Shown here: positions 1-61,542 of the stretch, piece by piece | Numbering within the stretch: the first letter of the stretch is position 1 | Layout of the letters: every line of letters starts with the position of its first letter | DNA from: Gemmatimonadota bacterium | GTDB lineage: Bacteria > Gemmatimonadota > Gemmatimonadetes > Gemmatimonadales > Gemmatimonadaceae | Assembly: GCA_003223455.1 (NCBI GenBank) | Contig: QHVE01000023.1 | Coordinates: 6,832-68,373, forward strand | Reading direction: 5' to 3' | DNA: 61,542 nt | Notes under the pieces: generated by a model | What the model was told of the DNA's origin: nothing | The model's input: the letters and a program-made list of their open reading frames with translations, nothing else | The model's database searches: none | Translations under genes and position numbers: made by a program

Positions 1-1
1 G

Positions 2-1012
2 GCAGCCAACCTCCCGGCCGAGGTCCGGATCACGCTCGACAGCGTGAAGGCCTATTCGCGAACGGAGGCGCGCGAGTATCTGACGCATCCCGAGTGGGAT
101 CTCGTATACGGCAGCGAAGCGTACGCGCGCTGGCTCGAGCAGGGGAAGCGACCGAGCGGGTTCCCGTACGTGAAGTCGGTCGGGACGTTCTGGCGATCGT
201 ACGGCGGAACCTACGACGCCGCCAAGGACCGCTACCGCGTGGACATGGGCACCCACGTCATGCTCAACGTCATCGGCGTGAGCACGGCGATCGAGTACGG
301 GCTCAAGGGACTGTACGAGAACACCCTGGGCCGTCTGACCGAATGGAACATGCCGGCGGGCGGCACGGCCGAGGACAAGTACTCCGCGAAGGTGGCGCGC
401 GAGTATGCGACGCTCATCGCCACGAAGGGCTGGTACGAGTTCGGCTTCATGCGCGCCTTCAAGGGGCTGTGGAGCGACGTGCCGCTCACGGGGCCCGGCC
501 TCCTGCGCAAGTGGGAGCGTCGGTTCGCCCTGAGCGGCGAGTACCTGGTGAAGGCGGCGTACGCGTCACTCATCGGCCTGGCGACGGCCGCCGGCTACAC
601 ACCGGACGAACTCACGCGGCACGTCGTCGCGGTCGGGTGGAGCGAGCCGCTGGACGCGTCGATCGGTGGGAATGCGCACTTCGCGAAGGTGCGCGATCTC
701 GACCGCGGCTACTCGCTGCTCTCGGTCGGCCGGTACGATCCGTACCGCGACGCCCTGCTCGCCCTGTCGGACCATGCCGACTGCGTGCGGATCGCCGAGA
801 TCAACGGATCCGAGCTGGTGACGATCGCCGGCACCGCCCCGGCGGAGTGGCGCACGCCGATGCGGACGTCCACGGTCGTGGCGTACCGACAGCCAGACGA
901 TCCGGCGCGGACACGGATGCTGCTGCGCGTGCAGGCGCGCGACCTGCTCGATGTGCTGCGCTCGCTCCGCGCCGGAGGGTCGTTCCGGGTGGAGCACATC
1001 TATGACTATTGA
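2..1012 (+). CDS. Unknown protein, 5' end cut by window edge
   Basis: The reading frame is open to the left edge, so the true start lies outside the window; the GTG at 44 is only the first possible internal start. About 336 residues are visible. The sequence is rich in Tyr and Trp and has no obvious signal peptide, membrane segment or catalytic motif in the visible part. A region of moderate hydrophobicity around the middle (HVMLNVIGVSTAIEYGLKG) may be a buried helix rather than a membrane span. I do not recognise the family. It ends 25 bases before the HAD phosphatase on the same strand, so the two may be cotranscribed. Confidence 0.75.
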   Translation, partial: AANLPAEVRITLDSVKAYSRTEAREYLTHPEWDLVYGSEAYARWLEQGKRPSGFPYVKSVGTFWRSYGGTYDAAKDRYRVDMGTHVMLNVIGVSTAIEYGLKGLYENTLGRLTEWNMPAGGTAEDKYSAKVAREYATLIATKGWYEFGFMRAFKGLWSDVPLTGPGLLRKWERRFALSGEYLVKAAYASLIGLATAAGYTPDELTRHVVAVGWSEPLDASIGGNAHFAKVRDLDRGYSLLSVGRYDPYRDALLALSDHADCVRIAEINGSELVTIAGTAPAEWRTPMRTSTVVAYRQPDDPARTRMLLRVQARDLLDVLRSLRAGGSFRVEHIYDY

Positions 1013-1037
1013 GCTCGGTGGTTCGGTGGTTTCGTAG

Positions 1038-1766
1038 ATGAGTAGCCGACAGAACATGTCCGAGAACGGATTGACGCTCACGCGGCCATCCGCCGTCGTC
1101 TGCGACATGGACGGCCTACTCGTCGACACCGAGCGCATGGAGCGCCGAGTGTGGAGCGAGGCAGCGCGCGATCACGGGGTCGAGCTGACCGACGAGCGGT
1201 TCGCCACCTTCATCGGACACTCGGGAGAGCGCAACGACCGGCTGCTGCTCGAGTACTTCGGCGCCTCGTTCGACATACCGGGCTTTCGCGCCAACTGTCA
1301 CCGCCGGATGCGCGTGCTGGTGGAGACGGAGGGCGTCGCGCTGCGGCCGGGCGCGCGCGAGTGGCTCGCATTCGTCAGGGACCTCGGCATCCGGCTCGGC
1401 CTCGCGACGTCGAGCGGGCCGGCGGCGGTGCGCGAGCGGCTCGGCGAGCTCCTGCCCCTGTTCGACGCCGTGGTGACGCGCGCCGATGTGGCGCACGGCA
1501 AGCCGCATCCGGATCTCTATCTCGAGGCGTCAGCGCGGCTCGGGGTGGCGCCGGCCGCCGCGCTCGCGGTGGAGGACTCGCCGGCGGGCACGCAGGCGGC
1601 GATCGCCGCGGGAATGCCGGTCGTCGTCGTCCCCGATCTCGTTCACCCGCCGCACGACGTCACGCCGCACGTAGCCGGCGTGTTCGACTCGCTCGACGCG
1701 CTGCGCGAGACGGCGGCGCGGCTGTGGGTCTCGTCACACGCATCCGATGGAGGCACGGGCGAGTAG
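1038..1766 (+). CDS. HAD-IA family phosphatase / phosphoglucomutase-like hydrolase
   Basis: A 242-residue haloacid dehalogenase superfamily protein. Motif I is CDMDGLLVDTE near residues 22-32, giving Asp23 as nucleophile and Asp25 as acid/base. Motif II is the ATSSG stretch, the motif III lysine is in HGKPHPD, and motif IV is EDSPAG. The cap lies between motifs I and II, as in class IA enzymes such as beta-phosphoglucomutase and YniC-type sugar phosphatases. It most likely acts on a cytoplasmic sugar phosphate; the substrate cannot be read from sequence. ATG 1038 gives a normal N-terminus about 14 residues before the first beta strand. Confidence 0.9.
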   Translation: MSSRQNMSENGLTLTRPSAVVCDMDGLLVDTERMERRVWSEAARDHGVELTDERFATFIGHSGERNDRLLLEYFGASFDIPGFRANCHRRMRVLVETEGVALRPGAREWLAFVRDLGIRLGLATSSGPAAVRERLGELLPLFDAVVTRADVAHGKPHPDLYLEASARLGVAPAAALAVEDSPAGTQAAIAAGMPVVVVPDLVHPPHDVTPHVAGVFDSLDALRETAARLWVSSHASDGGTGE

Positions 1767-1870
1767 GCACTCACGTGCCGACGAATCGCGCGCGCGAGTT
1801 TACAGCCCACGTCTCCGCTCCTACGTTTGTCCTCCCGGCGCTCGCGCCCAGTTCCTCCTGCCGCAGTCTC

Positions 1871-4300
1871 TTGGCCGATCAGATCCGACAGACCCTTCAG
1901 TCCGCGCTCGGCGCCGCGTACACGCTCGAGCGTGAGCTAGGCGGTGGCGGCATGTCGCGCGTGTTCGTCGCCGACGAAGAGGCCCTCGGCCGGAAGGTCG
2001 TCGTCAAGGTCGTCGCACCGGAGCTGGCAGAGGGGATGAGCGCGGAGCGGTTCGCGCGCGAGGTGAAGCTCGCGGCGCGACTGCAGCAGGCGAACATCGT
2101 CCCTGTGCTCTCGGCCGGTGCAACGGGCGGGATGCCGTACTACACGATGCCGTTCGTCGACGGGCTGTCGCTTCGCGCGCGCATCCAGCAGGGGCCCGTG
2201 CCCGTCGCCGAAGCCATGGGCATCCTGCGCGACGTGGCGCGCGCACTCGCGTACGCGCACTCGCAGGGGGTGGTACATCGCGACATCAAGCCGGAGAACA
2301 TCCTGTTGTCGGGCGGCGCGGCCGTGGTCACGGACTTCGGGATCGCCAAGGCGCTCTCGGCGTCGCGCACCTCGGTCGACGCAACCGCGGGTGCGACGCA
2401 GGGACTGACCCAGATCGGGACGTCGCTCGGGACACCGGCGTACATGGCGCCCGAGCAGGCGGTGGGCGACCCGAGCACCGACCATCGCGCGGACGTGTAC
2501 TCGTGGGGCGTCGTGGCGTGGGAGCTGCTCGCCGGCGCGCACCCGTTCGCCGACCGCGTCACGCCGCACGCGCTGATCGCCGCGCACGTGCGCGACGTTC
2601 CGCCATCGGTCGCCGACCGACGCGGCGACGTCCCTCCCACGCTCGGCGCACTGATCATGCGCTGCCTGGAGAAGGATCCGGCGCGGCGACCAGCATCGGC
2701 GAGCGAGCTGCTCGAGTCGCTCGACGCCGTCTCGACGCCGGTCGCTCCGTCCGCGGCATCGACGGCGAGCTCACGTCGCTGGCCGTTCGCGGCAGCGGCG
2801 GTGCTCGTCGTCGCGGCGGGAGGGGCCTGGCTCATGGGTCGGTCGCGAGCGGCCGCGCCAACGCTGTCCGCCGCGCCGGCAGCGAGCGCGAAGTCGCTCG
2901 CCGTGCTTCCCTTCGCTTCGGTCGGCGGGGACACGGCCAACGTGTACTTCGGCGAAGGGATCGCCGACGAGCTCACCACGGCGCTCGCGCGGCTGCCGGA
3001 GTTGCATCTCGCCGGACGCTCCTCGGCCGCGCGGTTCAAGCAACAGGGCGCGACCGCACAGGAGATCGGCTCCGCGCTCGGCGTCGGTGCGGTGCTCGAC
3101 GGGACGGTGCGCCGCGCCGGCGACCGCATTCGTGTGTCGGCCGAGCTGACGAGCACCACCGACGGACATGTTCTCTGGAGCGAGTCGTACGAGCGCGAGC
3201 TGAAGGACGTCTTCGCCGTACAGGACGACATCACGCGCAGCATCGTCGGCGCGCTGCAGGTGACGCTCGCCGGTGGCGCGTCGCCGAGCGAGGCCACGGC
3301 GCACGGCACGACGAATCTCGCGGCGTACGATCTGTACCTGCGCGGTCTGCGCCTCTATCGCAAGCGTGGCGCCGGCCTCGTACAGGCGGAGCAATACCTC
3401 ACCCAGGCGATCGCGCTCGACAGCAACTTCGCCCGCGCGTACGCCATGCTCGCGTCGGTGCTCTGCGTGACGCCGTACTACTCGCCGCAGACGATGCACG
3501 AGGTGCTCCCGCGAGCACGCGCGGCCGCGGAGCGCGCCGTCGCGCTCGATGCCACCCTCCCCGAGGCCCACGCCGCGCTCGGGCACGTGTACACCGAGGC
3601 GTTCGAGTGGCAGGACGCCGAGCGAGAGCTGCGTCGCGCGACGGCCCTCGGCCCCGGCAATGCCGAGCTCCATTTCCGTCTCGGATTCATGCTCTTCACG
3701 TCGGGGCGGATACACGAGGCGATCGCCGCCTTCGGTCAGGCCAGAGCACTGGACCCGTTCTACTCGATGGCCGCCGCCTACTCCGCCTGGTCGATGGCCC
3801 TCGCCGGCCGCAAGCAGGAGGCGGCGGCCGAGGCCCGTCGCGCGCTGGAGCTCGATCCCGCCAACGAGGCCATCGCCAACACGTATGACGGAGTGCTGAT
3901 CGACGTGGGCGACTCGGCTGAAGCCGTGTCGTTCGCGCGGCAGAGGGTTCCGGGGACGACCGACGTTCGGCGTCTGGGCTTCTACGGAATGGTGCTCGCG
4001 AAGGGCGGCGCGACGGACGAGGCGCGCGCGATCCTGCGCCGCGTCGAGGCGCTTCCGGACGGCACGTGGGGGAAGCTCTCGGCGCAGACCCGCCTCAATC
4101 TCGCGCTGGGCGATACGGCGCGCGCACTCACGGCGATGGAGCGCGCGGCAGCCGGCGACGGTGACCTCGTCCCAGCGGTGATCTTCGGCTCGCCGACCTT
4201 CGACGCCGTGCGCACGAGCGCTCGATTCCCCGCCGTGCTGCAGAAGTTCAACCTCGACGTGGCGCGGCTGACGGCGCCGGACGGCGGCCGCTCGCGGTGA
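1871..4300 (+). CDS. Membrane Ser/Thr kinase with TolB-like and TPR domains (1)
   Basis: About 809 residues. The order is a Hanks-type kinase domain (about 15-285, glycine loop GGGGMSRVF, HRD Asp near 138, DFG in TDFGIAK, APEQ), one membrane helix near 305-325, a TolB/FlgO-like domain (about 340-465, starting SLAVLPFASVGGD) and TPR repeats to about 745. The kinase should be cytoplasmic and the rest periplasmic. The frame is open far upstream, over the HAD gene, but that part is shadow. TTG 1871 begins the N-terminus typical of these kinases (ADQIRQTLQSALG); GTG 1775 is the alternative. The paralogue that follows starts 22 bases downstream, suggesting a tandem duplication. Confidence 0.88.
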   Translation: MADQIRQTLQSALGAAYTLERELGGGGMSRVFVADEEALGRKVVVKVVAPELAEGMSAERFAREVKLAARLQQANIVPVLSAGATGGMPYYTMPFVDGLSLRARIQQGPVPVAEAMGILRDVARALAYAHSQGVVHRDIKPENILLSGGAAVVTDFGIAKALSASRTSVDATAGATQGLTQIGTSLGTPAYMAPEQAVGDPSTDHRADVYSWGVVAWELLAGAHPFADRVTPHALIAAHVRDVPPSVADRRGDVPPTLGALIMRCLEKDPARRPASASELLESLDAVSTPVAPSAASTASSRRWPFAAAAVLVVAAGGAWLMGRSRAAAPTLSAAPAASAKSLAVLPFASVGGDTANVYFGEGIADELTTALARLPELHLAGRSSAARFKQQGATAQEIGSALGVGAVLDGTVRRAGDRIRVSAELTSTTDGHVLWSESYERELKDVFAVQDDITRSIVGALQVTLAGGASPSEATAHGTTNLAAYDLYLRGLRLYRKRGAGLVQAEQYLTQAIALDSNFARAYAMLASVLCVTPYYSPQTMHEVLPRARAAAERAVALDATLPEAHAALGHVYTEAFEWQDAERELRRATALGPGNAELHFRLGFMLFTSGRIHEAIAAFGQARALDPFYSMAAAYSAWSMALAGRKQEAAAEARRALELDPANEAIANTYDGVLIDVGDSAEAVSFARQRVPGTTDVRRLGFYGMVLAKGGATDEARAILRRVEALPDGTWGKLSAQTRLNLALGDTARALTAMERAAAGDGDLVPAVIFGSPTFDAVRTSARFPAVLQKFNLDVARLTAPDGGRSR

Positions 4301-4337
4301 GCGTCGCTCGCTTCGCACCGCAGTGCCGGCGCCGCAC

Positions 4338-6626
4338 GTGACCGACGAGCTGCGCGCACGGCTCGACGCGACGCTCGCGCCCGCGTACACGATCGTGCGC
4401 GAGCTCGGTGGCGGCGGCATGTCGCGCGTGTTCCTCGCCGAGGACATGCGACTCGGGCGACAGGTCGTCGTAAAGCTGCTGTCGCCCGAGCTCGGCGCCG
4501 GTGTGTCGGCCGACCGGTTCGAGCGGGAGATCCGGCTCGCGGCGCGCCTCCAGCATCCGCACATCGTCCCGCTGCTCACCGCGGGAGAGGTGGACGGCCT
4601 TCCCTACTACACGATGCCGTTCGTCGCGGGCGCGTCGCTGCGCGAGCGGCTGCAGGCGGGCCCGCTGCCGGCGCACGAGGCCCAGGCGATCCTGCGCGAC
4701 GTGGCGAAGGCGCTCGCGTACGCGCATCGCCAGGGGATCGTGCACCGGGACATCAAGCCCGAGAACGTGCTGCTGAGCGAGGGCTCGGCGGTCGTGACGG
4801 ACTTCGGGATCGCGCGCGCGATCAGCGCGGCCTCCACGGTGGCGGGGAGCGCGACGATCACGCAGCTCGGCACCCAGATCGGCACTCCCGCGTACATGGC
4901 GCCCGAGCAGGCAGCCGGCGACCCCGACGTGGATTTCCGCGCCGACCTCTACGCGTTCGGCGTGATGGCGTACGAGCTACTCGCCGGACGGCATCCGTTC
5001 TCCGAGCGACGCACGGCACACGCGCTCATCGTCGCGCACATGACGGAACAGCCCACACCGCTGGCGACGCTCACCTCCGAGGTGACCCCCTCGATGGAGA
5101 GCATCGTGATGCAGTGTCTCGGCAAGGATCCGCTCGAGCGACCGGCCAGCGCGTCCGACGTCGTCGCCGCGCTCGACGCGCCGCTCGGCGCACCGATGCC
5201 ACGTGTCGTCACGCCGCCGGCGGTGGCGCCCGCCGCGACGATCGCCGTTCTGCCGTTCGCGAACATGAGCGGCGACCCGGACAACGAGTACTTCAGCGAC
5301 GGGATCACCGACGACATCATCAGCGCGCTGACCCAGGTGCCGGGGCTTCGCGTCGCGGCGCGCGCGTCAGCGTTCTCGTACAAGGGAAGGAACGAGGCGC
5401 TCGGCACGATCGGCCGCACGCTGGGCGTCGCATCCGTGCTGCAGGGGAGCGTTCGGCGTGCGGGCAATCGCATTCGAGTCACCGCGCAGCTCATGAGCGC
5501 GCACGACGGCTTTCAGATGTGGAGCGAGCGGTTCGACCGAGAGCTCGACGACATCTTCGCCATCCAGGACGAGATCGCGCGGAGCATCGTCGAGCGCTCG
5601 GAGTTGACGCTCGGGCTCAAGCAGGCCGCGCCGCTCGTCGGCCGGCCGACCGACGACCTCCAGGCGTACGAGCTGTATCTCCGCGGCCGCGAGGCGGTGC
5701 AGCAGCGGACGCCGGCGTCGATGCGCCGAGCGCTGGATTTCTTCCAGCAGGCGATCGCACGAGATGCCCAGTTCGCGCGTGCGCACCTCGCGATCGCGGA
5801 GGCGTACATCGGCCTCGGCGTGTACCAGGCGATGCCACCACGAGAGGCGCGCGCGCAGGCCGAGGCCGCGATCGCGCGCGGGGTCGCCCTCAAGCCCGAT
5901 CTCGCCGCGGTGCCCTTCCTGCGCGCGCAGCTCAAGCTCTACCTCCGGCCCGACTGGCCGTCCGCGGGCGACGACCTCACCGAGTCGCTGCGTCGCGATC
6001 CGAACGACGCACTGGCCAACGTGTACATGGCCTACGTCCACGGGCTGCTCGGAGTCCGGAGCGAGCGCACGCGCTGGGCCGCACAGGCGGTGGCGCGCGA
6101 CCCGCTGTCCCCATTCGTGCGAGGCATCGCGGGGATGAGCCACTACGTGACGGGCGACTACGAGGCGGCGCTGCGTCTCTACGACGAAGGGCTCGCGCTC
6201 GACCCCAACTCCGTGCTGTGCCTGTGGCAGTCGGGGATGTCGCTCGACCGGCTGGGGTGCTTCGACGAATCACTGCGCCGCTTCGACCGCGCGGTGGACC
6301 TGAGCCGCGGCGCGGCGCTGATGCTCTCCTTCCGCCACCGCGCGCTGTTCCGGCTGGGACGGGTCGAGGAAGCGCGCAACGTCATGGCGTCGCTGCGCGA
6401 TCGCGCACGAACCGAGTACATCGGAGAGAGTGTGTGGCTCAGCGCGCTGCTGGACGGCGACGAGGACGAGATCGCCGCCGCAGTGCAGCTCAACATCGAT
6501 GCCGGAACCGGCCCGACCACGCTCTCCATGTCGGTCGATCGTGAGCTTGCGGCACAGTTGTCACACCCGCGGCTCGGCCCACTCGTGCGCCAGCTCTCGC
6601 TTCACGCGGAAAGGGCGTCCGGCTGA
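4338..6626 (+). CDS. Ser/Thr kinase with TolB-like and TPR domains (2), no membrane helix
   Basis: About 762 residues, a close paralogue of the preceding kinase. The kinase domain has GGGGMSRVF, HRDIKPENV (catalytic Asp near 137), TDFGIAR and MAPEQ. A TolB-like domain follows (TIAVLPFANMSGDPDNEYF) and then TPR-like repeats. Unlike its neighbour, the linker between kinase and TolB-like domains is a short Pro/Ala stretch with no hydrophobic span, so the protein looks fully cytoplasmic. GTG 4338 (TDELRARLDATL) matches the neighbour's N-terminus better than GTG 4323, which would add five residues. Kinase function is well supported; substrates are unknown. Confidence 0.88.
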   Translation: MTDELRARLDATLAPAYTIVRELGGGGMSRVFLAEDMRLGRQVVVKLLSPELGAGVSADRFEREIRLAARLQHPHIVPLLTAGEVDGLPYYTMPFVAGASLRERLQAGPLPAHEAQAILRDVAKALAYAHRQGIVHRDIKPENVLLSEGSAVVTDFGIARAISAASTVAGSATITQLGTQIGTPAYMAPEQAAGDPDVDFRADLYAFGVMAYELLAGRHPFSERRTAHALIVAHMTEQPTPLATLTSEVTPSMESIVMQCLGKDPLERPASASDVVAALDAPLGAPMPRVVTPPAVAPAATIAVLPFANMSGDPDNEYFSDGITDDIISALTQVPGLRVAARASAFSYKGRNEALGTIGRTLGVASVLQGSVRRAGNRIRVTAQLMSAHDGFQMWSERFDRELDDIFAIQDEIARSIVERSELTLGLKQAAPLVGRPTDDLQAYELYLRGREAVQQRTPASMRRALDFFQQAIARDAQFARAHLAIAEAYIGLGVYQAMPPREARAQAEAAIARGVALKPDLAAVPFLRAQLKLYLRPDWPSAGDDLTESLRRDPNDALANVYMAYVHGLLGVRSERTRWAAQAVARDPLSPFVRGIAGMSHYVTGDYEAALRLYDEGLALDPNSVLCLWQSGMSLDRLGCFDESLRRFDRAVDLSRGAALMLSFRHRALFRLGRVEEARNVMASLRDRARTEYIGESVWLSALLDGDEDEIAAAVQLNIDAGTGPTTLSMSVDRELAAQLSHPRLGPLVRQLSLHAERASG

Positions 6627-6635
6627 GTCGGCCCG

Positions 6636-6887
6636 CTACGGCGCGCGGCGCTCGGTGGGCCTGATGTCCCGGCGGCGCGACTGGTCGAGCAGCACGCAGT
6701 CCTTCTTCCCGGCGAGCACGCTGTCCGGCGCCTGACAGAGACGCCGTGCCGTCGCCGAATCCCACGTGACGGCGCGCGTGAGGGTCGGCGACTGGTCGCG
6801 ACGCAGTGCGCCGTGGCACGCGACTGCGAGCAGGGTGAGGCAGGCAGGCAGCACGCGCACGGATGTCCGTCCTCGAGCGTCGATCAT
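6636..6887 (-). CDS. Small putative lipoprotein
   Basis: An 83-residue protein with a basic N-terminus followed by a hydrophobic stretch and a lipobox-like LAVAC near residue 24, so it may be a lipoprotein. The mature part is about 60 residues, contains two more cysteines and resembles no family I know. It is convergent with kinase 2 (9-base gap) and divergent from the secreted protein that starts at 6962. The short length and high coding density in other frames leave some doubt. Confidence 0.5.
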   Translation of the reverse strand: MIDARGRTSVRVLPACLTLLAVACHGALRRDQSPTLTRAVTWDSATARRLCQAPDSVLAGKKDCVLLDQSRRRDIRPTERRAP

Positions 6888-6961
6888 GGCACTGATATGG
6901 TGATGCGGTGATGCGTCGGCAATACTCTGGCGTGGTCATCCCGGGCGGGATAAGGTCCAGC

Positions 6962-7777
6962 ATGCATGGACTCCGCGGCGCCCTGTGCGTCCTCGCGCTC
7001 GGCTGGTTCGCCCAGCCGACTGTGCCGGTCGCCCCCCGCGTCGCGCTCCGCGTCGGGTGCGACTCGCTGGTGCTCACGCACGCCACCGATCCCCTCGCCT
7101 ATCGCCAGCGCGGAGACCGCTGCGAGGGAGTGTACGGCCAGAAGGTGTCGGGGAGCTCGACGCTGCGCGTCGCCTCGCTCGTCGAGAGTCTCGAGGCGTT
7201 CGACGACAGCTCGTCTTCTCCACTGCTGATCGAGTGGACCGCGCCGACGGGAGCGCCCGTCGCGGTGCGTGCGTCGGCGATCCGGGCGGGGCTGTACTAC
7301 CGGATGGAGACGGCACGTCCGATAGCCGCACACAGCTTCTCGTGGCCTGCCGACGTGCGACGTCCGCTGCGCATCAGAAGCACCGACATCGGCGTCATCG
7401 GTGTGACGTCGATGACCCTGGGCGGCCGACCGCGCGACGTGCTCGTGCCACTGCGCATCAGCCAGCGTCGCCCGCCCACGCGCTCGTCGCGCTACCGGCT
7501 CACCCTGTGGCCGACGATCGGGCTCAGCGACGTCTTCCTGACCGTCGCCGCCACGGGGGCCGACGGAGCGCCGACACGTTATCTCCAGCGCGACGTGAAG
7601 CTCACATCCGGTCTCTATCCGGCGGAGCGCCCGATCGCCGTGCGATTGCCGGAGCTCGAGGAGCGCGGCGTCTATCTCGTGCGCGTTGCCGCGACACGAG
7701 AGGCGGGGGGCGGAGTCACGACGAGCTTCCTGCTCTATCATGCCGGACGCACGGGTGAGGGTCGGCAAGCACCATGA
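6962..7777 (+). CDS. Secreted protein of unknown function (first gene of coupled trio)
   Basis: About 271 residues beginning with a signal peptide (GALCVLALGWFAQP). The mature part is beta-rich with several short repeats of hydrophobic/charged alternation, consistent with beta-sandwich folding, but no named domain is evident. ATG 6962 has AAGG about 10 bases upstream and puts the signal peptide at the N-terminus; ATG 6908 would add 18 non-signal residues. Its stop overlaps the next start (ATGA at 7774), and that gene overlaps the protease-RCC1 gene in turn, so the three are very likely translated together and act in one envelope process. Confidence 0.8.
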   Translation: MHGLRGALCVLALGWFAQPTVPVAPRVALRVGCDSLVLTHATDPLAYRQRGDRCEGVYGQKVSGSSTLRVASLVESLEAFDDSSSSPLLIEWTAPTGAPVAVRASAIRAGLYYRMETARPIAAHSFSWPADVRRPLRIRSTDIGVIGVTSMTLGGRPRDVLVPLRISQRRPPTRSSRYRLTLWPTIGLSDVFLTVAATGADGAPTRYLQRDVKLTSGLYPAERPIAVRLPELEERGVYLVRVAATREAGGGVTTSFLLYHAGRTGEGRQAP

Positions 7778-8784
7778 CCGACGCCGTCGCCGCACGAGCG
7801 CCGTCACCCTCCGTCGCGGCGACGCCGAACCGCTGGCTCCCTGCCCTGGTCTTCTTCGTGACGCTCGTCGTCGCGAGCGTGCTGCTGTTCGTGCGCGTGT
7901 CGTCGACTTCGATCGAGCTCACCGGTACGTTCACCGGGCTTGGGTTCGTCTCCGAGCGACAGCAGCCACTCGGGCGCCCGATCCGCGTCTCGGCACTCGG
8001 TGCGGCGGGAGTGAAGGTCGCGGAGCTGCCGGAGGAGGTTCGCGCCGTCGACGCCACGGCACTGCGCGTCGCGGTCGACGAGTCGGGCGGCACTGGGAAG
8101 ACCGGCAGCATCGTCGTGGATCGGATCATGGTACCCGACGGAACGCAGGTATGGCTCGCGCGCACCGACGTACCGCGGCAGTATCGGCTCTCGCTGCGCG
8201 CCCCGTCGGCCGCGACGATCGAGGTGCACGCCGACGTCATGGGCGCCGTCAGCTTCGCTCCTTCGGCTTCCGCGCCGACGGCGACCGTGCTGCGCGCGCC
8301 GCGCGCCGTGGAGCTCGTGTCTTCGGGGGGCGCGCTCGATCTCGATCTCACCCTCGCGCAGGGAACGCCTGCACCGAGGTGGGAGCAGCTCGCGGTACGC
8401 GACCTCCGCCTGCATCGTGTGGAGGATCTGGCGGAGAGCGAGCGCCCGCTCGCGCGGCCCGTGTCGACGATCCAGTCCGGATCCCTCTACTTCGAGGCGC
8501 TCGGCGGCACGGAGCGCAAGCTGCGAGCGGGCGAGCTGCTCCGATTCGGCGCGGCGAGCGGAACCCTCCTCACGCTCGACCTGCGCGAGGACGGCATCGC
8601 GGCGACGTTTCAGGGCGACGTGCGCGAGATGCACTCGGGGTCGGGTGACGAGCCGCAGTCCCTCATGCCCACGCTGCTCGAGTGGCTGCGGAAGCGACAG
8701 GCGCTCTCGCTGCTCTGGGGGACGGCGATCTACCTGTCGGGGATCGCGTTGACGCTGCGCCGGTGGTGGAGAAAGCCCGAGTGA
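7774..8784 (+). CDS. Membrane protein anchored at both ends, unknown function
   Basis: A 336-residue protein with one membrane helix near residues 21-40 (ALVFFVTLVVASVLLFV) and another near the C-terminus (LLWGTAIYLSGIALTL), followed by a basic tail (RRWWRKPE). The roughly 270-residue part between them should lie in the periplasm and looks beta-rich. This topology fits a scaffold or receptor in the inner membrane. It overlaps the upstream secreted protein by ATGA and the downstream protease-RCC1 gene by GTGA. No family is recognised; the role is inferred only from the context. Confidence 0.82.
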   Translation: MTDAVAARAPSPSVAATPNRWLPALVFFVTLVVASVLLFVRVSSTSIELTGTFTGLGFVSERQQPLGRPIRVSALGAAGVKVAELPEEVRAVDATALRVAVDESGGTGKTGSIVVDRIMVPDGTQVWLARTDVPRQYRLSLRAPSAATIEVHADVMGAVSFAPSASAPTATVLRAPRAVELVSSGGALDLDLTLAQGTPAPRWEQLAVRDLRLHRVEDLAESERPLARPVSTIQSGSLYFEALGGTERKLRAGELLRFGAASGTLLTLDLREDGIAATFQGDVREMHSGSGDEPQSLMPTLLEWLRKRQALSLLWGTAIYLSGIALTLRRWWRKPE

Positions 8785-10571
8785 GCATCGGCGCCCCGTG
8801 TCGTGTGACGATTGCTATCGGATCGTGGATGGCGATCGGCGTCGCGCCGCTCAACGCCCAGGACGCGCCGCCCGCGAACACGTCGCGCGAGACGGAACAG
8901 ATCGTCGTGATGATCCGAAGTACGATCGACGGGGAGCAGCGGGTCGGCGCGGGTATCTTGTTCGGTTCGGCGAACGACCGGCTGTACGTGGTGACGGCGA
9001 ATCACGTGGTGCGCGACCCCACCGCGGCGACCGACATCCGTGTCGAGCTGCGCGGCCTCCCGGGCGAGCCGGTGCCGGCGACGCTGACGACGCGCTTCGA
9101 CGCGAAGCTGGACATCGCGGTGCTGAGCATCGCCGGCGTGCGCGCCAAGGGGATCGACGCGACGCAGATCCCATTCGACCGCCTCGGCGATCCGGCGTCG
9201 CTCTCGCGCGGTGACGGCGTGCGCGCGCTCGGCAATCCCGAGGGACGACCCTGGCGGTCGACGGTCGCCGCGGCACCGATCGCATCGGTGAGTGACAGCC
9301 TGCTCGTGTTCGAGACGTCGCAGGTCGTGCCGGGCTATTCCGGCGGCGCACTGCTCGACACGCGAAGTCAGGTCGTGGGGCTCGTGCTCAACGTGCTGCC
9401 GCCGGAAGCGACGGCGCGCAACATCACCCAGGTGGTCCAGCTGCTTCGCGAATGGGGCTTCCCCGTCGCGCTGCGTGGCCGGTTCGCGCGCGCCGAGCCC
9501 GAGATCGTGAGCGCGGGCGAGGGATTCAGCTGTGCCCTGCGCCGCGACGGGACGGCGTTCTGCTGGGGGAGCAACGAGCATGGCGAGCTCGGGACCGGCG
9601 CGCGTGCCGCGACCACCTCCCCTGCTCCCGTCTCGACCTCGCTCAAGTTCGCCAGCGTGAGCACCGGCTCGACGTTCGCGTGCGCGCTCACGATCGACGG
9701 TCGCCCCTACTGCTGGGGCAACGCGGGAGCGGACGACGAAGACAGGGTCGTCGTGCCCGGGGATCGACTGCAACGCCGCACGCCTGCCGCGGTCGCCGGG
9801 AACCTCACCTTCGCGTCGTTGAGCGTCGGTGGCAATCACGCCTGCGGCGTGACGACGGCCGGCGTCGCGTACTGCTGGGGTGACAACGAGTACGGTCAGC
9901 TCGGCGACGGTACGACGACGGCGCGGGAGTCGCCGGTGCGGGTGGCGACGGACACGCGCTTCCGCTCGGTCAGCGCGGGGCAGCTGCACAGCTGCGCTCT
10001 CGCGACGGACGGTCGAGCGTTCTGCTGGGGAGACAACGGCTGGGGCGCGGTGGGGAGTGGTGCTGCGGGCTCGAGGCACCTGCGTCCCGTCGCCGTGGGA
10101 GGAACACTCCGATTCTCGATGATCAGCGCCGGAGATCTGTACAGCTGCGGCGTGACGACGCTCGGCGCGGGGTACTGCTGGGGGTACAACGAGTACAACG
10201 CCCTCGGCGACGGCACGACCACTCCCGCAACCGAACCGCGAGCCGTCGCCGGTGGACATCGCTTCCGGCGCATCGTCGCGGCGCGCACCGCGGCACGGCC
10301 GGTGACCTGTGGGATCACCGATCAGAACGCGGCCCTCTGTTGGGGTTGGGAGTCGGACGCGCTCGGGCGACCGGATACGGACGACACATCGAAGCCGCAG
10401 CCGGTGATGGGCGCGCTGCGCTTCCGGGCGCTCAGCGTCGGCCTGTCGCACGTGTGCGGCGTCGCCAGCGACGGCGCCGTGTACTGCTGGGGCGACAACC
10501 GCTACGGCCAGCTCGGCGACGGCACGGCGGAGACGCACTTCACACCGGGTGTCGTGCCGATCCCGCCCTGA
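8781..10571 (+). CDS. Secreted trypsin-like serine protease fused to seven-blade RCC1 propeller
   Basis: About 596 residues: signal peptide, trypsin-like (HtrA-type) domain about 35-235, then RCC1 repeats to the end. The triad is complete: His75 in TANHVV, Asp111 in LDIAVL, Ser187 in PGYSGGAL. Seven RCC1-type repeats follow, each with a CWG motif, and each blade has a Cys nine residues before the CWG Cys, suggesting a disulfide in every blade. No PDZ domain is present. GTG 8781 overlaps the preceding stop (GTGA) and gives a signal peptide directly; the longer frame upstream is shadow. The propeller may bind a substrate or the neighbouring membrane protein; that is inference. Confidence 0.88.
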   Translation: MSIGAPCRVTIAIGSWMAIGVAPLNAQDAPPANTSRETEQIVVMIRSTIDGEQRVGAGILFGSANDRLYVVTANHVVRDPTAATDIRVELRGLPGEPVPATLTTRFDAKLDIAVLSIAGVRAKGIDATQIPFDRLGDPASLSRGDGVRALGNPEGRPWRSTVAAAPIASVSDSLLVFETSQVVPGYSGGALLDTRSQVVGLVLNVLPPEATARNITQVVQLLREWGFPVALRGRFARAEPEIVSAGEGFSCALRRDGTAFCWGSNEHGELGTGARAATTSPAPVSTSLKFASVSTGSTFACALTIDGRPYCWGNAGADDEDRVVVPGDRLQRRTPAAVAGNLTFASLSVGGNHACGVTTAGVAYCWGDNEYGQLGDGTTTARESPVRVATDTRFRSVSAGQLHSCALATDGRAFCWGDNGWGAVGSGAAGSRHLRPVAVGGTLRFSMISAGDLYSCGVTTLGAGYCWGYNEYNALGDGTTTPATEPRAVAGGHRFRRIVAARTAARPVTCGITDQNAALCWGWESDALGRPDTDDTSKPQPVMGALRFRALSVGLSHVCGVASDGAVYCWGDNRYGQLGDGTAETHFTPGVVPIPP

Positions 10572-10607
10572 GGTGCACCGGGCTCGCGCGAGTGCTTCAC
10601 ACGCCGA

Positions 10608-12191
10608 TCAATCCGCGCGTTCGAAGTACGGCAGCACGCCGAGCGGCGCGTCCACGTCGATGCGCCGCGGTCCGCGGACCGTGGATCCCGTCCATGCGCG
10701 CCAGCGCCCCGGGGGCACCAGCACGCTTCGTCGTGTCGCGCCCTTCGCCAGCACCGGCGCGACGAGCACCCGGTCGCCCAGCAGGAACTGGTCACGCACC
10801 TCGGCATATCCGCGATGGGGAAACGCGTACTCCATGGCGCGCGCGATCGGCTCACCCGTGCTCGCCGCGCCGCGCGCCAGTGAGAGGATGTACGGCCGGA
10901 AGTGGTCGCGGAGTCGCACCACGGCCATCACGGACTCGAGGTGCGACGCGTCGAGCACTCGCCAGGGCGCAGCGGAGAACTGCATCATCGGCATCAGCGC
11001 CGACGCCTGCGCCCAGCGCACGACGAGCTCCTGGTCGATCGTCTTCCCATCGAGGAACGATGTGAACTCGCCGCCGCCGATCATGTCCGGGGCGGTGAAC
11101 GGATATCCAGCCAGCCCCTCCGCGAGGATGTGCGGCACGACGAGCGCGAGGTCGCTCCACGAGTGCGCCTTGTCGCGCAGGCGCTCGGCGAGCGGCTGCC
11201 CGCCCGTTCGCCACATTGCGCGGTACTCGTTGAGCGGATAGCGCAGCCCGACCGCGCCGTAGAGCGCGCTGTGATCGTTGGGAGACACGGAGCGCGACGC
11301 CACCGTATTGCGATAGAACTCCGCGTCGCCCGCATCGAACTTGAAGCCGTCCACGCCGTAGACATGGACGAGCGAATCGAGCTGGCCCGTGAACCACGCC
11401 CTGGCGCCGTCATTGGTGAGATCGAGCAGCGCACTGGCGCCGTTCCACCAGCGCACGATCGCCGGCTCGCCCGACGAGTCTCGCAGCAGGAGGCGCTCCC
11501 GTCGCAGCTCGCGGTAGACGTCGGCGTCGGGGGAGACGAAGGGGCACACCCAGAGCATCACCTTGAACCCCATCGCGTGGAGCGAGTCCACCATCGCCTT
11601 CGGCTCGCGGAAGCGGCCGGGATGGAACCGCCAGCGTCCGTAGTCCTCCTGCCAGTTGTCGTCGATCATCAGTACGCCGGGCGGCAGTCCGTGGCCGCGG
11701 ATGCCACGCGCGTACTTCAGCACGTCGACCTGGTTCTGATCGTACATCAGCTCGATCCAGGTGTTGTACTGCGGCGCGGCGAAGAGCAGGGAGTCGGGCA
11801 TCCGCCCGGCGAACGGAAAGAAGCGCCGGCTGGCGAGGAGATAGGCGTCGCGCAGCGTCGAACCGGCGCGCGTCGCCTCGATCGGCGCCGTGCCCTCGAT
11901 GCGCAGCGCTCCGCCCGTAGCGCTGATGGTGAACGCCACGTCGGACCAGACGACGTGTCCGCGGTTGGACAGGAGCAGAGGCTGCGCCTGATTCCCGTAG
12001 GTGTTGGCGCGCAGATCGGCGGTGTACCCCTCCCGAATCGGCATCCGGTGGCCGTGCACGACGACGGCCGACCACCAGGCGGTGTCGGGCGCGAGCGGAA
12101 TCACCAGGTGCGTCGCCTGCTGCGCACCGCCGAGCGCGGGAATCAGCGCGAGCGGCGCAAGCATGGCAGCCCACATCGCCCGTGCGATCAC
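10608..12191 (-). CDS. Secreted glycoside hydrolase family 31 (alpha-glycosidase)
   Basis: About 527 residues with an N-terminal signal peptide (MLAPLALIPALGGAQQ). The central TIM barrel shows the GH31 pattern: MIDDNWQEDYG after strand 3-4, nucleophile Asp286 in GVDGFKFDAGD, and SWSD (Asp347) followed by LAGYPFTAPDMIGG, matching the acid/base region and the WSHDIGG-like loop of the family. A beta-sandwich follows. It hydrolyses alpha-linked sugars; alpha-glucosidase, xylosidase and sulfoquinovosidase cannot be told apart here. GTG 12191 overlaps the upstream gene's stop (GTGA). The longer open frame upstream is a shadow of that gene. Confidence 0.9.
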   Translation of the reverse strand: MIARAMWAAMLAPLALIPALGGAQQATHLVIPLAPDTAWWSAVVVHGHRMPIREGYTADLRANTYGNQAQPLLLSNRGHVVWSDVAFTISATGGALRIEGTAPIEATRAGSTLRDAYLLASRRFFPFAGRMPDSLLFAAPQYNTWIELMYDQNQVDVLKYARGIRGHGLPPGVLMIDDNWQEDYGRWRFHPGRFREPKAMVDSLHAMGFKVMLWVCPFVSPDADVYRELRRERLLLRDSSGEPAIVRWWNGASALLDLTNDGARAWFTGQLDSLVHVYGVDGFKFDAGDAEFYRNTVASRSVSPNDHSALYGAVGLRYPLNEYRAMWRTGGQPLAERLRDKAHSWSDLALVVPHILAEGLAGYPFTAPDMIGGGEFTSFLDGKTIDQELVVRWAQASALMPMMQFSAAPWRVLDASHLESVMAVVRLRDHFRPYILSLARGAASTGEPIARAMEYAFPHRGYAEVRDQFLLGDRVLVAPVLAKGATRRSVLVPPGRWRAWTGSTVRGPRRIDVDAPLGVLPYFERAD

Positions 12192-12883
12192 TGCACGCCG
12201 ACCATCGCCGAATTCGACCGCGCGATGCGCGGCACCTCCCACACCCGTGGCTCCGACGACGAGCCGTCGGGTGGATTCTCCACCGCCTCGACGAGAGCGG
12301 CCACCATCTGCGCACGCGTGACGAGGCCGAGGCGTCGAGCGCCTTCGCGGGTCGCCGGCAGAGCACGACCCAGGGCGTAGAGCGGCGCGAGCAGATAGGG
12401 CCAGCGGTGCCCCGGTCCCAGCACGTACCACGGGCGAAGTACCGTCGCGGCGAGCCACGACTTCGCGCACGCTTCGCCGATGCGCTTCTCCACCGCGGTC
12501 CGCGCCGCGATGTACGCGTGCATCACCGGGGCGGGGTGTGCGACGCTCACGTAGACGAGATGCCGCACGTCGGCCTGGAGGCACGCGTTCACCGCCGCGA
12601 GGCCTGACGGCAGGTCGACGCGCGCGAACTCGGCGGCCTTGCGCGGACCCGGGTGCGGCGTGCCGACGAGCTGAACGAACGTGTCGGCGGGAGGGACCTC
12701 GTCGGCATACGTGTCGGCGTCGAGCGCGCTGCCGAACACGAGGCCGACACCGGCGGGCAGCCGTGCGGCCGACGCCGGACGCACGAGCGCACGGCACTCG
12801 TGTCCGCGCGTGACGAGCGCCTCGAGCAGCGCGTGCCCGATGTAGCCGGTGCCGCCGGTGACGAAGACGTGGCGTGGGATCAT
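12188..12883 (-). CDS. NAD(P)-binding Rossmann protein (atypical SDR, NmrA/NDUFA9-like)
   Basis: About 231 residues starting with the nucleotide-binding motif VFVTGGTGYIGHALLEAL. The strand-2 end has a basic residue (ALVRP), suggesting NADPH preference. A classical YxxxK pair is not clear (AYIAARTAVEK has Tyr and a distant Lys), so it may be an atypical short-chain dehydrogenase used in binding or quinone/sugar reduction. ATG 12883 opens the Rossmann fold directly. Its stop overlaps the GH31 start (GTGA), so the two are translationally coupled, although no pathway link is evident. Confidence 0.82.
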   Translation of the reverse strand: MIPRHVFVTGGTGYIGHALLEALVTRGHECRALVRPASAARLPAGVGLVFGSALDADTYADEVPPADTFVQLVGTPHPGPRKAAEFARVDLPSGLAAVNACLQADVRHLVYVSVAHPAPVMHAYIAARTAVEKRIGEACAKSWLAATVLRPWYVLGPGHRWPYLLAPLYALGRALPATREGARRLGLVTRAQMVAALVEAVENPPDGSSSEPRVWEVPRIARSNSAMVGVQ

Positions 12884-12914
12884 GAAGGGGAGACGACCGA
12901 CTGCCCGCTCTCGT

Positions 12915-13523
12915 TCATCCGCTTCCGTCAGTTGCAGCGGCAGTCGCGGACGTCGCGCTCTCGGACGCAGCGCGCTCGCCCTCTGGGGAGCGCTCCTGCT
13001 CGCTCCTCGTGAGCGTGATGTACGTGACCGTGTCCCATGCGTTGTGGATGCCGATGAACACCAGCAGCAACGTCGCGGCGCCGACGAAGAACAGCGACTC
13101 GTGCTCATGCCGCGTGAGCGCCAAGGCGCCGCCCACGAGCGAGCCGTATGCCAGTACGGGCAGCGCGGCGTGCCACAGCCAATCCTCGAGCACTGGTTGG
13201 TACCCTTCCTGTCGGCGTGCACGCCGGATGACGATCGCGGCGTAGAGGAGGCCGAAGAGGCCAACGGTGCCGAGCACCACGGCGACGGACGCGAGGCTCC
13301 GCCACGGTGCGCTCAGCGTCGCCGACGTGAGCAGCGCGACGCAGAAGTGCACGATCGACGGCGTCCCGAACGCGGAGATCTGATCTTCCGACGCCCGCGA
13401 CGACACCTCGGCCACGAGCGCCATGACGACGAACTGCAGGCCCGTGAGCGCCGCGGCGGACGAGCCGACGATCACGTAGTAGCTCTCCCAACCGGCGAGC
13501 GGCGCCAGGATCGTTTCGGGCAT
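12915..13523 (-). CDS. Integral membrane protein of unknown function
   Basis: A 202-residue protein with about five hydrophobic helices (YYVIVGSSAAALTGLQFVVM, SLASVAVVLGTVGLFGLLY, ALPVLAYGSLVGGALAL, LFFVGAATLLLVFIGIH) and a hydrophilic, Ser/Ala-rich tail of about 30 residues. No transport or catalytic motif is recognised. It lies 31 bases upstream of the Rossmann gene on the same strand. The heptamer array begins 4 bases upstream of its start codon, so the normal ribosome-binding position is occupied by an ACCAACC repeat on this strand. Confidence 0.82.
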   Translation of the reverse strand: MPETILAPLAGWESYYVIVGSSAAALTGLQFVVMALVAEVSSRASEDQISAFGTPSIVHFCVALLTSATLSAPWRSLASVAVVLGTVGLFGLLYAAIVIRRARRQEGYQPVLEDWLWHAALPVLAYGSLVGGALALTRHEHESLFFVGAATLLLVFIGIHNAWDTVTYITLTRSEQERSPEGERAASESATSATAAATDGSG

Positions 13524-13526
13524 CGG

Positions 13527-13600
13527 GGTTGGTGGTTGGTGGTTGGTGGTTGGTGGTTTGTGGTTTGTGGTTTGTGGTTTGTGGTCTGTGGTTTTGGTGG
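13527..13600 (+). repeat. G-rich heptamer array, left flank of four-helix-bundle gene
   Basis: Four tandem GGTTGGT units (13527-13554), four GGTTTGT units (13555-13582) and one GGTCTGT (13583-13589), then a degenerate GGTTTTGGTGG. The GG-TT-GG pattern could fold as a two-tier G-quadruplex; that is inferred from the spacing of GG pairs. The same heptamer occurs inverted at 14096-14130. Confidence 0.95.
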
Positions 13601-13645
13601 AGCTGCCAAGCCACTCGACCTGGAATCGCTCGCCGACCTAACCGA

Positions 13646-14011
13646 TTAACCGCCCGAACCGCGCCGCACAACAGTGATGAGTCGCGCGAGCATCTTTGCC
13701 ACGCGCAGCGATTCTCCGCGCAACTGCTCGCCCGACGAGATGTCGCCGAACCCGAGGTCGTTCGCAATCTTGAGCTGACACGCAAGCTCTCTCGCCGAGC
13801 CGGATGCGTAGAAGAGGAACGAAAGCAGCTCTGGATTGCCACGGCGGCCGCATCCCTCGGCGATGTTCGAAGCGATTGACACCGCCGCGCGGCGCATCTG
13901 CGAGGTGATTCCGAACCGCTCCGCCGGCGGAAATGAGGCCGTGTGCCGATAGGTGGCAATTGCCAACTGATGGGCAAGCTCGGCGACGTGCAATTTGTTG
14001 CTGTCCTGCAT
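13646..14011 (-). CDS. Four-helix bundle protein, 23S rRNA IVP family
   Basis: A 121-residue all-helical protein of the 23S_rRNA_IVP / four-helix bundle family (TIGR02436 type). Diagnostic pieces are the SQMRRAAVSIASNIAEGCGR helix and the later SARELACQLKIANDLG helix, with conserved polar residues between. Members occur inside intervening sequences of some 23S rRNA genes, and related proteins serve as accessory variability determinants in diversity-generating retroelements. No reverse transcriptase or rRNA is nearby. The gene sits 56 and 79 bases from inverted arrays of a GG-rich heptamer, suggesting that gene and arrays form one unit. Its function here is unknown. Confidence 0.92.
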   Translation of the reverse strand: MQDSNKLHVAELAHQLAIATYRHTASFPPAERFGITSQMRRAAVSIASNIAEGCGRRGNPELLSFLFYASGSARELACQLKIANDLGFGDISSGEQLRGESLRVAKMLARLITVVRRGSGG

Positions 14012-14090
14012 CGCTGAACATTGCCACCCACGCGGAATCGCGAGACATCATTCCGCCGCCGACGAGGGCAAGATACCGCCCCGTTCGCCT

Positions 14091-14130
14091 CAACCACGAA
14101 CCACAAACCACAAACCACAAACCACGAACC
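14091..14130 (-). repeat. G-rich heptamer array, right flank (inverted)
   Basis: Read on the minus strand from 14130: GGTTCGT, three GGTTTGT, GGTTCGT, then a partial GGTTG. It is the same repeat as at 13555-13582 in opposite orientation, so the four-helix-bundle gene lies between inverted arrays. Confidence 0.93.
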
Positions 14131-14197
14131 GCCATTTGACGTCCCGTCCCACCACCCCCATCCTTCCGCATCCCCTTCCCCTTCCCCGGAGCACATC

Positions 14198-14815
14198 ATG
14201 CGCCCAAGCGTGATGCACGTGTCGTTCGTACTCCCCGCTCTCGCTGCCGTTCTCCTGTTCGCGCCCAGTGCGTCGAGCGCGCAGCAGGCAAAGCAGGCTG
14301 GCGCCCCCCTGGCGACCAAGATGACGCCCGAGTTGATCGCCACCAAGGCCGCGCTCGAGAAGTATCAGGATCCGATCGTCGCCGTGCGCGACGGCTTCTT
14401 CTCCACCGTGGCCTGCATCGACTTCCCGCACGGCGCGGTCGATGGTCCGATCACCTATCCGCCCGGCGCGATGGGGGTGCACCTGCTCAACACGGCGAAC
14501 ATCGGTCCGAAGCTCGATCCCGCGAAGCCGCAGGTGCTGATCTACGAGCCGGTCGCCGGGAAGCTCAAGCTGGTCGCGGCGGAGTGGTTCATGCCCGAGC
14601 AGGTCGCGGGCGGCAAGGCGCCGGAGATCTTCGGCCAGACGCTGTACGGGCCAATGGCCGGTCACGCTCCGATCATGCCGGCCGAGTTCCGGCACTACGA
14701 TCTGCACGTCTGGCTGTGGAAGGACAACCCGAGGGGGATATTCACCTCGACCAACTCCGCAGTGAAGTGCGATCCGAAGGCGCCGTACACGCACGCCGAA
14801 GGGATGCACCACTAG
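14198..14815 (+). CDS. Secreted protein of unknown function
   Basis: About 205 residues with a signal peptide (FVLPALAAVLLFAPSASSAQQ). The mature part begins with a helical Lys-rich segment and continues with two cysteines (TVACIDFPHG and AVKCDPKAPY), which could pair, plus His-rich pieces (GMHH end). I do not assign a family. ATG 14198 is chosen because it places the signal peptide at the start; the open frame upstream runs through the repeat array. The gene ends just before a strong bidirectional hairpin shared with the amidase on the other strand. Confidence 0.82.
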   Translation: MRPSVMHVSFVLPALAAVLLFAPSASSAQQAKQAGAPLATKMTPELIATKAALEKYQDPIVAVRDGFFSTVACIDFPHGAVDGPITYPPGAMGVHLLNTANIGPKLDPAKPQVLIYEPVAGKLKLVAAEWFMPEQVAGGKAPEIFGQTLYGPMAGHAPIMPAEFRHYDLHVWLWKDNPRGIFTSTNSAVKCDPKAPYTHAEGMHH

Positions 14816-14831
14816 TCGTCGCAATCAGGTG

Positions 14832-14880
14832 AAACGCCGACGTGCCTGCCCGAATCGCTCGGGCAGGCACGTCGGCGTTT
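14832..14880. terminator. Bidirectional hairpin terminator, 22-bp perfect stem
   Basis: Arms 14832-14853 and 14859-14880 pair perfectly with a five-base ATCGC loop. The plus strand begins AAA and ends TTT, so each strand has a short U-run after the stem. It lies between converging genes (secreted protein and amidase) and should stop transcription both ways. Confidence 0.9.
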
Positions 14881-14896
14881 CGGGTGTGTCGTCGCA

Positions 14897-16453
14897 TCAC
14901 AGCACGGGTCGCCGACTGCCATGGCGCGTCGCATGCTCGAAGGCGTGCGCGAGTTGCAGCACGCTCCAGTCGCCACGGTGTGGGCCGACGATCTGGAGCC
15001 CGACGGGGAGCCCGCGCGCCGTGAAGCCCGCCGGCACCGAGATCGCCGGGCAAGCCGTGAGCGTGACGTACCAGCAGGAGCGCATCCAGTCGATGTAGGT
15101 CGGCATCGGCGTGCCCGCGACGTTCGTCGGATACTCGGTCTTCACGTCGAACGGCTCGACCTGCGTGACGGGCGCGACGAAGTAGTCGTACCGCTCGAAG
15201 AACCGCGCCGTCTCCGTGTACAGGCGCGCCTGGCGTGCAGCCGCACGGGAGACGTCGGCGCCGGTGAGGCGCGCCGCCTCGGCGATCTCCCACTTGATCG
15301 TCTCCTTGTACGCCTCGGGATGCTCGCGCGCCGCGACGGCATGCGTCGCGTGGTACGGGATGTGGCGCAGGATCGGGAACGCGTCGTCCACTCCCGCGAA
15401 GTCGGGCTCGTCGTCGTGCACCTCGCACCCGAGGTCGACGAACTGTCGGCGGTTCGCGTTGACGACGCGGGTGATCTCGGGCTCGAATGGAAGGCCGCCC
15501 ATGTCCTTGAACCACGCGACACGCGCGCCCCTGAAGCTCCGTCCGAGCGGGGCGCGAAAGCTCGCGCCATCGTCGTCGAGGGCGAGCGGATCGGGTGCAT
15601 ACGGACCCGCCATCGCGCTGAGCAGGAGCGCGACGTCGGCGACGGTCCTCGCCATCGGTCCGTTGGTCGAGAGCGGCGACCAGGAGCCGTCGTCGTCCGG
15701 CACGCGGCCCGGTGAGGGCCGCAACCCGACGACGTTCGTGAACGCCGCCGGATTGCGCAGCGAGCCGCCGGTGTCGCTGCCACCGGCGATCGGCACCATC
15801 CCGCAGCGCAGCGCGGCCGCCGCTCCGCCGCTGCTCCCCCCGACGGTCTTCGTGCGGTCGTACGGGTTGACCGTCGCACCGAACACCGCGTTGAAGGTGT
15901 TGGAGCCCGCGCCCCACTCGGGGGTGTTCGTCTTGCCGATCGTGATCGCCCCGGCCGCCCGCACGCGCTTCACGATCAGTGCGTCGGTGGTCGGCACGTC
16001 GTCACGGTGCAGGGTCGAGCCGTAGGTAGTCCGGATTCCCGCGGTGTTCACGAGATCCTTGTGGGCCATCGGGAGACCATGCAGCGCGCCGAGCGTTCCA
16101 CCGCGCGCCTGATGCTCGTCCGCCTGCCGCGCGTCGGCCATCGCTCGCTCGGCGACGAGGGTGACGATCGCGTTGATCGCCGGGTTCGTGCGCTCGATGC
16201 GCGCGAGGTGCGCGGTCATCACCTCGCGCGACGAGAGCTGCTTCCGGCGAATGCGCGCCGCGAGCTCGACCGCGGTCAGGTCGCAGATCTCGTCCGACGC
16301 ATCGGGCGGTAGCGAGGGCGATCCGTTACGCTCGTCCGCCGAATCGCTCGGTGGCCCGCCCGCCGTGTTCGGCAGCATGCCACCCAGCGCGGCGGCGCCG
16401 AGCATGCGGCCGAAATCGCGGCGCGAGACGCCGTCGCGCGGATCTTCCGTCAT
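14897..16453 (-). CDS. Tat-exported amidase (amidase signature family)
   Basis: About 518 residues. The N-terminus has a twin-arginine signal (SRRDFGRMLGAAALGG), so it is exported folded. The amidase signature triad is complete: Lys132 in MAHKD, Ser207 in GGSSGG, nucleophile Ser231 in DTGGSLRNPAAF; spacings of 75 and 24 match those of FAAH-type enzymes. The Gly/Ser-rich core is normal in length. It hydrolyses an amide bond in the periplasm; the substrate is unknown. ATG 16453 overlaps the stop of the upstream membrane protein (ATGA). The longer open frame upstream is a shadow. Confidence 0.92.
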   Translation of the reverse strand: MTEDPRDGVSRRDFGRMLGAAALGGMLPNTAGGPPSDSADERNGSPSLPPDASDEICDLTAVELAARIRRKQLSSREVMTAHLARIERTNPAINAIVTLVAERAMADARQADEHQARGGTLGALHGLPMAHKDLVNTAGIRTTYGSTLHRDDVPTTDALIVKRVRAAGAITIGKTNTPEWGAGSNTFNAVFGATVNPYDRTKTVGGSSGGAAAALRCGMVPIAGGSDTGGSLRNPAAFTNVVGLRPSPGRVPDDDGSWSPLSTNGPMARTVADVALLLSAMAGPYAPDPLALDDDGASFRAPLGRSFRGARVAWFKDMGGLPFEPEITRVVNANRRQFVDLGCEVHDDEPDFAGVDDAFPILRHIPYHATHAVAAREHPEAYKETIKWEIAEAARLTGADVSRAAARQARLYTETARFFERYDYFVAPVTQVEPFDVKTEYPTNVAGTPMPTYIDWMRSCWYVTLTACPAISVPAGFTARGLPVGLQIVGPHRGDWSVLQLAHAFEHATRHGSRRPVL

Positions 16454-16884
16454 CGAGTCTCTCCGGGTAGATGGCCCGAGCGAATCCACCAGAACACCTC
16501 CGCGCTGACCAATCCGAGCAGCGCAGCGACCCACCACGGGAATCGGATCGAGAACGGGTCGCCTCGGAGATACGGGGCGAGCACCAGTGCGCCGGCGGCG
16601 CCGATCGCCGCGCCGGCGAGCCAGATCGTCCCGCGGTTGAGCAGGCCGAGCCGCCGCAGCACGAAGTAGATCGGTGCGCCCACGACCAGCGCGGCGAGGT
16701 ACGCACACGGCGCGCCGAGGGTGAACACACCGATGACGAGGTCGAGCGCCGAGGACACCGAGGGCGTGGATCGGTGCGCGAACGACTCGACCGTCAGCGT
16801 GCCGAGCACGTACGCGATCGGCGCCGCGAGGGGCGCGACGAGGAAGGCAACGAGTAGTCGCTTCGAGCCCGGCGAGCTGGACAT
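16450..16884 (-). CDS. Small integral membrane protein
   Basis: About 144 residues with roughly four hydrophobic helices (LLVAFLVAPLAAPIAYVLG, LVIGVFTLGAPCAYLAALVV, IWLAGAAIGAAGALVLAP, FPWWVAALLGLVSAEVFWW). No family is recognised. ATG 16884 puts a short basic N-terminus before the first helix; the GTG or ATG further upstream would add a Cys/Arg-rich stretch of low plausibility. It overlaps the amidase start by ATGA and may assist or anchor it. It is divergent from the receiver-reductase gene. Confidence 0.8.
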   Translation of the reverse strand: MSSSPGSKRLLVAFLVAPLAAPIAYVLGTLTVESFAHRSTPSVSSALDLVIGVFTLGAPCAYLAALVVGAPIYFVLRRLGLLNRGTIWLAGAAIGAAGALVLAPYLRGDPFSIRFPWWVAALLGLVSAEVFWWIRSGHLPGETR

Positions 16885-16979
16885 GAGCCGCCAACTTCGG
16901 CTTGCGGCCCGCGGGCCGCAAGCCGGCGGTCGCATCCGGACGACTATCGCACCGACGCCTGGACGAGCAAGGTTATGCC

Positions 16980-18644
16980 ATGATCATCAAGCCTGTGATC
17001 CTCACCGTGGACGACGATCCCGCCGTCCTCGGAGCGATCGACCGCGACCTCCGGCATCAGTACCGCCACGAGTATCGCGTCATGAAGGCCGCGTCGCCGG
17101 CGGAAGGGCTCGAGACCGCAAAGCAGCTCGCGGCGCGGGACACGCCGATCGCGATGTTCATCGTCGACCAGCGGATGCCGGAGATGTCGGGCATCGACGT
17201 GCTGCGCGAGGCGATCAAGCTGCACCCGAAGTCGCGGCGAGTGCTGCTCACGGCATACGCCGACACCGAGGTGGCGATCGCCGGCATCAATGAGATCGGG
17301 CTCGACCACTATCTCATGAAGCCATGGGATCCACCGGAGATGCGGCTCTACCCCGTGCTGGACGATCTGCTGGGCGAGTGGCGCGCCCGCACGCTGCCGA
17401 AGTTCAACGGGATTCGCGTATACGGCTCGCAGTGGTCGCCGCAGTCGTTCGCCGCGAAGGAGTTCCTGTCGCGCAATCGCGTGCCGTACGAGTGGGTGGA
17501 CGTGGACCAGGACGAGAAGGATCGTGCGCTCGTGCAATCGCTCACTGGCGACGTCACCAAGTTGCCCGTCGTCGTCTTCCCCGACGGCTCGCACCTCGTC
17601 GCGCCGACGACGTCGGCGCTCGCGACGAAGGCGGGGATGCAGACGCACGCGAAGGGCACGTTCTACGACGTCATCGTCGTGGGGGGCGGACCGGCGGGGC
17701 TCGCCAACGCGGTGTACGCGGCGTCCGAGGGTCTGCGCACCGTGCTCGTCGAATCCAACGCCGCGGGCGGACAGGCGGGGACGAGCTCGATGATCGAGAA
17801 CTACCTCGGCTTCCCCGCCGGCGTCACCGGCGCGGACCTGGCCCAGCGGGCGACGATGCAGGCGCGGAAGTTCGGCGCCGAGCTGCTCACGGGTCAGGAG
17901 GTCGTCGGGCTGCGGCGAGAGGATCCGTATCGCATCGTCGTGCTCGGCGACGGTACGGAGCTGTCCGCGTACTCCGTGGTGATCACGACGGGGATGAGCG
18001 CGCGCACCCTCGAGGCACCAGGCGTGGAGGCGCTCAACGGGCGCGGCGTCTACTACGGCGCGGCGATGACGGAATCGGGACGCGTCCGCGACCGGGAGAT
18101 CACCATCGTCGGGGGGGCGAACTCCGCCGGCCAGGGCGCGCTGTTCTTCTCGCGCTACGCCAGCCGCGTCACGATGCTGATCCGCGCCAACGACCTGCTG
18201 CCGATGATGTCGCACTATCTCGCCGATCGCATCCGCGCGACGCCGAACATCGACGTCGTGTGCAGCGTCGAGGTCGCGTGCGTGAACGGCAATGGCGCGC
18301 TCACGTCGGTGGTGGTGAAGTCGGTCGCCACGGGCGCCGAGCGCGTCATCCCGAGCGTGGCGATGTTCGTCTTCATCGGCGTGAAGCCGCATACCGATGC
18401 CTTCGCGGGGGTGCTCGAGCGTGACGAAGCGGGATTCATCATCACCGGCGCCGACCTGCCGAAGGAGCACGGCCGGCCGCGCGGATGGACGCTCGAGCGC
18501 GATCCGTTCATGTTCGAGACGAGCATTCCCGGCGTCTTCGCCGCGGGCGACGTCCGCGCAGGCGCCAACCGACGCGTCGCTGCCGCAGTGGGTGAAGGAT
18601 CGGCGGCGATCTACTCCGTCCACCGCTACCTGCGCACCGTGTGA
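16980..18644 (+). CDS. Response regulator fused to Grx-like and TrxR-like domains without redox cysteines
   Basis: About 554 residues. Residues 1-125 form a receiver with acidic DDD at 11-13, phosphoacceptor Asp63, Thr91 and Lys114. Residues 140-215 resemble glutaredoxin, but the CPxC site reads WSPQS. Residues 228-554 form a thioredoxin-reductase-like domain with an FAD motif (VGGGPAGL near 234) and an NADPH motif (GGANSAGQGA near 378), yet the CxxC position reads YGAAM. The protein can probably bind FAD and NADPH but not pass electrons through disulfides. ATG 16980 has AAGG 10 bases upstream. The stop overlaps the histidine kinase start (GTGA), identifying its likely partner. Confidence 0.92.
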   Translation: MIIKPVILTVDDDPAVLGAIDRDLRHQYRHEYRVMKAASPAEGLETAKQLAARDTPIAMFIVDQRMPEMSGIDVLREAIKLHPKSRRVLLTAYADTEVAIAGINEIGLDHYLMKPWDPPEMRLYPVLDDLLGEWRARTLPKFNGIRVYGSQWSPQSFAAKEFLSRNRVPYEWVDVDQDEKDRALVQSLTGDVTKLPVVVFPDGSHLVAPTTSALATKAGMQTHAKGTFYDVIVVGGGPAGLANAVYAASEGLRTVLVESNAAGGQAGTSSMIENYLGFPAGVTGADLAQRATMQARKFGAELLTGQEVVGLRREDPYRIVVLGDGTELSAYSVVITTGMSARTLEAPGVEALNGRGVYYGAAMTESGRVRDREITIVGGANSAGQGALFFSRYASRVTMLIRANDLLPMMSHYLADRIRATPNIDVVCSVEVACVNGNGALTSVVVKSVATGAERVIPSVAMFVFIGVKPHTDAFAGVLERDEAGFIITGADLPKEHGRPRGWTLERDPFMFETSIPGVFAAGDVRAGANRRVAAAVGEGSAAIYSVHRYLRTV

Positions 18645-20056
18645 CCGCCTCCCCTCCGACCACCCCCGTCAACGCCGATCTCGCGCCCCGTCTCGCGCAA
18701 CATCGCGCACTTCGTGAAGCGCCGGCCAGCGAGCACGCCTGGCTCCTCGCGCACGGGACGCGCCACGTCTACGAGGCCGGCGACGTCGTCACCCGGAAGG
18801 GCGAGCAGGCGCATCAGATGATCATCCTGTTCGACGGACACGTCGTGATCCGCGCCGACCGCGGCGCCGGGGCGCACAAGGTGTTCGAGTGGAAAGGCGG
18901 CGACGTCGGCGGCGCGATGCCGTATTCACGTGGCGCCTCACCCCCGCGCGATGCGTGCGCCGAGGAGCGGACCGAGGTCCTCGCGATCGACAAGGAGCAC
19001 TTCCCCGAGCTCGTGCGCGAGTGCCCCGTCGCCACCGCGGCGCTGGTGCACATCATGATCGACCGCGCACGCCAGTTCACCTCGGGCGACCTGCGCGACG
19101 AGAAGCTGGTCTCGCTCGGCAAGCTGGCAGCCGGACTCGCGCACGAGCTGAACAATCCCGCGTCGGCGGTGATGCGCAGCAGCAAGATCCTCATCGAGAG
19201 CCTGAGCAGTGCGGAGGAGGCGTCGCGCATCCTCGCCAGCGCGGGACTGACGCCGGAGCAGTTCGCGGCGATCGACAAGGCGCGGGCGATGTGCGACGCG
19301 GCGCGCGGCAACGCGCCCAGCACGCCGCTCGAGCGCGCGGACCGCGAGGACGAGCTCACCGACTGGCTCGCCGACCACCGCGCGACGCAGGAGTACGCGA
19401 TCCCACTCGCCGATACCGGCATCACCCCTGGCGCGCTCGACCTGCTCGCGCAGACGGTCAGCGGAGACGCGCTCGAGGCCGCGCTGGGGTGGATCTCGTC
19501 GTGCGTGCTCGTGAAGTCGCTGGCGAGCGAGATCGAGCATGCGGCGGAACGCATCCACGACCTCGTCGGCGCCGTGAAGGGGTTCTCGTACATGGACCAC
19601 GCACCGGCCGCGGAGCCGCTGGACATTCGCCGCGGCGTCGCCGACACGCTGACGATGTTGAGCAGCAAGGCCCGCGCGAAGGGCGTTCAGATCGCCGTCG
19701 AGATCCCGGACGACGTACCGCGCGTGCATGCGGTGGGCGCGGAGCTGAACCAGGTGTGGATGAACCTGCTCGACAACGCGATCGACGCCGTGGACAAGGG
19801 AGGGCACGTCACCGTGCGCGCGTCGCGCGAGCGGGAGCGCGTCGTCGTCGGCATCATCGACGACGGACCCGGAGTGCCCAAGGAGATCCAGGGGCGCATC
19901 TTCGATCCGTTCTTCACGACGAAGGGGGTCGGCGAGGGGACGGGGCTTGGCCTCGACATCGTGCGCCGGCTGCTCCAGCGCCACGATGGCGAGATCTCGC
20001 TCGACTCCGAGCCGGGACGCACCGAGTTCCAGGTGAGGCTCGAGGCAGAGCGGTGA
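18641..20056 (+). CDS. Cyclic-nucleotide-binding-domain histidine kinase
   Basis: About 471 residues. An N-terminal cNMP/Crp-like sensory domain (about 15-150) is followed by HisKA with His168 in LAHELNNPAS, then a helical insert of about 100 residues, and a HATPase_c with N, G1 (DDGPGVP) and G2 (GTGLGL) boxes. There is no membrane helix, so it senses a soluble signal. The preceding gene encodes a receiver-reductase fusion and overlaps by GTGA, so phosphotransfer to Asp63 of that protein is likely. The following oligogalacturonate lyase also overlaps by GTGA. Confidence 0.92.
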   Translation: MTASPPTTPVNADLAPRLAQHRALREAPASEHAWLLAHGTRHVYEAGDVVTRKGEQAHQMIILFDGHVVIRADRGAGAHKVFEWKGGDVGGAMPYSRGASPPRDACAEERTEVLAIDKEHFPELVRECPVATAALVHIMIDRARQFTSGDLRDEKLVSLGKLAAGLAHELNNPASAVMRSSKILIESLSSAEEASRILASAGLTPEQFAAIDKARAMCDAARGNAPSTPLERADREDELTDWLADHRATQEYAIPLADTGITPGALDLLAQTVSGDALEAALGWISSCVLVKSLASEIEHAAERIHDLVGAVKGFSYMDHAPAAEPLDIRRGVADTLTMLSSKARAKGVQIAVEIPDDVPRVHAVGAELNQVWMNLLDNAIDAVDKGGHVTVRASRERERVVVGIIDDGPGVPKEIQGRIFDPFFTTKGVGEGTGLGLDIVRRLLQRHDGEISLDSEPGRTEFQVRLEAER

Positions 20057-21369
20057 AGCCGGGACCGCTCACGGCACGACGTGCCGCGCGACGCCTGGGG
20101 CTCGCCGCGCTGCTGCTCGGCGTCGCCGGTGCCACGCCGCTCGGCGCGTTCGACGATCCGCCGACGGACTGGATCGATCCCGACACGGGCCACCGCGTGA
20201 TCCGCATCTCCGCCGAGCCGGGAAGTCAGACGCTGTACTTCCACGACAATGCCTACACGCCGGACGGCGACAAGTACGTCTTCAGCAGCCCGAGCGGGAT
20301 CATGGTGCTCGATCTCGCGACGCTCGGGACGTCGCCGCCCCGGCCGGAGCTCGCCGTGCCCGGCGGGACGGGCGCGTACGCCGCACGACGCACGCGAGAG
20401 ATCTATTTCGTGAAGCGGCAGCCAGGCGCACCGCGTGGGGCCGGGGGCCAGGTGTTCGCGTATCAGGTCGACACGAAGCAGATCCGCCCCGTGCCGAACG
20501 CGACGCGCCCGCTGATCAACGCAGACGAGACGTTCACCGTCGCGCCGATCGTGGCCGAGGATCCCACGGGAAAGACGCCGCGCCCACCGCGCCGCGTAGC
20601 GCGGCCGCAGCTCGAGCGGATGTTCCCGGGGAAGACGCTGGCCGAGCTGACACCGGAGCAGCGGTACGCCGTGACGAAGGAGGAGGGGCTCGCGCGCCGC
20701 GCGCTCGATCCCGAGCCGATGGCGTTCGTCTTCACGAACCTGAAGACGGCGAAGGCCGACACCGTCGGCTATCAGTACGGCTGGCTGAACCACATGCAGT
20801 TCAACCCGAAGGATCCGAACCTCCTGCTCTACTGCCACGAGGGCACCTGGCACGAGGTGGACCGCATCTGGACGATCCGCACCGACGGATCGGAGATGAC
20901 GCTCCGGCACAGGCGCTCGATGGACATGGAGATCGCCGGCCACGAGTTCTGGAGCTGGGACGGCCGCACGATCTGGTACGATCTGCAGACGCCACGCAGT
21001 CAGGTCTTCTGGATCGCCGGCGTCGACATCGCCACGGGGCAGCGGACGCAATACCGCGTCGATCGCGACGCGTGGTCGGTGCACTACAACGTGTCGCGCG
21101 ACGATTCGATGTTCATGGGCGACGGTGGAGACGAGACGCAGGTCTCCTTCGCGCCGAACGGCCGGTGGATCAACCTGTTCACCGTGCAGCGCGACAGCAC
21201 GCTGAAGCGCGAGAAGCTGGTGAACATGGCGAAGCACAACTACGTCACCGGCCAGGGGGGCGTGGAGCCGAACGGCTCGATCACCCCCGACAGGAAGTGG
21301 GTGATCTTCACCGGCAACTTCCAGGGCGCGCGGCACGTCTACGCCGTGTCCACGGCGAAGGCGCGCTGA
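20053..21369 (+). CDS. Secreted oligogalacturonate lyase (PL22-like)
   Basis: About 438 residues with a signal peptide (LGLAALLLGVAGATPLGA). The mature part is a beta-propeller with the oligogalacturonide lyase pattern: WLNHMQFNPKDPNLLLYCHE, GHEFWSWDG and SVHYNVSRDD supply the histidines and glutamine expected to bind the metal. The enzyme cleaves unsaturated pectin oligomers by beta-elimination. GTG 20053 overlaps the histidine kinase stop (GTGA), so it is cotranslated with the redox two-component pair, an unexpected pairing. Assignment to family is good, exact substrate less so. Confidence 0.87.
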   Translation: MKPGPLTARRAARRLGLAALLLGVAGATPLGAFDDPPTDWIDPDTGHRVIRISAEPGSQTLYFHDNAYTPDGDKYVFSSPSGIMVLDLATLGTSPPRPELAVPGGTGAYAARRTREIYFVKRQPGAPRGAGGQVFAYQVDTKQIRPVPNATRPLINADETFTVAPIVAEDPTGKTPRPPRRVARPQLERMFPGKTLAELTPEQRYAVTKEEGLARRALDPEPMAFVFTNLKTAKADTVGYQYGWLNHMQFNPKDPNLLLYCHEGTWHEVDRIWTIRTDGSEMTLRHRRSMDMEIAGHEFWSWDGRTIWYDLQTPRSQVFWIAGVDIATGQRTQYRVDRDAWSVHYNVSRDDSMFMGDGGDETQVSFAPNGRWINLFTVQRDSTLKREKLVNMAKHNYVTGQGGVEPNGSITPDRKWVIFTGNFQGARHVYAVSTAKAR

Positions 21370-21418
21370 GCGGACGTCGATGCAGCGCACCTAACGGGGC
21401 TCGCGAACCTGAAGAGCC

Positions 21419-22024
21419 TCAGCGAGCAGCCGTCGAGTGCCGCTGGAGCCGCGACGTGAGGTGCCGCTTCACGTCGGGCCACTCGTCGAGCAGGATGCTG
21501 TAGATGTAGGTGTCTCGCGCCGTGCCGTCGCGCCGCGGCGCATGATGGCGGATCACGCCGTCGCGCTTCGCGCCGATCCCCTCGATGGCACGCTGCGAGC
21601 GGAAGTTGAAGTTGTCCGTGCGCAGCCCCACCACCCGGCATCCCACCGTCTCGAAGGCGTGACCGAGCAGAAGCAGCTTGCACGCCGTGTTCACGTGGCT
21701 GCGCTGGCAGCGCTGGGCGTAGAACGTGTAGCCGATCTCCACGCGATCGACCGCGGGAACGATGTCGTGGTACCGCGTGGACCCGAGGACGTCGCCGGAC
21801 GCGGCGTCTCGCACCGCCCAGGGCAGCATGTGTCCCGCTGCCATCCCCTCGTTCGCGGTGGCGATGTACTGCGCGACCTGATCGGGGGCCGGCACCGCCG
21901 TGTACCACAGCTCCCACAGCCGGCCGTCCGACGCCGCGAGGCGGACGCCGGCTTCGTGCGCGAGCGTCAGCGGCTCGAGGCGCACGCCGTGCCCCTCGAG
22001 CGTGACCGGTCCCAGCGTGATCAC
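21419..22024 (-). CDS. GNAT family N-acetyltransferase (RimJ/RimL type)
   Basis: About 201 residues with RimJ/RimL-like order: GVRLEPLTLAH, a TRYHDI strand, EIGYTFYAQRCQRSHVNTACKLLLLGHAFE containing the acetyl-CoA loop, then NFNFRSQRAIEGIGAKRDGVIR. It probably acetylates an amino group on a small molecule or protein. GTG 22024 overlaps the stop of the asparaginase-type gene upstream (GTGA), so the two are coupled. The remaining upstream open frame is shadow. Confidence 0.9.
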   Translation of the reverse strand: MITLGPVTLEGHGVRLEPLTLAHEAGVRLAASDGRLWELWYTAVPAPDQVAQYIATANEGMAAGHMLPWAVRDAASGDVLGSTRYHDIVPAVDRVEIGYTFYAQRCQRSHVNTACKLLLLGHAFETVGCRVVGLRTDNFNFRSQRAIEGIGAKRDGVIRHHAPRRDGTARDTYIYSILLDEWPDVKRHLTSRLQRHSTAAR

Positions 22025-23196
22025 GGCTTCACCAGCGTCCCCGAGATCGGTTTCCCCGTCGGGCGCTCGGAGCGCTTGAAGAGGTAGGCGAACGGCACCT
22101 CGCGCGCGCCCTGCGCGTCGCACACGGCATACGAGCCGCCCTCGTACGACGCCGCGCCGGCCATCTCCCCCTTCTTGTTGATCGCGTAGTACTCGAGGTC
22201 GAAGTAGGGTCGGCCGCGCTCGTTCAGCAATCGCTTCTCGGTCATGGCGATGACCCGCTCCATGACTTTCATGAGCGCGGCCTCGGGCGACATCCCCATC
22301 CGCATGAACTCCACGGCGAGGAATGCGCCGCACACCTTGATGTTCGCCTCGCCGCGCCCCGTCGACCCTGCCGCGCCCACCTCGTTGTCGCAGTACTGCC
22401 CCGCCCCGATGATCGGGCTGTCGCCGATGCGCCCGGGAATCTTCCACGACAGCCCCGACGTCGACGTGACGGAGCCGATGTCGCCCGTGGCCGTCACGGC
22501 GCAGACGTTCACCGTGCCGTAGGTGTGCGGCACGCCGCGCTCGTCGAACACGAGGTGCGAACCGCGGGTCCGGCGCATCGAGCTTCGCGGCGGCGCCACC
22601 GGCTTCGCGATCCGGACGTCGTCCTTGTGGTCGAGCCTGTTGTCTTCGGCGTTCAGGTTCGCCTTCCAGCGCAGGTAGTACTGCCGGCTCTTCTCGGTGA
22701 GCAGGTTCTGCGGCGCGAACCCCATCTCGATCGCGAACCGTCGCGCCCCGGGGCCGACGAGCATGATGTGATCGGTGTAGTCCATCACGGCCTTCGCGAC
22801 GAGCGACGGTGTCGCGATGTCCTCGAGCGAAGCGACGGCGCCGGCGCGCCTGCTCGGACCGTGCATCACGCTCGCGTCGAGCTGGACGACGCCGTCGCTG
22901 TTGGGCAGCCCGCCCAGCCCCACCGACTGGTCCTCCGGATCGAGCTCCTGGATGTTCGCCGCGGCGATCGCGGCGTCGAGCGGATCGGCGCCGGCCACGA
23001 GCCGATCGTAGGCGACCCTCACGCCGCGGAGGGCGTTGTCGCTCGCGATCACGGCGGGGCGTCCCGCGGTCGTGCGCATCGGTCGCAGCTCGGCGCGGTC
23101 GACGACGCTGACGATCGTCGGCTCGGAGCGCACCGGAAGAACGAGACCGGCTGCCGCGGCGGCGCCGGTACCGAGAAATTCACGACGAGTGGTCAT
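22021..23196 (-). CDS. Tat-exported N4-(beta-N-acetylglucosaminyl)-L-asparaginase-like hydrolase
   Basis: A 391-residue N-terminal nucleophile hydrolase. The start carries a twin-arginine motif (MTTRREFLGTGAAAA). The autocleavage site is HTYGTVNV, which would expose Thr228 as nucleophile; the residue before Thr is Gly, not Asp as in the Flavobacterium enzyme. The GRIGDSPIIGAGQYCDNE and GAAGSTGRGEANI blocks are the substrate loop of aspartylglucosaminidases. The enzyme would release asparagine or aspartate from glycoasparagines or related isoaspartyl compounds in the periplasm. It is translationally coupled to the GNAT gene. Confidence 0.9.
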   Translation of the reverse strand: MTTRREFLGTGAAAAAGLVLPVRSEPTIVSVVDRAELRPMRTTAGRPAVIASDNALRGVRVAYDRLVAGADPLDAAIAAANIQELDPEDQSVGLGGLPNSDGVVQLDASVMHGPSRRAGAVASLEDIATPSLVAKAVMDYTDHIMLVGPGARRFAIEMGFAPQNLLTEKSRQYYLRWKANLNAEDNRLDHKDDVRIAKPVAPPRSSMRRTRGSHLVFDERGVPHTYGTVNVCAVTATGDIGSVTSTSGLSWKIPGRIGDSPIIGAGQYCDNEVGAAGSTGRGEANIKVCGAFLAVEFMRMGMSPEAALMKVMERVIAMTEKRLLNERGRPYFDLEYYAINKKGEMAGAASYEGGSYAVCDAQGAREVPFAYLFKRSERPTGKPISGTLVKP

Positions 23197-23235
23197 TCGG
23201 AGGTCGGGGGTTCGGGGGTCCGGCGGTCGAGGCGA

Positions 23236-23718
23236 TCAGTCGGCGTCGACGATCCGGCCGGAGCGATGGACGGCGGAGAGCTCGTCCGTCAGCTGTTCGC
23301 CGAGATGTGGCCGGCCGTCGAAGCGGGCGGGCGTGTTCTGGTACATCGTGATGCGAGGCTCGCCGTTCTCGAGCACCGCGACGACGCTCTGAATCGCGTT
23401 TCGCTCCGGCATGATCGCGGTTTGACCGGGTGGCACCATGCCGGCGACGGCGCGCAGCAGCATCGCACCGGGTCCGAGCGGGCGGACCTCGCGCACCCTG
23501 GCGACATACGTGGCCGGCGTGTGGTCGGCGAAGATGCGCCCGAGCTCCGACTCGATCGCATCGCGGCCGTCCATCTCGGAGCCGTCGAACCCGACCGTGC
23601 CACCGTGCGTCGCGAACTGCGCCGCGAACGCGGCCGCATCCCGCGAGTTCCACGCCTCGAGCACGCGCGTATACAGCGTCACGACGGCATCGCGCGTCAG
23701 CGCAGAGTCAGCGGGCAT
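23236..23718 (-). CDS. SnoaL-like / DUF4440-type protein
   Basis: About 160 residues with the cone-shaped alpha+beta pattern of the SnoaL/NTF2 superfamily: an N-terminal helix (DAVVTLYTRVLEAWNSRDAAAFAAQF) followed by five strands and ending in a strand with TMYQNTPARFDG. SgcJ/EcaC family members of this fold have unclear function. ATG 23718 gives the usual short N-terminus; the longer upstream frame overlaps the cutC promoter. It is divergent from cutC. Confidence 0.85.
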   Translation of the reverse strand: MPADSALTRDAVVTLYTRVLEAWNSRDAAAFAAQFATHGGTVGFDGSEMDGRDAIESELGRIFADHTPATYVARVREVRPLGPGAMLLRAVAGMVPPGQTAIMPERNAIQSVVAVLENGEPRITMYQNTPARFDGRPHLGEQLTDELSAVHRSGRIVDAD

Positions 23719-23779
23719 GTCGACCAATATGTGCGCCCACGAGGTCGACGCGTAAGCGCATCGGCGCGAGATTCGTCCC

Positions 23780-24448
23780 ATGACGATTCTCATCGAGGCG
23801 GCCGTCGAGTCGCTCGACGATGCTCACGCGGCGCTCGCCGGCGGCGCCGACCGGCTGGAGCTCTGCGCCGATCTCGACGCCGGCGGCACCACGCCCGATC
23901 GTGCGCTGGTGACGGAGCTGGTGGCGCGCGTCAGCGTCCCCGTGCTCGTGATGATCCGCCCGCGTCCTGGCGACTTCGTCTACTCGCGCGCCGAGCTGGA
24001 TCGCATGCGCGGTGACGTCGCGGAAGCGCTCCACCTCGGCGCCACCGGCGTCGTGCTCGGGGTCCTCGACGCGTCGCGCCACGTGGACGAAGCCGCGATG
24101 CGCGAGCTGCTCGGCGCGGCGGGAGGACGGCCGGTCACCTTTCACCGTGCGATCGACGAGACTCCCGACGTGCTCGGGGCAATCGACTCGCTCGCGTCGC
24201 TGGGTGTGGCGCGCGTGCTGTCGTCGGGTGCGGCGCCGACGGCAGCCGAAGGCGCCGCGACGCTCGCCGCGATGGTCGAGCGCGCGGGGAACGCGCTGCG
24301 TGTGGTGGCGGGGGGCGGCGTGCGCGCCCCCGTCGTCGCGGCGCTCGTGCGGCGCTCCGGCGTGCGCGAGGTACACGCGCGCTGCGGCGGCGACATGGCG
24401 CGCATTCGAGGCATCCGTTCGGCCCTCGGCGGGGCGCGCGAGCAGTGA
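23780..24448 (+). CDS. cutC: CutC family copper homeostasis protein
   Basis: A 222-residue TIM-barrel protein typical of CutC: EAAVESLDDAHAALAGGADRLELCA at the start, then VPVLVMIRPRPGDFVYS, GVVLGVLDA, VTFHRAIDE and VARVLSSGAAP, and the HARCGG end motif. CutC proteins are linked to copper tolerance, though the biochemical role is disputed. The strongly conserved cysteine and histidines near the barrel mouth are present. It is divergent from the SnoaL-like gene and ends convergent with the lipoprotein. Confidence 0.93.
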   Translation: MTILIEAAVESLDDAHAALAGGADRLELCADLDAGGTTPDRALVTELVARVSVPVLVMIRPRPGDFVYSRAELDRMRGDVAEALHLGATGVVLGVLDASRHVDEAAMRELLGAAGGRPVTFHRAIDETPDVLGAIDSLASLGVARVLSSGAAPTAAEGAATLAAMVERAGNALRVVAGGGVRAPVVAALVRRSGVREVHARCGGDMARIRGIRSALGGAREQ

Positions 24449-24471
24449 GCGCGGCCCGGCGCGCCGAAGCG

Positions 24472-24900
24472 CTACGGGTGGCGGATCGCCAGCGCGATCT
24501 GCTGGAGCCGGCTCCAGAGCGCGCGCTCGATCGGATCGTCGCTGTTGCGCACTTCGTGCTCCCCGCTCTGCACGATCCCGCCGAGCTGCTTGCGACGATA
24601 CGTGCCCGCCAGCACGACGCGCGACGTGGCCGCCGAGCCCGAGATCGTCGCGCGGAACACCGCCTCGGCGTCTCCCTGCTTGAACGGCTCCGTCTCCGGC
24701 TGCGACCCCGACGTCAGCGTCGCGCGCACCGCATAGCCTTCCTCACGGAACGTCGTGAGCGTGCGCCGCACCGCCTCGGAGCGCGACACCGCCAGATCGA
24801 TGGTGACGCTGCGTTCCTCGGGCGTGCCGCGAAACAACCCGCAGCCCGCGAGCGAACCGAGGAGCGCCAGGGCGAGGACGGCGCGTGGATGCCGGATCAT
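24472..24900 (-). CDS. Putative lipoprotein
   Basis: A 142-residue protein with lipobox LAGC near residue 20 after a short hydrophobic signal (AVLALALLGSLAGC). The mature part is mixed alpha/beta with no known motif (for example SRSEAVRRTLTTFREEGYAV). It overlaps no neighbour, converging with cutC. The array of GTGACTCA repeats begins 36 bases upstream of its ATG at 24900, in the expected promoter region. Confidence 0.83.
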   Translation of the reverse strand: MIRHPRAVLALALLGSLAGCGLFRGTPEERSVTIDLAVSRSEAVRRTLTTFREEGYAVRATLTSGSQPETEPFKQGDAEAVFRATISGSAATSRVVLAGTYRRKQLGGIVQSGEHEVRNSDDPIERALWSRLQQIALAIRHP

Positions 24901-24935
24901 GGTGCGGAGGGGCGCAGGAAGTTTGCCAGCAGGAA

Positions 24936-24991
24936 GTGACTCAGTGACTCAGTGACTCAGTGACTCAGTGACTCAGTGACTCAGTGACTCA
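24936..24991 (+). repeat. GTGACTCA tandem array, copy A
   Basis: Seven perfect copies of the octamer GTGACTCA. It runs directly into GTGGAACGG and the hairpin at 24996-25031. On the other side of the hairpin two degenerate units read TGAGTCAC, so the array is partly mirrored. Copy B lies at 36603-36674. Confidence 0.97.
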
Positions 24992-24995
24992 GTGG

Positions 24996-25031
24996 AACGG
25001 CCTCGGGATGCTCCTGTCTCCCGAGGCCGTT
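24996..25031. terminator. Hairpin attached to GTGACTCA array, copy A
   Basis: Arms 24996-25008 (AACGGCCTCGGGA) and 25019-25031 pair perfectly with a 10-base loop. On the minus strand it follows the ABC permease stop and could end that operon. The stem is identical to the one at 36679-36714 while the loops differ. Confidence 0.85.
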
Positions 25032-25037
25032 TCTGAG

Positions 25038-25103
25038 TCACTGAGTCACAGCGGCGCGGAGCGCCGCGCATCACTGAGTCACAGCGGCGCGGAGCGCCGC
25101 GCG
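25038..25103. repeat. 33-bp direct duplication with an internal palindrome
   Basis: Two adjacent 33-base copies (25038-25070 and 25071-25103) differ only in the last base. Each carries CACTGAGTCAC, an octamer-array-like piece, followed by a GC-rich palindrome GCGGCGC-GGA-GCGCCGC. The second copy ends exactly at the ABC permease stop codon (25104). Confidence 0.92.
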
Positions 25104-25853
25104 CTACTCCCACCTGAACCATCGCGCCGAGAACCCGATGCACGCGGCGAAGATCACCGCCAGTGCGCCGACCGTCGCGAGCTGAGTCATCCACGGCTCG
25201 CCAGCCCAGATGGCGCGCATCAGCGTCACGGCGTGCGTCGTGGGGAGCGAGTTCGCCACGAATTGCAGCCAGCGCGGCAGCCGGTCCACCGGGAAGAACA
25301 CGCCGGACAGCGCCAGCATCACGTACGTCAGCGTCGCGCCGAGCACCTGGGCGAATCGCGCCGAACGCACGAGGCTCGCCATCACGAACCCGAACGAAAG
25401 GATGCTCGTCGTGCCGAGCAGCACCGCGGCGACGAAGCTCACGCCGCTCGCCGGCATCGCGTCGGGCAGGACTCGCCGGCCCGCGAGGATCATGAGCACG
25501 AGAGCCACCAGGGTGAAGCCCAGCTTCACCATCACGTGCGATCCGAGGATCGTGACTGGCGAGAGCGGCGTGGCACGCAGTCGCTTCAGGATACCGCCCT
25601 CGCGGTAGATCGCCATGATGCCGACGAGCGACTGAACGGCACCGAGCGAGATCAGCAGCGCGGTGAGGATCGCGATGTTGAACGGCAGCCGCGAGACTGG
25701 AATTCCGGCGCCCCCTCGCGGCGAGAACCGCAGCGCCCGGCCGACGAACACGAACAGGAGCACGGGCAGCAGCAGGGAGCCGATGACGCCCATCGGCTCG
25801 CGCACGAAGATCTTCATCTCGATCCAGCTCAGCTTGAACAGCCCTTTGAGCAT
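25104..25853 (-). CDS. ABC-2 type transporter permease
   Basis: About 249 residues with six hydrophobic helices and the ABC-2 pattern: GVIGSLLLPVLLFVFVGRAL, an amphipathic loop with EGGILKRLRATPLSP, then ALSGVFFPVDRLPRWLQFV. ABC-2 permeases export drugs, polysaccharides or lipids. The ATP-binding subunit lies 8 bases upstream on the same strand, so the pair forms one exporter of the daunorubicin-resistance type. ATG 25853 is chosen over the long upstream open frame, which is a shadow of the ATPase. Confidence 0.92.
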   Translation of the reverse strand: MLKGLFKLSWIEMKIFVREPMGVIGSLLLPVLLFVFVGRALRFSPRGGAGIPVSRLPFNIAILTALLISLGAVQSLVGIMAIYREGGILKRLRATPLSPVTILGSHVMVKLGFTLVALVLMILAGRRVLPDAMPASGVSFVAAVLLGTTSILSFGFVMASLVRSARFAQVLGATLTYVMLALSGVFFPVDRLPRWLQFVANSLPTTHAVTLMRAIWAGEPWMTQLATVGALAVIFAACIGFSARWFRWE

Positions 25854-25861
25854 CTGAGGTC

Positions 25862-26737
25862 TCAATCCCGAATTGCGCGGCCGGTGAGCTTGAGGAACAC
25901 CTCCTCGAGCGTCGGCATCTCGGTGCGAAACCCACGCACGCGCGCTCCATCGCTGGCGATCCGGTGGATGACGTCGGTGACGAAGTCGTCCCCCTCGCCG
26001 CGGAGCTCGTGCAGGCGCTCTCCCCCTTCCTCGTCGGTCGTGTAGATCACTCGGCGCTCCGCGCAGTGCCGCGTCACGAGCTCGCGCGGCGTTCCCATCT
26101 CGATCACGCGTCCGTGCTCGATGATCGCCACCCGGTCGCACAGCCGTTCCGCCTCCTCCATCAGGTGCGTCGTGAGGAAGACGGTGCTGCCGCGCTGGCG
26201 GATGTCGCGTATGAGCTCCCAGATGGCGCGCCGGGCCTGCGGGTCGAGTCCGGTGGTGAGCTCGTCGAGGAAGACCAGCTCGGGCTGGTGAATCAGCGCG
26301 AGGGCGATGAACAGCCGCTGCTTCTGTCCGCCCGAGAGGTTCATGAACCAGGCGTCGCGCTTGCCGGCGAGACCGAGTCGCTCGAGGAGCACGTCGCCGT
26401 TCACGACGCGCTCGCGGTCGTACATCGAGGCCCAGAGGTCCAGCGCCTCCCACACCTTGATGCGCTTCTGAAGCTGCGCCTCTTGGTGCTGCACGCCGAT
26501 GCGGCGGCGGAGCGCCGTCGCGTCGCGCCGCGGGTCGAGCCCGAGTACGGAGATCGTCCCGCCGTCGGCACGGCGCGATCCCTGGATGCACTCCATCGTG
26601 GTCGTCTTGCCGGCACCGTTGGGTCCGATGAGGCCGAAGATCTCTCCCTCGTTCACGTCGAGGGAGACGTCGGCGACGGCGACGGTGCGGCCGTAGCGCT
26701 TGGTGAGCGCGCGGACGGTGACGACGGGCGTGGGCAT
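25862..26737 (-). CDS. ABC transporter ATP-binding protein
   Basis: About 291 residues: Walker A GPNGAGKTT, Q-loop, signature LSGGQKQR, Walker B LVFLDE followed by LTTGLDP, and H-loop TTHLMEE. The usual LDEP is LDEL here, a conservative change. The C-terminal extension (TPRELVT onward) is the one found in exporters of the DrrA/CcmA group. Together with the permease downstream it should energise export of a hydrophobic compound. ATG 26737 puts the first strand right after MPTP. Confidence 0.93.
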   Translation of the reverse strand: MPTPVVTVRALTKRYGRTVAVADVSLDVNEGEIFGLIGPNGAGKTTTMECIQGSRRADGGTISVLGLDPRRDATALRRRIGVQHQEAQLQKRIKVWEALDLWASMYDRERVVNGDVLLERLGLAGKRDAWFMNLSGGQKQRLFIALALIHQPELVFLDELTTGLDPQARRAIWELIRDIRQRGSTVFLTTHLMEEAERLCDRVAIIEHGRVIEMGTPRELVTRHCAERRVIYTTDEEGGERLHELRGEGDDFVTDVIHRIASDGARVRGFRTEMPTLEEVFLKLTGRAIRD

Positions 26738-26827
26738 GGTACAGATGTAATGAGTCCGCCCGCTCCGGGTCAGTCGGACGCTGGCCTCACGAGAGGCCGG
26801 CACGCGGCTGTCCGCGCGATCGCGTAC

Positions 26828-27136
26828 TCACTCCGCGGGCCGGTCGGGGGCGGCGCGGAGCATCGCCTGCGCGAGCGCGTAGAGGCGAACGAAGTACACC
26901 CATGCGTCGCCGGTGAGACTCGGCACCATCACGCGCGCGACCGTCGCGCATTCGCCCAGCACTCCCCACTGCTCCGCCGACAGCACACCGCCGTTGGCGA
27001 GAAACGAAGCGGCGAGTCCGGCGATGTCCGCGTCGAGCAACACGAGCGCGATCCCCGCGATCTCGTCCTCGCCCGAAAGCTCGGTCGGATACGGCGCCGT
27101 GTCGTGCGCTTCCAGCAGGTCGCGAACCGATTCCAT
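26828..27136 (-). CDS. Small hypothetical protein
   Basis: About 102 residues, helical, hydrophobic in parts (AGIALVLLDADIAGLAASFL, YFVRLYALAQAMLRAA). No family is recognised. The open frame reaches much farther upstream, but an earlier start would run into the outer-membrane protein's 5' end on the other strand, so ATG 27136 is preferred without strong proof. It is divergent from that gene by about 119 bases. Confidence 0.5.
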   Translation of the reverse strand: MESVRDLLEAHDTAPYPTELSGEDEIAGIALVLLDADIAGLAASFLANGGVLSAEQWGVLGECATVARVMVPSLTGDAWVYFVRLYALAQAMLRAAPDRPAE

Positions 27137-27254
27137 GAGGCGTGCGGGCCGTTCGAGACGGAGTACCCGTTGCGGCCGCCGAGTGGTTGCCGCCCCCTCC
27201 CACGGCGGATATGATAGCGCTCCCCCCGCATCCGTGACGCCGAACCGCCCCGCC

Positions 27255-28619
27255 ATGCCTTCCCGCGCGCGCACCACCGCCGTCGTCAGGTCGATCGCGC
27301 TCGCGACGACCCTCCTCGTCGGTCTGGCTCCTTCCGTCCACGCGCAGACCCTCCGTCGGCGCATCTCCGATCTCTTCATCTTCGGTGAGGGCCAGGAGCC
27401 GTTGTTCCTTGCCGGCTCGGGCGATCCGAACAATCCGGTGGCGCTCCAGGCGCACGGCATGCACTTCATCCCGTCGGCGAGCGCCGAGAACAGCGCCCTG
27501 ATCTCCACGATCAGTGATGCGCTCGGCGCGAGCATCAGCAGCATCCCGATCGGCTCGACGAGCGGCAGCGAGTCGTTTCATTTCGTCGGCGGCGTCCCCG
27601 TTCGTACCTCGACGTCGGCGGGGCCGATCTTCGCCGAGCGCGCGCAGACCCTCGGACGCGGGCGCGCGCTGGTCGGGATCAGCCGTACAGGGTTCGAGTT
27701 CGCGACGCTGCGTGGCGTCGACATGAACAACATCCAGTTGACGTTCACGCATCAGAACGTCGATTTCGCCGGCTGCGATGCGGCGTTCGGCGGCGACTGC
27801 ACCAAGTACGGCATCCCGTCGTTCGAGAACGACGTGATGGACTTCCGGCTCTCGATGAAGCTCGACGTCAGTGTCACGTCGACGTATCTCACCTACGGCG
27901 TGAACGACCGGTTCGACGTGGGGCTCGTGATCCCGATCGTGCACGCCGACTTCCGAGGCGAGAGCTTCGCCCAGCTCGTCCCGTTCGGGGGTACGACGTC
28001 GGCGCACTACTTTTCCGGCACGGCGGCCAATCCGGTGCTCAGCGCGTCGCGACAGAGCCTCGGCTCGTCGACGGGCCTGGGCGACGTTGCGCTCCGCGCC
28101 AAGGTGAACCTGCGCGAGACGTCGGAAGCGAGCGTCGCGGTCCTGTTCGATGCCCGATTCCCGACGGGCAACGAGGACGATCTCCTCGGCGGGGGCAAAT
28201 TCGCCGGCAGCGCGCTGGCGATCATCGACGCGCATTACGGCGACTTCTCGCCGCACGCCAACGTCGGCTATCTGCACCATGCCGGCGACCGGCAGAACGA
28301 CGCGGTGCTCGGAACGGTCGGCTTCGACCATCGCATGCGTGACAACGTCACGCTCGCGGCCGATCTCGTGTCGGAGCTTCAGGTCGGCGGCAGCAAGCTC
28401 ATTCTGCCTGAAGTCGTCACGTACGAGTCACCCTTTCGTCGCTCGCTCAACCCGACGAACATCCCCGAGATTGCCGACGACATCGTGAACGGCTCCTTCG
28501 GCGTGAAGGTCGCCCCCGCCCGCCGCACGATCATCGTGCTCAACGCGCTCTTCCCCCTCAACCGGGGCGGCATGCGGCCGAATCTGGTGTACTACGCGGC
28601 GCTGGAGCACACGTTCTAG
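27255..28619 (+). CDS. Outer-membrane beta-barrel protein (transporter / MetA-type)
   Basis: About 454 residues with a signal peptide (SIALATTLLVGLAPSVHAQ). The mature part shows alternating beta strands typical of an outer-membrane barrel (FDVGLVIPIVHADF, LGDVALRAKVNLRE, FSPHANVGYLHHAGD) and ends in EHTF, the C-terminal Phe signal for barrel assembly. It resembles the MetA-pathway phenol-degradation transporter family. Two cysteines (FAGCDAAFGGDCTKYG) could form an extracellular disulfide. ATG 27255 starts the signal peptide directly. Confidence 0.85.
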   Translation: MPSRARTTAVVRSIALATTLLVGLAPSVHAQTLRRRISDLFIFGEGQEPLFLAGSGDPNNPVALQAHGMHFIPSASAENSALISTISDALGASISSIPIGSTSGSESFHFVGGVPVRTSTSAGPIFAERAQTLGRGRALVGISRTGFEFATLRGVDMNNIQLTFTHQNVDFAGCDAAFGGDCTKYGIPSFENDVMDFRLSMKLDVSVTSTYLTYGVNDRFDVGLVIPIVHADFRGESFAQLVPFGGTTSAHYFSGTAANPVLSASRQSLGSSTGLGDVALRAKVNLRETSEASVAVLFDARFPTGNEDDLLGGGKFAGSALAIIDAHYGDFSPHANVGYLHHAGDRQNDAVLGTVGFDHRMRDNVTLAADLVSELQVGGSKLILPEVVTYESPFRRSLNPTNIPEIADDIVNGSFGVKVAPARRTIIVLNALFPLNRGGMRPNLVYYAALEHTF

Positions 28620-28677
28620 GTGCGTGTGGTCCGGGGCTCCGGCTCGTGCCCGTACTCACGGATACCAGCGGTACGTG

Positions 28678-28696
28678 GTACCTGCTACGCAGGTAC
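28678..28696. terminator. Weak hairpin between convergent genes
   Basis: GTACCTG (28678-28684) pairs with CAGGTAC (28690-28696) over a CTACG loop. It lies between the outer-membrane protein and the kinase, which converge. No U-run follows, so termination is uncertain. The rest of the 160-base gap is featureless. Confidence 0.4.
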
Positions 28697-28779
28697 GGCG
28701 TACAAGCTACGCCACCGGGCAACGTACTCACCACGGCCAGAAGCTCGTGGTGCGCGCCGAACCGGACATCCTGCGCGCA

Positions 28780-30597
28780 TCACTTCAAGGACACCAGCCT
28801 CCACGCTCCGCCGTCCTTCCGCAGCGTCGCCGCGAAGCTCACGCCCTGGCGCTCGGTGCGGCCCGATGAGCTCTCGTACTCGTAGCGGCCCGTCACGTGC
28901 ACCTCGGCGCTCGACGGTGTGCCGTCGACGCTCGCGACGCGGAAGGTGACGTTGATCTTGCGCGCCGACTCGAAGAACTGCTCGAAGCCGCGCTGCTGGT
29001 CCGACGTCAGCCCGGGATACACGCGGCGAATCGACGACACGTCGCGCGACTCGATCGCCCGGGCGTAGGCCTCGAACACCGGCGCGACGTCCGCAGCCGT
29101 CGGCGGTGAGGGCGCGGGCGCCGGCGCAGGACTTTCGCTCGGCGACTGGGCGGGCGGCGTCGTGGGGGCCGCCGTTCGCGGCGCAACGATTCCCTGCTGC
29201 ACCGGTGGCTGCGTGAGCGAGGGCTGCGTGATGACGACCGAGGGCGCGGCGGCGACCGCTGACGACTGGCCCACCGTCGGGGCGGAACGCGGCGGCGGTG
29301 TCGTCGTCTGCCGCGCAGCGCTCGTTCCGGCCCTGGTCGACGTGGCGGGGCTCGTGCTTCGCGCGACGCGCTCGCTCGACGGCGGGCGCTCCGGCTTCGG
29401 CTCGGGGCGTTCGATGGTTTTTGGCGCGGCGTCCACCGTCTGCTTCTCCACGGCGCTGTCGGTGCGCGTCGTCGACGCCGTCGGTGTCGGCGCTGCCACT
29501 GCTGGCGGCGGCGCTGGCGATCCGGCGATTGCCGCCATCGAATCCGGAGTCGCCGTCACTGTCGGCGACGCACTGCGCACCGCCGTCGCGGCGGACGAGT
29601 TGCGCTTGGCGAGCTGTGTCCAGGCGAGGACGATCAGCAGCACACCGACGAGCGCTCCGCCGGCGACGAGCTCGCGTCGCAGCATCCGCACGCGCGCGGC
29701 CTGCTTCGATTTCCTGATCGCGTGCTCGACCGTCGCGCTCAGCGACACCGACGTCGGATACGACGGACCGCTCAGCATCGAGCGCACGCCGCTCAAGTCG
29801 TTCGCCATCTCGATCGCGGACTGATAGCGCTCCAGCGCGTCCTTCGCCATCGCCTTCTCGACGATGTGGTCGAGCGCCGACGGAAGTCCGGGTGTCACGT
29901 CGTGTATCGCCTTGGGCTTGTCCGTGAGGATCTTGTAGAACAATCCCTGCAGGGTCGGCGAGTCGAACGGCTTGGATCCCGTCAGCAGCTCGTAGAGCAC
30001 CGCACCGACGGCGAAGACGTCCGTCGCGGGGGTCGCCTTGCCCCCCGTGATCTGCTCGGGAGACATGTACACCGGTGTCCCCAGCGACGCGCCCGTGTTC
30101 GTGAGCTTCGACGTGGTGAGATGCGCCACGCCGAAATCCATCAGCTTGGCGCGCCCGTCCTCGGCGATGCGGATGTTCGCGGGTTTGATGTCGCGGTGAA
30201 CGATTCCACGCTTGTGTGCGAAGGTGAGTCCCGCGAGGACGTCGATGATGATGTCGAGCTTCTCCTGCAGCGACAGCGGCTCGTGCGCCGTCATCAGCGC
30301 CTCGAGGTCCGCCCCCTGGACGAACTCCATCGCGATGTAGAGGTGCCCATCCACTTCGCCGAGGTCGTAGATGCTCACGACGTTCGGGTGCTGGAGCGAG
30401 GCGGCCGCCTGGGCCTCGCGAAGGAACCGCGTGCGCAGCTCGTCCTGCCGCGCGATGGCGTCGTTCATGACCTTGATCGCCACCGTGCGGTCGAGCACGG
30501 AGTCCTTGGCCTTATAGACGACCCCCATCGCACCCTCGCCGACGAGCTCGAGGATGTGGTACTTCCCGATATCCGCGATTTTGAGGGGCTCCTTCAT
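28780..30597 (-). CDS. Membrane Ser/Thr kinase with extracellular NTF2-like domain
   Basis: 605 residues. A PknB-type kinase (about 12-275) has GEGAMGVVY, Lys42, HRD at 134-136, DFG at 154-156 and MSPEQ. A juxtamembrane basic stretch precedes one membrane helix (about 311-329). A Pro/Thr/Ser/Ala-rich linker of about 160 residues follows, and the last 115 residues (DVAPVFEAYARAIESRDVSS...) look like an NTF2/SnoaL-like fold outside the cell. Such kinases sense a ligand or wall component. It belongs to a different kinase subgroup from the TolB-TPR ones. ATG 30597 starts the kinase normally. Confidence 0.92.
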   Translation of the reverse strand: MKEPLKIADIGKYHILELVGEGAMGVVYKAKDSVLDRTVAIKVMNDAIARQDELRTRFLREAQAAASLQHPNVVSIYDLGEVDGHLYIAMEFVQGADLEALMTAHEPLSLQEKLDIIIDVLAGLTFAHKRGIVHRDIKPANIRIAEDGRAKLMDFGVAHLTTSKLTNTGASLGTPVYMSPEQITGGKATPATDVFAVGAVLYELLTGSKPFDSPTLQGLFYKILTDKPKAIHDVTPGLPSALDHIVEKAMAKDALERYQSAIEMANDLSGVRSMLSGPSYPTSVSLSATVEHAIRKSKQAARVRMLRRELVAGGALVGVLLIVLAWTQLAKRNSSAATAVRSASPTVTATPDSMAAIAGSPAPPPAVAAPTPTASTTRTDSAVEKQTVDAAPKTIERPEPKPERPPSSERVARSTSPATSTRAGTSAARQTTTPPPRSAPTVGQSSAVAAAPSVVITQPSLTQPPVQQGIVAPRTAAPTTPPAQSPSESPAPAPAPSPPTAADVAPVFEAYARAIESRDVSSIRRVYPGLTSDQQRGFEQFFESARKINVTFRVASVDGTPSSAEVHVTGRYEYESSSGRTERQGVSFAATLRKDGGAWRLVSLK

Positions 30598-30661
30598 GCG
30601 GCGAGGGGCTCGGCGGCTGGAGCGAAGCTGCGGAATATTCGACCATGACCGCCATACGGCA

Positions 30662-30691
30662 ACCGGGCCCGGCGGAGTGGCCGGGCCCGGT
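30662..30691. terminator. Hairpin after secreted protein gene
   Basis: An 11-bp stem ACCGGGCCCGG / CCGGGCCCGGT (30662-30672, 30681-30691) with an eight-base loop. It lies downstream of the minus-strand gene ending at 30724 and upstream of the kinase start. No U-run, so the assignment is moderate. Confidence 0.55.
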
Positions 30692-30723
30692 GTGCGTACC
30701 GATCGCCGCGTGGCGCGACATGC

Positions 30724-31203
30724 TCACTCGCGCCGAAGTACGAGCGGTCCCGCCGTGAGAATCTTCTGCTCCGTGTCGCCGGCGTTCGAGCCAGTGGTCT
30801 GCACCGCGCCGACGAGCTGGCCATCGCGTACGTCGAGCGGGATGGTCACTCCACCGCGCCTGACCTCTTCGGAGGCGATCACCGGACCCTTCAGCCAGCC
30901 TTCGACGATCAGCTGCGGCTGTCGGCCGATCTTGCGCTTGACCAGTCCCGCGTTCTCACGAATGACGCCCAGGGTCAGTTCGGCGTCGCCGATGCGCCCG
31001 CGAACGTGCTGCGCCGAGTCGATCGTGAGCTCGACGGCGAGCGTGCGTTGCGCCGTCCAGTCCACGCCGACGTTGGCCGAGCCGCGCCATTTGCCGGCGA
31101 GCGTGCCAAGTGGTGAGCCCGCCACCGCGGCGGGCGGTCGGCTCGAGGCCGCGAGGACGGACGATGCGAGCACGATGGCTAGAGCATGGCGTGACGAAAG
31201 CAT
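30724..31203 (-). CDS. Secreted protein of unknown function
   Basis: About 159 residues with a signal peptide (HALAIVLASSVLAASSRPP). The mature part is strand-rich with alternating Gly and Val (VRGRIGDAELTLGVIRENAG, GVTIPLDVRDGQLVGAVQTTG), consistent with a small beta-barrel or beta-sandwich. No family is assigned. ATG 31203 fits the signal peptide; ATG 31233 would add ten residues. It lies 85 bases downstream of the GH-A glycosidase on the same strand and may be part of its operon. Confidence 0.75.
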   Translation of the reverse strand: MLSSRHALAIVLASSVLAASSRPPAAVAGSPLGTLAGKWRGSANVGVDWTAQRTLAVELTIDSAQHVRGRIGDAELTLGVIRENAGLVKRKIGRQPQLIVEGWLKGPVIASEEVRRGGVTIPLDVRDGQLVGAVQTTGSNAGDTEQKILTAGPLVLRRE

Positions 31204-31288
31204 GGAAGCCTCCCGACAGGAGTTCGCTTCCAACGTCGCCCTGCGCCCGCTGCCCGCCCATCGGCCCTTCGTCCGACGCGTCCTCTTC

Positions 31289-33391
31289 TCAGCGATCCAC
31301 GCGCACTAGGTACCACGTCGTCACCGGCGCTCCGATCGGCAGCGTCCACCCCGCCGTCGAGCGCGTCGCGGCGATCGGCGCGCCGATCGCCTTCCCCGCC
31401 CCGTCGAGCGCCACCGCCGACACCCCGCGAACGCGGCCGGCGAGCCCGCGCAGCGTGACGGTCCCCGTGACCGGCTCGATCAGCGATGGCGCGCCGCCCT
31501 GCTGCGTCAGGCGCGTGCGATCCTCGTTCCACTGCGATCCGGTGTTCGACACACGCGAGCCCGCCGTGAGGAGCAGGCGCCCCGCGCTCGAGATCGGCTT
31601 CGCATCGATGGCCGACAGCACCACCGCCGCGAACTCGTTGCGCAGGTCGACCACGAGATTCTTCACCGCAGGGCGATTGCCCCGCACGAAGCCGATCAGC
31701 GCTTGTGTCCGGTCCGTCTCCTCGGTCACGAGCCCGCGATGGTCCGACGTCGTGCGCCACACGAGCTGTCGCGTATCGCTCACGATCGTCGCCGTGTCGA
31801 GCGATGCGTAGGCGGCCGTCGGCGCGCCGTCGAGCGAGGCGATGCGCACGCCGTGCGTCAACGGGAGCGCGAGCGGAAAGCCGGGCGTGAAGTACGGCTG
31901 CTCCGTGCGGGCGAGCCGCCGGCTCTCGAACGCCTGCTCTCGCGCGTAGCTCCGCGACACGGTCTCGAGCGCTGGCCGAACGTCGCTGCGCAGGAACGCC
32001 AGCGCGCCCGTCGCCATCTGCGTCATCCGCACCGGGTCGAGCGAGATGTCGAACGGATCGCCGACGTACGACTTCCAGCTCGCGTCGCGCTTCGGCTCGA
32101 AGGTGTAGACGATGATCGCGTCCCAGTCCTGGAACGCGCCGTACGCCGCGGCGATCGGAATCCCCTCCGCCGCCCATTCATTGGGGAATGGGTGGTTGAA
32201 CTCGCTCACCGTGTACGGTGTCCCAGCCATCGCGGTGCGCGACAGCTGAACGACCGTCGAGTGGAGCGGATCGTTCACCATCGGCGTGTTCACGGGCGGT
32301 GGCGAGCCGGGATGCTGCCAGTACACGTGCCCGTCCACGACGTCGAGCTTCGACAGCGACATCAGCATCGGGTAGCTCGAGCTCGAGTGGCCGTGATCCG
32401 CCGTGCCGGTGATCGGCACGCGCACGCCGAGCGAGTCGCGCAGGAACGCCCGCATGCCCGTGTAGAACCGGGTCTCGACGTCGACGATGAACCGCGACTC
32501 GGCGAGGAACCGTTCCTTCGGGGCTGCCCCCACCTCGGCGCTCTTGAGCCTCGGCACCGGCGCATCCGCCGCGCCGGTGATCTCTCGCAGCCGCGCTAGC
32601 TCGGCACGCGGCAGATTCTTCGCGAGCCATTCGTTGTACAACGTCGTCAGCTCGGCGTCGTAGTAGGGCGTCGATGTGAAACCGACCCATACGCCGTTCT
32701 CGTTGAGAATCTCGACGATCGCCACGGCGGGATCGTCGCGATACGCCTTTCCCGTGTACGGGTTGACGTGCGTGAGCAGCATCCGCGCGTATTCCTTCTG
32801 CAGCGCGATGAGTCGCGGGTCGAACAGTGTCAGCCCTTTGGCCCATCGGATGCGGTCGAAGTCGGGCACGCTGTCCCCCGCGCGGTACGACCGGCCGACG
32901 TTGAGGTTCAGGTCGACATAGATCCCGCGCTTCTCGAGCTCGGCCACGAGGAAGTCCAACCGGTCGAGCTGCTGCGCGTCGAGGTGCCGGCTGTCGCTCC
33001 CCGCCGCGATGAGGCCGCGCGGCGCGTCGAGATCGAGGAAGTGGAGCCGCACGCAGTTGATCCCGTATCGGGCGAGCGTACCCGCCCAGAGCGGCGAGTC
33101 CTCCCTCGGCGGGAGCAGCACCGACCCGCGGGACCAGTCGGTGAAGTGGATTCCCCAGAGGCGGAGCCGCGTGCCGTCGCCGCGGACGAGGTGGCCATCG
33201 CGCACGCGGGTGAAGCCGCGCTTCCCCGCCGGGGCGTCGAGCAGAAACGAGAGGTCGAGCGATGACGCGTCCGCCGCGCGGTGCTCCATCGTGAACGGCG
33301 CGAGGAGACTGTCGCTGCGCTGCGCTGGCGCCGTGGCCGGGAGGCCGACGGCGACGAAAGCCGCGAATGCGAGGCAGCGGGAAGCGCTCAT
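31289..33391 (-). CDS. Secreted clan GH-A glycoside hydrolase (GH5-like)
   Basis: About 700 residues with a signal peptide. A (beta/alpha)8 barrel of clan GH-A spans about 60-430: WGIHFTDW near the start, acid/base Glu231 in VEILNENG, an HVYWQHPG loop, and nucleophile Glu397 in YTVSEFNHP. The C-terminal 270 residues look like beta-sandwich modules of unknown role. It probably cleaves a beta-linked plant polysaccharide; family number is uncertain (GH5 or a neighbour). It is transcribed away from the cytochrome gene from a shared promoter region. Confidence 0.87.
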   Translation of the reverse strand: MSASRCLAFAAFVAVGLPATAPAQRSDSLLAPFTMEHRAADASSLDLSFLLDAPAGKRGFTRVRDGHLVRGDGTRLRLWGIHFTDWSRGSVLLPPREDSPLWAGTLARYGINCVRLHFLDLDAPRGLIAAGSDSRHLDAQQLDRLDFLVAELEKRGIYVDLNLNVGRSYRAGDSVPDFDRIRWAKGLTLFDPRLIALQKEYARMLLTHVNPYTGKAYRDDPAVAIVEILNENGVWVGFTSTPYYDAELTTLYNEWLAKNLPRAELARLREITGAADAPVPRLKSAEVGAAPKERFLAESRFIVDVETRFYTGMRAFLRDSLGVRVPITGTADHGHSSSSYPMLMSLSKLDVVDGHVYWQHPGSPPPVNTPMVNDPLHSTVVQLSRTAMAGTPYTVSEFNHPFPNEWAAEGIPIAAAYGAFQDWDAIIVYTFEPKRDASWKSYVGDPFDISLDPVRMTQMATGALAFLRSDVRPALETVSRSYAREQAFESRRLARTEQPYFTPGFPLALPLTHGVRIASLDGAPTAAYASLDTATIVSDTRQLVWRTTSDHRGLVTEETDRTQALIGFVRGNRPAVKNLVVDLRNEFAAVVLSAIDAKPISSAGRLLLTAGSRVSNTGSQWNEDRTRLTQQGGAPSLIEPVTGTVTLRGLAGRVRGVSAVALDGAGKAIGAPIAATRSTAGWTLPIGAPVTTWYLVRVDR

Positions 33392-33511
33392 GGTCGATGG
33401 CAGGCGGTGGAGGTGCTTGGGAGACAGGGGTCGCACGAGCTCGCATGAACGTGGTGTGTACGCTCGCGGCCGATCGAGCGTTGCCCGAGGCGGTGGAACG
33501 GCGAATGCATA

Positions 33512-33531
33512 TGTCAAGAAAACTCTTGACA
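33512..33531. promoter_or_regulatory. AT-rich divergent control region with palindrome and two TTGACA boxes
   Basis: TGTCAAG (33512-33518) and CTTGACA (33525-33531) are inverted around six bases. Each arm contains TTGACA, one on each strand, a consensus -35 box for the GH-A gene (minus) and the cytochrome gene (plus). The surrounding 40 bases are the most AT-rich in the area. A shared operator is plausible; -10 boxes are not clear. Confidence 0.55.
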
Positions 33532-33615
33532 AATTAATCCGCGCGTTCGAATGTGCCGATCGTTCGCGGACGTCGCCGTCCGCGCCTCGCACGCCGGTCC
33601 ATTCCGAGGTGAGTG

Positions 33616-34774
33616 ATGCGTTCCACCGCGCTGCTCTTCGCATTCGTCTGTCTCTTCTCCGCCTGCGCCCAGGAGACGCCGGCGGTGCCGCCGGCGGCGC
33701 CCCTCCCGCAGGACGTCAGCCTCGTCTCCAACACCGAGCACGGTCGCCCCGGTGCCGTCGCGGATGGCAAGTCGATCTTCCGGTTCGACACCTTCGGCGA
33801 CGAAACCTTCTTCAGCCCGAAGACCGCGCTCTCCGTCGGACTCAAGGTGGACGCCGACGCGCTTCCGGAGGCGGTGAAAGCGGGGATCAAGGACGGAACG
33901 ATCTCGCTCGATGCACCGGCCACGACGGTCGCGCTACTCAAGCTCGGGGCCGTCGTCGGCGTCGTCGGCGAGGTGGATGCGCAGAACACGTTGCGGCGCG
34001 TCGGGATCACCTGCGCACTGTGCCATTCCACGGTGGACAACTCGTTCACGACGGGCGTCGGCCACCGGCTCGATGGCTGGCCCAACCGCGATCTCAACGT
34101 CGGCGCCATCGTCTCGCTTTCACCCGTCCTGACGCCGGCGCAGAAGGCGGTGTACGGCTCGTGGGGGCCGGGGATGTACGATCCCCGCTTCAACATCGAC
34201 GGCAAGAACATGCCGGTCGTCATCCCACCCGCGTTCGGCCTGCGCCACGTGGAGAAGGAGATCTATACCGGCGACGGCCCGGTGTCGTACTGGAACGCGT
34301 ACGTCGCGATCACGCAGATGCACGGCCACGGGCACTTCGTCGATCCGCGTATCGGCGTCGACAAGAACAACACGCCCCCCGACCTCGTGTCGTCCAAGCT
34401 CGCCGCACTGCGCGAGTATCAGTTCAGCCTCGACGCGCCAGACGCGATTCCCGGCACCTACGACGTGGCGGCCGCGCGCCGGGGCAAGGCGGTGTTCAAC
34501 GGCGCCGCCGCTCGCTGCTCGAGCTGCCATATCGCCGGCTCGCTCAGCGGAAGTGGGCCAGGACGCTGCGTACGCCCAGCGCAGCGCGACGAAGCTGTAC
34601 CGCACGACGCCGCTGCGCGGACTCTGGCATCCGCCGCAGCTGAAGGGACCGTACTTCCACGACGGCAATGCGAAGACGCTGGAGGCGGTGGTCTCGCACT
34701 ACGTCGGGCTGTTCGGGCTCTCGCTGACGGACCGCCAGCGGAGGGATCTCGTCGAGTACCTGAAGACGCTGTGA
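33616..34774 (+). pseudogene. Frameshifted cytochrome c peroxidase-like lipoprotein (di-heme)
   Basis: A lipoprotein signal (FVCLFSAC) is followed by two heme c sites, CALCH near 133-137 and CSSCH near 301-305. The frame then leaves the family pattern and the expected end (AYAQRSATKLYRTTPLRGLW, YFHDG, SLTDRQRRDLVEYL) is found one frame over, ending at 34774. The break lies within 34532-34556. Compared with related di-heme proteins, about 14 residues between the second heme site and the AYAQRS block also seem absent, suggesting a small out-of-frame deletion. RBS GAGGTGA lies just before ATG 33616. The original role was probably periplasmic electron transfer. Confidence 0.78.
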
Positions 34775-34802
34775 CGGCGCGACCGCGATCGCGGCGCGGC
34801 GC

Positions 34803-35795
34803 TCAGCCGTTCGCCGTCGCCGCGATCGCCGAGTTCAGCTGCGCCAGCATCCTGGGGATCTCGACGAACGAGTCGTAACCGGTGCGCCCCATCCGCAGCG
34901 TCTCGATCGGCACGTAGCCGCGATATCCGGAGCGTTGCACGATGGTGATGAGGCGCATCATGTCGACGTGCGGAGCATCCACCCGGCTGCGCATCGTCTC
35001 CTTCACCTGCCAGTTCACCGCGCGGGGCGCGACGAGCGCGATGTCGGCGTATGGATCGTCGGTGGCGTAGCTGCCGGTGTCGACCATGGCGCGGCACCAC
35101 GGGTGGTTGACGCGATCGAGCAGACTCAGATGCTGGGGGCCGCTGCTGATGAAGTCGAGGTGGTTCTGCACCGCGACGATCACGCCGTACCGCTCGCCGT
35201 ATTCGGCGCACTCGCGCAGGGCGTCGGCGGCCCACTGCTCCACCACCTCGCGCGTCGCGTTCCCCGACGCCTCGTGCCAGTTCCTGTAGGGCGCCTGCGA
35301 GTCGGCGAACGCGCGCACGGTCGGCGCGCCGAGCTTGGCCGCCACCTCGATCCACGTCTTCACGCGCTGCACGCCCTCGGCGCGCACCTTCGCATCCGCC
35401 GTGGTGAAGTCGTTGCGCACTCCGGTCCCGCTGAGCGCCAGGCCCAGGTCGAACGCGTGACGCTTGAGCTTGAAGATGTACTTGTCGGTCGGCGCGTTCG
35501 GGTAGCCGGGAAAGAAGTAGCCGGTGACGTCCACCGCATCGAACCCGTGCTTCGCGCAGAAGTCGCAGACGCCGAACAGGTCGATCCCCTTGCCCGGGTC
35601 CTTGGCGTTCGCCTCCAGCAGCTCGGAGAACGAGTAGGCGTTGAGGCTGGGCTTGAGCCGCGCGCCGCCGCCGGCGGGCTGCTCCGCCCCGAGCGCGGGC
35701 GAGGGCGCGAGAGTGAGCGCGGACGCGAGCCCAGCCGGCAGCGCGGCCGAGGTGGCGAGGAACCGGCGCCGATCGAGTTGTGGTCGCATCGGCAT
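34803..35795 (-). CDS. Tat-exported sugar phosphate isomerase/epimerase-like TIM barrel
   Basis: About 330 residues. The start has a twin-arginine signal (LDRRRFLATSAALPAG). The mature part is an AP endonuclease family 2 / xylose isomerase-like barrel: LNAYSFSELL, FDAVDVTGYFFPGYP, VIVAVQNHLDFISSG, CRAMVDTGSYA, NWQVKET and YVPIETLRMG supply the usual acid, His and Asp metal-binding residues. Such secreted proteins are common in saccharolytic bacteria; the substrate is unknown. ATG 35795 and 35789 are both possible. Confidence 0.9.
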   Translation of the reverse strand: MPMRPQLDRRRFLATSAALPAGLASALTLAPSPALGAEQPAGGGARLKPSLNAYSFSELLEANAKDPGKGIDLFGVCDFCAKHGFDAVDVTGYFFPGYPNAPTDKYIFKLKRHAFDLGLALSGTGVRNDFTTADAKVRAEGVQRVKTWIEVAAKLGAPTVRAFADSQAPYRNWHEASGNATREVVEQWAADALRECAEYGERYGVIVAVQNHLDFISSGPQHLSLLDRVNHPWCRAMVDTGSYATDDPYADIALVAPRAVNWQVKETMRSRVDAPHVDMMRLITIVQRSGYRGYVPIETLRMGRTGYDSFVEIPRMLAQLNSAIAATANG

Positions 35796-36196
35796 AGGTT
35801 AGCCGTGCCGAGGCCCCTCGGTCAGAGGCGAGCTTCAGCCCGAGTTCAAGGCTTCAAGAGGCTTCGAGATGCCAGATCCGTTGAAAAACGCTCATGCCGT
35901 CGAACGCACGAGCAAGATGTCAGACCCCTCAAAAAACGCTCATGTGGTTGATCGTTGGAGCAAGGGGTCTGACACCGATGCGGCGGCGTGGCGAGGAATG
36001 TGCGTCGAATTCGGGGCGGGCACATCGGGCTTCCTACGCTGACTCGAAGCCGTTCGGCCACATGGACTTGCGTCGCTCGGCCCGCTGCGCTGTGCCGCCC
36101 GTCACCGCCGAGTCCGGCGTATCGGTGGGTTATTCACTGGTCGGAGGCCGGATCGTTCGACGTCCCTTCACGGCAACTCTCACGTTCGAGGTCACC
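35796..36196. other. Gene-free region with REP-like repeats
   Basis: No credible gene in about 400 bases. It holds a diverged 48-base tandem duplication and an inverted GTCAGACCCCT pair, listed separately. The remainder is featureless apart from a short AAGGCTTCAAGAGGCTTC duplication near 35849. Confidence 0.7.
35884..35973. repeat. REP-like inverted repeat with 48-base duplication
   Basis: AAAAACGCTCATG occurs at 35884-35896 and 35932-35944, and AGCAAG at 35911-35916 and 35959-35964, a period of 48 bases. GTCAGACCCCT (35919-35929) is inverted at 35963-35973. GTCAGACCCC-type palindromes are typical of REP elements mobilised by REP-associated tyrosine transposases; none is nearby. Confidence 0.75.
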
Positions 36197-36598
36197 GTGT
36201 CACGCACTCGCTTCCTCGCCCCTCTTGCTGCTCTGGCGTTGCTCGCCGCGTGTGATACGCGCGTCGTCACCGAGCCGCCGTTTCAGCCGCAGATCGTCAA
36301 CGTCCGCAACGACTTCGCGTTCCAGGTCACCGATCTGGACCTGTTCACGAGCGATGTGGTCTACACGTGGCAGAGCGACGGCCGGGCCGCGACGGTGGTG
36401 CAGACACCGAGCGTGCTCACCGGCGCGGCGACGCTCTTCATCGCCGACGGCTCGGGCGTGCAGGTGTATCAGCGCTCGCTCGGCGAGAACGGGACCTTCT
36501 CGACACAGGCCGGAGTGCCGGGGACCTGGACCGTCCGGCTCAAGTTCTCCGAGGCGAGCGGCGCGGCGACGTTTCATTTGACGAAGCCGGTGCCGTGA
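36197..36598 (+). CDS. Putative lipoprotein
   Basis: About 133 residues with lipobox LAAC near 19 after a short hydrophobic signal (FLAPLAALALLAAC). The mature part is beta-rich (FAFQVTDLDLFTSDVVYTWQ, GTWTVRLKFSEASGAATFHL) and resembles small periplasmic sandwich domains, but no family is assigned. GTG 36197 gives the signal peptide directly; the open frame upstream is in non-coding sequence. The GTGACTCA array copy B starts 5 bases after its stop. Confidence 0.8.
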   Translation: MSRTRFLAPLAALALLAACDTRVVTEPPFQPQIVNVRNDFAFQVTDLDLFTSDVVYTWQSDGRAATVVQTPSVLTGAATLFIADGSGVQVYQRSLGENGTFSTQAGVPGTWTVRLKFSEASGAATFHLTKPVP

Positions 36599-36602
36599 CG
36601 CC

Positions 36603-36674
36603 GTGACTCAGTGACTCAGTGACTCAGTGACTCAGTGACTCGGTGACTCAGTGACTCGGTGACTCAGTGACTCA
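36603..36674 (+). repeat. GTGACTCA tandem array, copy B
   Basis: Nine octamers, seven GTGACTCA and two GTGACTCG (units 5 and 7). The array runs into GTGGAACGG and the same hairpin as copy A at 24996. The right side has only a degenerate piece (CACTGCACTCAG). Confidence 0.97.
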
Positions 36675-36678
36675 GTGG

Positions 36679-36714
36679 AACGGCCTCGGGAGGCATTTGC
36701 TTCCCGAGGCCGTT
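36679..36714. terminator. Hairpin attached to GTGACTCA array, copy B
   Basis: Arms AACGGCCTCGGGA (36679-36691) and its complement (36702-36714) around a 10-base loop (GGCATTTGCT). The stem is base-for-base identical to copy A. It lies between the lipoprotein and the convergent hypothetical gene and could terminate both. Confidence 0.85.
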
Positions 36715-36769
36715 TCCACTGCACTCAGCCACCACTCCCACTCCCCACTCCCCACCCACCGTACCAGGA

Positions 36770-37108
36770 CTATCGCTGTCCCGGCACCGTGCACTCCCAC
36801 CGCGCCGTGACCTCGCACCCGCCGACGACGGCCGCGTCCTTGAACGCGATCACGATCGCCCGCGTCGCGCCGCGCTTGAGTTGGCGCCGCTGGTCGTCGG
36901 CCAGCACGGCGCGCGCCACGGCGGCGGCGCGCAGCGCGAACTCCATTTGCTGCGCCTCCGGCCAGCGCGCCGCGCCGAGCCGGCGGAACGTGAGCACCGT
37001 GCGCCCGTTGACGATGCGGCACTCGGGGGACGGGTCGATGCGCAGCGCGCGGGCGATCGCGTCGCCCACGGAGCGGAAGGTGAAGACCTCGAGGAGATGT
37101 GGACTCAC
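36770..37108 (-). CDS. Small hypothetical protein
   Basis: About 112 residues with no signal peptide. It has a basic, mixed alpha/beta profile (GRTVLTFRRLGAARW, MEFALRAAAVARAVL, RAIVIAFKDAAVVGG). No family is recognised. GTG 37108 is preferred to GTG 37138, which adds a Cys/Trp-rich stretch. It is divergent from the DinB-like gene by 94 bases. The C-rich stretch after its stop (36728-36763) resembles the arms of the hairpin at 48852. Confidence 0.55.
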   Translation of the reverse strand: MSPHLLEVFTFRSVGDAIARALRIDPSPECRIVNGRTVLTFRRLGAARWPEAQQMEFALRAAAVARAVLADDQRRQLKRGATRAIVIAFKDAAVVGGCEVTARWECTVPGQR

Positions 37109-37202
37109 GCAGCGCCAATATCGCGTTGGCGCCCGCACGCCCGCCAGACTACACTACTGCGCCCCGACTCAGAACCGATCACACCGAAACCCGAGGCTGA
37201 CG

Positions 37203-37694
37203 TTGAGCACCCGAAGCGAAATCCTCGCCCAGCGCCTGGAGGAAGGCGTGCGCCAGCTCGCCGACCTCGCGCGGTCCCTCTCCGACGAGCAGTGGCAGGC
37301 GCGCGTTCCCCACGACAACCGCAAGATCGGCGTGGTCGTCCATCACGTCGGCACGATGTATCCCATCGAGATCGGCCTCGCGCAGCAGATGGCCGGCGGG
37401 CAAGGGGTCGAAGGCGTCACCTGGGAGAAGGTGGCCGAGATGAACGCGGACCACGCGCGAAGCTTCGACGCGGTGACGAAGCAGGACGCGCTGGACCTGC
37501 TGCAGAAGAACAGCACCGCTGCCGCCGCCGCCGTGCGCGCACTGACCGATGCGCAGCTCGATACGGTCGTGCCGCCCTCGCTCAACTCGAATGGGCCGCG
37601 CAGCTGCCAGTTCATGCTCGAGGATCACGCCGTCGGCCACGCGTGGCATCATCTGCTGAAGATCCGCGGCGCGCTGGCGAGGAGCGCGCGGTAG
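37203..37694 (+). CDS. DinB-like metal-binding protein
   Basis: About 163 residues of the DinB / mycothiol-dependent isomerase superfamily: a four-helix bundle with RSLSDEQWQARVPHDNRKIG, VVHHVGTMYPIE, and the HAVGHAWHH end motif. The His pairs should bind a metal. The founders are thiol S-transferases or DNA-damage-induced proteins, so the substrate is open. There is no ATG; TTG 37203 has CCGAGG about 9 bases upstream and is the best start. It converges with the kinase at 37707. Confidence 0.88.
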   Translation: MSTRSEILAQRLEEGVRQLADLARSLSDEQWQARVPHDNRKIGVVVHHVGTMYPIEIGLAQQMAGGQGVEGVTWEKVAEMNADHARSFDAVTKQDALDLLQKNSTAAAAAVRALTDAQLDTVVPPSLNSNGPRSCQFMLEDHAVGHAWHHLLKIRGALARSAR

Positions 37695-37706
37695 CGCAGC
37701 CGGGAG

Positions 37707-40458
37707 CTACCGCGCGAACACCATCGGCTCCGACGCCGCGAGCCGCTCGAAGCGTGCATCGCCCTTCAGCGGCGCGAACGTCGGATCGATCCTGAGCCAC
37801 GCCGGCGACAGATAGTACGGCATTCGAAGCAGCGGCTCGAGCAGATCCATCGCCGTCGCGCGGTCTCCAACCAGCATGTGAATACGCGCCAGCTGATGCT
37901 GCGCGTACGGACCGTTCGTTGCCGTCCATCGCTGGCGCTGGAGCGCGAAGCCGCGGTTTCCCGCCGCCACGGCGTCGGCCGAGCGGCCGAGCGCTGCGAG
38001 CGCGAGCCCGCGCACGAGATGACGCTGCGCGTCGTCCGGCGCGGTGCGCAGCTGCTCGTCGACGGCCACGACCGTACTCTCGGCGAATGCCCTGGTCCGT
38101 GCCGCGTCACCGCGCAACGCGTACGTCTGCGCGAGCGACCACGCCCACGACATCCGATCGCCGTCGAACGCATCCGGACCGAGCGAGAGGAGCCGCCGCT
38201 GCTCGCCATCGTCGAGCAGCCACGGAAGGTCGTAGTACATCGACACCGCCGCGGCGAGTGCCGCGCGGTCGACGCTCGGTGGTGCGGCCGCCAGCACGCG
38301 CCGCGCGTCCGCGAGGTCGCCGCGCGCGAGCGAGATCATGGCGCGGCCCTCGATCATCTCCGAGACGTCCGGCGCGAGCGCCAGGGCGCGGTCCGCGGCG
38401 TCTCGCGCCTCGTCGTAGTGCCTCGCCCAGAGCAGCGCGTCGGCCAGCAGGTGCACGGTCGTCGCGTTCCGCGGATCGCGCTCGGCCGCCGCGCGCATGT
38501 CGCGCAGCGATTCGGCGACGCGCCCCTGCTGCCGCTCGGCGATGGCGAGTGGGCGCAGGAGCTCGGGGTCGCTCCTGATCCACGAGATTGCGGTAGGTCG
38601 CCAGCACCGCATACCCGATCCCCTGGTGTGGCGCGAGCGCGATCGCTCGCTCGGCGGCGCTCTTCGCTTCACGCGCCAGCTCGGGGTCCGGGACGCTGTT
38701 CGAGTAGAGTATCGCCGCGACGCGTGATCGCTCGGCCCATGCGAGAGCGAACGTCGAGTCGAGCGCCACGGCCTGGCGGATGAAGCGGAGCCGTCGCCGC
38801 AGATCCACCGGGTCCGTCTTCACGATCTCCCTGGCCCGCAGATATGCGTCGTAGGCAGCGGGATCCTTCGTCGGCACCTCGGCGAGCTGCGCGCGCGTGC
38901 CTCCGGCCAGCGCCACGTTCATCGCGCTCGCGACGCGTCCGGCGATGTCGGCCTGCATCGAGAAGACGTCGGCCATCGTCGCGTCGAGCGTCTGGGTCCA
39001 GCGGCTTGCCGGCGCCACCGTGCTCGACGTGATCTCGACGAGCTCCGGGGTGACCCGCACTCGCGCCGGCGTGCCGGGCGCCGCGGGCGCCGAGCGTACG
39101 GTGCCGGTGAGCAGATAGCGCACACCGAGCTCGCGCGCGACGTCCTGCAGCGGCTTGGTCGTCGCACGGTACTGATTGGAGCTGGCCCGCGCGATCACCT
39201 GCACGCCGGGCACACCCGCGAGCTTGCTCCGGATCTCGTCCGACAATCCGTCGACGACGTACGCGTCCTCGGCCCGGCCGAGATTCTCGAATGGCAGTAC
39301 GGCGAGCCGCTGCGTCGCCGGCGCCACGGGAACGGCGACGGCGGGCGTGTCCGCGGCGCGGTCGCGGGATGCGCTCTTCCACAGGATGGCGCCGAGGAGA
39401 ATCATCCCGGCCCCACCGAGCGCGCGCACCAGTCTTCGGCGTCGCGGGTCCTCGGTCGGCACCGGTGACGGTGCCGGCGTCGGCTCGCGACCCTCCACCG
39501 GCGTGCTGACTCCGAACGCGCTCGGCGTGGCAGGTGTCACGCCGAGCGCCACGGCGAGCTCCGTCGCGAAGGTCGTCGCGTCGGCATAGCGCTTCGCCGG
39601 ATCGGAGGCGAGCGCGCGGTCGAGCACGGGCTGCACCGCCGCGGCCCACGGTGCGTCCGTGGCGCGCACGACGTCGGTGACGGCGCGCGGGCTGCCGAGA
39701 AGCCGGTGCGCGATCAGCTCGCGGGCGTTGGTCGTCGAGAACGCCGGCTGGCCGGTGAGCGCCTCGAAGGCGATGAGGCCGAGCGAGTACAGATCGGAGC
39801 GCGCGTCCAGCGGCTCGCCGGCGAGCTGCTCGGGGCTGGCGTAGGCTGGCGTGCCGAGCACCATCCCCGTGCGCGTGAGCGCTGGGCCGGCATCGTCCAC
39901 GCCCGGTGCCTTGATGTCGCCCATGATCGAGCGCGCGATGCCGAAGTCGACCAGCTTCACCGTTCCGACGGCGTGCGGATCCTGTGCGACGCCGGTGCGG
40001 CACTCGGCGGCGAGCATGATGTTCGCCGGCTTGAGGTCGCGGTGGAGAATCCCGCGCCGGTGCGCCGCGGCCAGCCCCGCCGCCGCACCGAGAATGATCT
40101 GCGCCGCGTCCCCGGCCGGGAGTCGTCCCTCTCGCGCAATGCGATCGGCGAGCGATTCTCCCTCGATGAACTCCATCGCGAGGAAGACGTGGCCGTCATC
40201 CGTATCGCCGAAGTCGTAGATCGCGGCGACGTTCGGGTGCGAGATGCGACTCGCCTGCTCCGCCTCGCGCCGAAAGCGCGCCAGCGCATCGGCATCACGA
40301 CCGAGCGCGGGGCGCATGAACTTCAGCGCGGTGGGCCGCTTCAGACCGATGTGTTCGGCGCGATAGACCTCGCCCATGCCGCCGCTTCCAACGAGCGCAA
40401 CGACACGATAGCGGTCGGCGATCAGTCGACCGATGACGCGGTCGGCCGGTGAAGTCAT
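37707..40458 (-). pseudogene. Ser/Thr kinase with TolB-like and TPR domains, frameshifted near 38.58 kb
   Basis: The 5' part encodes a PknB-type kinase (about 15-280, HRD 139-141, Lys46), a membrane helix after RRRLVRALGG, a TolB-like domain (RLAVLPFENLGRAEDAY) and the first TPR segments. It then loses sense in LATYRNLVDQERPRAP. The rest of the TPR region (SDPELLRPLAIAERQQGR..., through 37707) continues in another frame. The break is around 38571-38590 and about one TPR turn seems missing, pointing to a short out-of-frame deletion. If the break is real, a truncated kinase of about 640 residues would remain with the catalytic domain intact. Confidence 0.82.
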
Positions 40459-40542
40459 GGCGGGAAGCGAATCTTCGGGAGCGGGGAGCGGGTGCAGCGC
40501 GAATCTAGAGACCGCACTACGAGGGTCAATGACGCCGAGCGG

Positions 40543-42289
40543 TCAGCGCGCCGGCGCCCCGCATCCGCCTGCAGGTACGGCGACGACGCGCACGTCGAGG
40601 CCGTCCGCTGGTTCCGGAGCCGGAAGGGCGACTCCGCGAGGACAGAGCGCTTCGACCCCAGGCAGCCCGACGAGATAGTTCGCTCTCGTGCGCGTGACCA
40701 TCTCCGACGCGTCGCCACGCACGTCGGTGTACCACGCCGGCTTCTCCGCGCTCGTCCAGTACGCGGTGAGTCGCTCGCCGAGCCAGAACTTTCCGTATTG
40801 CGACAGTGCCGCCATCGGTTCCCCGGTCGCGGACACGACGAGCGTGATGCGCGCGTCGCGCGGCGCGAGCGCCTCGACCTGATGCAGCGTCCGCTCGAGC
40901 GGGGCGAGGTCTCTCTGCATGCGGTAGACGAAGGCGTACCAGGCCGCGTTCAGCATCACGAGCGTCGCGGCGAGCGTCCCGACGCGCAGCGTGCCGTGCA
41001 TGCGCTCGCGCGAGCTCGCTCCCCAGCACACGACCGCCACCGCCGCGCCCGCGAGAACAGTCAATGCGTGCCGGCTCGGGATCTTCGTGTACAGCAGCCA
41101 TGGGAGCGTGAGGCTGGGTGCGTTCACCCACGTGTTCATCGGCAGCATGGACTCGGCGAGCAGCGCGACGGCGGCCGCGAGCGCCACCGACGCCAGCGCG
41201 ATCGGCGCGGCGCCGAGTGACGGAGCGCGCGAGGTGAGAAAGAGCGCGAGGAACAGCGGGCCGACGGCGAACAGGTAGCGCTCGTGAATCTTCGGGATCG
41301 GATTGATCACCATGGTGTGCCGCGCCGCCGCGAACACGTACACCGCCGCGACGCAGAGCGTCAGCATGGCGAGCCACAGCCGTCGCCGGTCGGCGCTCCG
41401 CGCACGCCATCGACCGAGCAGCGCCACCACTGGCGCGATCGCCACACCAGCGGCGATGGCGACGATCAGTGCCAGCACCACACGCGCCATCGGTCCGAGT
41501 GGGGGCAAGAGCGGACCCCCCAGTTCGTCGGTGTAGAAGCGCCCGAGGACGACGCCCGATTGCGTGTCGTCGGCGCCGCGCACGGTCAGCGCGTGCCGCA
41601 CGACGAGCATCGCTCCGAACGCCATCACCGGCGCGCGCGAGGCGCACCGCGATCGCCGCGAGCCGCTGGCGCGCGTGCTGTGGCGTGCGGAGCTCCACTG
41701 CCGCCCACAGACATACCACTCCCGCATATGCCGCGACGAGCGGGACGGCGAGCGGCTTGGCGAAGTAGGTGAGCCCGAACGCGAGCGCGCACCACGCCGC
41801 GTCGCGCGCCCGTCCGTCGACCAGCACGCGCCAGCAGAGCCAGCAGCTCAACACGAACAGTGGATAGTAGAGGTTTTCCTCCATGATGAAGACGGAGTAC
41901 CCGCCACCAGGCGCCAGTCCGGCCAGCGCGGCGACGGCGAACGCGTCACGGTGATCGGAGAGCTCTCGCCCGAGGGCGTAGGCGAAGAAGACCACGGCGC
42001 TCAACATCAGCGCGTTGAGCCCATGCGCGAGTTGAAATGCGAGGTGTGCATCGCCGGTGTGGAGGCCGAGGCTCAACAGCGCCGGATAGAGCAGCGCCGG
42101 ATAGTCCACGACCTCGCCCGACACGAGGAAGGGCCGATGGGTCACGAACGACTGCGCGAGCTGCCAGTGCAGCAGCTCGTCGCGGAAGATTCGCGGCTGC
42201 CGCACCGGCAGGGCGGCGAGCCACCGCGCTGCCGCGAGCACGAGCCAGAGCCCGACGACCTGCGCGCCCTCGCGCCGCGTCACGTTCAC
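40543..42289 (-). pseudogene. GT-C glycosyltransferase (PMT/ArnT-like), frameshifted near 41.63 kb
   Basis: A multi-pass membrane protein of GT family 39/83 type. The first loop holds RDELLHW, the Asp-Glu pair typical of polyprenyl-phosphate-sugar glycosyltransferases. Nine or ten helices follow. The frame shifts around 41625-41645 in a CG-dinucleotide run (minus strand GCGCGCGCC): the N-terminal frame ends in RQRLAAIAVRLAR and the C-terminal frame resumes at APVMAFGAMLVVRHALT. The C-terminal soluble domain is intact to 40543. GTG 42289 overlaps the flippase stop (GTGA). A simple sequencing slip is the likeliest cause. Confidence 0.8.
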
Positions 42290-43281
42290 GGCACGCCCAC
42301 GTCATGACGCGCCATCGGTGTCTGACCCCGATTCGTGTCGCCGAGTGGATGTCGCATCGTGACGAGGAAGCCGAGGAACATCTGCTCGACCACCAGCACG
42401 AGGAAAAGGGCCGAGAGCGCGAGCGCGCGCTCCGCCGGATAGCCGTGTCGCGCCAGCGCGGCCACGAGCACGGCGTCGCGCACGCCGACGCCGGCCACGC
42501 TCACGGGAAGGGTCTGGAGGATCGAGATCAACGCAGCCGACGCGACGAGCAGCGCCGATGGCACGAGGATGTCGAGGGCGCGGAAGAGCAGCCAGATCCG
42601 CACCATCACCACCAGCGTCGCGGCCACGGTCGCGGAGAGCAGCGCCAGCACGACGCGCGGATGGAGCTCGAGCGTGTCGAGGAGCGACTGCCAGCGCGCG
42701 AAGCGCTGCCGCATCGACGCGGGCGCGAGGCGCCCCATCCATTCGAACAGCCAGCGACGCGACCGCCGCGCCATGAGCATCGGGACGACGACGATCATCA
42801 CCGCGGTGAAGCCCACCGTCGAGCCGAGGATCGCCGGTCGCAGTGCCGCAGGGAAGACGTCGAGGAACGCGATCAGCCCGACGAGACTCACCAGGGCGAG
42901 CAGGAGAAAATCGAGCAGCCGGTCGAGCAGAATGCTGAACAGCGCCGTCGAGAGCGCACTCCCGCGCTCGCGCAGGTACCACGCTCGCACGAAGTCGCCC
43001 GACTGCCCCGGCGTGGCGGCTCCGGCGAACTGCCCGATGAGAAAGAGCACGGCGGACTCGCGGAGCGAGAGCGCCGGCACGCCCAGCTCGGCGGTCAGCC
43101 GACGCCAGCGCCACGCCTTCGTGAGCACGACGCCCGGATACAGGGCGAGCGAGAGCAGGAGCGGCATCCAGCGCACGTCGCGCAGGATGCCCCCGATGCG
43201 ATGCAGATCGGTCGTGATGAGGAAGTAGGCGAGGATCGCCGGTCCGAGGAGACGCGTGAGCCACCGCGCTCGGAGGATCAT
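42286..43281 (-). CDS. Flippase-like membrane protein (UPF0104 / LPG synthase TM domain)
   Basis: About 331 residues with eight hydrophobic helices and the UPF0104 family core: YPGVVLTKAWRWRRLT, AGAATPGQSGDFVRAWYLR and a late ISILQTLPVSVAGVGVRDAVLVAAL. Members are linked to lipid or polyprenol-linked sugar flipping. It overlaps its upstream GT2 (ATGA) and downstream GT-C (GTGA), matching a pathway where GT2 loads a sugar on a polyprenyl phosphate, the flippase turns it outward and GT-C transfers it. Confidence 0.88.
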   Translation of the reverse strand: MILRARWLTRLLGPAILAYFLITTDLHRIGGILRDVRWMPLLLSLALYPGVVLTKAWRWRRLTAELGVPALSLRESAVLFLIGQFAGAATPGQSGDFVRAWYLRERGSALSTALFSILLDRLLDFLLLALVSLVGLIAFLDVFPAALRPAILGSTVGFTAVMIVVVPMLMARRSRRWLFEWMGRLAPASMRQRFARWQSLLDTLELHPRVVLALLSATVAATLVVMVRIWLLFRALDILVPSALLVASAALISILQTLPVSVAGVGVRDAVLVAALARHGYPAERALALSALFLVLVVEQMFLGFLVTMRHPLGDTNRGQTPMARHDVGVP

Positions 43282-44255
43282 CGGCGCGCTGGTCCCACGG
43301 TGAGCCAGCTCTCCGGAGAACGGAAGCGCAGGTGGGCGATCTGCTCGGAGATCAGTCCGAAGAAGAAGAGCACGAGCCCGCCCAGGAAGAACATCACCGT
43401 CGAGGGAGGCAGGTGCAGCTTGGGCGCGCCCGCCGCCACCGACCAGAGATACCCGCCGACCGCGAGCCCCTCGAGCAGCAGGAACATCGGGAAGAAGATG
43501 CGCAGAGGGCTGAACAGCGTCGACGTCCTCAGAATGATGAGCAGGAAGCGGATCCCATTTCGCAGCAGCTTCTGCGAGCTCTGTCCCGACTCTCGGCGCC
43601 GCACCACGATCGGCTCGAAGCGCACGTGGAATCCCGCCTTCGCGAAGGCGAGGGCGCTCGTGGTGGACCACGAATACTGATTCGGCAACAGATGCAGCAC
43701 GTCGAGCATCACGTTGCGGCGCATGGCGCGGAACCCCGACGTGAGATCCCGCATCGGAATGCCGACGAGATAGGTGCCGAGACGGTTGAGAGCGCTGTTG
43801 CCGAGCCAACGCACGACGTTCTGCTGGCCGGCGCGATCGCGTTCGCCGATGACCATGTCGTACGGACCGATCAGGTCGAGGAGTCGCGGGATGTCGGCCG
43901 GATCGTGCTGTCCATCGGCGTCGAGCAGGAGCACGACGTCGCCGGTCGCGGCGCGGACCCCGGTCTTGATTCCCGCACCCTGCCCCAGCGTGTACGGCCG
44001 GCGAACGACGCGCGCGCCTGCCGCCTCCGCATGCGCGGCGGTGTCGTCCGTGGATGCGTCGTCCACGACGAGAATCTCGGCCTCGGGACAGATCGCGTGA
44101 GTCCGCTCGACGACTCCGCCGATGGTGTCGCCCTCGTTGAGCGCGGCGATCACGATGCTCACGCTGAACGGCCAGCGATGGCCGACGTCCGCGGAACGCG
44201 CCGGATCGGTGCGTGGGTCGGCGTGCACATTCGACGCCTGGATATCGGTCGCCAT
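43278..44255 (-). CDS. GT2 family glycosyltransferase (dolichol/polyprenyl-phosphate type)
   Basis: A 325-residue protein with an N-terminal GT2 domain (VSIVIAALNEGDTI, LVVDDASTDDT, VVLLLDADGQHD) like dolichol-phosphate mannosyltransferases, and two C-terminal membrane helices (FFPMFLLLEGLAVGGYLWS, VMFFLGGLVLFFFGLIS). The DAD motif binds nucleotide-sugar and metal. It likely forms a polyprenyl-phosphate sugar at the inner face. It overlaps the flippase gene by ATGA and is divergent from the efflux operon. Confidence 0.92.
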   Translation of the reverse strand: MATDIQASNVHADPRTDPARSADVGHRWPFSVSIVIAALNEGDTIGGVVERTHAICPEAEILVVDDASTDDTAAHAEAAGARVVRRPYTLGQGAGIKTGVRAATGDVVLLLDADGQHDPADIPRLLDLIGPYDMVIGERDRAGQQNVVRWLGNSALNRLGTYLVGIPMRDLTSGFRAMRRNVMLDVLHLLPNQYSWSTTSALAFAKAGFHVRFEPIVVRRRESGQSSQKLLRNGIRFLLIILRTSTLFSPLRIFFPMFLLLEGLAVGGYLWSVAAGAPKLHLPPSTVMFFLGGLVLFFFGLISEQIAHLRFRSPESWLTVGPARR

Positions 44256-44451
44256 GATCGGTGGGTATCGGCCGCGCGCCGGCGGCGTTCAGTCGGATCC
44301 GCCCGCAGCAGCACGGGCGCCGGCCCTCCGAATGGGGCACATGTTGACTCGCGAGACATGAACAGCGTAACGGCACGCGCGCTCCGATGCGATCACCATG
44401 CGTGCGCCACGCAGGGTGGCCCGCCGCGTCCGCGACAACTATTCTCCCTCG

Positions 44452-45636
44452 ATGCACATCCCCGCCCACGCGCGGCGCGTCGGCGCCGTGCTGCTCGTCG
44501 TTGGCTGCTCCAAGTCCCCGCCCCCCGCCGCCGCGCCACCACCCCCCGAAGTCCGCGTCGTCAGCGTCGCGCCCGAACCGATCGTCGACGTGATCGAGCT
44601 CCCGGGTCGCCTGCAGGCGTTTCGCACCTCCGACGTCCGGGCGCGGGTGGACGGCATCGTGCAGCGCCGACTCTACACGGAGGGCACGGACGTGCGCGAG
44701 GGGCAGCCGCTGTTCGCGATCGACCCGAGCGAGCTGCGTGCGCGCGTGGGTGCGGCGCGGGCACAGCTCGCGCGCGCCGAGGCTACCGCCGCGAACGCCT
44801 CGCAGGACGTCACCAGATACAAGGGGCTGGTCGCGCAGCAGGCACTGAGCCAGCAGGAGTACGACGCCGCCATCGCGCGGCTGCGTACGGCAGAGGCCGA
44901 CGTCGCCCAGCGCCGCGCCGAGCTGGCCACCGCGCGGCTCAGCCTCGGCTACACCACGGTCACGGCGCCGATCTCGGGGCGCGCCGGCCGTGCCGAGGTC
45001 ACCGAAGGCGCCCTCGTGAGCGGTGGCGCGGCGACGCTGCTCACGCGCATCGAGCAGGTCGACCCGATCTACGCCAACTTCTCGCAGTCGAGCTCCGACG
45101 TGCTCGCGCTGCGCAAGAAGATCTCGTCAGGCGCGATGCAGGCGCCGGCGACGCGGCAGGTGCCGGTGCGGCTCGTGCTCGAGGACGGCAGCCCCTATCG
45201 CCTGACGGGTAAGCTCAACTTCGTCGATCTGGCGTTCGACGAGGCGACCGGTACCGCGGCGCTGCGCGCCGTGTTCCCGAACCCGCAGCGCACGCTCGTG
45301 CCCGGCCAGTTCGTTCGCGTGCGTGTCGAAGCCGGGATTCAGATGAAGGGACTGCGCATCCCGCAGCGAGCCGTGACCGTCACGCCGACCGGCGCCAACG
45401 TGCTCGTCGTCGGCGCGAAGGACCTCGTGGAAAACCGGGCCGTGAAGCTCGGCGCGCTCGAGGGCGACTCGTGGATCGTCCAGAGCGGACTCGAGCCGGG
45501 TGAGCGCATCGTCGTCGACGGGCTGCAGAAGGCGGCGCCGGGCAAGCCCGTGAAGCCGATCGTGGCGAGCGCGACGCCGCCCGCGGCGCCGGCGGATGTG
45601 AGGGCGGACACCGGCATCGGGGGTGGCGCGAGATGA
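44452..45636 (+). CDS. RND efflux periplasmic adaptor (MexA/AcrA-type lipoprotein)
   Basis: About 394 residues with lipobox VVGC near 19. The order is barrel-sandwich hybrid (ELPGRLQAFRTSDVRARVDGIVQ), a coiled-coil hairpin (QLARAEATAANASQDVTRY to RAELATARLSLGY), return lipoyl half (TAPISGRAGRAEV) and membrane-proximal domains. It links the inner-membrane pump to the outer-membrane channel. ATG 44452 starts the lipoprotein signal. Its stop overlaps the pump start (ATGA), and the channel gene follows, so the operon encodes a whole tripartite pump. Confidence 0.93.
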   Translation: MHIPAHARRVGAVLLVVGCSKSPPPAAAPPPPEVRVVSVAPEPIVDVIELPGRLQAFRTSDVRARVDGIVQRRLYTEGTDVREGQPLFAIDPSELRARVGAARAQLARAEATAANASQDVTRYKGLVAQQALSQQEYDAAIARLRTAEADVAQRRAELATARLSLGYTTVTAPISGRAGRAEVTEGALVSGGAATLLTRIEQVDPIYANFSQSSSDVLALRKKISSGAMQAPATRQVPVRLVLEDGSPYRLTGKLNFVDLAFDEATGTAALRAVFPNPQRTLVPGQFVRVRVEAGIQMKGLRIPQRAVTVTPTGANVLVVGAKDLVENRAVKLGALEGDSWIVQSGLEPGERIVVDGLQKAAPGKPVKPIVASATPPAAPADVRADTGIGGGAR

Positions 45637-48600
45637 GCCCGCGCTTCTTCATCGATCGCCCGGTGTTCTCCTGGGTGATCGCGCTGGCCATCCTGTTCGC
45701 GGGGTTCCTCGCGATGCGGTCGCTGCCGATCGAGCAGTATCCGACGATCGCGCCGCCGTCGCTCACGATCAGCGCGTTCTATCCCGGCGCGGACGCGAGC
45801 GTGCTCGCGAACAACGTGACGCAGCCCATCGAGCAGGAGCTCAACGGCGTCGAGGGGTTCCAGTACATGTCGTCGTCCAGCCAGTCGAACGGCACGGCGT
45901 CGATCGCGGTCACGTTCCGCACGGGCACGGACATCAACGTCGCGCTGGTGGACGTGCAGAACCGGCTGCGCCGCGTCGAGGCGCGGTTGCCCGAGGAGGT
46001 GCGCCGACAGGGCGTGCAGGTGCTCAAGGCGAACGCGGGCTTCCTGATGATCGTCGCGCTCACCTCGAAGAGTCGAAAGATGCAGACGCTCGAGCTGGGG
46101 AACTTCGCCGTCGCGCGCGTCGTCGACGAGCTGCGGCGCATTCCCGGCGTGGGCGACGTGCGCTCGTTCTCCTCCGAGTATGCGATGCGGATCTGGCTCG
46201 ATCCGGCGAAGCTCGCGGCGTACAACCTCTCGCCCTCCGACGCCCTGCTCGCGGTGCAGGAGCAGAACAGCCAGTCGAGCGGCGGCTCGCTTGGCGATCG
46301 TCCGCTCGCCGAGGGCAGTGAGCTCAACGCCGCCATCCTGACGCAGAGCCGGTTCACCACCCCCGAGCAGTTCGCCAACGTCATCCTCCGCGCCGATCCG
46401 GACGGGTCGGTGATCCGGCTCGGCGACGTCGCGCGCGTGGAGCTCGGCGCGCAGACGTACGGCTTCGACATCGAGATGAACGGCCAGCCCGCCGCGGGCA
46501 TGGCGATCCAGCTCACCCCGGGCGCGAACGCGCTGGCGGCGGCGGAAGCGGTGAAGGCCCGCATGGCGCAGCTCCAGGTCGGCTTTCCGCCGGACATCCA
46601 GTGGAGCGTGCCGTACGACTCGACACCGTTCGTCAGCGCGTCGGTAAAGTCGGTGGTGGAGACGCTGCTCGAGGCGATGGTGCTGGTGTTCCTCGTGATG
46701 TTCGTCTTCCTCCAGAACTGGCGCGCCACGCTCATCCCGACGATCGTCGTGCCGATCGCGCTCGCCGGTGCGTGCCTCGGCCTGTGGCTGCTGGGGTTCT
46801 CGATCAACGTGCTGACGCTGTTCGCGATGGTCATGGCGATCGGGATCCTCGTGGACGACGCGATCGTCGTGATCGAGAACGTCGAGCGCATCATGTCGGA
46901 GGAGCGGCTGTCGCCGTACGATGCGACGGTCAAGGCGATGAGCCAGATCACCTCGGCGGTCATCGGCATCACGCTCGTGCTCGTGTCCGTGTTCGTGCCG
47001 ATGGCGTTCTTCCCCGGCACGACGGGAGCGATCTACCGCCAATTCGCCGTCACGCTGGCGATCTCCATCGCGTTCTCGGCGCTGATGGCGCTCACGCTGA
47101 CGCCAGCGCTGTGCGCCACGCTGCTCAAGCCGGTGGCGGAGCATGGCCAGCAGCCGGGCAATCGGGTGAGCGCGGGCGTGATGCGCGCGTTCGGGTGGTT
47201 CAACGGCTGGTTCGCGCGCACCAGCGGCCGCTATCAGAACGTCGTCCGCCGCATTCTCGTTCGCCCGCTCCGCTTCCTCGCCGTCTTCGCGTGTCTGATC
47301 CTCATCACGCTGCTTCTGTTCAGGCGCCTGCCCGGCAGCTTCCTCCCGATCGAGGATCAGGGCGCCGTGCTCACCGTGGTACAGGCTCCCCCGGGCGCCA
47401 CGACCGAGCGCACGAACCTGGCGATCGAGCAGGTGAAGCAGTTCTATCGCGCCCAGCCCGAGGTGGCGACGACGATCTTCGTGCGCGGATTCAGCTTCTT
47501 CGGTCAGGGCCAGGCGAACGCGATGGCGTTCGTGCGCCTGAAGCCGTGGGACGAGCGGCCGGGTCAGGAGCACAATGCGGTCACGCTCGTGAACAAGGCG
47601 CTCGGCGCGCTGATGGGGATCAAGGAGGCGATGGTGTTCACGCTCAACCCGCCGTCGATCCAGGGACTCGGTGTGGCGAGCGGCTTCAGCTTCGTGCTCG
47701 AGGATCGCGCCGGCCACTCGCTCGACGAGCTGCGCGCGGCGCGCAATCAGCTCCTCGGTGCGGCGAGCAGCAGCCCCATCCTCCTGGGCGTGCGCCCGGA
47801 AGGCCAGGAGGACGCGCCGCAGCTCCGCGTGATGATCGATCGCATCAAGGCGCGCGCGCTCGGTCTCTCGGTGGCGAGCATCAACGCCACGCTCGCCATC
47901 TCGTTCGGCAGCGCCTACGCGAACGACTTCAGTCGCGGGGGACGCATCCTGCGCGTGCTGCTCGCCGCCGACGCGCCGTTCCGCATGACACCACAGGACG
48001 TGCTCGATCTCAAGGTGCGGAACGCACAGGGCGAGATGGTGCCGTTCGGCGCGTTCACCACCGTCTCGTGGACGGCGGGGCCGCCGCAGATCCAGCGCTA
48101 CAACGGCTATCCGTCGATGAACATCTCCGGCACGGCGGCGCCGGGCCGCTCCACCGGCGAAGCGATGGCGGAGATGGAGCGGCTCGCGCGCGATCTGCCC
48201 GACGGCTTCGCCTACGACTGGACGGGGCTGTCGTTCGAGGAGCAGCAGTCGTCGGGCCAGATCGTCTCGCTGATGGGCGTCTCGCTGGTCGTCGTGTTCC
48301 TCCTGCTCGCCGCGCTGTACGAGAGCTGGGCGGTGCCGCTCTCGGTGCTGCTCGTCGTGCCGCTCGGCGTGCTGGGCTCCATTCTCTTCACGATGGTGCG
48401 CGGGCTGTCGGCAGACGTCTACTTCAACGTCGGGCTCGTGACGATCATCGGGCTCGCGGCGAAGAACGCGATCCTCATCGTCGAGTTTGCGATCGAGGAG
48501 GAGGCGCACGGCAAGAGCACGGTGGACGCGACGCTCAGTGCGGTGAAGCTGCGCCTTCGCCCAATCATCATGACGTCGCTCGCGTTCGTGCTCGGCATGG

Positions 48601-48839
48601 TGCCGCTGCTCGTAGCGCGCGGCGCGGGCGCGGCGAGCCGCATCGCCGTCGGGACGGGCGTCGCAGGCGGGATGCTCACCGCGACGACGTTCGGGATCTT
48701 CTTCATTCCGCTGTTCTATCTCGCGATCCGTCGCTGGGTGAGCCGCAAGCGACCGCCGAGTCCGGAGGAGATCGCGCACAAGCACGACCATGATCACGAT
48801 CGGCCCCATGATCTCGATCCCGGGGTCGCGCATGCCTGA
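45633..48839 (+). CDS. RND multidrug efflux pump (AcrB/MexB family)
   Basis: About 1068 residues, normal length for hydrophobe/amphiphile efflux pumps. It starts MSPRFFIDRPVFSWVIAL and contains twelve membrane helices in two repeats. The proton relay is complete: Asp408 and Asp409 in LVDDAIVVIEN and Lys944 in GLAAKNAILIVEF, matching D407, D408 and K940 of AcrB. The porter-domain pieces SSQSNGTASIAVTF and RVEARLPEEV are standard. It ends in a His/Asp-rich tail (HKHDHDHDRPHD) that might bind metal. Its start overlaps the adaptor's stop. Confidence 0.96.
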   Translation: MSPRFFIDRPVFSWVIALAILFAGFLAMRSLPIEQYPTIAPPSLTISAFYPGADASVLANNVTQPIEQELNGVEGFQYMSSSSQSNGTASIAVTFRTGTDINVALVDVQNRLRRVEARLPEEVRRQGVQVLKANAGFLMIVALTSKSRKMQTLELGNFAVARVVDELRRIPGVGDVRSFSSEYAMRIWLDPAKLAAYNLSPSDALLAVQEQNSQSSGGSLGDRPLAEGSELNAAILTQSRFTTPEQFANVILRADPDGSVIRLGDVARVELGAQTYGFDIEMNGQPAAGMAIQLTPGANALAAAEAVKARMAQLQVGFPPDIQWSVPYDSTPFVSASVKSVVETLLEAMVLVFLVMFVFLQNWRATLIPTIVVPIALAGACLGLWLLGFSINVLTLFAMVMAIGILVDDAIVVIENVERIMSEERLSPYDATVKAMSQITSAVIGITLVLVSVFVPMAFFPGTTGAIYRQFAVTLAISIAFSALMALTLTPALCATLLKPVAEHGQQPGNRVSAGVMRAFGWFNGWFARTSGRYQNVVRRILVRPLRFLAVFACLILITLLLFRRLPGSFLPIEDQGAVLTVVQAPPGATTERTNLAIEQVKQFYRAQPEVATTIFVRGFSFFGQGQANAMAFVRLKPWDERPGQEHNAVTLVNKALGALMGIKEAMVFTLNPPSIQGLGVASGFSFVLEDRAGHSLDELRAARNQLLGAASSSPILLGVRPEGQEDAPQLRVMIDRIKARALGLSVASINATLAISFGSAYANDFSRGGRILRVLLAADAPFRMTPQDVLDLKVRNAQGEMVPFGAFTTVSWTAGPPQIQRYNGYPSMNISGTAAPGRSTGEAMAEMERLARDLPDGFAYDWTGLSFEEQQSSGQIVSLMGVSLVVVFLLLAALYESWAVPLSVLLVVPLGVLGSILFTMVRGLSADVYFNVGLVTIIGLAAKNAILIVEFAIEEEAHGKSTVDATLSAVKLRLRPIIMTSLAFVLGMVPLLVARGAGAASRIAVGTGVAGGMLTATTFGIFFIPLFYLAIRRWVSRKRPPSPEEIAHKHDHDHDRPHDLDPGVAHA

Positions 48840-48851
48840 ATGCAGTGGAGC

Positions 48852-48900
48852 GGTGGGGAGTGGGGGGTTTGGGGCGACTGCGAACCCCCCACTCCCCACC
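48852..48900. promoter_or_regulatory. 18-bp perfect inverted repeat abutting the channel gene start
   Basis: Arms 48852-48869 and 48883-48900 pair perfectly around a 13-base loop, immediately before ATG 48901. The G-rich arm has four runs of G and could also form a quadruplex. It occupies the ribosome-binding position, so it might limit channel translation or act as a processing site. No separate Shine-Dalgarno is visible. Confidence 0.6.
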
Positions 48901-50322
48901 ATGGGTTTACGGTTCGCGGTTCGACTGGTCGTTCTCGCCTCCCTGCCGCTCTTCGCCGCCGCCTGCCACTTCGCGCCGCCGCACGTGCAGCGCCCCTTGC
49001 CGACGCCCGCCGTGTACGACCCAATGAACGGCCCGGCGACCGGGACGCGCCCGATGAACCTCGGCTGGCGTGACTTCTTTCCGGATCCACGACTCGACGC
49101 GCTCATCGAGGCGGCGCTGGCGCACAACCGCGATCTCGCCGTCTCCGTCGCACGCATCGAGCAGGCGCGCGGCTTCTACCGAATCCAGAATGCGGACCGG
49201 TACCCTGCCCCGGTCGTGGCGGCGGGCGCGTCGCGGAGCCACAACGGCCGCATCGCGGCCGGTGCCGCAGCGGCGGGCGACGTGACGATCGACCGCGCGT
49301 CGATCAACGTCGCGGTGAATCAGTTCGAGCTCGACTTCTGGGGCCGCGTTCGCGACCTCACGGCATCGGCGCGCGCGGAGTACCTCGCCACGATTCAGGC
49401 GCAGCGCGCGTTCCGGCTGTCGTTGATCCAGGACGTCGCCTCGACGTATCTCGCGTCGATCGAGACGGCGGAGCAGATCCGGCTCGCCGAGCGAACGGCG
49501 CAGAGCCGACGAGAGGGTGTGCGGATCGCGCAGGTTCGCCAGCGTGCCGGGCTCACCTCGGCGCTCGATTTGCATCAGGCGGAATCGCTCCTCGCTCAGG
49601 CGGAAGCCTCGCTCGCGGGGCTGCAGCTGACGCAGGTGCAGGTGAACAACCAGTTGCTGCTCCTCGTGGGCGGGCCCGTCGCCGGCCCGCTTCCCGCACC
49701 GCTTCCGCTCACGCAGCAGACCGCCGCCACCGCCCTCGTCGCGGGATTACCGTCCGAGCTGCTGCTCGCACGGCCTGACGTGCTCGCGGCCGAGGAGCGG
49801 CTGCGCTCGGCGGAGGCGAGCATCGGCGCGGCGCGCGCGGCGTTCTTCCCGTCGATCTCACTCACGGGCATATTCGGGTTCGCTTCGAGCGCGCTCAACA
49901 CACTCGTCGGTAACGACGGGCTCACGTGGAGCTTCGCCCCGACGCTCGTCACTCCGATCTTCAACCGGGGTCGACTTCGTGGGAATGCCACCGTCGCGCG
50001 CGCGCAGGGAGAGATCGCCGTCGCGGAATACGAGCGCACCATTCAGGTCGCGTTCCAGGAGGTCTCGAACGCGCTGGCCGGCCGCGCGTATCTGGCCGAG
50101 GAAGTGGCGGCACAGGAGCGCGGAACGATCGCGCAACGGCAGATCGCCGCGCTGGCACAGACGCGGTACCTCGAGGGGGTGGTGAGCTACCTCGAGGTGC
50201 TGGATGCCGAGCGAAACCTGTTCGCGTCCGAGCAGGAGCTGCTCCGGCTGCGCCGGGCGAACGTGGAGAACCTCGTTGCACTGTATGTGGCGCTGGGTGG
50301 CGGAACGGCGGAGCGACGCTGA
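48901..50322 (+). CDS. RND efflux outer-membrane channel (TolC/NodT-type lipoprotein)
   Basis: About 473 residues of the NodT family: lipobox FAAAC near 20, then WRDFFPDPRLDALIEAALAH, RPDVLAAEERLRSAEASIGA and a second helical repeat (YLEGVVSYLEVLDAERNLF). It forms the trimeric outer-membrane exit duct. ATG 48901 is preferred because it starts the signal peptide; the frame is also open to ATG 48790, inside the pump gene. It lies 61 bases after the pump's stop, separated by a long hairpin. Confidence 0.93.
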   Translation: MGLRFAVRLVVLASLPLFAAACHFAPPHVQRPLPTPAVYDPMNGPATGTRPMNLGWRDFFPDPRLDALIEAALAHNRDLAVSVARIEQARGFYRIQNADRYPAPVVAAGASRSHNGRIAAGAAAAGDVTIDRASINVAVNQFELDFWGRVRDLTASARAEYLATIQAQRAFRLSLIQDVASTYLASIETAEQIRLAERTAQSRREGVRIAQVRQRAGLTSALDLHQAESLLAQAEASLAGLQLTQVQVNNQLLLLVGGPVAGPLPAPLPLTQQTAATALVAGLPSELLLARPDVLAAEERLRSAEASIGAARAAFFPSISLTGIFGFASSALNTLVGNDGLTWSFAPTLVTPIFNRGRLRGNATVARAQGEIAVAEYERTIQVAFQEVSNALAGRAYLAEEVAAQERGTIAQRQIAALAQTRYLEGVVSYLEVLDAERNLFASEQELLRLRRANVENLVALYVALGGGTAERR

Positions 50323-50325
50323 CGG

Positions 50326-52164
50326 ATGCGGCAAACCGCCGTCGAATCCACGACCGCTCTTCGACCCGACGTGAGCCCGGCCCCTGGTGCGGCGGTCGAG
50401 GGCGACAGGCGGCGAACATTCCTCCGCTCGGCCGCTCCGGTCCTCCTCCTCGCGGTCGCGTACTACGCCGGCGCACAGATCGGCAAAGCGCTCAAATCGC
50501 CCGACGTGCCGCAGTCGATCCTCTGGTTGCCGAATTCGATCGTCCTCGGCGTCCTGCTCGTCATGCCCGTGCGGCGTTGGCCGGCGTACCTCCTGGCGGC
50601 GCTTCCGGCGCAGCTGCTCATCGCCATTCAGACCGGCGCGCCGATCACGCCGATGACGCTGCTGTTCGTCACGAACTGCGCCGATGCGGCGCTCGGCGCC
50701 GTATTGGTTCGACAGTGGATGGACGGCGCGGTCGACCTCGTGACCCTGCGTGCGATGCTGGTGTTCATCGGCTTTGCCGCCTTCCTCTCCCCGATCCTGC
50801 TGTCGTTCGCCGATGCGGCGATCACCGTGCTCACCGGATTCGGCGACGACTATTGGGCGTCGTTCGTGACCCGCGTGCGCTCGGACATGCTGACCCATCT
50901 GGTCGTGGTGCCGCCGCTCGCCGCGACGCTGCTCAGGCCCAAGGCGTTCTGGCGAGCCCAGTCCTGGCGCCGGTACGCAGAGGGGACCGTCGTCCTCGTA
51001 CTGCTGGTGCTCGTGTCGAACGAATTGTTCGCCCGCGTACTTCAGCCGACGGCGCGTGGATTCAGTACGCCGGTGGCGCCGTTCATCCTTCCCTTCCTCT
51101 TCTGGCTGACGCTGCGGTTCGGGCCGGGGATGACCGGCCTCGGACTGCTGGCCGTCGCGGTCGTCGCGAGCTGGCGCGTCCTGTATGCAGCGCCCTACCC
51201 GTTGGACGCGGCGCTGTACGAGCAGTCGATCCGTGGTGTCCAGCTGTTCCTCACGGCGATGGCGATTCCCCTGCTGTGTCTCGCCGCGGTGATTCGCGAG
51301 CGTGCGAGCGCCACGGAGGCGCTTCGACGAAGCTACGATCGGATCGGGGAGCTGATCGGCCGCGTGAGCGCCGCACAGGAGGCGGAGCAGACGCAGGACC
51401 TGATGCTGGCGGAGGAGAAGCGGCACGTGGCGCATCTGGGCCGACTCGCCGCGACCGGCGAGCTCGCGGCGGCGCTGTCGCACGAGCTGCGACAGCCCCT
51501 CACGGCGATTCGCAGCAACGCCCAGGCGGGCATTCGCCTGCTCGCCGCGGATCCGCCACCGATGGACGAGATCGGGGAGATCCTTACGGACATCGTGGCC
51601 GACGACACCCGAGCGGCGAGCGTGATCGATCGGATCCGCACCCTGCTGCGCAACGAGCCGCTCACGATGGATTCGGTGGACCTGAACGAGGTGTGCCGAA
51701 GCGTCGAGCACGTCGCGCGCGCCAACGCGACGATCAACGACGCGCGTCTCGAGCTGCTGCTCGATCCGGCGCGGCCGATCGTGCTCGGCGATCTGGTGCA
51801 GCTGCAGCAGGTGCTGCTCAACCTCGTGCTCAACGCGTTCGAGGCGACGGCCAGTACGTGCGAGGATCGATTCGTCTCGGTGCAGACGCGGCGGATGGGC
51901 GACGTCGCGACGCTCACCGTGCGCGATTCGGGCGTGGGATTCGACAGCCACGTCGCGACGCATCTGTTCGAGCCGTTCTTCACCACGAAGGCGGGCGGCC
52001 TGGGCATGGGACTGACGATCGCGCAGTCGATCGTCAAGCGACATCTCGGGAACATTCGCGCCGAGGTCGGCCCGAACGGCGGCGCCGTCTTCGTCGTCAC
52101 CCTGCCGGTGAGCGAGTCCGCCGAAATGATGGCTCCGGCGAACGGCACTTCCGGCGCGAGCTAG
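50326..52164 (+). CDS. MASE1-type membrane sensor histidine kinase
   Basis: 612 residues. Eight or so hydrophobic helices in the first 330 residues with MASE1-like spacing (YYAGAQIGKALKSPDVPQSI, LWLPNSIVLGVLLVMPVRRWPAYLL), a coiled-coil linker (LIGRVSAAQEAEQTQDLMLAEEKR), HisKA with His386 in LSHELRQPLTAIRSN, and HATPase_c with DSGVGFD and GLGMGLTIA. The kinase core is the FixL/DctB type. It follows the efflux operon by 4 bases and converges with a FixJ-type regulator, the most likely partner. Confidence 0.92.
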   Translation: MRQTAVESTTALRPDVSPAPGAAVEGDRRRTFLRSAAPVLLLAVAYYAGAQIGKALKSPDVPQSILWLPNSIVLGVLLVMPVRRWPAYLLAALPAQLLIAIQTGAPITPMTLLFVTNCADAALGAVLVRQWMDGAVDLVTLRAMLVFIGFAAFLSPILLSFADAAITVLTGFGDDYWASFVTRVRSDMLTHLVVVPPLAATLLRPKAFWRAQSWRRYAEGTVVLVLLVLVSNELFARVLQPTARGFSTPVAPFILPFLFWLTLRFGPGMTGLGLLAVAVVASWRVLYAAPYPLDAALYEQSIRGVQLFLTAMAIPLLCLAAVIRERASATEALRRSYDRIGELIGRVSAAQEAEQTQDLMLAEEKRHVAHLGRLAATGELAAALSHELRQPLTAIRSNAQAGIRLLAADPPPMDEIGEILTDIVADDTRAASVIDRIRTLLRNEPLTMDSVDLNEVCRSVEHVARANATINDARLELLLDPARPIVLGDLVQLQQVLLNLVLNAFEATASTCEDRFVSVQTRRMGDVATLTVRDSGVGFDSHVATHLFEPFFTTKAGGLGMGLTIAQSIVKRHLGNIRAEVGPNGGAVFVVTLPVSESAEMMAPANGTSGAS

Positions 52165-52175
52165 CCGCCGCGGCG

Positions 52176-52865
52176 CTAGGGCGAGAGGTGAGGATTCGAG
52201 GCGTCGGAGTCCGCCTCGCTCGTGGGCGCCATGTCGCGATACCGCAGCCCGAGTCGGTCGGCGACGCGCACCAGGTCCGGCACCGAGCTTGCCTCGAGCT
52301 TCGTCATGACGCGGGCGCGATGCACCTTGACGGTCTTCTCGCTCGTTCCGAGCACGGCGGCGATCTGCTTGTTCGGCCGGCCGCTCGCGACGAGCGCACA
52401 CACTTCGCGCTCGCGAGGCGTCAGCCGGTCGGCTCGACGGCGAAGGACGTCCAGCTCGGCGACGTCGCTGCGCTCCCGCCGGTCGCGAGCGAGTGCGCGC
52501 TCCACCGCGCTGATGAGCACCGCCTCATCGATCGGCTTGGTCAGGAAATCGATCGCGCCGCCGCGCATCGCGCGGACACTGGCGGGCACGTCATCATGGC
52601 CGGTCACGAACACCGTCGCCTTGTCGACGCCGGTCGAGCGCAGGAGAGCGTGCAGATCGAGCCCGCTGAGGTCGGGCAGATGCACGTCGAGGATCAGGCA
52701 TCCAGGGACGGACAGTGGATCACGGGCGAGCAGCTCGGTAGCGTTGGCGAACGTCTCGACCACGTAGCCCGCAGACGAGAGCAGGCGCCGGAGTCCGCGG
52801 CGCACTGATTCGTCGTCGTCGACCAGCAGCAGAGTCGGCGTTACGACGCGAAGGTCGTCGGTCAT
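52176..52865 (-). CDS. FixJ/LuxR-family response regulator
   Basis: About 229 residues: receiver (LLLVDDDESVR, phosphoacceptor Asp60 in LILDVHLPD, VTGHDD Thr, LTKPID Lys), then a LuxR-type helix-turn-helix (LTPREREVCALVASG, NKQIAAVLGTSEKTVKVHRA). Residue order matches FixJ. ATG 52865 has GAGGAG nine bases upstream; ATG 52874 would leave no spacing, so 52865 is the better start. It probably acts with the adjacent MASE1 kinase and is divergent from the stand-alone receiver. Confidence 0.93.
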   Translation of the reverse strand: MTDDLRVVTPTLLLVDDDESVRRGLRRLLSSAGYVVETFANATELLARDPLSVPGCLILDVHLPDLSGLDLHALLRSTGVDKATVFVTGHDDVPASVRAMRGGAIDFLTKPIDEAVLISAVERALARDRRERSDVAELDVLRRRADRLTPREREVCALVASGRPNKQIAAVLGTSEKTVKVHRARVMTKLEASSVPDLVRVADRLGLRYRDMAPTSEADSDASNPHLSP

Positions 52866-53073
52866 GTCGTGCATCTCCTCGGCGGCACCAATCGGCCCAG
52901 CCGGCTATCGGCGTTACGCAATCGTTGCCGATGAACACTTTTTGCGTTGAAAGGGATATAGACGGCGCGCTGTCGGGCAATGGGGTGCTCGAAGTCCAAT
53001 GGCACTCCGCACGGATGGTTTGTTTTTTCACCGCGCCGGACACGGCGCATGCGTCGACTGAGGAGGGTTCGCG

Positions 53074-53493
53074 ATGGACGAGTGGGTGGATGGGCAGGAC
53101 GCCCGCACGTTGGGCCGCCGGGAATGGATCGCAGTCGTGGACGACGATCCGTCGATCCGATCGTCGCTCGCCCGGCTGATGCGCGCCCATGACCTCGTCG
53201 TCGAGACGTTCGCGGCTCCTCGAGATTTCCTCGACGCGCTCGCCGCCGGTCCCCCGGCGTGCCTCGTGCTCGACGTCCACCTCGGACCGACGAGTGGGTT
53301 CCAGCTTCAGGAGAATCTTGCCGTCACGCATCCTGATCTGCCCGTGATCTTCATCACGGGTCACGACGAGTTGTCTTCGGCCGAGTTGACACGGAGAGCG
53401 GGGCAGGACGGGTTTCTGCGAAAGCCGTTCGATGGCGACCTGATCATTGACATGGTGCGGCGCCGCGCTGCGCTCGACGACGCGCGAACGTAG
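53074..53493 (+). CDS. Stand-alone receiver domain protein
   Basis: 139 residues: 15 N-terminal residues, then a complete FixJ-like receiver (VVDDDPSIRSS, Asp67 in LVLDVHLGPTSG, ITGHDE, LRKPFDGD). There is no output domain, so it probably acts by competing for phosphate or through protein contact. RBS GAGGAGG lies about 7 bases before ATG 53074. It is divergent from the FixJ-type regulator, and the two receivers share the same motifs, so they may share the MASE1 kinase. Confidence 0.9.
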   Translation: MDEWVDGQDARTLGRREWIAVVDDDPSIRSSLARLMRAHDLVVETFAAPRDFLDALAAGPPACLVLDVHLGPTSGFQLQENLAVTHPDLPVIFITGHDELSSAELTRRAGQDGFLRKPFDGDLIIDMVRRRAALDDART

Positions 53494-53527
53494 GCGTGCG
53501 CCACCATGTTCGCACCAACACGAAACT

Positions 53528-53555
53528 GAAGCATTGGACTTTGGTCCAATGCTTC
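53528..53555. terminator. Hairpin after receiver gene
   Basis: GAAGCATTGGAC (53528-53539) pairs perfectly with its complement at 53544-53555 over a TTTG loop. It lies 34 bases after the receiver stop. No U-run follows. Confidence 0.6.
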
Positions 53556-53920
53556 ACGATGTGATGCTTGGCTTGCCGCCTTCAGCGCTCAGCGTCGAAC
53601 CGACCGCAGGCGCGAACCGATCACGACGACAGCGACCGACGAACGGTGCCCGGGAGGAACATGGGACGTGGGGTGATAGCGGATGGCACGGCGCCCTGTG
53701 CCCCACACAACACACCGCGCGCGACTCCGACTACCGCAACTCGCGTCCTGCCCACGCCCATGTCCTCTCACCCGTGCCAGAGCCCTCCGGCGTCCGTTCC
53801 CCCGCGCCGTTGGGCACACGCAGAATGCTTCCGACGAAGCGGCCGTGCCATGCGACCAAAGGCCAATAAGCGCCACGTCGATGATCGGCGCCGATGCGTC
53901 GATGTGCCCGAGTCGTTGCG
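53556..53920. other. Gene-free region, nothing recognised
   Basis: About 365 bases between the receiver terminator and the BTAD regulator's end. Open frames here have composition unlike coding sequence (Arg/Cys-rich, no domain). No repeat or promoter was recognised. Confidence 0.5.
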
Positions 53921-56881
53921 TCAGCGCCCCGCCGCGAGACGCGCCGTCTCGTACGCGATGCGCGCACGGTTTGCGGCGCCGACGGCATCCCCGCCCACGT
54001 AGAGCGCGAGGTAGTGGCGATACGCGCGCAGCGCACCGGCCCGGTCGCCGGCACGCGCCGCGATCCGGCCCTCCTCCGCGAGGATCGTCGTGAGGTTGGC
54101 GAGCAGTGTCCAGTGATAGGAGCGACGACGTAGCGCCGCGAGGGCGCGCGGAAGATCGCCCTCACGCTCCCACAATCGCGCGATGACGATGTTCGACGCA
54201 TTCGCGCCGATCATGGGAAACTGTAGACGTCCCTCGCGCGAGAGCGAGTCGGCGCGCATCAGCGCCGAGCGCGCGTGCGGGCCGCGACGGGCATCCTGCA
54301 GCTGCGCATCGAGCAGCGCGACGCACAGCTCTCGATCGAGCTGGACCTGCCCCGAATCGAGCGCAATGGGCCGAGCGCGGCGCAACCGCTCGACGATCGC
54401 CTCCGTCGAGTCGATCCGGCCGTGTGCGGCGCGCCAGAGCTCGACCGTGCAGCGCGCCACGTCGCGTTCCGCCTCTGCGAGGACGCCGGTCGACGACACG
54501 TGCGCCGACACCGCCGCCAGTCGCCCGAGCATGGCCTCGACGTCGGCGCGCGGCACGTCCCGATCGGGCGCGACGAGGTCGTTCATCACCATCACGCGGT
54601 CGAACGTCGCCGACGGCACACCGGACTGACGAAGCGCCTGTCGTGCGACGAGGATGTCCGGCGGGCGCCCCCGGTTGCGCGCGAGGTCCAGGCGAAGGAG
54701 CGCCGCCTCGCTTCGCTCGGCCGGCGTCGCGGCGCGGCCGACGAGCACCGCTGCGGCGCTGTCCGCGTCCTCGAGCGCGACACCCTCCAGCTGCGCCGAG
54801 CCGACGATCCGCTCGAGGCTCGCCACGCTCATCGTCGCGAGCCCCGCGCGAAGTGCGGCGCGCGCTGGTGCGTCGTCGAGCGCGACGGCGGCTCGCCACC
54901 GCAGGAAGTCCGCGACATCGCTCGCCGCGGCCCTGGACTCCACCTCCACCGACAGTGCGCGGACGCGCGCGGTGTCCCCGTTCGAGGCCGCGAGCTCCAG
55001 CAGATGACCCAGCGGTGGCGTGAACGTCGAGTCCAGCGCGAGCGCGCGCCGGAACGACACCTCGGCGCGCGCCCACCCGTCGGCAACTCCGATGAACGGA
55101 CCGCCATGGAAGTATCGATCGCCGAGCTCGTACCACACTTCGGCGCGATCCGGCGCGGCCGCGACCACGCGCTCCCAGTCCACGACGTCCTCGAGCGACG
55201 ACGCGCGCCGCACGCCGGGATAGCGCGGACCGACCCATGCCGCCACGGTCGCACGGTCGCGAGCGGGCATGCGGTCCCGCGCCGCATACGCGAGACGGAG
55301 TCCGCGGTCGAGTGCACCGAAGTCGGTCGCCGCGACCCAGTTGCCCGCCGTGAACAGCCCGATCGCCGCGAGGCCGAAGCTGGAGTCGACGTCGAGCGCA
55401 CGCGAGTAGTCCGCCATCGCCAACTCGTACTCGCCGCGCCGATAGGCGGACTGACCGTCGACGTAGGCGCGGAGGAGGCCGAGCGGCATGCCGGCGAGCG
55501 CATCGGACTGCGCGGGATCCCTCGTGGCCGAGCGAGCGAGCAGCCCGACGACGAGACGGTCGACGAGCGCCGCGAGGCTGTCGGCCGGTCCTGCGGCTTC
55601 GGCGCGGGCACGCGTGCGTCCGTCGGACGCTCCGAGCAGCGTCGCGCGCAACTCGACGCGCGATCCGGTGCCGACCACGCTGCCGAGCAGCACCGTCTCC
55701 GCGCCCAGCCGCCGCGCGACCACGAGTGCGGTACCGTCGTCGATCAGCGCGCCGTCGAGTGAGCCCGCGGTGCGCAGTGCGCTCAACACGGCACGAGGAT
55801 CCGCCGCGCCTGCTCCCCGATCGCTCGCGAGGTCGGCGGCGAGAAGGTCCATCATTCCCTCGCGCAGATACGCGAGCGATGGGTCTGCGCCAGTCACCCG
55901 GAATGGCAGCACGGCGACGAGGCCGGTGACGGGAGACGGAGCCCGGATGGCGCGCCACGGCGCGGCCGCGGCGTACGCCGCGATCATGCCGGCGCCGACG
56001 ACGAGAACCGCGAGCGGCGTCAGACGACGGCGCGATCGGCGCGGGGCGCGCGCCGGCTCGAGGATGTCGTGAGATACCGCGAGTGGCGACGTTCGAGCGA
56101 CGACAGGAGTCGCCTCCGTCTCCGCCGATGGCACCGTCGAGCGTACCTCCACCTGGACGGGCGCGATGCCCTCGCCTCGGCGCAATCGCTCGGCGCGCGC
56201 CTGCACTGCCGCATCGGGCTCGGCGCCGAGCTCCTCTCGCACGAGCGACGCGTGCACGTGCGCGGCCTGGATCGCGCCGCCCGCATCACCCGAGTCCGCG
56301 AGCGCGTCCATGAGCCCGAGCACGACCCGCGCGTTGAGTGGCGTCATCGCGGCGAGCCGTCGCCACGCCGCCACCGCGGCCGAATGGTCGCCGCGCGCCG
56401 CGCGCGCGCGGGCAACCCGCTCCAACGCCGACGCGGCCAGCTGCGCGAGCGTCGCACGCTCCTCCTCGACCCAGCGCTCGAACGACGGCTCGTCGGTGAG
56501 GTAGAAGCCGTCGAGGAACGCACCGCCGTACGCGGACACCGCGCGCTCGTCGTCGCCGTCGGCGATCGCGGCGTTGAACTCGATCACGTCGGCGCCGATG
56601 CGGGCGGGATTCAGTCGAAGCTCGGCGCCGTCGAGCAGGAGATCGTCGTGACCGAGGTCGCGACGGAGCCCGTAGATCGTCTGCGCGAGGACCCCGCGTG
56701 CGCGGGACTCGTCGCTCTCCGACCACAGACGACCGGTCAGCGTCGCCCGACTGAGCCCACGCGGCCCCGCGGCGGCCAGCGTCGCGAGCAGTGCGAGTGG
56801 GCGCTTGCGCGCGCCAGCGCCGGCGACGGCTTCGCCATCTCGCGCGAGCGAGAGCCCACCCAGCGTCCGCAACGCCAGCAT
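53921..56881 (-). CDS. Membrane-anchored BTAD transcriptional regulator with TolB-like and TPR domains
   Basis: About 986 residues. The N-terminus is an AfsR/SARP-like winged helix (LRTLGGLSLARDGEAVAG to LRRDLGHDDLL) followed by a bacterial transcriptional activation domain (about 100-245). A basic stretch (APRRSRRRLTP) precedes one membrane helix (LAVLVVGAGMIAAYAAAA, about 295-312), then a TolB-like domain (LVAVLPFRVTGADPSLAYL) and a long TPR region. DNA-binding would be cytoplasmic and the rest periplasmic, similar in logic to CadC/ToxR. The TolB-TPR half resembles that of the kinases in this window. Confidence 0.9.
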   Translation of the reverse strand: MLALRTLGGLSLARDGEAVAGAGARKRPLALLATLAAAGPRGLSRATLTGRLWSESDESRARGVLAQTIYGLRRDLGHDDLLLDGAELRLNPARIGADVIEFNAAIADGDDERAVSAYGGAFLDGFYLTDEPSFERWVEEERATLAQLAASALERVARARAARGDHSAAVAAWRRLAAMTPLNARVVLGLMDALADSGDAGGAIQAAHVHASLVREELGAEPDAAVQARAERLRRGEGIAPVQVEVRSTVPSAETEATPVVARTSPLAVSHDILEPARAPRRSRRRLTPLAVLVVGAGMIAAYAAAAPWRAIRAPSPVTGLVAVLPFRVTGADPSLAYLREGMMDLLAADLASDRGAGAADPRAVLSALRTAGSLDGALIDDGTALVVARRLGAETVLLGSVVGTGSRVELRATLLGASDGRTRARAEAAGPADSLAALVDRLVVGLLARSATRDPAQSDALAGMPLGLLRAYVDGQSAYRRGEYELAMADYSRALDVDSSFGLAAIGLFTAGNWVAATDFGALDRGLRLAYAARDRMPARDRATVAAWVGPRYPGVRRASSLEDVVDWERVVAAAPDRAEVWYELGDRYFHGGPFIGVADGWARAEVSFRRALALDSTFTPPLGHLLELAASNGDTARVRALSVEVESRAAASDVADFLRWRAAVALDDAPARAALRAGLATMSVASLERIVGSAQLEGVALEDADSAAAVLVGRAATPAERSEAALLRLDLARNRGRPPDILVARQALRQSGVPSATFDRVMVMNDLVAPDRDVPRADVEAMLGRLAAVSAHVSSTGVLAEAERDVARCTVELWRAAHGRIDSTEAIVERLRRARPIALDSGQVQLDRELCVALLDAQLQDARRGPHARSALMRADSLSREGRLQFPMIGANASNIVIARLWEREGDLPRALAALRRRSYHWTLLANLTTILAEEGRIAARAGDRAGALRAYRHYLALYVGGDAVGAANRARIAYETARLAAGR

Positions 56882-57053
56882 CCGGCACTCCTCGCGTCGG
56901 CCCCCGTACGCATTTCACGCGGTTTTGAGGGGCCTTTCATCGCCGTGTGATCGAGCGGGCCTAGCATACCCGCCACACCGAGCCGGCGCAACGACGTTCC
57001 GCCGGCGCGGCCGATGGCTCACGGCAGTCCGACCACCAACGAGGGCTCGTCAC

Positions 57054-57623
57054 ATGCGCAATGGCTATACGGTACTCACTTCATACGCGTCGCGGTGCGT
57101 GCATCGGCGTCGCGCGCTGCGGTGGATGGCACCGCTCATCATCTGTGTCTCGGTGCTCGCCTCGTGCAGCGCGGCCGACGGCGCACCGACCCCGACGGGC
57201 ACACCCGCCACGCCACCGAGTGCGCTGGTGGGAAAGTGGCGCCTCACCGCCGCCGCCTCCGGCTCGGTGTGCGATCAGCTCGGGCACTGCACGGGCACCG
57301 ACGGCGGCAGCGAGTCCTACGTCTTCACCGCCGACGGTCAATTCGAGTTCACGCAATATCTCGAGACCAACCTGCTCGGCTGCCGCATCGTGGCCACGCT
57401 CTACGCCAAGGGCACGCTGACCGTGAGCGGTGGGTCGATGACCCTCGCACCCAGCTACGCGCATCAATCGAAGCAGGCCAACTGCGAGAGCAGCTTCGAG
57501 CGCGACGTCGCGATCGATCCCACGCCCTACACGTGGTGGACCGCGAAGGACGACGCAGGCCGGCCACAGCTCTTCATCAAGGGCGGCAGCGGCACCGACG
57601 GACCGTTCGACCTCGTGCCCTGA
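57054..57623 (+). CDS. Putative lipoprotein
   Basis: About 189 residues with lipobox VLASC near 40 (MAPLIICVSVLASC); the N-terminal part before it is long and basic, so ATG 57126 is an alternative start. The mature part resembles a lipocalin-like or META-like barrel (LVGKWRLTAAASGS, YVFTADGQFEFTQYL, GTLTVSGGSMTL), with four cysteines likely paired. It is divergent from the BTAD regulator and 50 bases upstream of sodC. Confidence 0.82.
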   Translation: MRNGYTVLTSYASRCVHRRRALRWMAPLIICVSVLASCSAADGAPTPTGTPATPPSALVGKWRLTAAASGSVCDQLGHCTGTDGGSESYVFTADGQFEFTQYLETNLLGCRIVATLYAKGTLTVSGGSMTLAPSYAHQSKQANCESSFERDVAIDPTPYTWWTAKDDAGRPQLFIKGGSGTDGPFDLVP

Positions 57624-57673
57624 TCGCCGCACTCTCTTCCCGCGGCACACCCATCTCACTCACCACTCCAGAC

Positions 57674-58276
57674 ATGTCCTCCCTTCGACTTTTCCGCACG
57701 GCGCGACCCGCCGCTGCACGTCTCGTCGCACTCGCATTCCTCCCGTACGGCGCCGTCCTCGCCTGTCACTCCATTCCCAGCGCGACGCCGGCCGGCATCG
57801 TGCGCCACGCAAGCGCCACGCTCGTCGATGCCGCAGGTCGCACGCTCGGCACGGTGCGGCTCACCGAAGCGGCGACCGATGCCGGCGGACCGCTTGGTGG
57901 CGTGGTCCTCAGCGGCACGCTGACCGGCCTGACGCCGGGCCTGCACGGTCTTCACGTCCATGGCGTCGGCCGATGCGATGGGACGGGCGCGTTCTCGACC
58001 GCGGGCGCGCACCTGAATCCGGACGCACACAAGCATGGCCTCGAATCGGCGGACGGGCCGCACGCCGGCGATCTCCCGAACGTCGTCGCCGCCGAGTCGG
58101 GAGTGGCCGACGTGGCGTCCCGCAGCACGCGCGTGACGCTCGACGACGGCGCCGCCTCGCTGTTCGACGCTGACGGCAGCGCGCTGGTGCTGCACGCCGG
58201 TCCCGACGATCAGCGAACGGATCCGAGCGGCGGCAGCGGCGCGCGCATCGCGTGCGGCGTCGTCGTGCACGACTGA
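57674..58276 (+). CDS. sodC: Periplasmic Cu/Zn superoxide dismutase (lipoprotein)
   Basis: About 200 residues. The signal ends in VLACHS, a lipobox-type cysteine. Copper/zinc ligands are present: HVHGVGRCD, AGAHLNPDAHKHG, GPHAGDLPN and LVLHAGPDD, and the Cys pair (GRCD and RIACGVV) forms the family disulfide. It dismutates superoxide in the envelope. ATG 57674 starts the signal peptide. It may be cotranscribed with the upstream lipoprotein and the downstream Ig-like protein. Confidence 0.95.
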   Translation: MSSLRLFRTARPAAARLVALAFLPYGAVLACHSIPSATPAGIVRHASATLVDAAGRTLGTVRLTEAATDAGGPLGGVVLSGTLTGLTPGLHGLHVHGVGRCDGTGAFSTAGAHLNPDAHKHGLESADGPHAGDLPNVVAAESGVADVASRSTRVTLDDGAASLFDADGSALVLHAGPDDQRTDPSGGSGARIACGVVVHD

Positions 58277-58333
58277 ACGATGCGCCGCGTCCATCGCACT
58301 GCTCACACTCACTCACTCCCCGAGGTCTCTCCC

Positions 58334-58819
58334 ATGTCGATCCGCACAATCGAAGCGCGGTGTTCGGCGCTGTCGCTCGCTCTCCTTCTCTTCACGGCGG
58401 CGCCGGTCGCCGCCCAACTCCCCGCTCCCGCGCCGGTGTCGCTCACCGTCGGCCCGGCAACCGCTTCCATCATCGTCGGTCAGCGTGGCACCGTCTTCGT
58501 GAGCGCACGCACCTCGACCGGGGCTGCGTTCGTGCCGACCAGCGACGCCGTGTTCACAGTGGACGTCGCCGATCGGAGCATCGTGTCCGCGCCGGCGACG
58601 GTGACCATGCTGCACGGGCAGAGCTCCGCGTCGCTCGCACTCACCGGTCTGGCCGTCGGGCGCGTCGGCATCACGGTTCGCTATTCCGCGCTCGCGGCGG
58701 CGGTGACGGTCAGCGTGATGGGCGTCGACGGCAGTACCGCCCCCGCGCCGCCGCCCGATACGGTGACGAGCGTCGTCGCGCCAGCGAAAGGAAAGCCGAA
58801 ACGCGCGTCGAGTCCGTGA
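58334..58819 (+). CDS. Secreted Ig-like (BIG2-type) protein
   Basis: About 161 residues with a signal peptide (ALSLALLLFTAAPVAAQ). The mature part is one Ig-like domain (VSLTVGPATASIIVGQRGTV, SASLALTGLAVGRVGITVRY) of the BIG2/invasin type, then a Pro/Ala-rich tail ending in Lys/Arg. GAGG at 58322 precedes ATG 58334 at normal spacing, and this start puts the signal peptide at the N-terminus. It follows sodC by 58 bases and converges with the GH97 gene. Confidence 0.82.
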   Translation: MSIRTIEARCSALSLALLLFTAAPVAAQLPAPAPVSLTVGPATASIIVGQRGTVFVSARTSTGAAFVPTSDAVFTVDVADRSIVSAPATVTMLHGQSSASLALTGLAVGRVGITVRYSALAAAVTVSVMGVDGSTAPAPPPDTVTSVVAPAKGKPKRASSP

Positions 58820-58846
58820 CGCCGCTGGCGACCGATGCTCGCGGCG

Positions 58847-60691
58847 CTACGGTGCTGCGGGATGCACGCGTGCCGCGAACCCGCCCGCGGCGAGCATCGG
58901 CACCGTCAGCACGTCACCGCGCTTCACGCGCTGGCGGTCGATCACGAGCGTGATCTTGTCGGCGCCGTCCCGGTAGATCTCCGCCTCGTAGGTCGTCCCC
59001 TCGGTGAGGAACGAGAGCGGAACGCTCGCCGTGCGCGCGTCGCGTGTGATCCCGCCGACGAACCACGCGTCTCCCTTCCGCCGCGCGAGAATCGCATGGC
59101 TCGACGGCACGCCGTCGACGAAGCGGATGTCGTCCCACGTCGACGGCACCGCCTTCAGGAAGTCGACGCCGCTGAATGCCAGGATACGATCGTAGCGCTC
59201 GGCGAAGATCTGGATTCCCGCCTCGTAGATGACGCACTGGCCGAGTTGGTAGGCGAGCGAGCCGATCGAGCGCTGGAGGTGGAAGGGGGTGTAGCTCACC
59301 GGCCCCATGACGTTGCGCACGTACGGGATCGTCAGGTCGTGCTGGATGTTCTGTACACGGCGCTCCAGCCCGTACACGGCTTCCGCGCTGGCGAGGTTCG
59401 GCCACCGCCGGCGCTCGCCGGACGGAATCGCCGCGCCATGGTACTCGACCATGAGGTGGTACTTCGCCGCCGTCTCGGAGAGGAAGTCGCGAAGCTGCAG
59501 CCGGACCTGGGTGTCCTCGTAGTCGTCCGTCGCCGTGGCCGTGCTGTCCTGCTGGTCGAAGAAGTCGATCTTCGCGCCGCGGATCCCGAGGCGCGCCAGC
59601 TCGGCCATCCACGCGTCGGCGCGATCGTGCTTGTACAGGAAATCACGGTTGGCGACCTTGCCCCACGCCATGATCGCGACGTTGCGCGCCTTCGCGTACG
59701 CCGTCGTCGCCGCCATGTCGGGGGTGCGATTCTGCCAGCCCGCGTCGGTGACGTGCCACTCCCAGCCCATCTCGACGTCGAAGTCGATCCAGGTTCCGAG
59801 CTTCTTCCCGTCGCCGGCGATGAAATCCCAGCTCGCGCGGCCGGGCCGAATCCACGACGCGTCGCGCAGCGCCGGCTCCGTCGGCGGATTCAGGTTCTCC
59901 AGCATCACCGACTCGACGATCTTCCCGACGCTTCCACGCGAGATCATCATGAACCGCCAGGGAGACGCGAAGGGGAGCGTGGTCCGCACCGGCCCCTTCT
60001 GATCGATCGGGAAGCTGACGGCGAGCGTGTTTGCCGTGCGCTTGAAGTTCGGGATGACGTACGTGCCGTAGCTCGCCGCCTGCGCCACCAGGACGAAATG
60101 TCCGCGATCGACTAGCTGCGCGAGGACGGGCATCGAGATGCGGTCCGCATCGATGGGACCGAGCGGCGTCTCGTAGCCGTAGTTGTTCGGGTGCGCCTGC
60201 CCCCAGTACGTGACGTTCGTTCCCGCGAGCGGGAAGGTGGTGTGCTCGTTCGAGATCTCGACGTCACCCGTGCCCGGGAGCAGGTATCGGAAGGCGATGC
60301 CGTCGTCGTACGCGCGGAGCACGACATGCAGCTCGGCGTCGCCCGTCCGGAAGGCGAGCTCCAGCTCGTTGGCGTGATTGACGTACGTCGAGCGTTTGCC
60401 GACCGGGAGCCGGTACGTCTCGTTCACCTCGGCGCGCGATAGTCGCACGAACCGGAGCGCCGGTCCGAGATCGCCGCGATTCGTCGCGATGCCAAGCCTG
60501 CCCCGGTCGATGAGCACGGTCTTGCCGCTCGTCACCGTGAACGTCGGGCCGTCGCGGTCGTGGCGCACGGAGATGGCGACCTTGCCGTCGGGGGACCGCA
60601 CGACGTACTGGGCGCGTGCGCTCGGCGGTGTGGCGACGAGGAGCGCGAACAGCAATGGCGCCGGTGAGCCGCGGCGTGGATGGACGGTCAT
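58847..60691 (-). CDS. Secreted glycoside hydrolase family 97
   Basis: A 614-residue protein with a signal peptide (LLFALLVATPPSARAQ). An N-terminal super-sandwich (SPDGKVAISVRHDRDGPTF) leads into a TIM barrel with GH97 blocks: IRPGRASWDF, VTDAGWQ, RGAKIDFFDQ (Asp376 candidate nucleophile) and VEYHGAAIPSG. The KIDFFD form matches the retaining GH97b (alpha-galactosidase-like) group better than the inverting alpha-glucosidases; that split is inferred. The C-terminal sandwich is present. Calcium-binding Glu residues are probably those in the FDVEMGWEW and VEYHGA blocks. Confidence 0.88.
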   Translation of the reverse strand: MTVHPRRGSPAPLLFALLVATPPSARAQYVVRSPDGKVAISVRHDRDGPTFTVTSGKTVLIDRGRLGIATNRGDLGPALRFVRLSRAEVNETYRLPVGKRSTYVNHANELELAFRTGDAELHVVLRAYDDGIAFRYLLPGTGDVEISNEHTTFPLAGTNVTYWGQAHPNNYGYETPLGPIDADRISMPVLAQLVDRGHFVLVAQAASYGTYVIPNFKRTANTLAVSFPIDQKGPVRTTLPFASPWRFMMISRGSVGKIVESVMLENLNPPTEPALRDASWIRPGRASWDFIAGDGKKLGTWIDFDVEMGWEWHVTDAGWQNRTPDMAATTAYAKARNVAIMAWGKVANRDFLYKHDRADAWMAELARLGIRGAKIDFFDQQDSTATATDDYEDTQVRLQLRDFLSETAAKYHLMVEYHGAAIPSGERRRWPNLASAEAVYGLERRVQNIQHDLTIPYVRNVMGPVSYTPFHLQRSIGSLAYQLGQCVIYEAGIQIFAERYDRILAFSGVDFLKAVPSTWDDIRFVDGVPSSHAILARRKGDAWFVGGITRDARTASVPLSFLTEGTTYEAEIYRDGADKITLVIDRQRVKRGDVLTVPMLAAGGFAARVHPAAP

Positions 60692-60783
60692 GGTGCGTCG
60701 TCTGGGATGGTCGATCAGTCGGCCGGATCATACCGCGCGACAGGCGCGCTCGCGACACGGAGCTGAACGCGCTGCCCCGAACG

Positions 60784-60821
60784 CGACACGGCCCCGAGCG
60801 CATGCGCTCGGGGCCGTGTCG
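60784..60821. terminator. Strong hairpin terminator, 17-bp perfect stem
   Basis: Arms 60784-60800 and 60805-60821 pair perfectly around CATG. It lies just after the minus-strand gene that ends at 60838 and upstream of the GH97 start. No long U-run, but the stem is very stable. Confidence 0.8.
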
Positions 60822-60837
60822 AGACAGGATCGGGATT

Positions 60838-61542
60838 TCAGTCTCCCGGACCGCGGCACACGTCGTGGAACTGCATGTTGCCTTGATCGATCAACTGGCC
60901 GAGGGGGCCGCCGATCAACACGGTGTTACCGAGCTTGACCCACACCCGGTCCGTGCCCTTGCCCGGCTCCCCGCCGTCCCAAAGGCGCAGCTCGACCGCG
61001 ACGCCGTTCTTCGCGATGCCCTTCACGATGCGCGCGTTGGTCAGGTTCAAGAGCGCACCGGCCGGAGTGTAGGAATCGATGTCCGGCACGTGGTTGTCCA
61101 CGCCGTTGGCCACGATGTGGAACTCACCGAGGATCCCGCCGCCCGGCTTGTTGCCACCGGCGTTGCCGCTGATGACCACCTTCTCGCCGTTCACCTCGGT
61201 CACGAGGCGACCGAAGGTGATGAAGTCGCATACCTGCTCCGGTGGCGGCGGCTCGACGTGGTTGACGAAGGTGATCGTCTCACCGTGGTAGCTGTTCACG
61301 ATGAGCTCGCCCCCGTTCGTGAACGTCAGCGCACTGATCGTCGTCAACGGGCCGTCCACCTCCTGGTCGATCTTCATTCCACTGACGCTCTGGAATCCGG
61401 CTGACGTCTCGCTGAGCGTCACTCTCGACCCGATGAGGTTGAGCCCATTGTCGTCGGCGACCACGATGCAGACGCCTGGGGCGACGGTGGCGGTGGCGAG
61501 TACGTCCTCGAAATAGTTCTGCTGTACCGATGGATCTCCGAA
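60838..61542 (-). CDS. Unknown protein, 5' end cut by window edge
   Basis: The frame is open to the right edge, so the start lies outside; 234 residues are visible. It is rich in Gly, Val, Asn and Thr with alternating strands (LNLIGSRVTLSETSAGF, GEKVVISGNAGGNKPGGGI, LLNLTNARIVKGIAKNG), suggesting a secreted beta-rich or beta-helical surface protein. Three cysteines are visible. No family is recognised. It is followed by the strong hairpin at 60784-60821. Confidence 0.75.
   Translation of the reverse strand, partial: FGDPSVQQNYFEDVLATATVAPGVCIVVADDNGLNLIGSRVTLSETSAGFQSVSGMKIDQEVDGPLTTISALTFTNGGELIVNSYHGETITFVNHVEPPPPEQVCDFITFGRLVTEVNGEKVVISGNAGGNKPGGGILGEFHIVANGVDNHVPDIDSYTPAGALLNLTNARIVKGIAKNGVAVELRLWDGGEPGKGTDRVWVKLGNTVLIGGPLGQLIDQGNMQFHDVCRGPGD

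Follow-up and report, generated by a model that had tools for sequence, protein, structure and literature searches.

The window, by which we mean the whole 61,542-nt stretch of Gemmatimonadota DNA that was analysed, very probably contains one copy of a small mobile hairpin element, the intervening sequences (IVS) of 23S rRNA being the form of this element that is inserted into rRNA. Its layout would be a heptamer array, a gene of the IVP family and an inverted heptamer array, usually about 430–620 bp in all, with arms that belong to the element itself and that would pair, in a transcript or in single-stranded DNA, into a long stem with IVP in the loop. At the level of sequence, the case is made by the anatomy of the copies, its generality, the presence or absence of the unit as a whole, target-site duplications (TSDs), purifying selection on IVP, and arms that turn over while their complementarity is kept.

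The sequence-only reading of the window had described a 121-residue 23S IVP gene between arrays of opposite orientation, and profile searches, tandem-repeat detection (TRF) and arm alignment bear this out. The protein matches PF05635 (E = 2.9e-30; 105.1 bits against a curated cut-off of 33.8) and TIGR02436 (E = 1.6e-30; 105.5 bits against 24), and has a PDB relative in 2gsc XCC0516 (E = 1.5e-19). The gaps between gene and arrays measure 47 nt (left) and 80 nt (right), rather than the 56 and 79 bases first given, and the left array lies 3 bp from the start codon of its 202-aa neighbour. The arms are 91–93% complementary over 42–43 nt (93% over 42 nt for the right arm against 13544–13585), with an alignment score of 69, compared to a maximum of 38 at random positions in related loci. 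Folded as RNA, the 616-nt unit is predicted to place both arms in a single long helix (z = –5.4). Neither Rfam families nor tRNAs were found in the window, and the profile search returned no family for the 205-aa right neighbour. Divergent genes flank five IVP loci of the same-order set, the window copy among them; no relative with both window neighbours in synteny was found, and the evidence of mobility therefore comes from other loci.

Table 1. Features of the window copy, its neighbours and possible gene-less relatives (positions in the window)
Feature	Position	Strand	Description
Left neighbour	12915..13523	-	202-aa predicted membrane protein, weak BT1/fbt matches; context, outside the element
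Left arm	13527..13598	G-rich strand on +	GGTTNGT heptamer array, 72 bp, 10.4 copies, TRF score 102; pairs with right arm
IVP / four helix bundle gene	13646..14011	-	121 aa; occupies the loop that the arms enclose
Right arm	14092..14130	-	left-arm heptamer inverted (AACCACA on +), 39 bp, 5.6 copies (TRF)
Right neighbour	14198..14815	+	205-aa protein; context, outside the element
Possible gene-less relative	24935..25102		GTGACTCA array, GGCCTCGGGA..TCCCGAGGCC palindrome, inverted array
Possible second gene-less relative	36595..36755		palindrome GGCCTCGGGA..TCCCGAGGCC, between convergent genes

Within the order, IVP occurs in 50 of 60 genomes, with a maximum of 12 copies. When each flank of 74 IVP loci of the order was aligned to the reverse complement of its partner flank, the median arm score was 59, compared to 21 for mismatched flanks (99th percentile 34) and 22 at random positions (99th percentile 32). 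Between 86 and 88% of the loci exceeded the 99th percentiles of the controls, with a repeat unit that changes from locus to locus; in 12–14%, arms were undetected by the same alignment. The gene neighbourhood, read from metagenome-assembled genomes with a home-made codon-usage caller outside annotated records, is also patterned: the downstream neighbour points toward IVP in 52 of 63 cases, IVP is antisense to tandem neighbours by 29:6 (p = 1e-4), and the median distance from the start of an arm is 7 bp to a neighbouring stop codon and 70 bp to a start codon. At L220:950-1215, inverted GGCGGTC arrays enclose a gene other than IVP, which we take to be DUF6504-like and to stand between imuB-like and dnaE2-like genes.

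A similar arrangement was found well beyond the order. A hand-written consensus IVP protein used as query, which biases the sample to consensus-like IVPs, yielded 80 loci from Chloroflexota, Acidobacteriota, Nitrospirota, Cyanobacteriota, Planctomycetota, Pseudomonadota and others. Among lags 4 to 12, their flanks are periodic at lag 7 alone (best 28-nt identity 0.75 versus 0.48), and in 57 of 69 loci both sides carry at least two consecutive inverted TCAGCNN heptamers, a pattern seen in 1 of 143 controls and, for the wrong strand, in 6 of 69. Random positions served as the control here because the arms share a consensus, which inflates the mismatched-flank control; complementarity was greater within than across loci (p = 3e-12). 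The TGGTTTG of the window may be placed in the TCAGCNN frame, as a loose fit. No IVP was found in 50,697 phage records, and IVP is present on six IMG/VR contigs (L347–L352).

That arrays and gene together form a small mobile element, as had been suggested from the window alone, gains support from this equal layout in many phyla, from presence and absence of the unit among same-genus genomes at other loci, and from 5-bp TSDs on plasmids. Between two genomes of one genus, the seven IVP loci of G036 correspond in G051 to three empty sites, one remnant and three occupied sites; two of the three empty sites lie at directly overlapping stop codons and are scar-free, and the remnant (locus B) has an internal deletion of ~210 bp. 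For G131, from the genus of G013, four of six sites are readable: one is occupied, two (of L096 and L100) have an IVP-less hairpin of other sequence, and one (of L098) is without IVP. Cyanobacterial conjugative plasmids that are ~98% identical provide the junctions: without the element the site reads AAAAA-GTAAT-TAAC, and with it AAAAA-GTAAT-[AAATCAGAATTCAG..IVP..GAGTTCTTCTTT]-GTAAT-TAAC, with a 5-bp TSD (GTAAT), and at a second plasmid site TTCTA is duplicated likewise. The TSDs that characterize transposable elements are thus present in the family at the two sites where they can be read, sites B–E being too divergent and the target tip of an rRNA copy having been replaced. Both TSDs fall outside the arms, and arrays are absent from the empty sites. 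Further insertions on plasmids separate cas10 from cmr3 in PCC 7003, where PCC 7002 is empty, and nrdB from nrdA in N. edaphicum, and a sister Nostoc plasmid has one in an adjacent gap. Elements would insert chiefly at the ends of genes, in some cases between stop codons that overlap, and the two youngest insertions have duplicated 5 bp of their target. CRISPR-Cas operons hold IVP elements at L361 (cas10/cmr3, PCC 7003) and L373 (cas6/cas4, Anabaena sp. 90). An unrelated dispersed palindrome, CAGGCTAAAGCCTGTGCTCGG..CCGAGCACACCCTTCAGGGTGTG (L069:4251-4333; also L216, L217 and L219), is present in G036, missing from the matching G051 gap and found elsewhere in G051, and appears to be another mobile palindrome family.

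The window genome itself has five places with IVP: intact genes in the window and on contig C20, a divergent full-length match on C8, and fragments on C57 and C66. Inverted repeats also surround the copies on C20, C57 and C66, with a separate unit at each. Of the two outcomes that the sequence-only reading had named as refuting its idea, one, relatives that all have the gene at a shared position but lack arrays, was not seen. The other, arrays without the gene, does occur, and such arrays are most plausibly derivatives that have decayed or that lack the gene. GGTTNGT arrays extend beyond the IVP gene to at least eight other inverted pairs in this genome that lack IVP, and such IVP-less GGTTNGT and related arrays nearly always run G-rich first, C-rich second. 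In a census of 461 kb of the genome, arrays of 7 and 8 bp are almost all intergenic, and those within genes mostly have other periods. The same 461 kb contain six GGCCTCGGGA..TCCCGAGGCC palindromes with array-like, mostly inverted sequence on either side; in four of them the array on one or both sides is strong. These palindromes may be terminators, or derivatives of the element that lack its gene, and the relative at 24935..25102 is a possible IVP-less derivative. Decay can be followed through G051 locus B, C57, C66 and the first site of plasmid pC052_E in Nostoc C052, which keeps the left array and an apparent truncated IVP; internal deletion of IVP would leave gene-less inverted arrays as decayed copies. 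Two of the palindromes in the window, at 24999-25028 and 36682-36711, are terminator-like and lie between inverted 8-mer arrays (GTGACTCA), and 25038-25102 is an exact 33-bp tandem duplication with a small GC hairpin, adjoining an inverted GTGACTCA array.

The gene and the arms evolve differently. For L072/L226, dN is 0.028 versus a dS of 0.284 (dN/dS about 0.1), which indicates purifying selection on IVP as judged from sequence. At the orthologous L073/L227, the arms are wholly different between species and pair within each (within 71/60, cross 14/16); such compensation could reflect selection on the stem or, at least in part, homogenisation or palindrome repair by template switching. Paralogues at different loci can have arm sequence in common (L098/L099), and the nearest IVP comes from the same genome in 22 of 65 cases, compared to 3.7 expected (20 of 63 with one locus no longer counted twice). 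An alternative that we consider unlikely, although it retains some weight, has a MITE-like non-autonomous transposon carry IVP as a passenger, with the arrays as terminal inverted repeats and an ordinary DDE transposase, encoded elsewhere in the cell, mobilizing it in trans. The elements share with MITEs and other non-autonomous transposons their small size, inverted ends, TSDs and gene-less derivatives; 5-bp TSDs with inverted ends are typical of DDE transposition, and the gene-less inverted arrays of the window genome resemble MITEs. However, the termini are locus-specific arrays that vary by locus and phylum, unlike the conserved ends recognized by a transposase, and the cargo is always IVP, under purifying selection, in many phyla with no shared partner.

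The connection to rRNA comes from Azospirillum lipoferum 4B, in which a 23S gene on AZO_p2 (Rfam RF02541) contains IVP with arms GATTCAGAGGACGGATGACAGAGGACGG.. that fold as a single stem (z = –10). A 23S copy on another replicon of this organism has identical aligned flanks and no element, but a normal 19-nt hairpin tip, GTGTGATCTTCGATCACGC; the tip was lost at the insertion, and the element stands in its place. From its place in the rRNA model, the insertion site is probably helix 45, the site of the Coxiella IVS. Because this 23S copy has the anatomy of the intergenic elements, including their heptamer arms, we link rRNA IVS to them. The Coxiella IVS itself has tandem heptamers (GACAGAT) beside its ORF, a 28-bp stem, and excision by RNase III; neither TSDs nor an intergenic family are described there, and the origin and function of rRNA IVS are called unclear (PMC4990558). 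The window copy shares with 23S IVS the protein family and a stem of terminal inverted repeats with the ORF in its loop, but it is intergenic, with no rRNA in the window and hence no enclosing 23S helix, and has long G-rich arrays.

The Azospirillum insertion point, a 23S hairpin tip, would also suit a different interpretation, in which the arrays belong to the host, as bidirectional terminators or as intergenic repeats prone to slippage, and IVP elements insert into hairpin tips, the arms being the target. In agreement, IVP-less arrays are common in the window genome and are known from Xanthomonas, Nostoc, Beggiatoaceae and Geobacter (PMC4692102, PMC4679880, PMC2700814), and L112, an IVP copy from the genus of the window genome, lies inside a GGCCTCGGGA..TCCCGAGGCC-type palindrome of the kind also found without IVP. 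We nevertheless set aside the idea that the arms were there as a target before insertion, since no arrays stand at the empty sites; with TSDs outside the arms and arm sequence common to paralogues at different loci, this account is improbable. More improbable still is that IVP is a resident regulatory or terminator gene passed on vertically, that slippage made its flanks repetitive, and that the empty sites are deletions: arms that adjoin neighbours' stop codons could act as terminators, but TSDs at two independent sites, scar-free empty sites at overlapping stop codons, clustering of IVPs by genome, and sister plasmids with insertions in different neighbouring gaps all argue against it.

Mobility dependent on a reverse transcriptase (RT) or a Y1 transposase was also considered, and rejected. 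The earlier statement that rRNA and RT are absent holds, in that the window has no rRNA and RVT_1 has no match in the window genome, which is 96% complete; none was found in 12 genomes with at least seven IVPs, seven such IVP-rich genomes lack both RVT_1 and Y1, and IVP number does not correlate with RT or with Y1 (Spearman 0.09 in the Y1 comparison). Diversity-generating retroelements (DGRs) have an accessory protein, Avd, that is a four-helix-bundle relative of IVP. A DGR remnant, or another RT-dependent element with an Avd-like protein, is suggested by that kinship but is the least probable origin and largely refuted for the order, there being no RVT_1, and so no RT with TR/VR near an Avd gene, in the window genome or in the IVP-rich ones. 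REP/BIME elements with RAYT (Y1) similarly share intergenic palindromes at gene ends but differ in that the arms of IVP elements are tandem heptamers and that seven IVP-rich, near-complete genomes have no Y1 to accompany them; the window genome itself has one Y1. With no link to RT or Y1, the mover is therefore either IVP with host enzymes or some other transposase, and the former seems favored on sequence grounds because the gene is constant and the ends are variable.

Returning to the mobile hairpin element, a pentameric IVP protein may bind its own stem, and IVP would act as a mobility or protection factor with host enzymes, not with RT or Y1. To our knowledge, the IVP four-helix-bundle protein has no nuclease or polymerase domain. 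RNase III would cut the hairpin out of transcripts, as it does for 23S IVS, and insertions could thereby be tolerated. A broader and more tentative proposal, which we hold as possible though somewhat doubtful, is a bacteria-wide class of transposable elements in which pentameric IVP and the heptamer-array stem constitute the mobility system, hairpin DNA enters 5-nt staggered breaks or hairpin tips, and rRNA IVS and many orphan heptamer repeats are members or remains.

No paper that joins IVP to heptamer arrays was found in the open-access literature, where the arrays are known separately. Heptamer repeats have been reported without a link to a gene in Xanthomonas and Nostoc, including 70 inverted pairs in Xanthomonas (PMC4692102), in Beggiatoaceae as TAACTGA (PMC4679880), in Geobacter (PMC2700814), and in Nostoc trnL P6b (PMC4476775). 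These repeats share with the elements 7-bp units, inverted pairs, and a G-rich strand toward neighbouring stop codons, and TCAGTTA, of which TAACTGA is the complement, fits the TCAG(C/T)NN consensus. They differ in that their descriptions are gene-less and explain them as G4, regulator or slippage features. A single family with a defined gene, arms, empty sites and TSDs would tie rRNA IVS to these repeats, so far explained piecemeal. The nature and movement of IVS may become testable through the element family, with Trichormus variabilis ATCC 29413, Picosynechococcus PCC 7003, Gemmatirosa kalamazoonensis and Azospirillum lipoferum 4B as named strains suited to work on mobility and RNA processing. 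Overall, the element offers a probable role for a large family so far annotated just as 'four helix bundle protein'.
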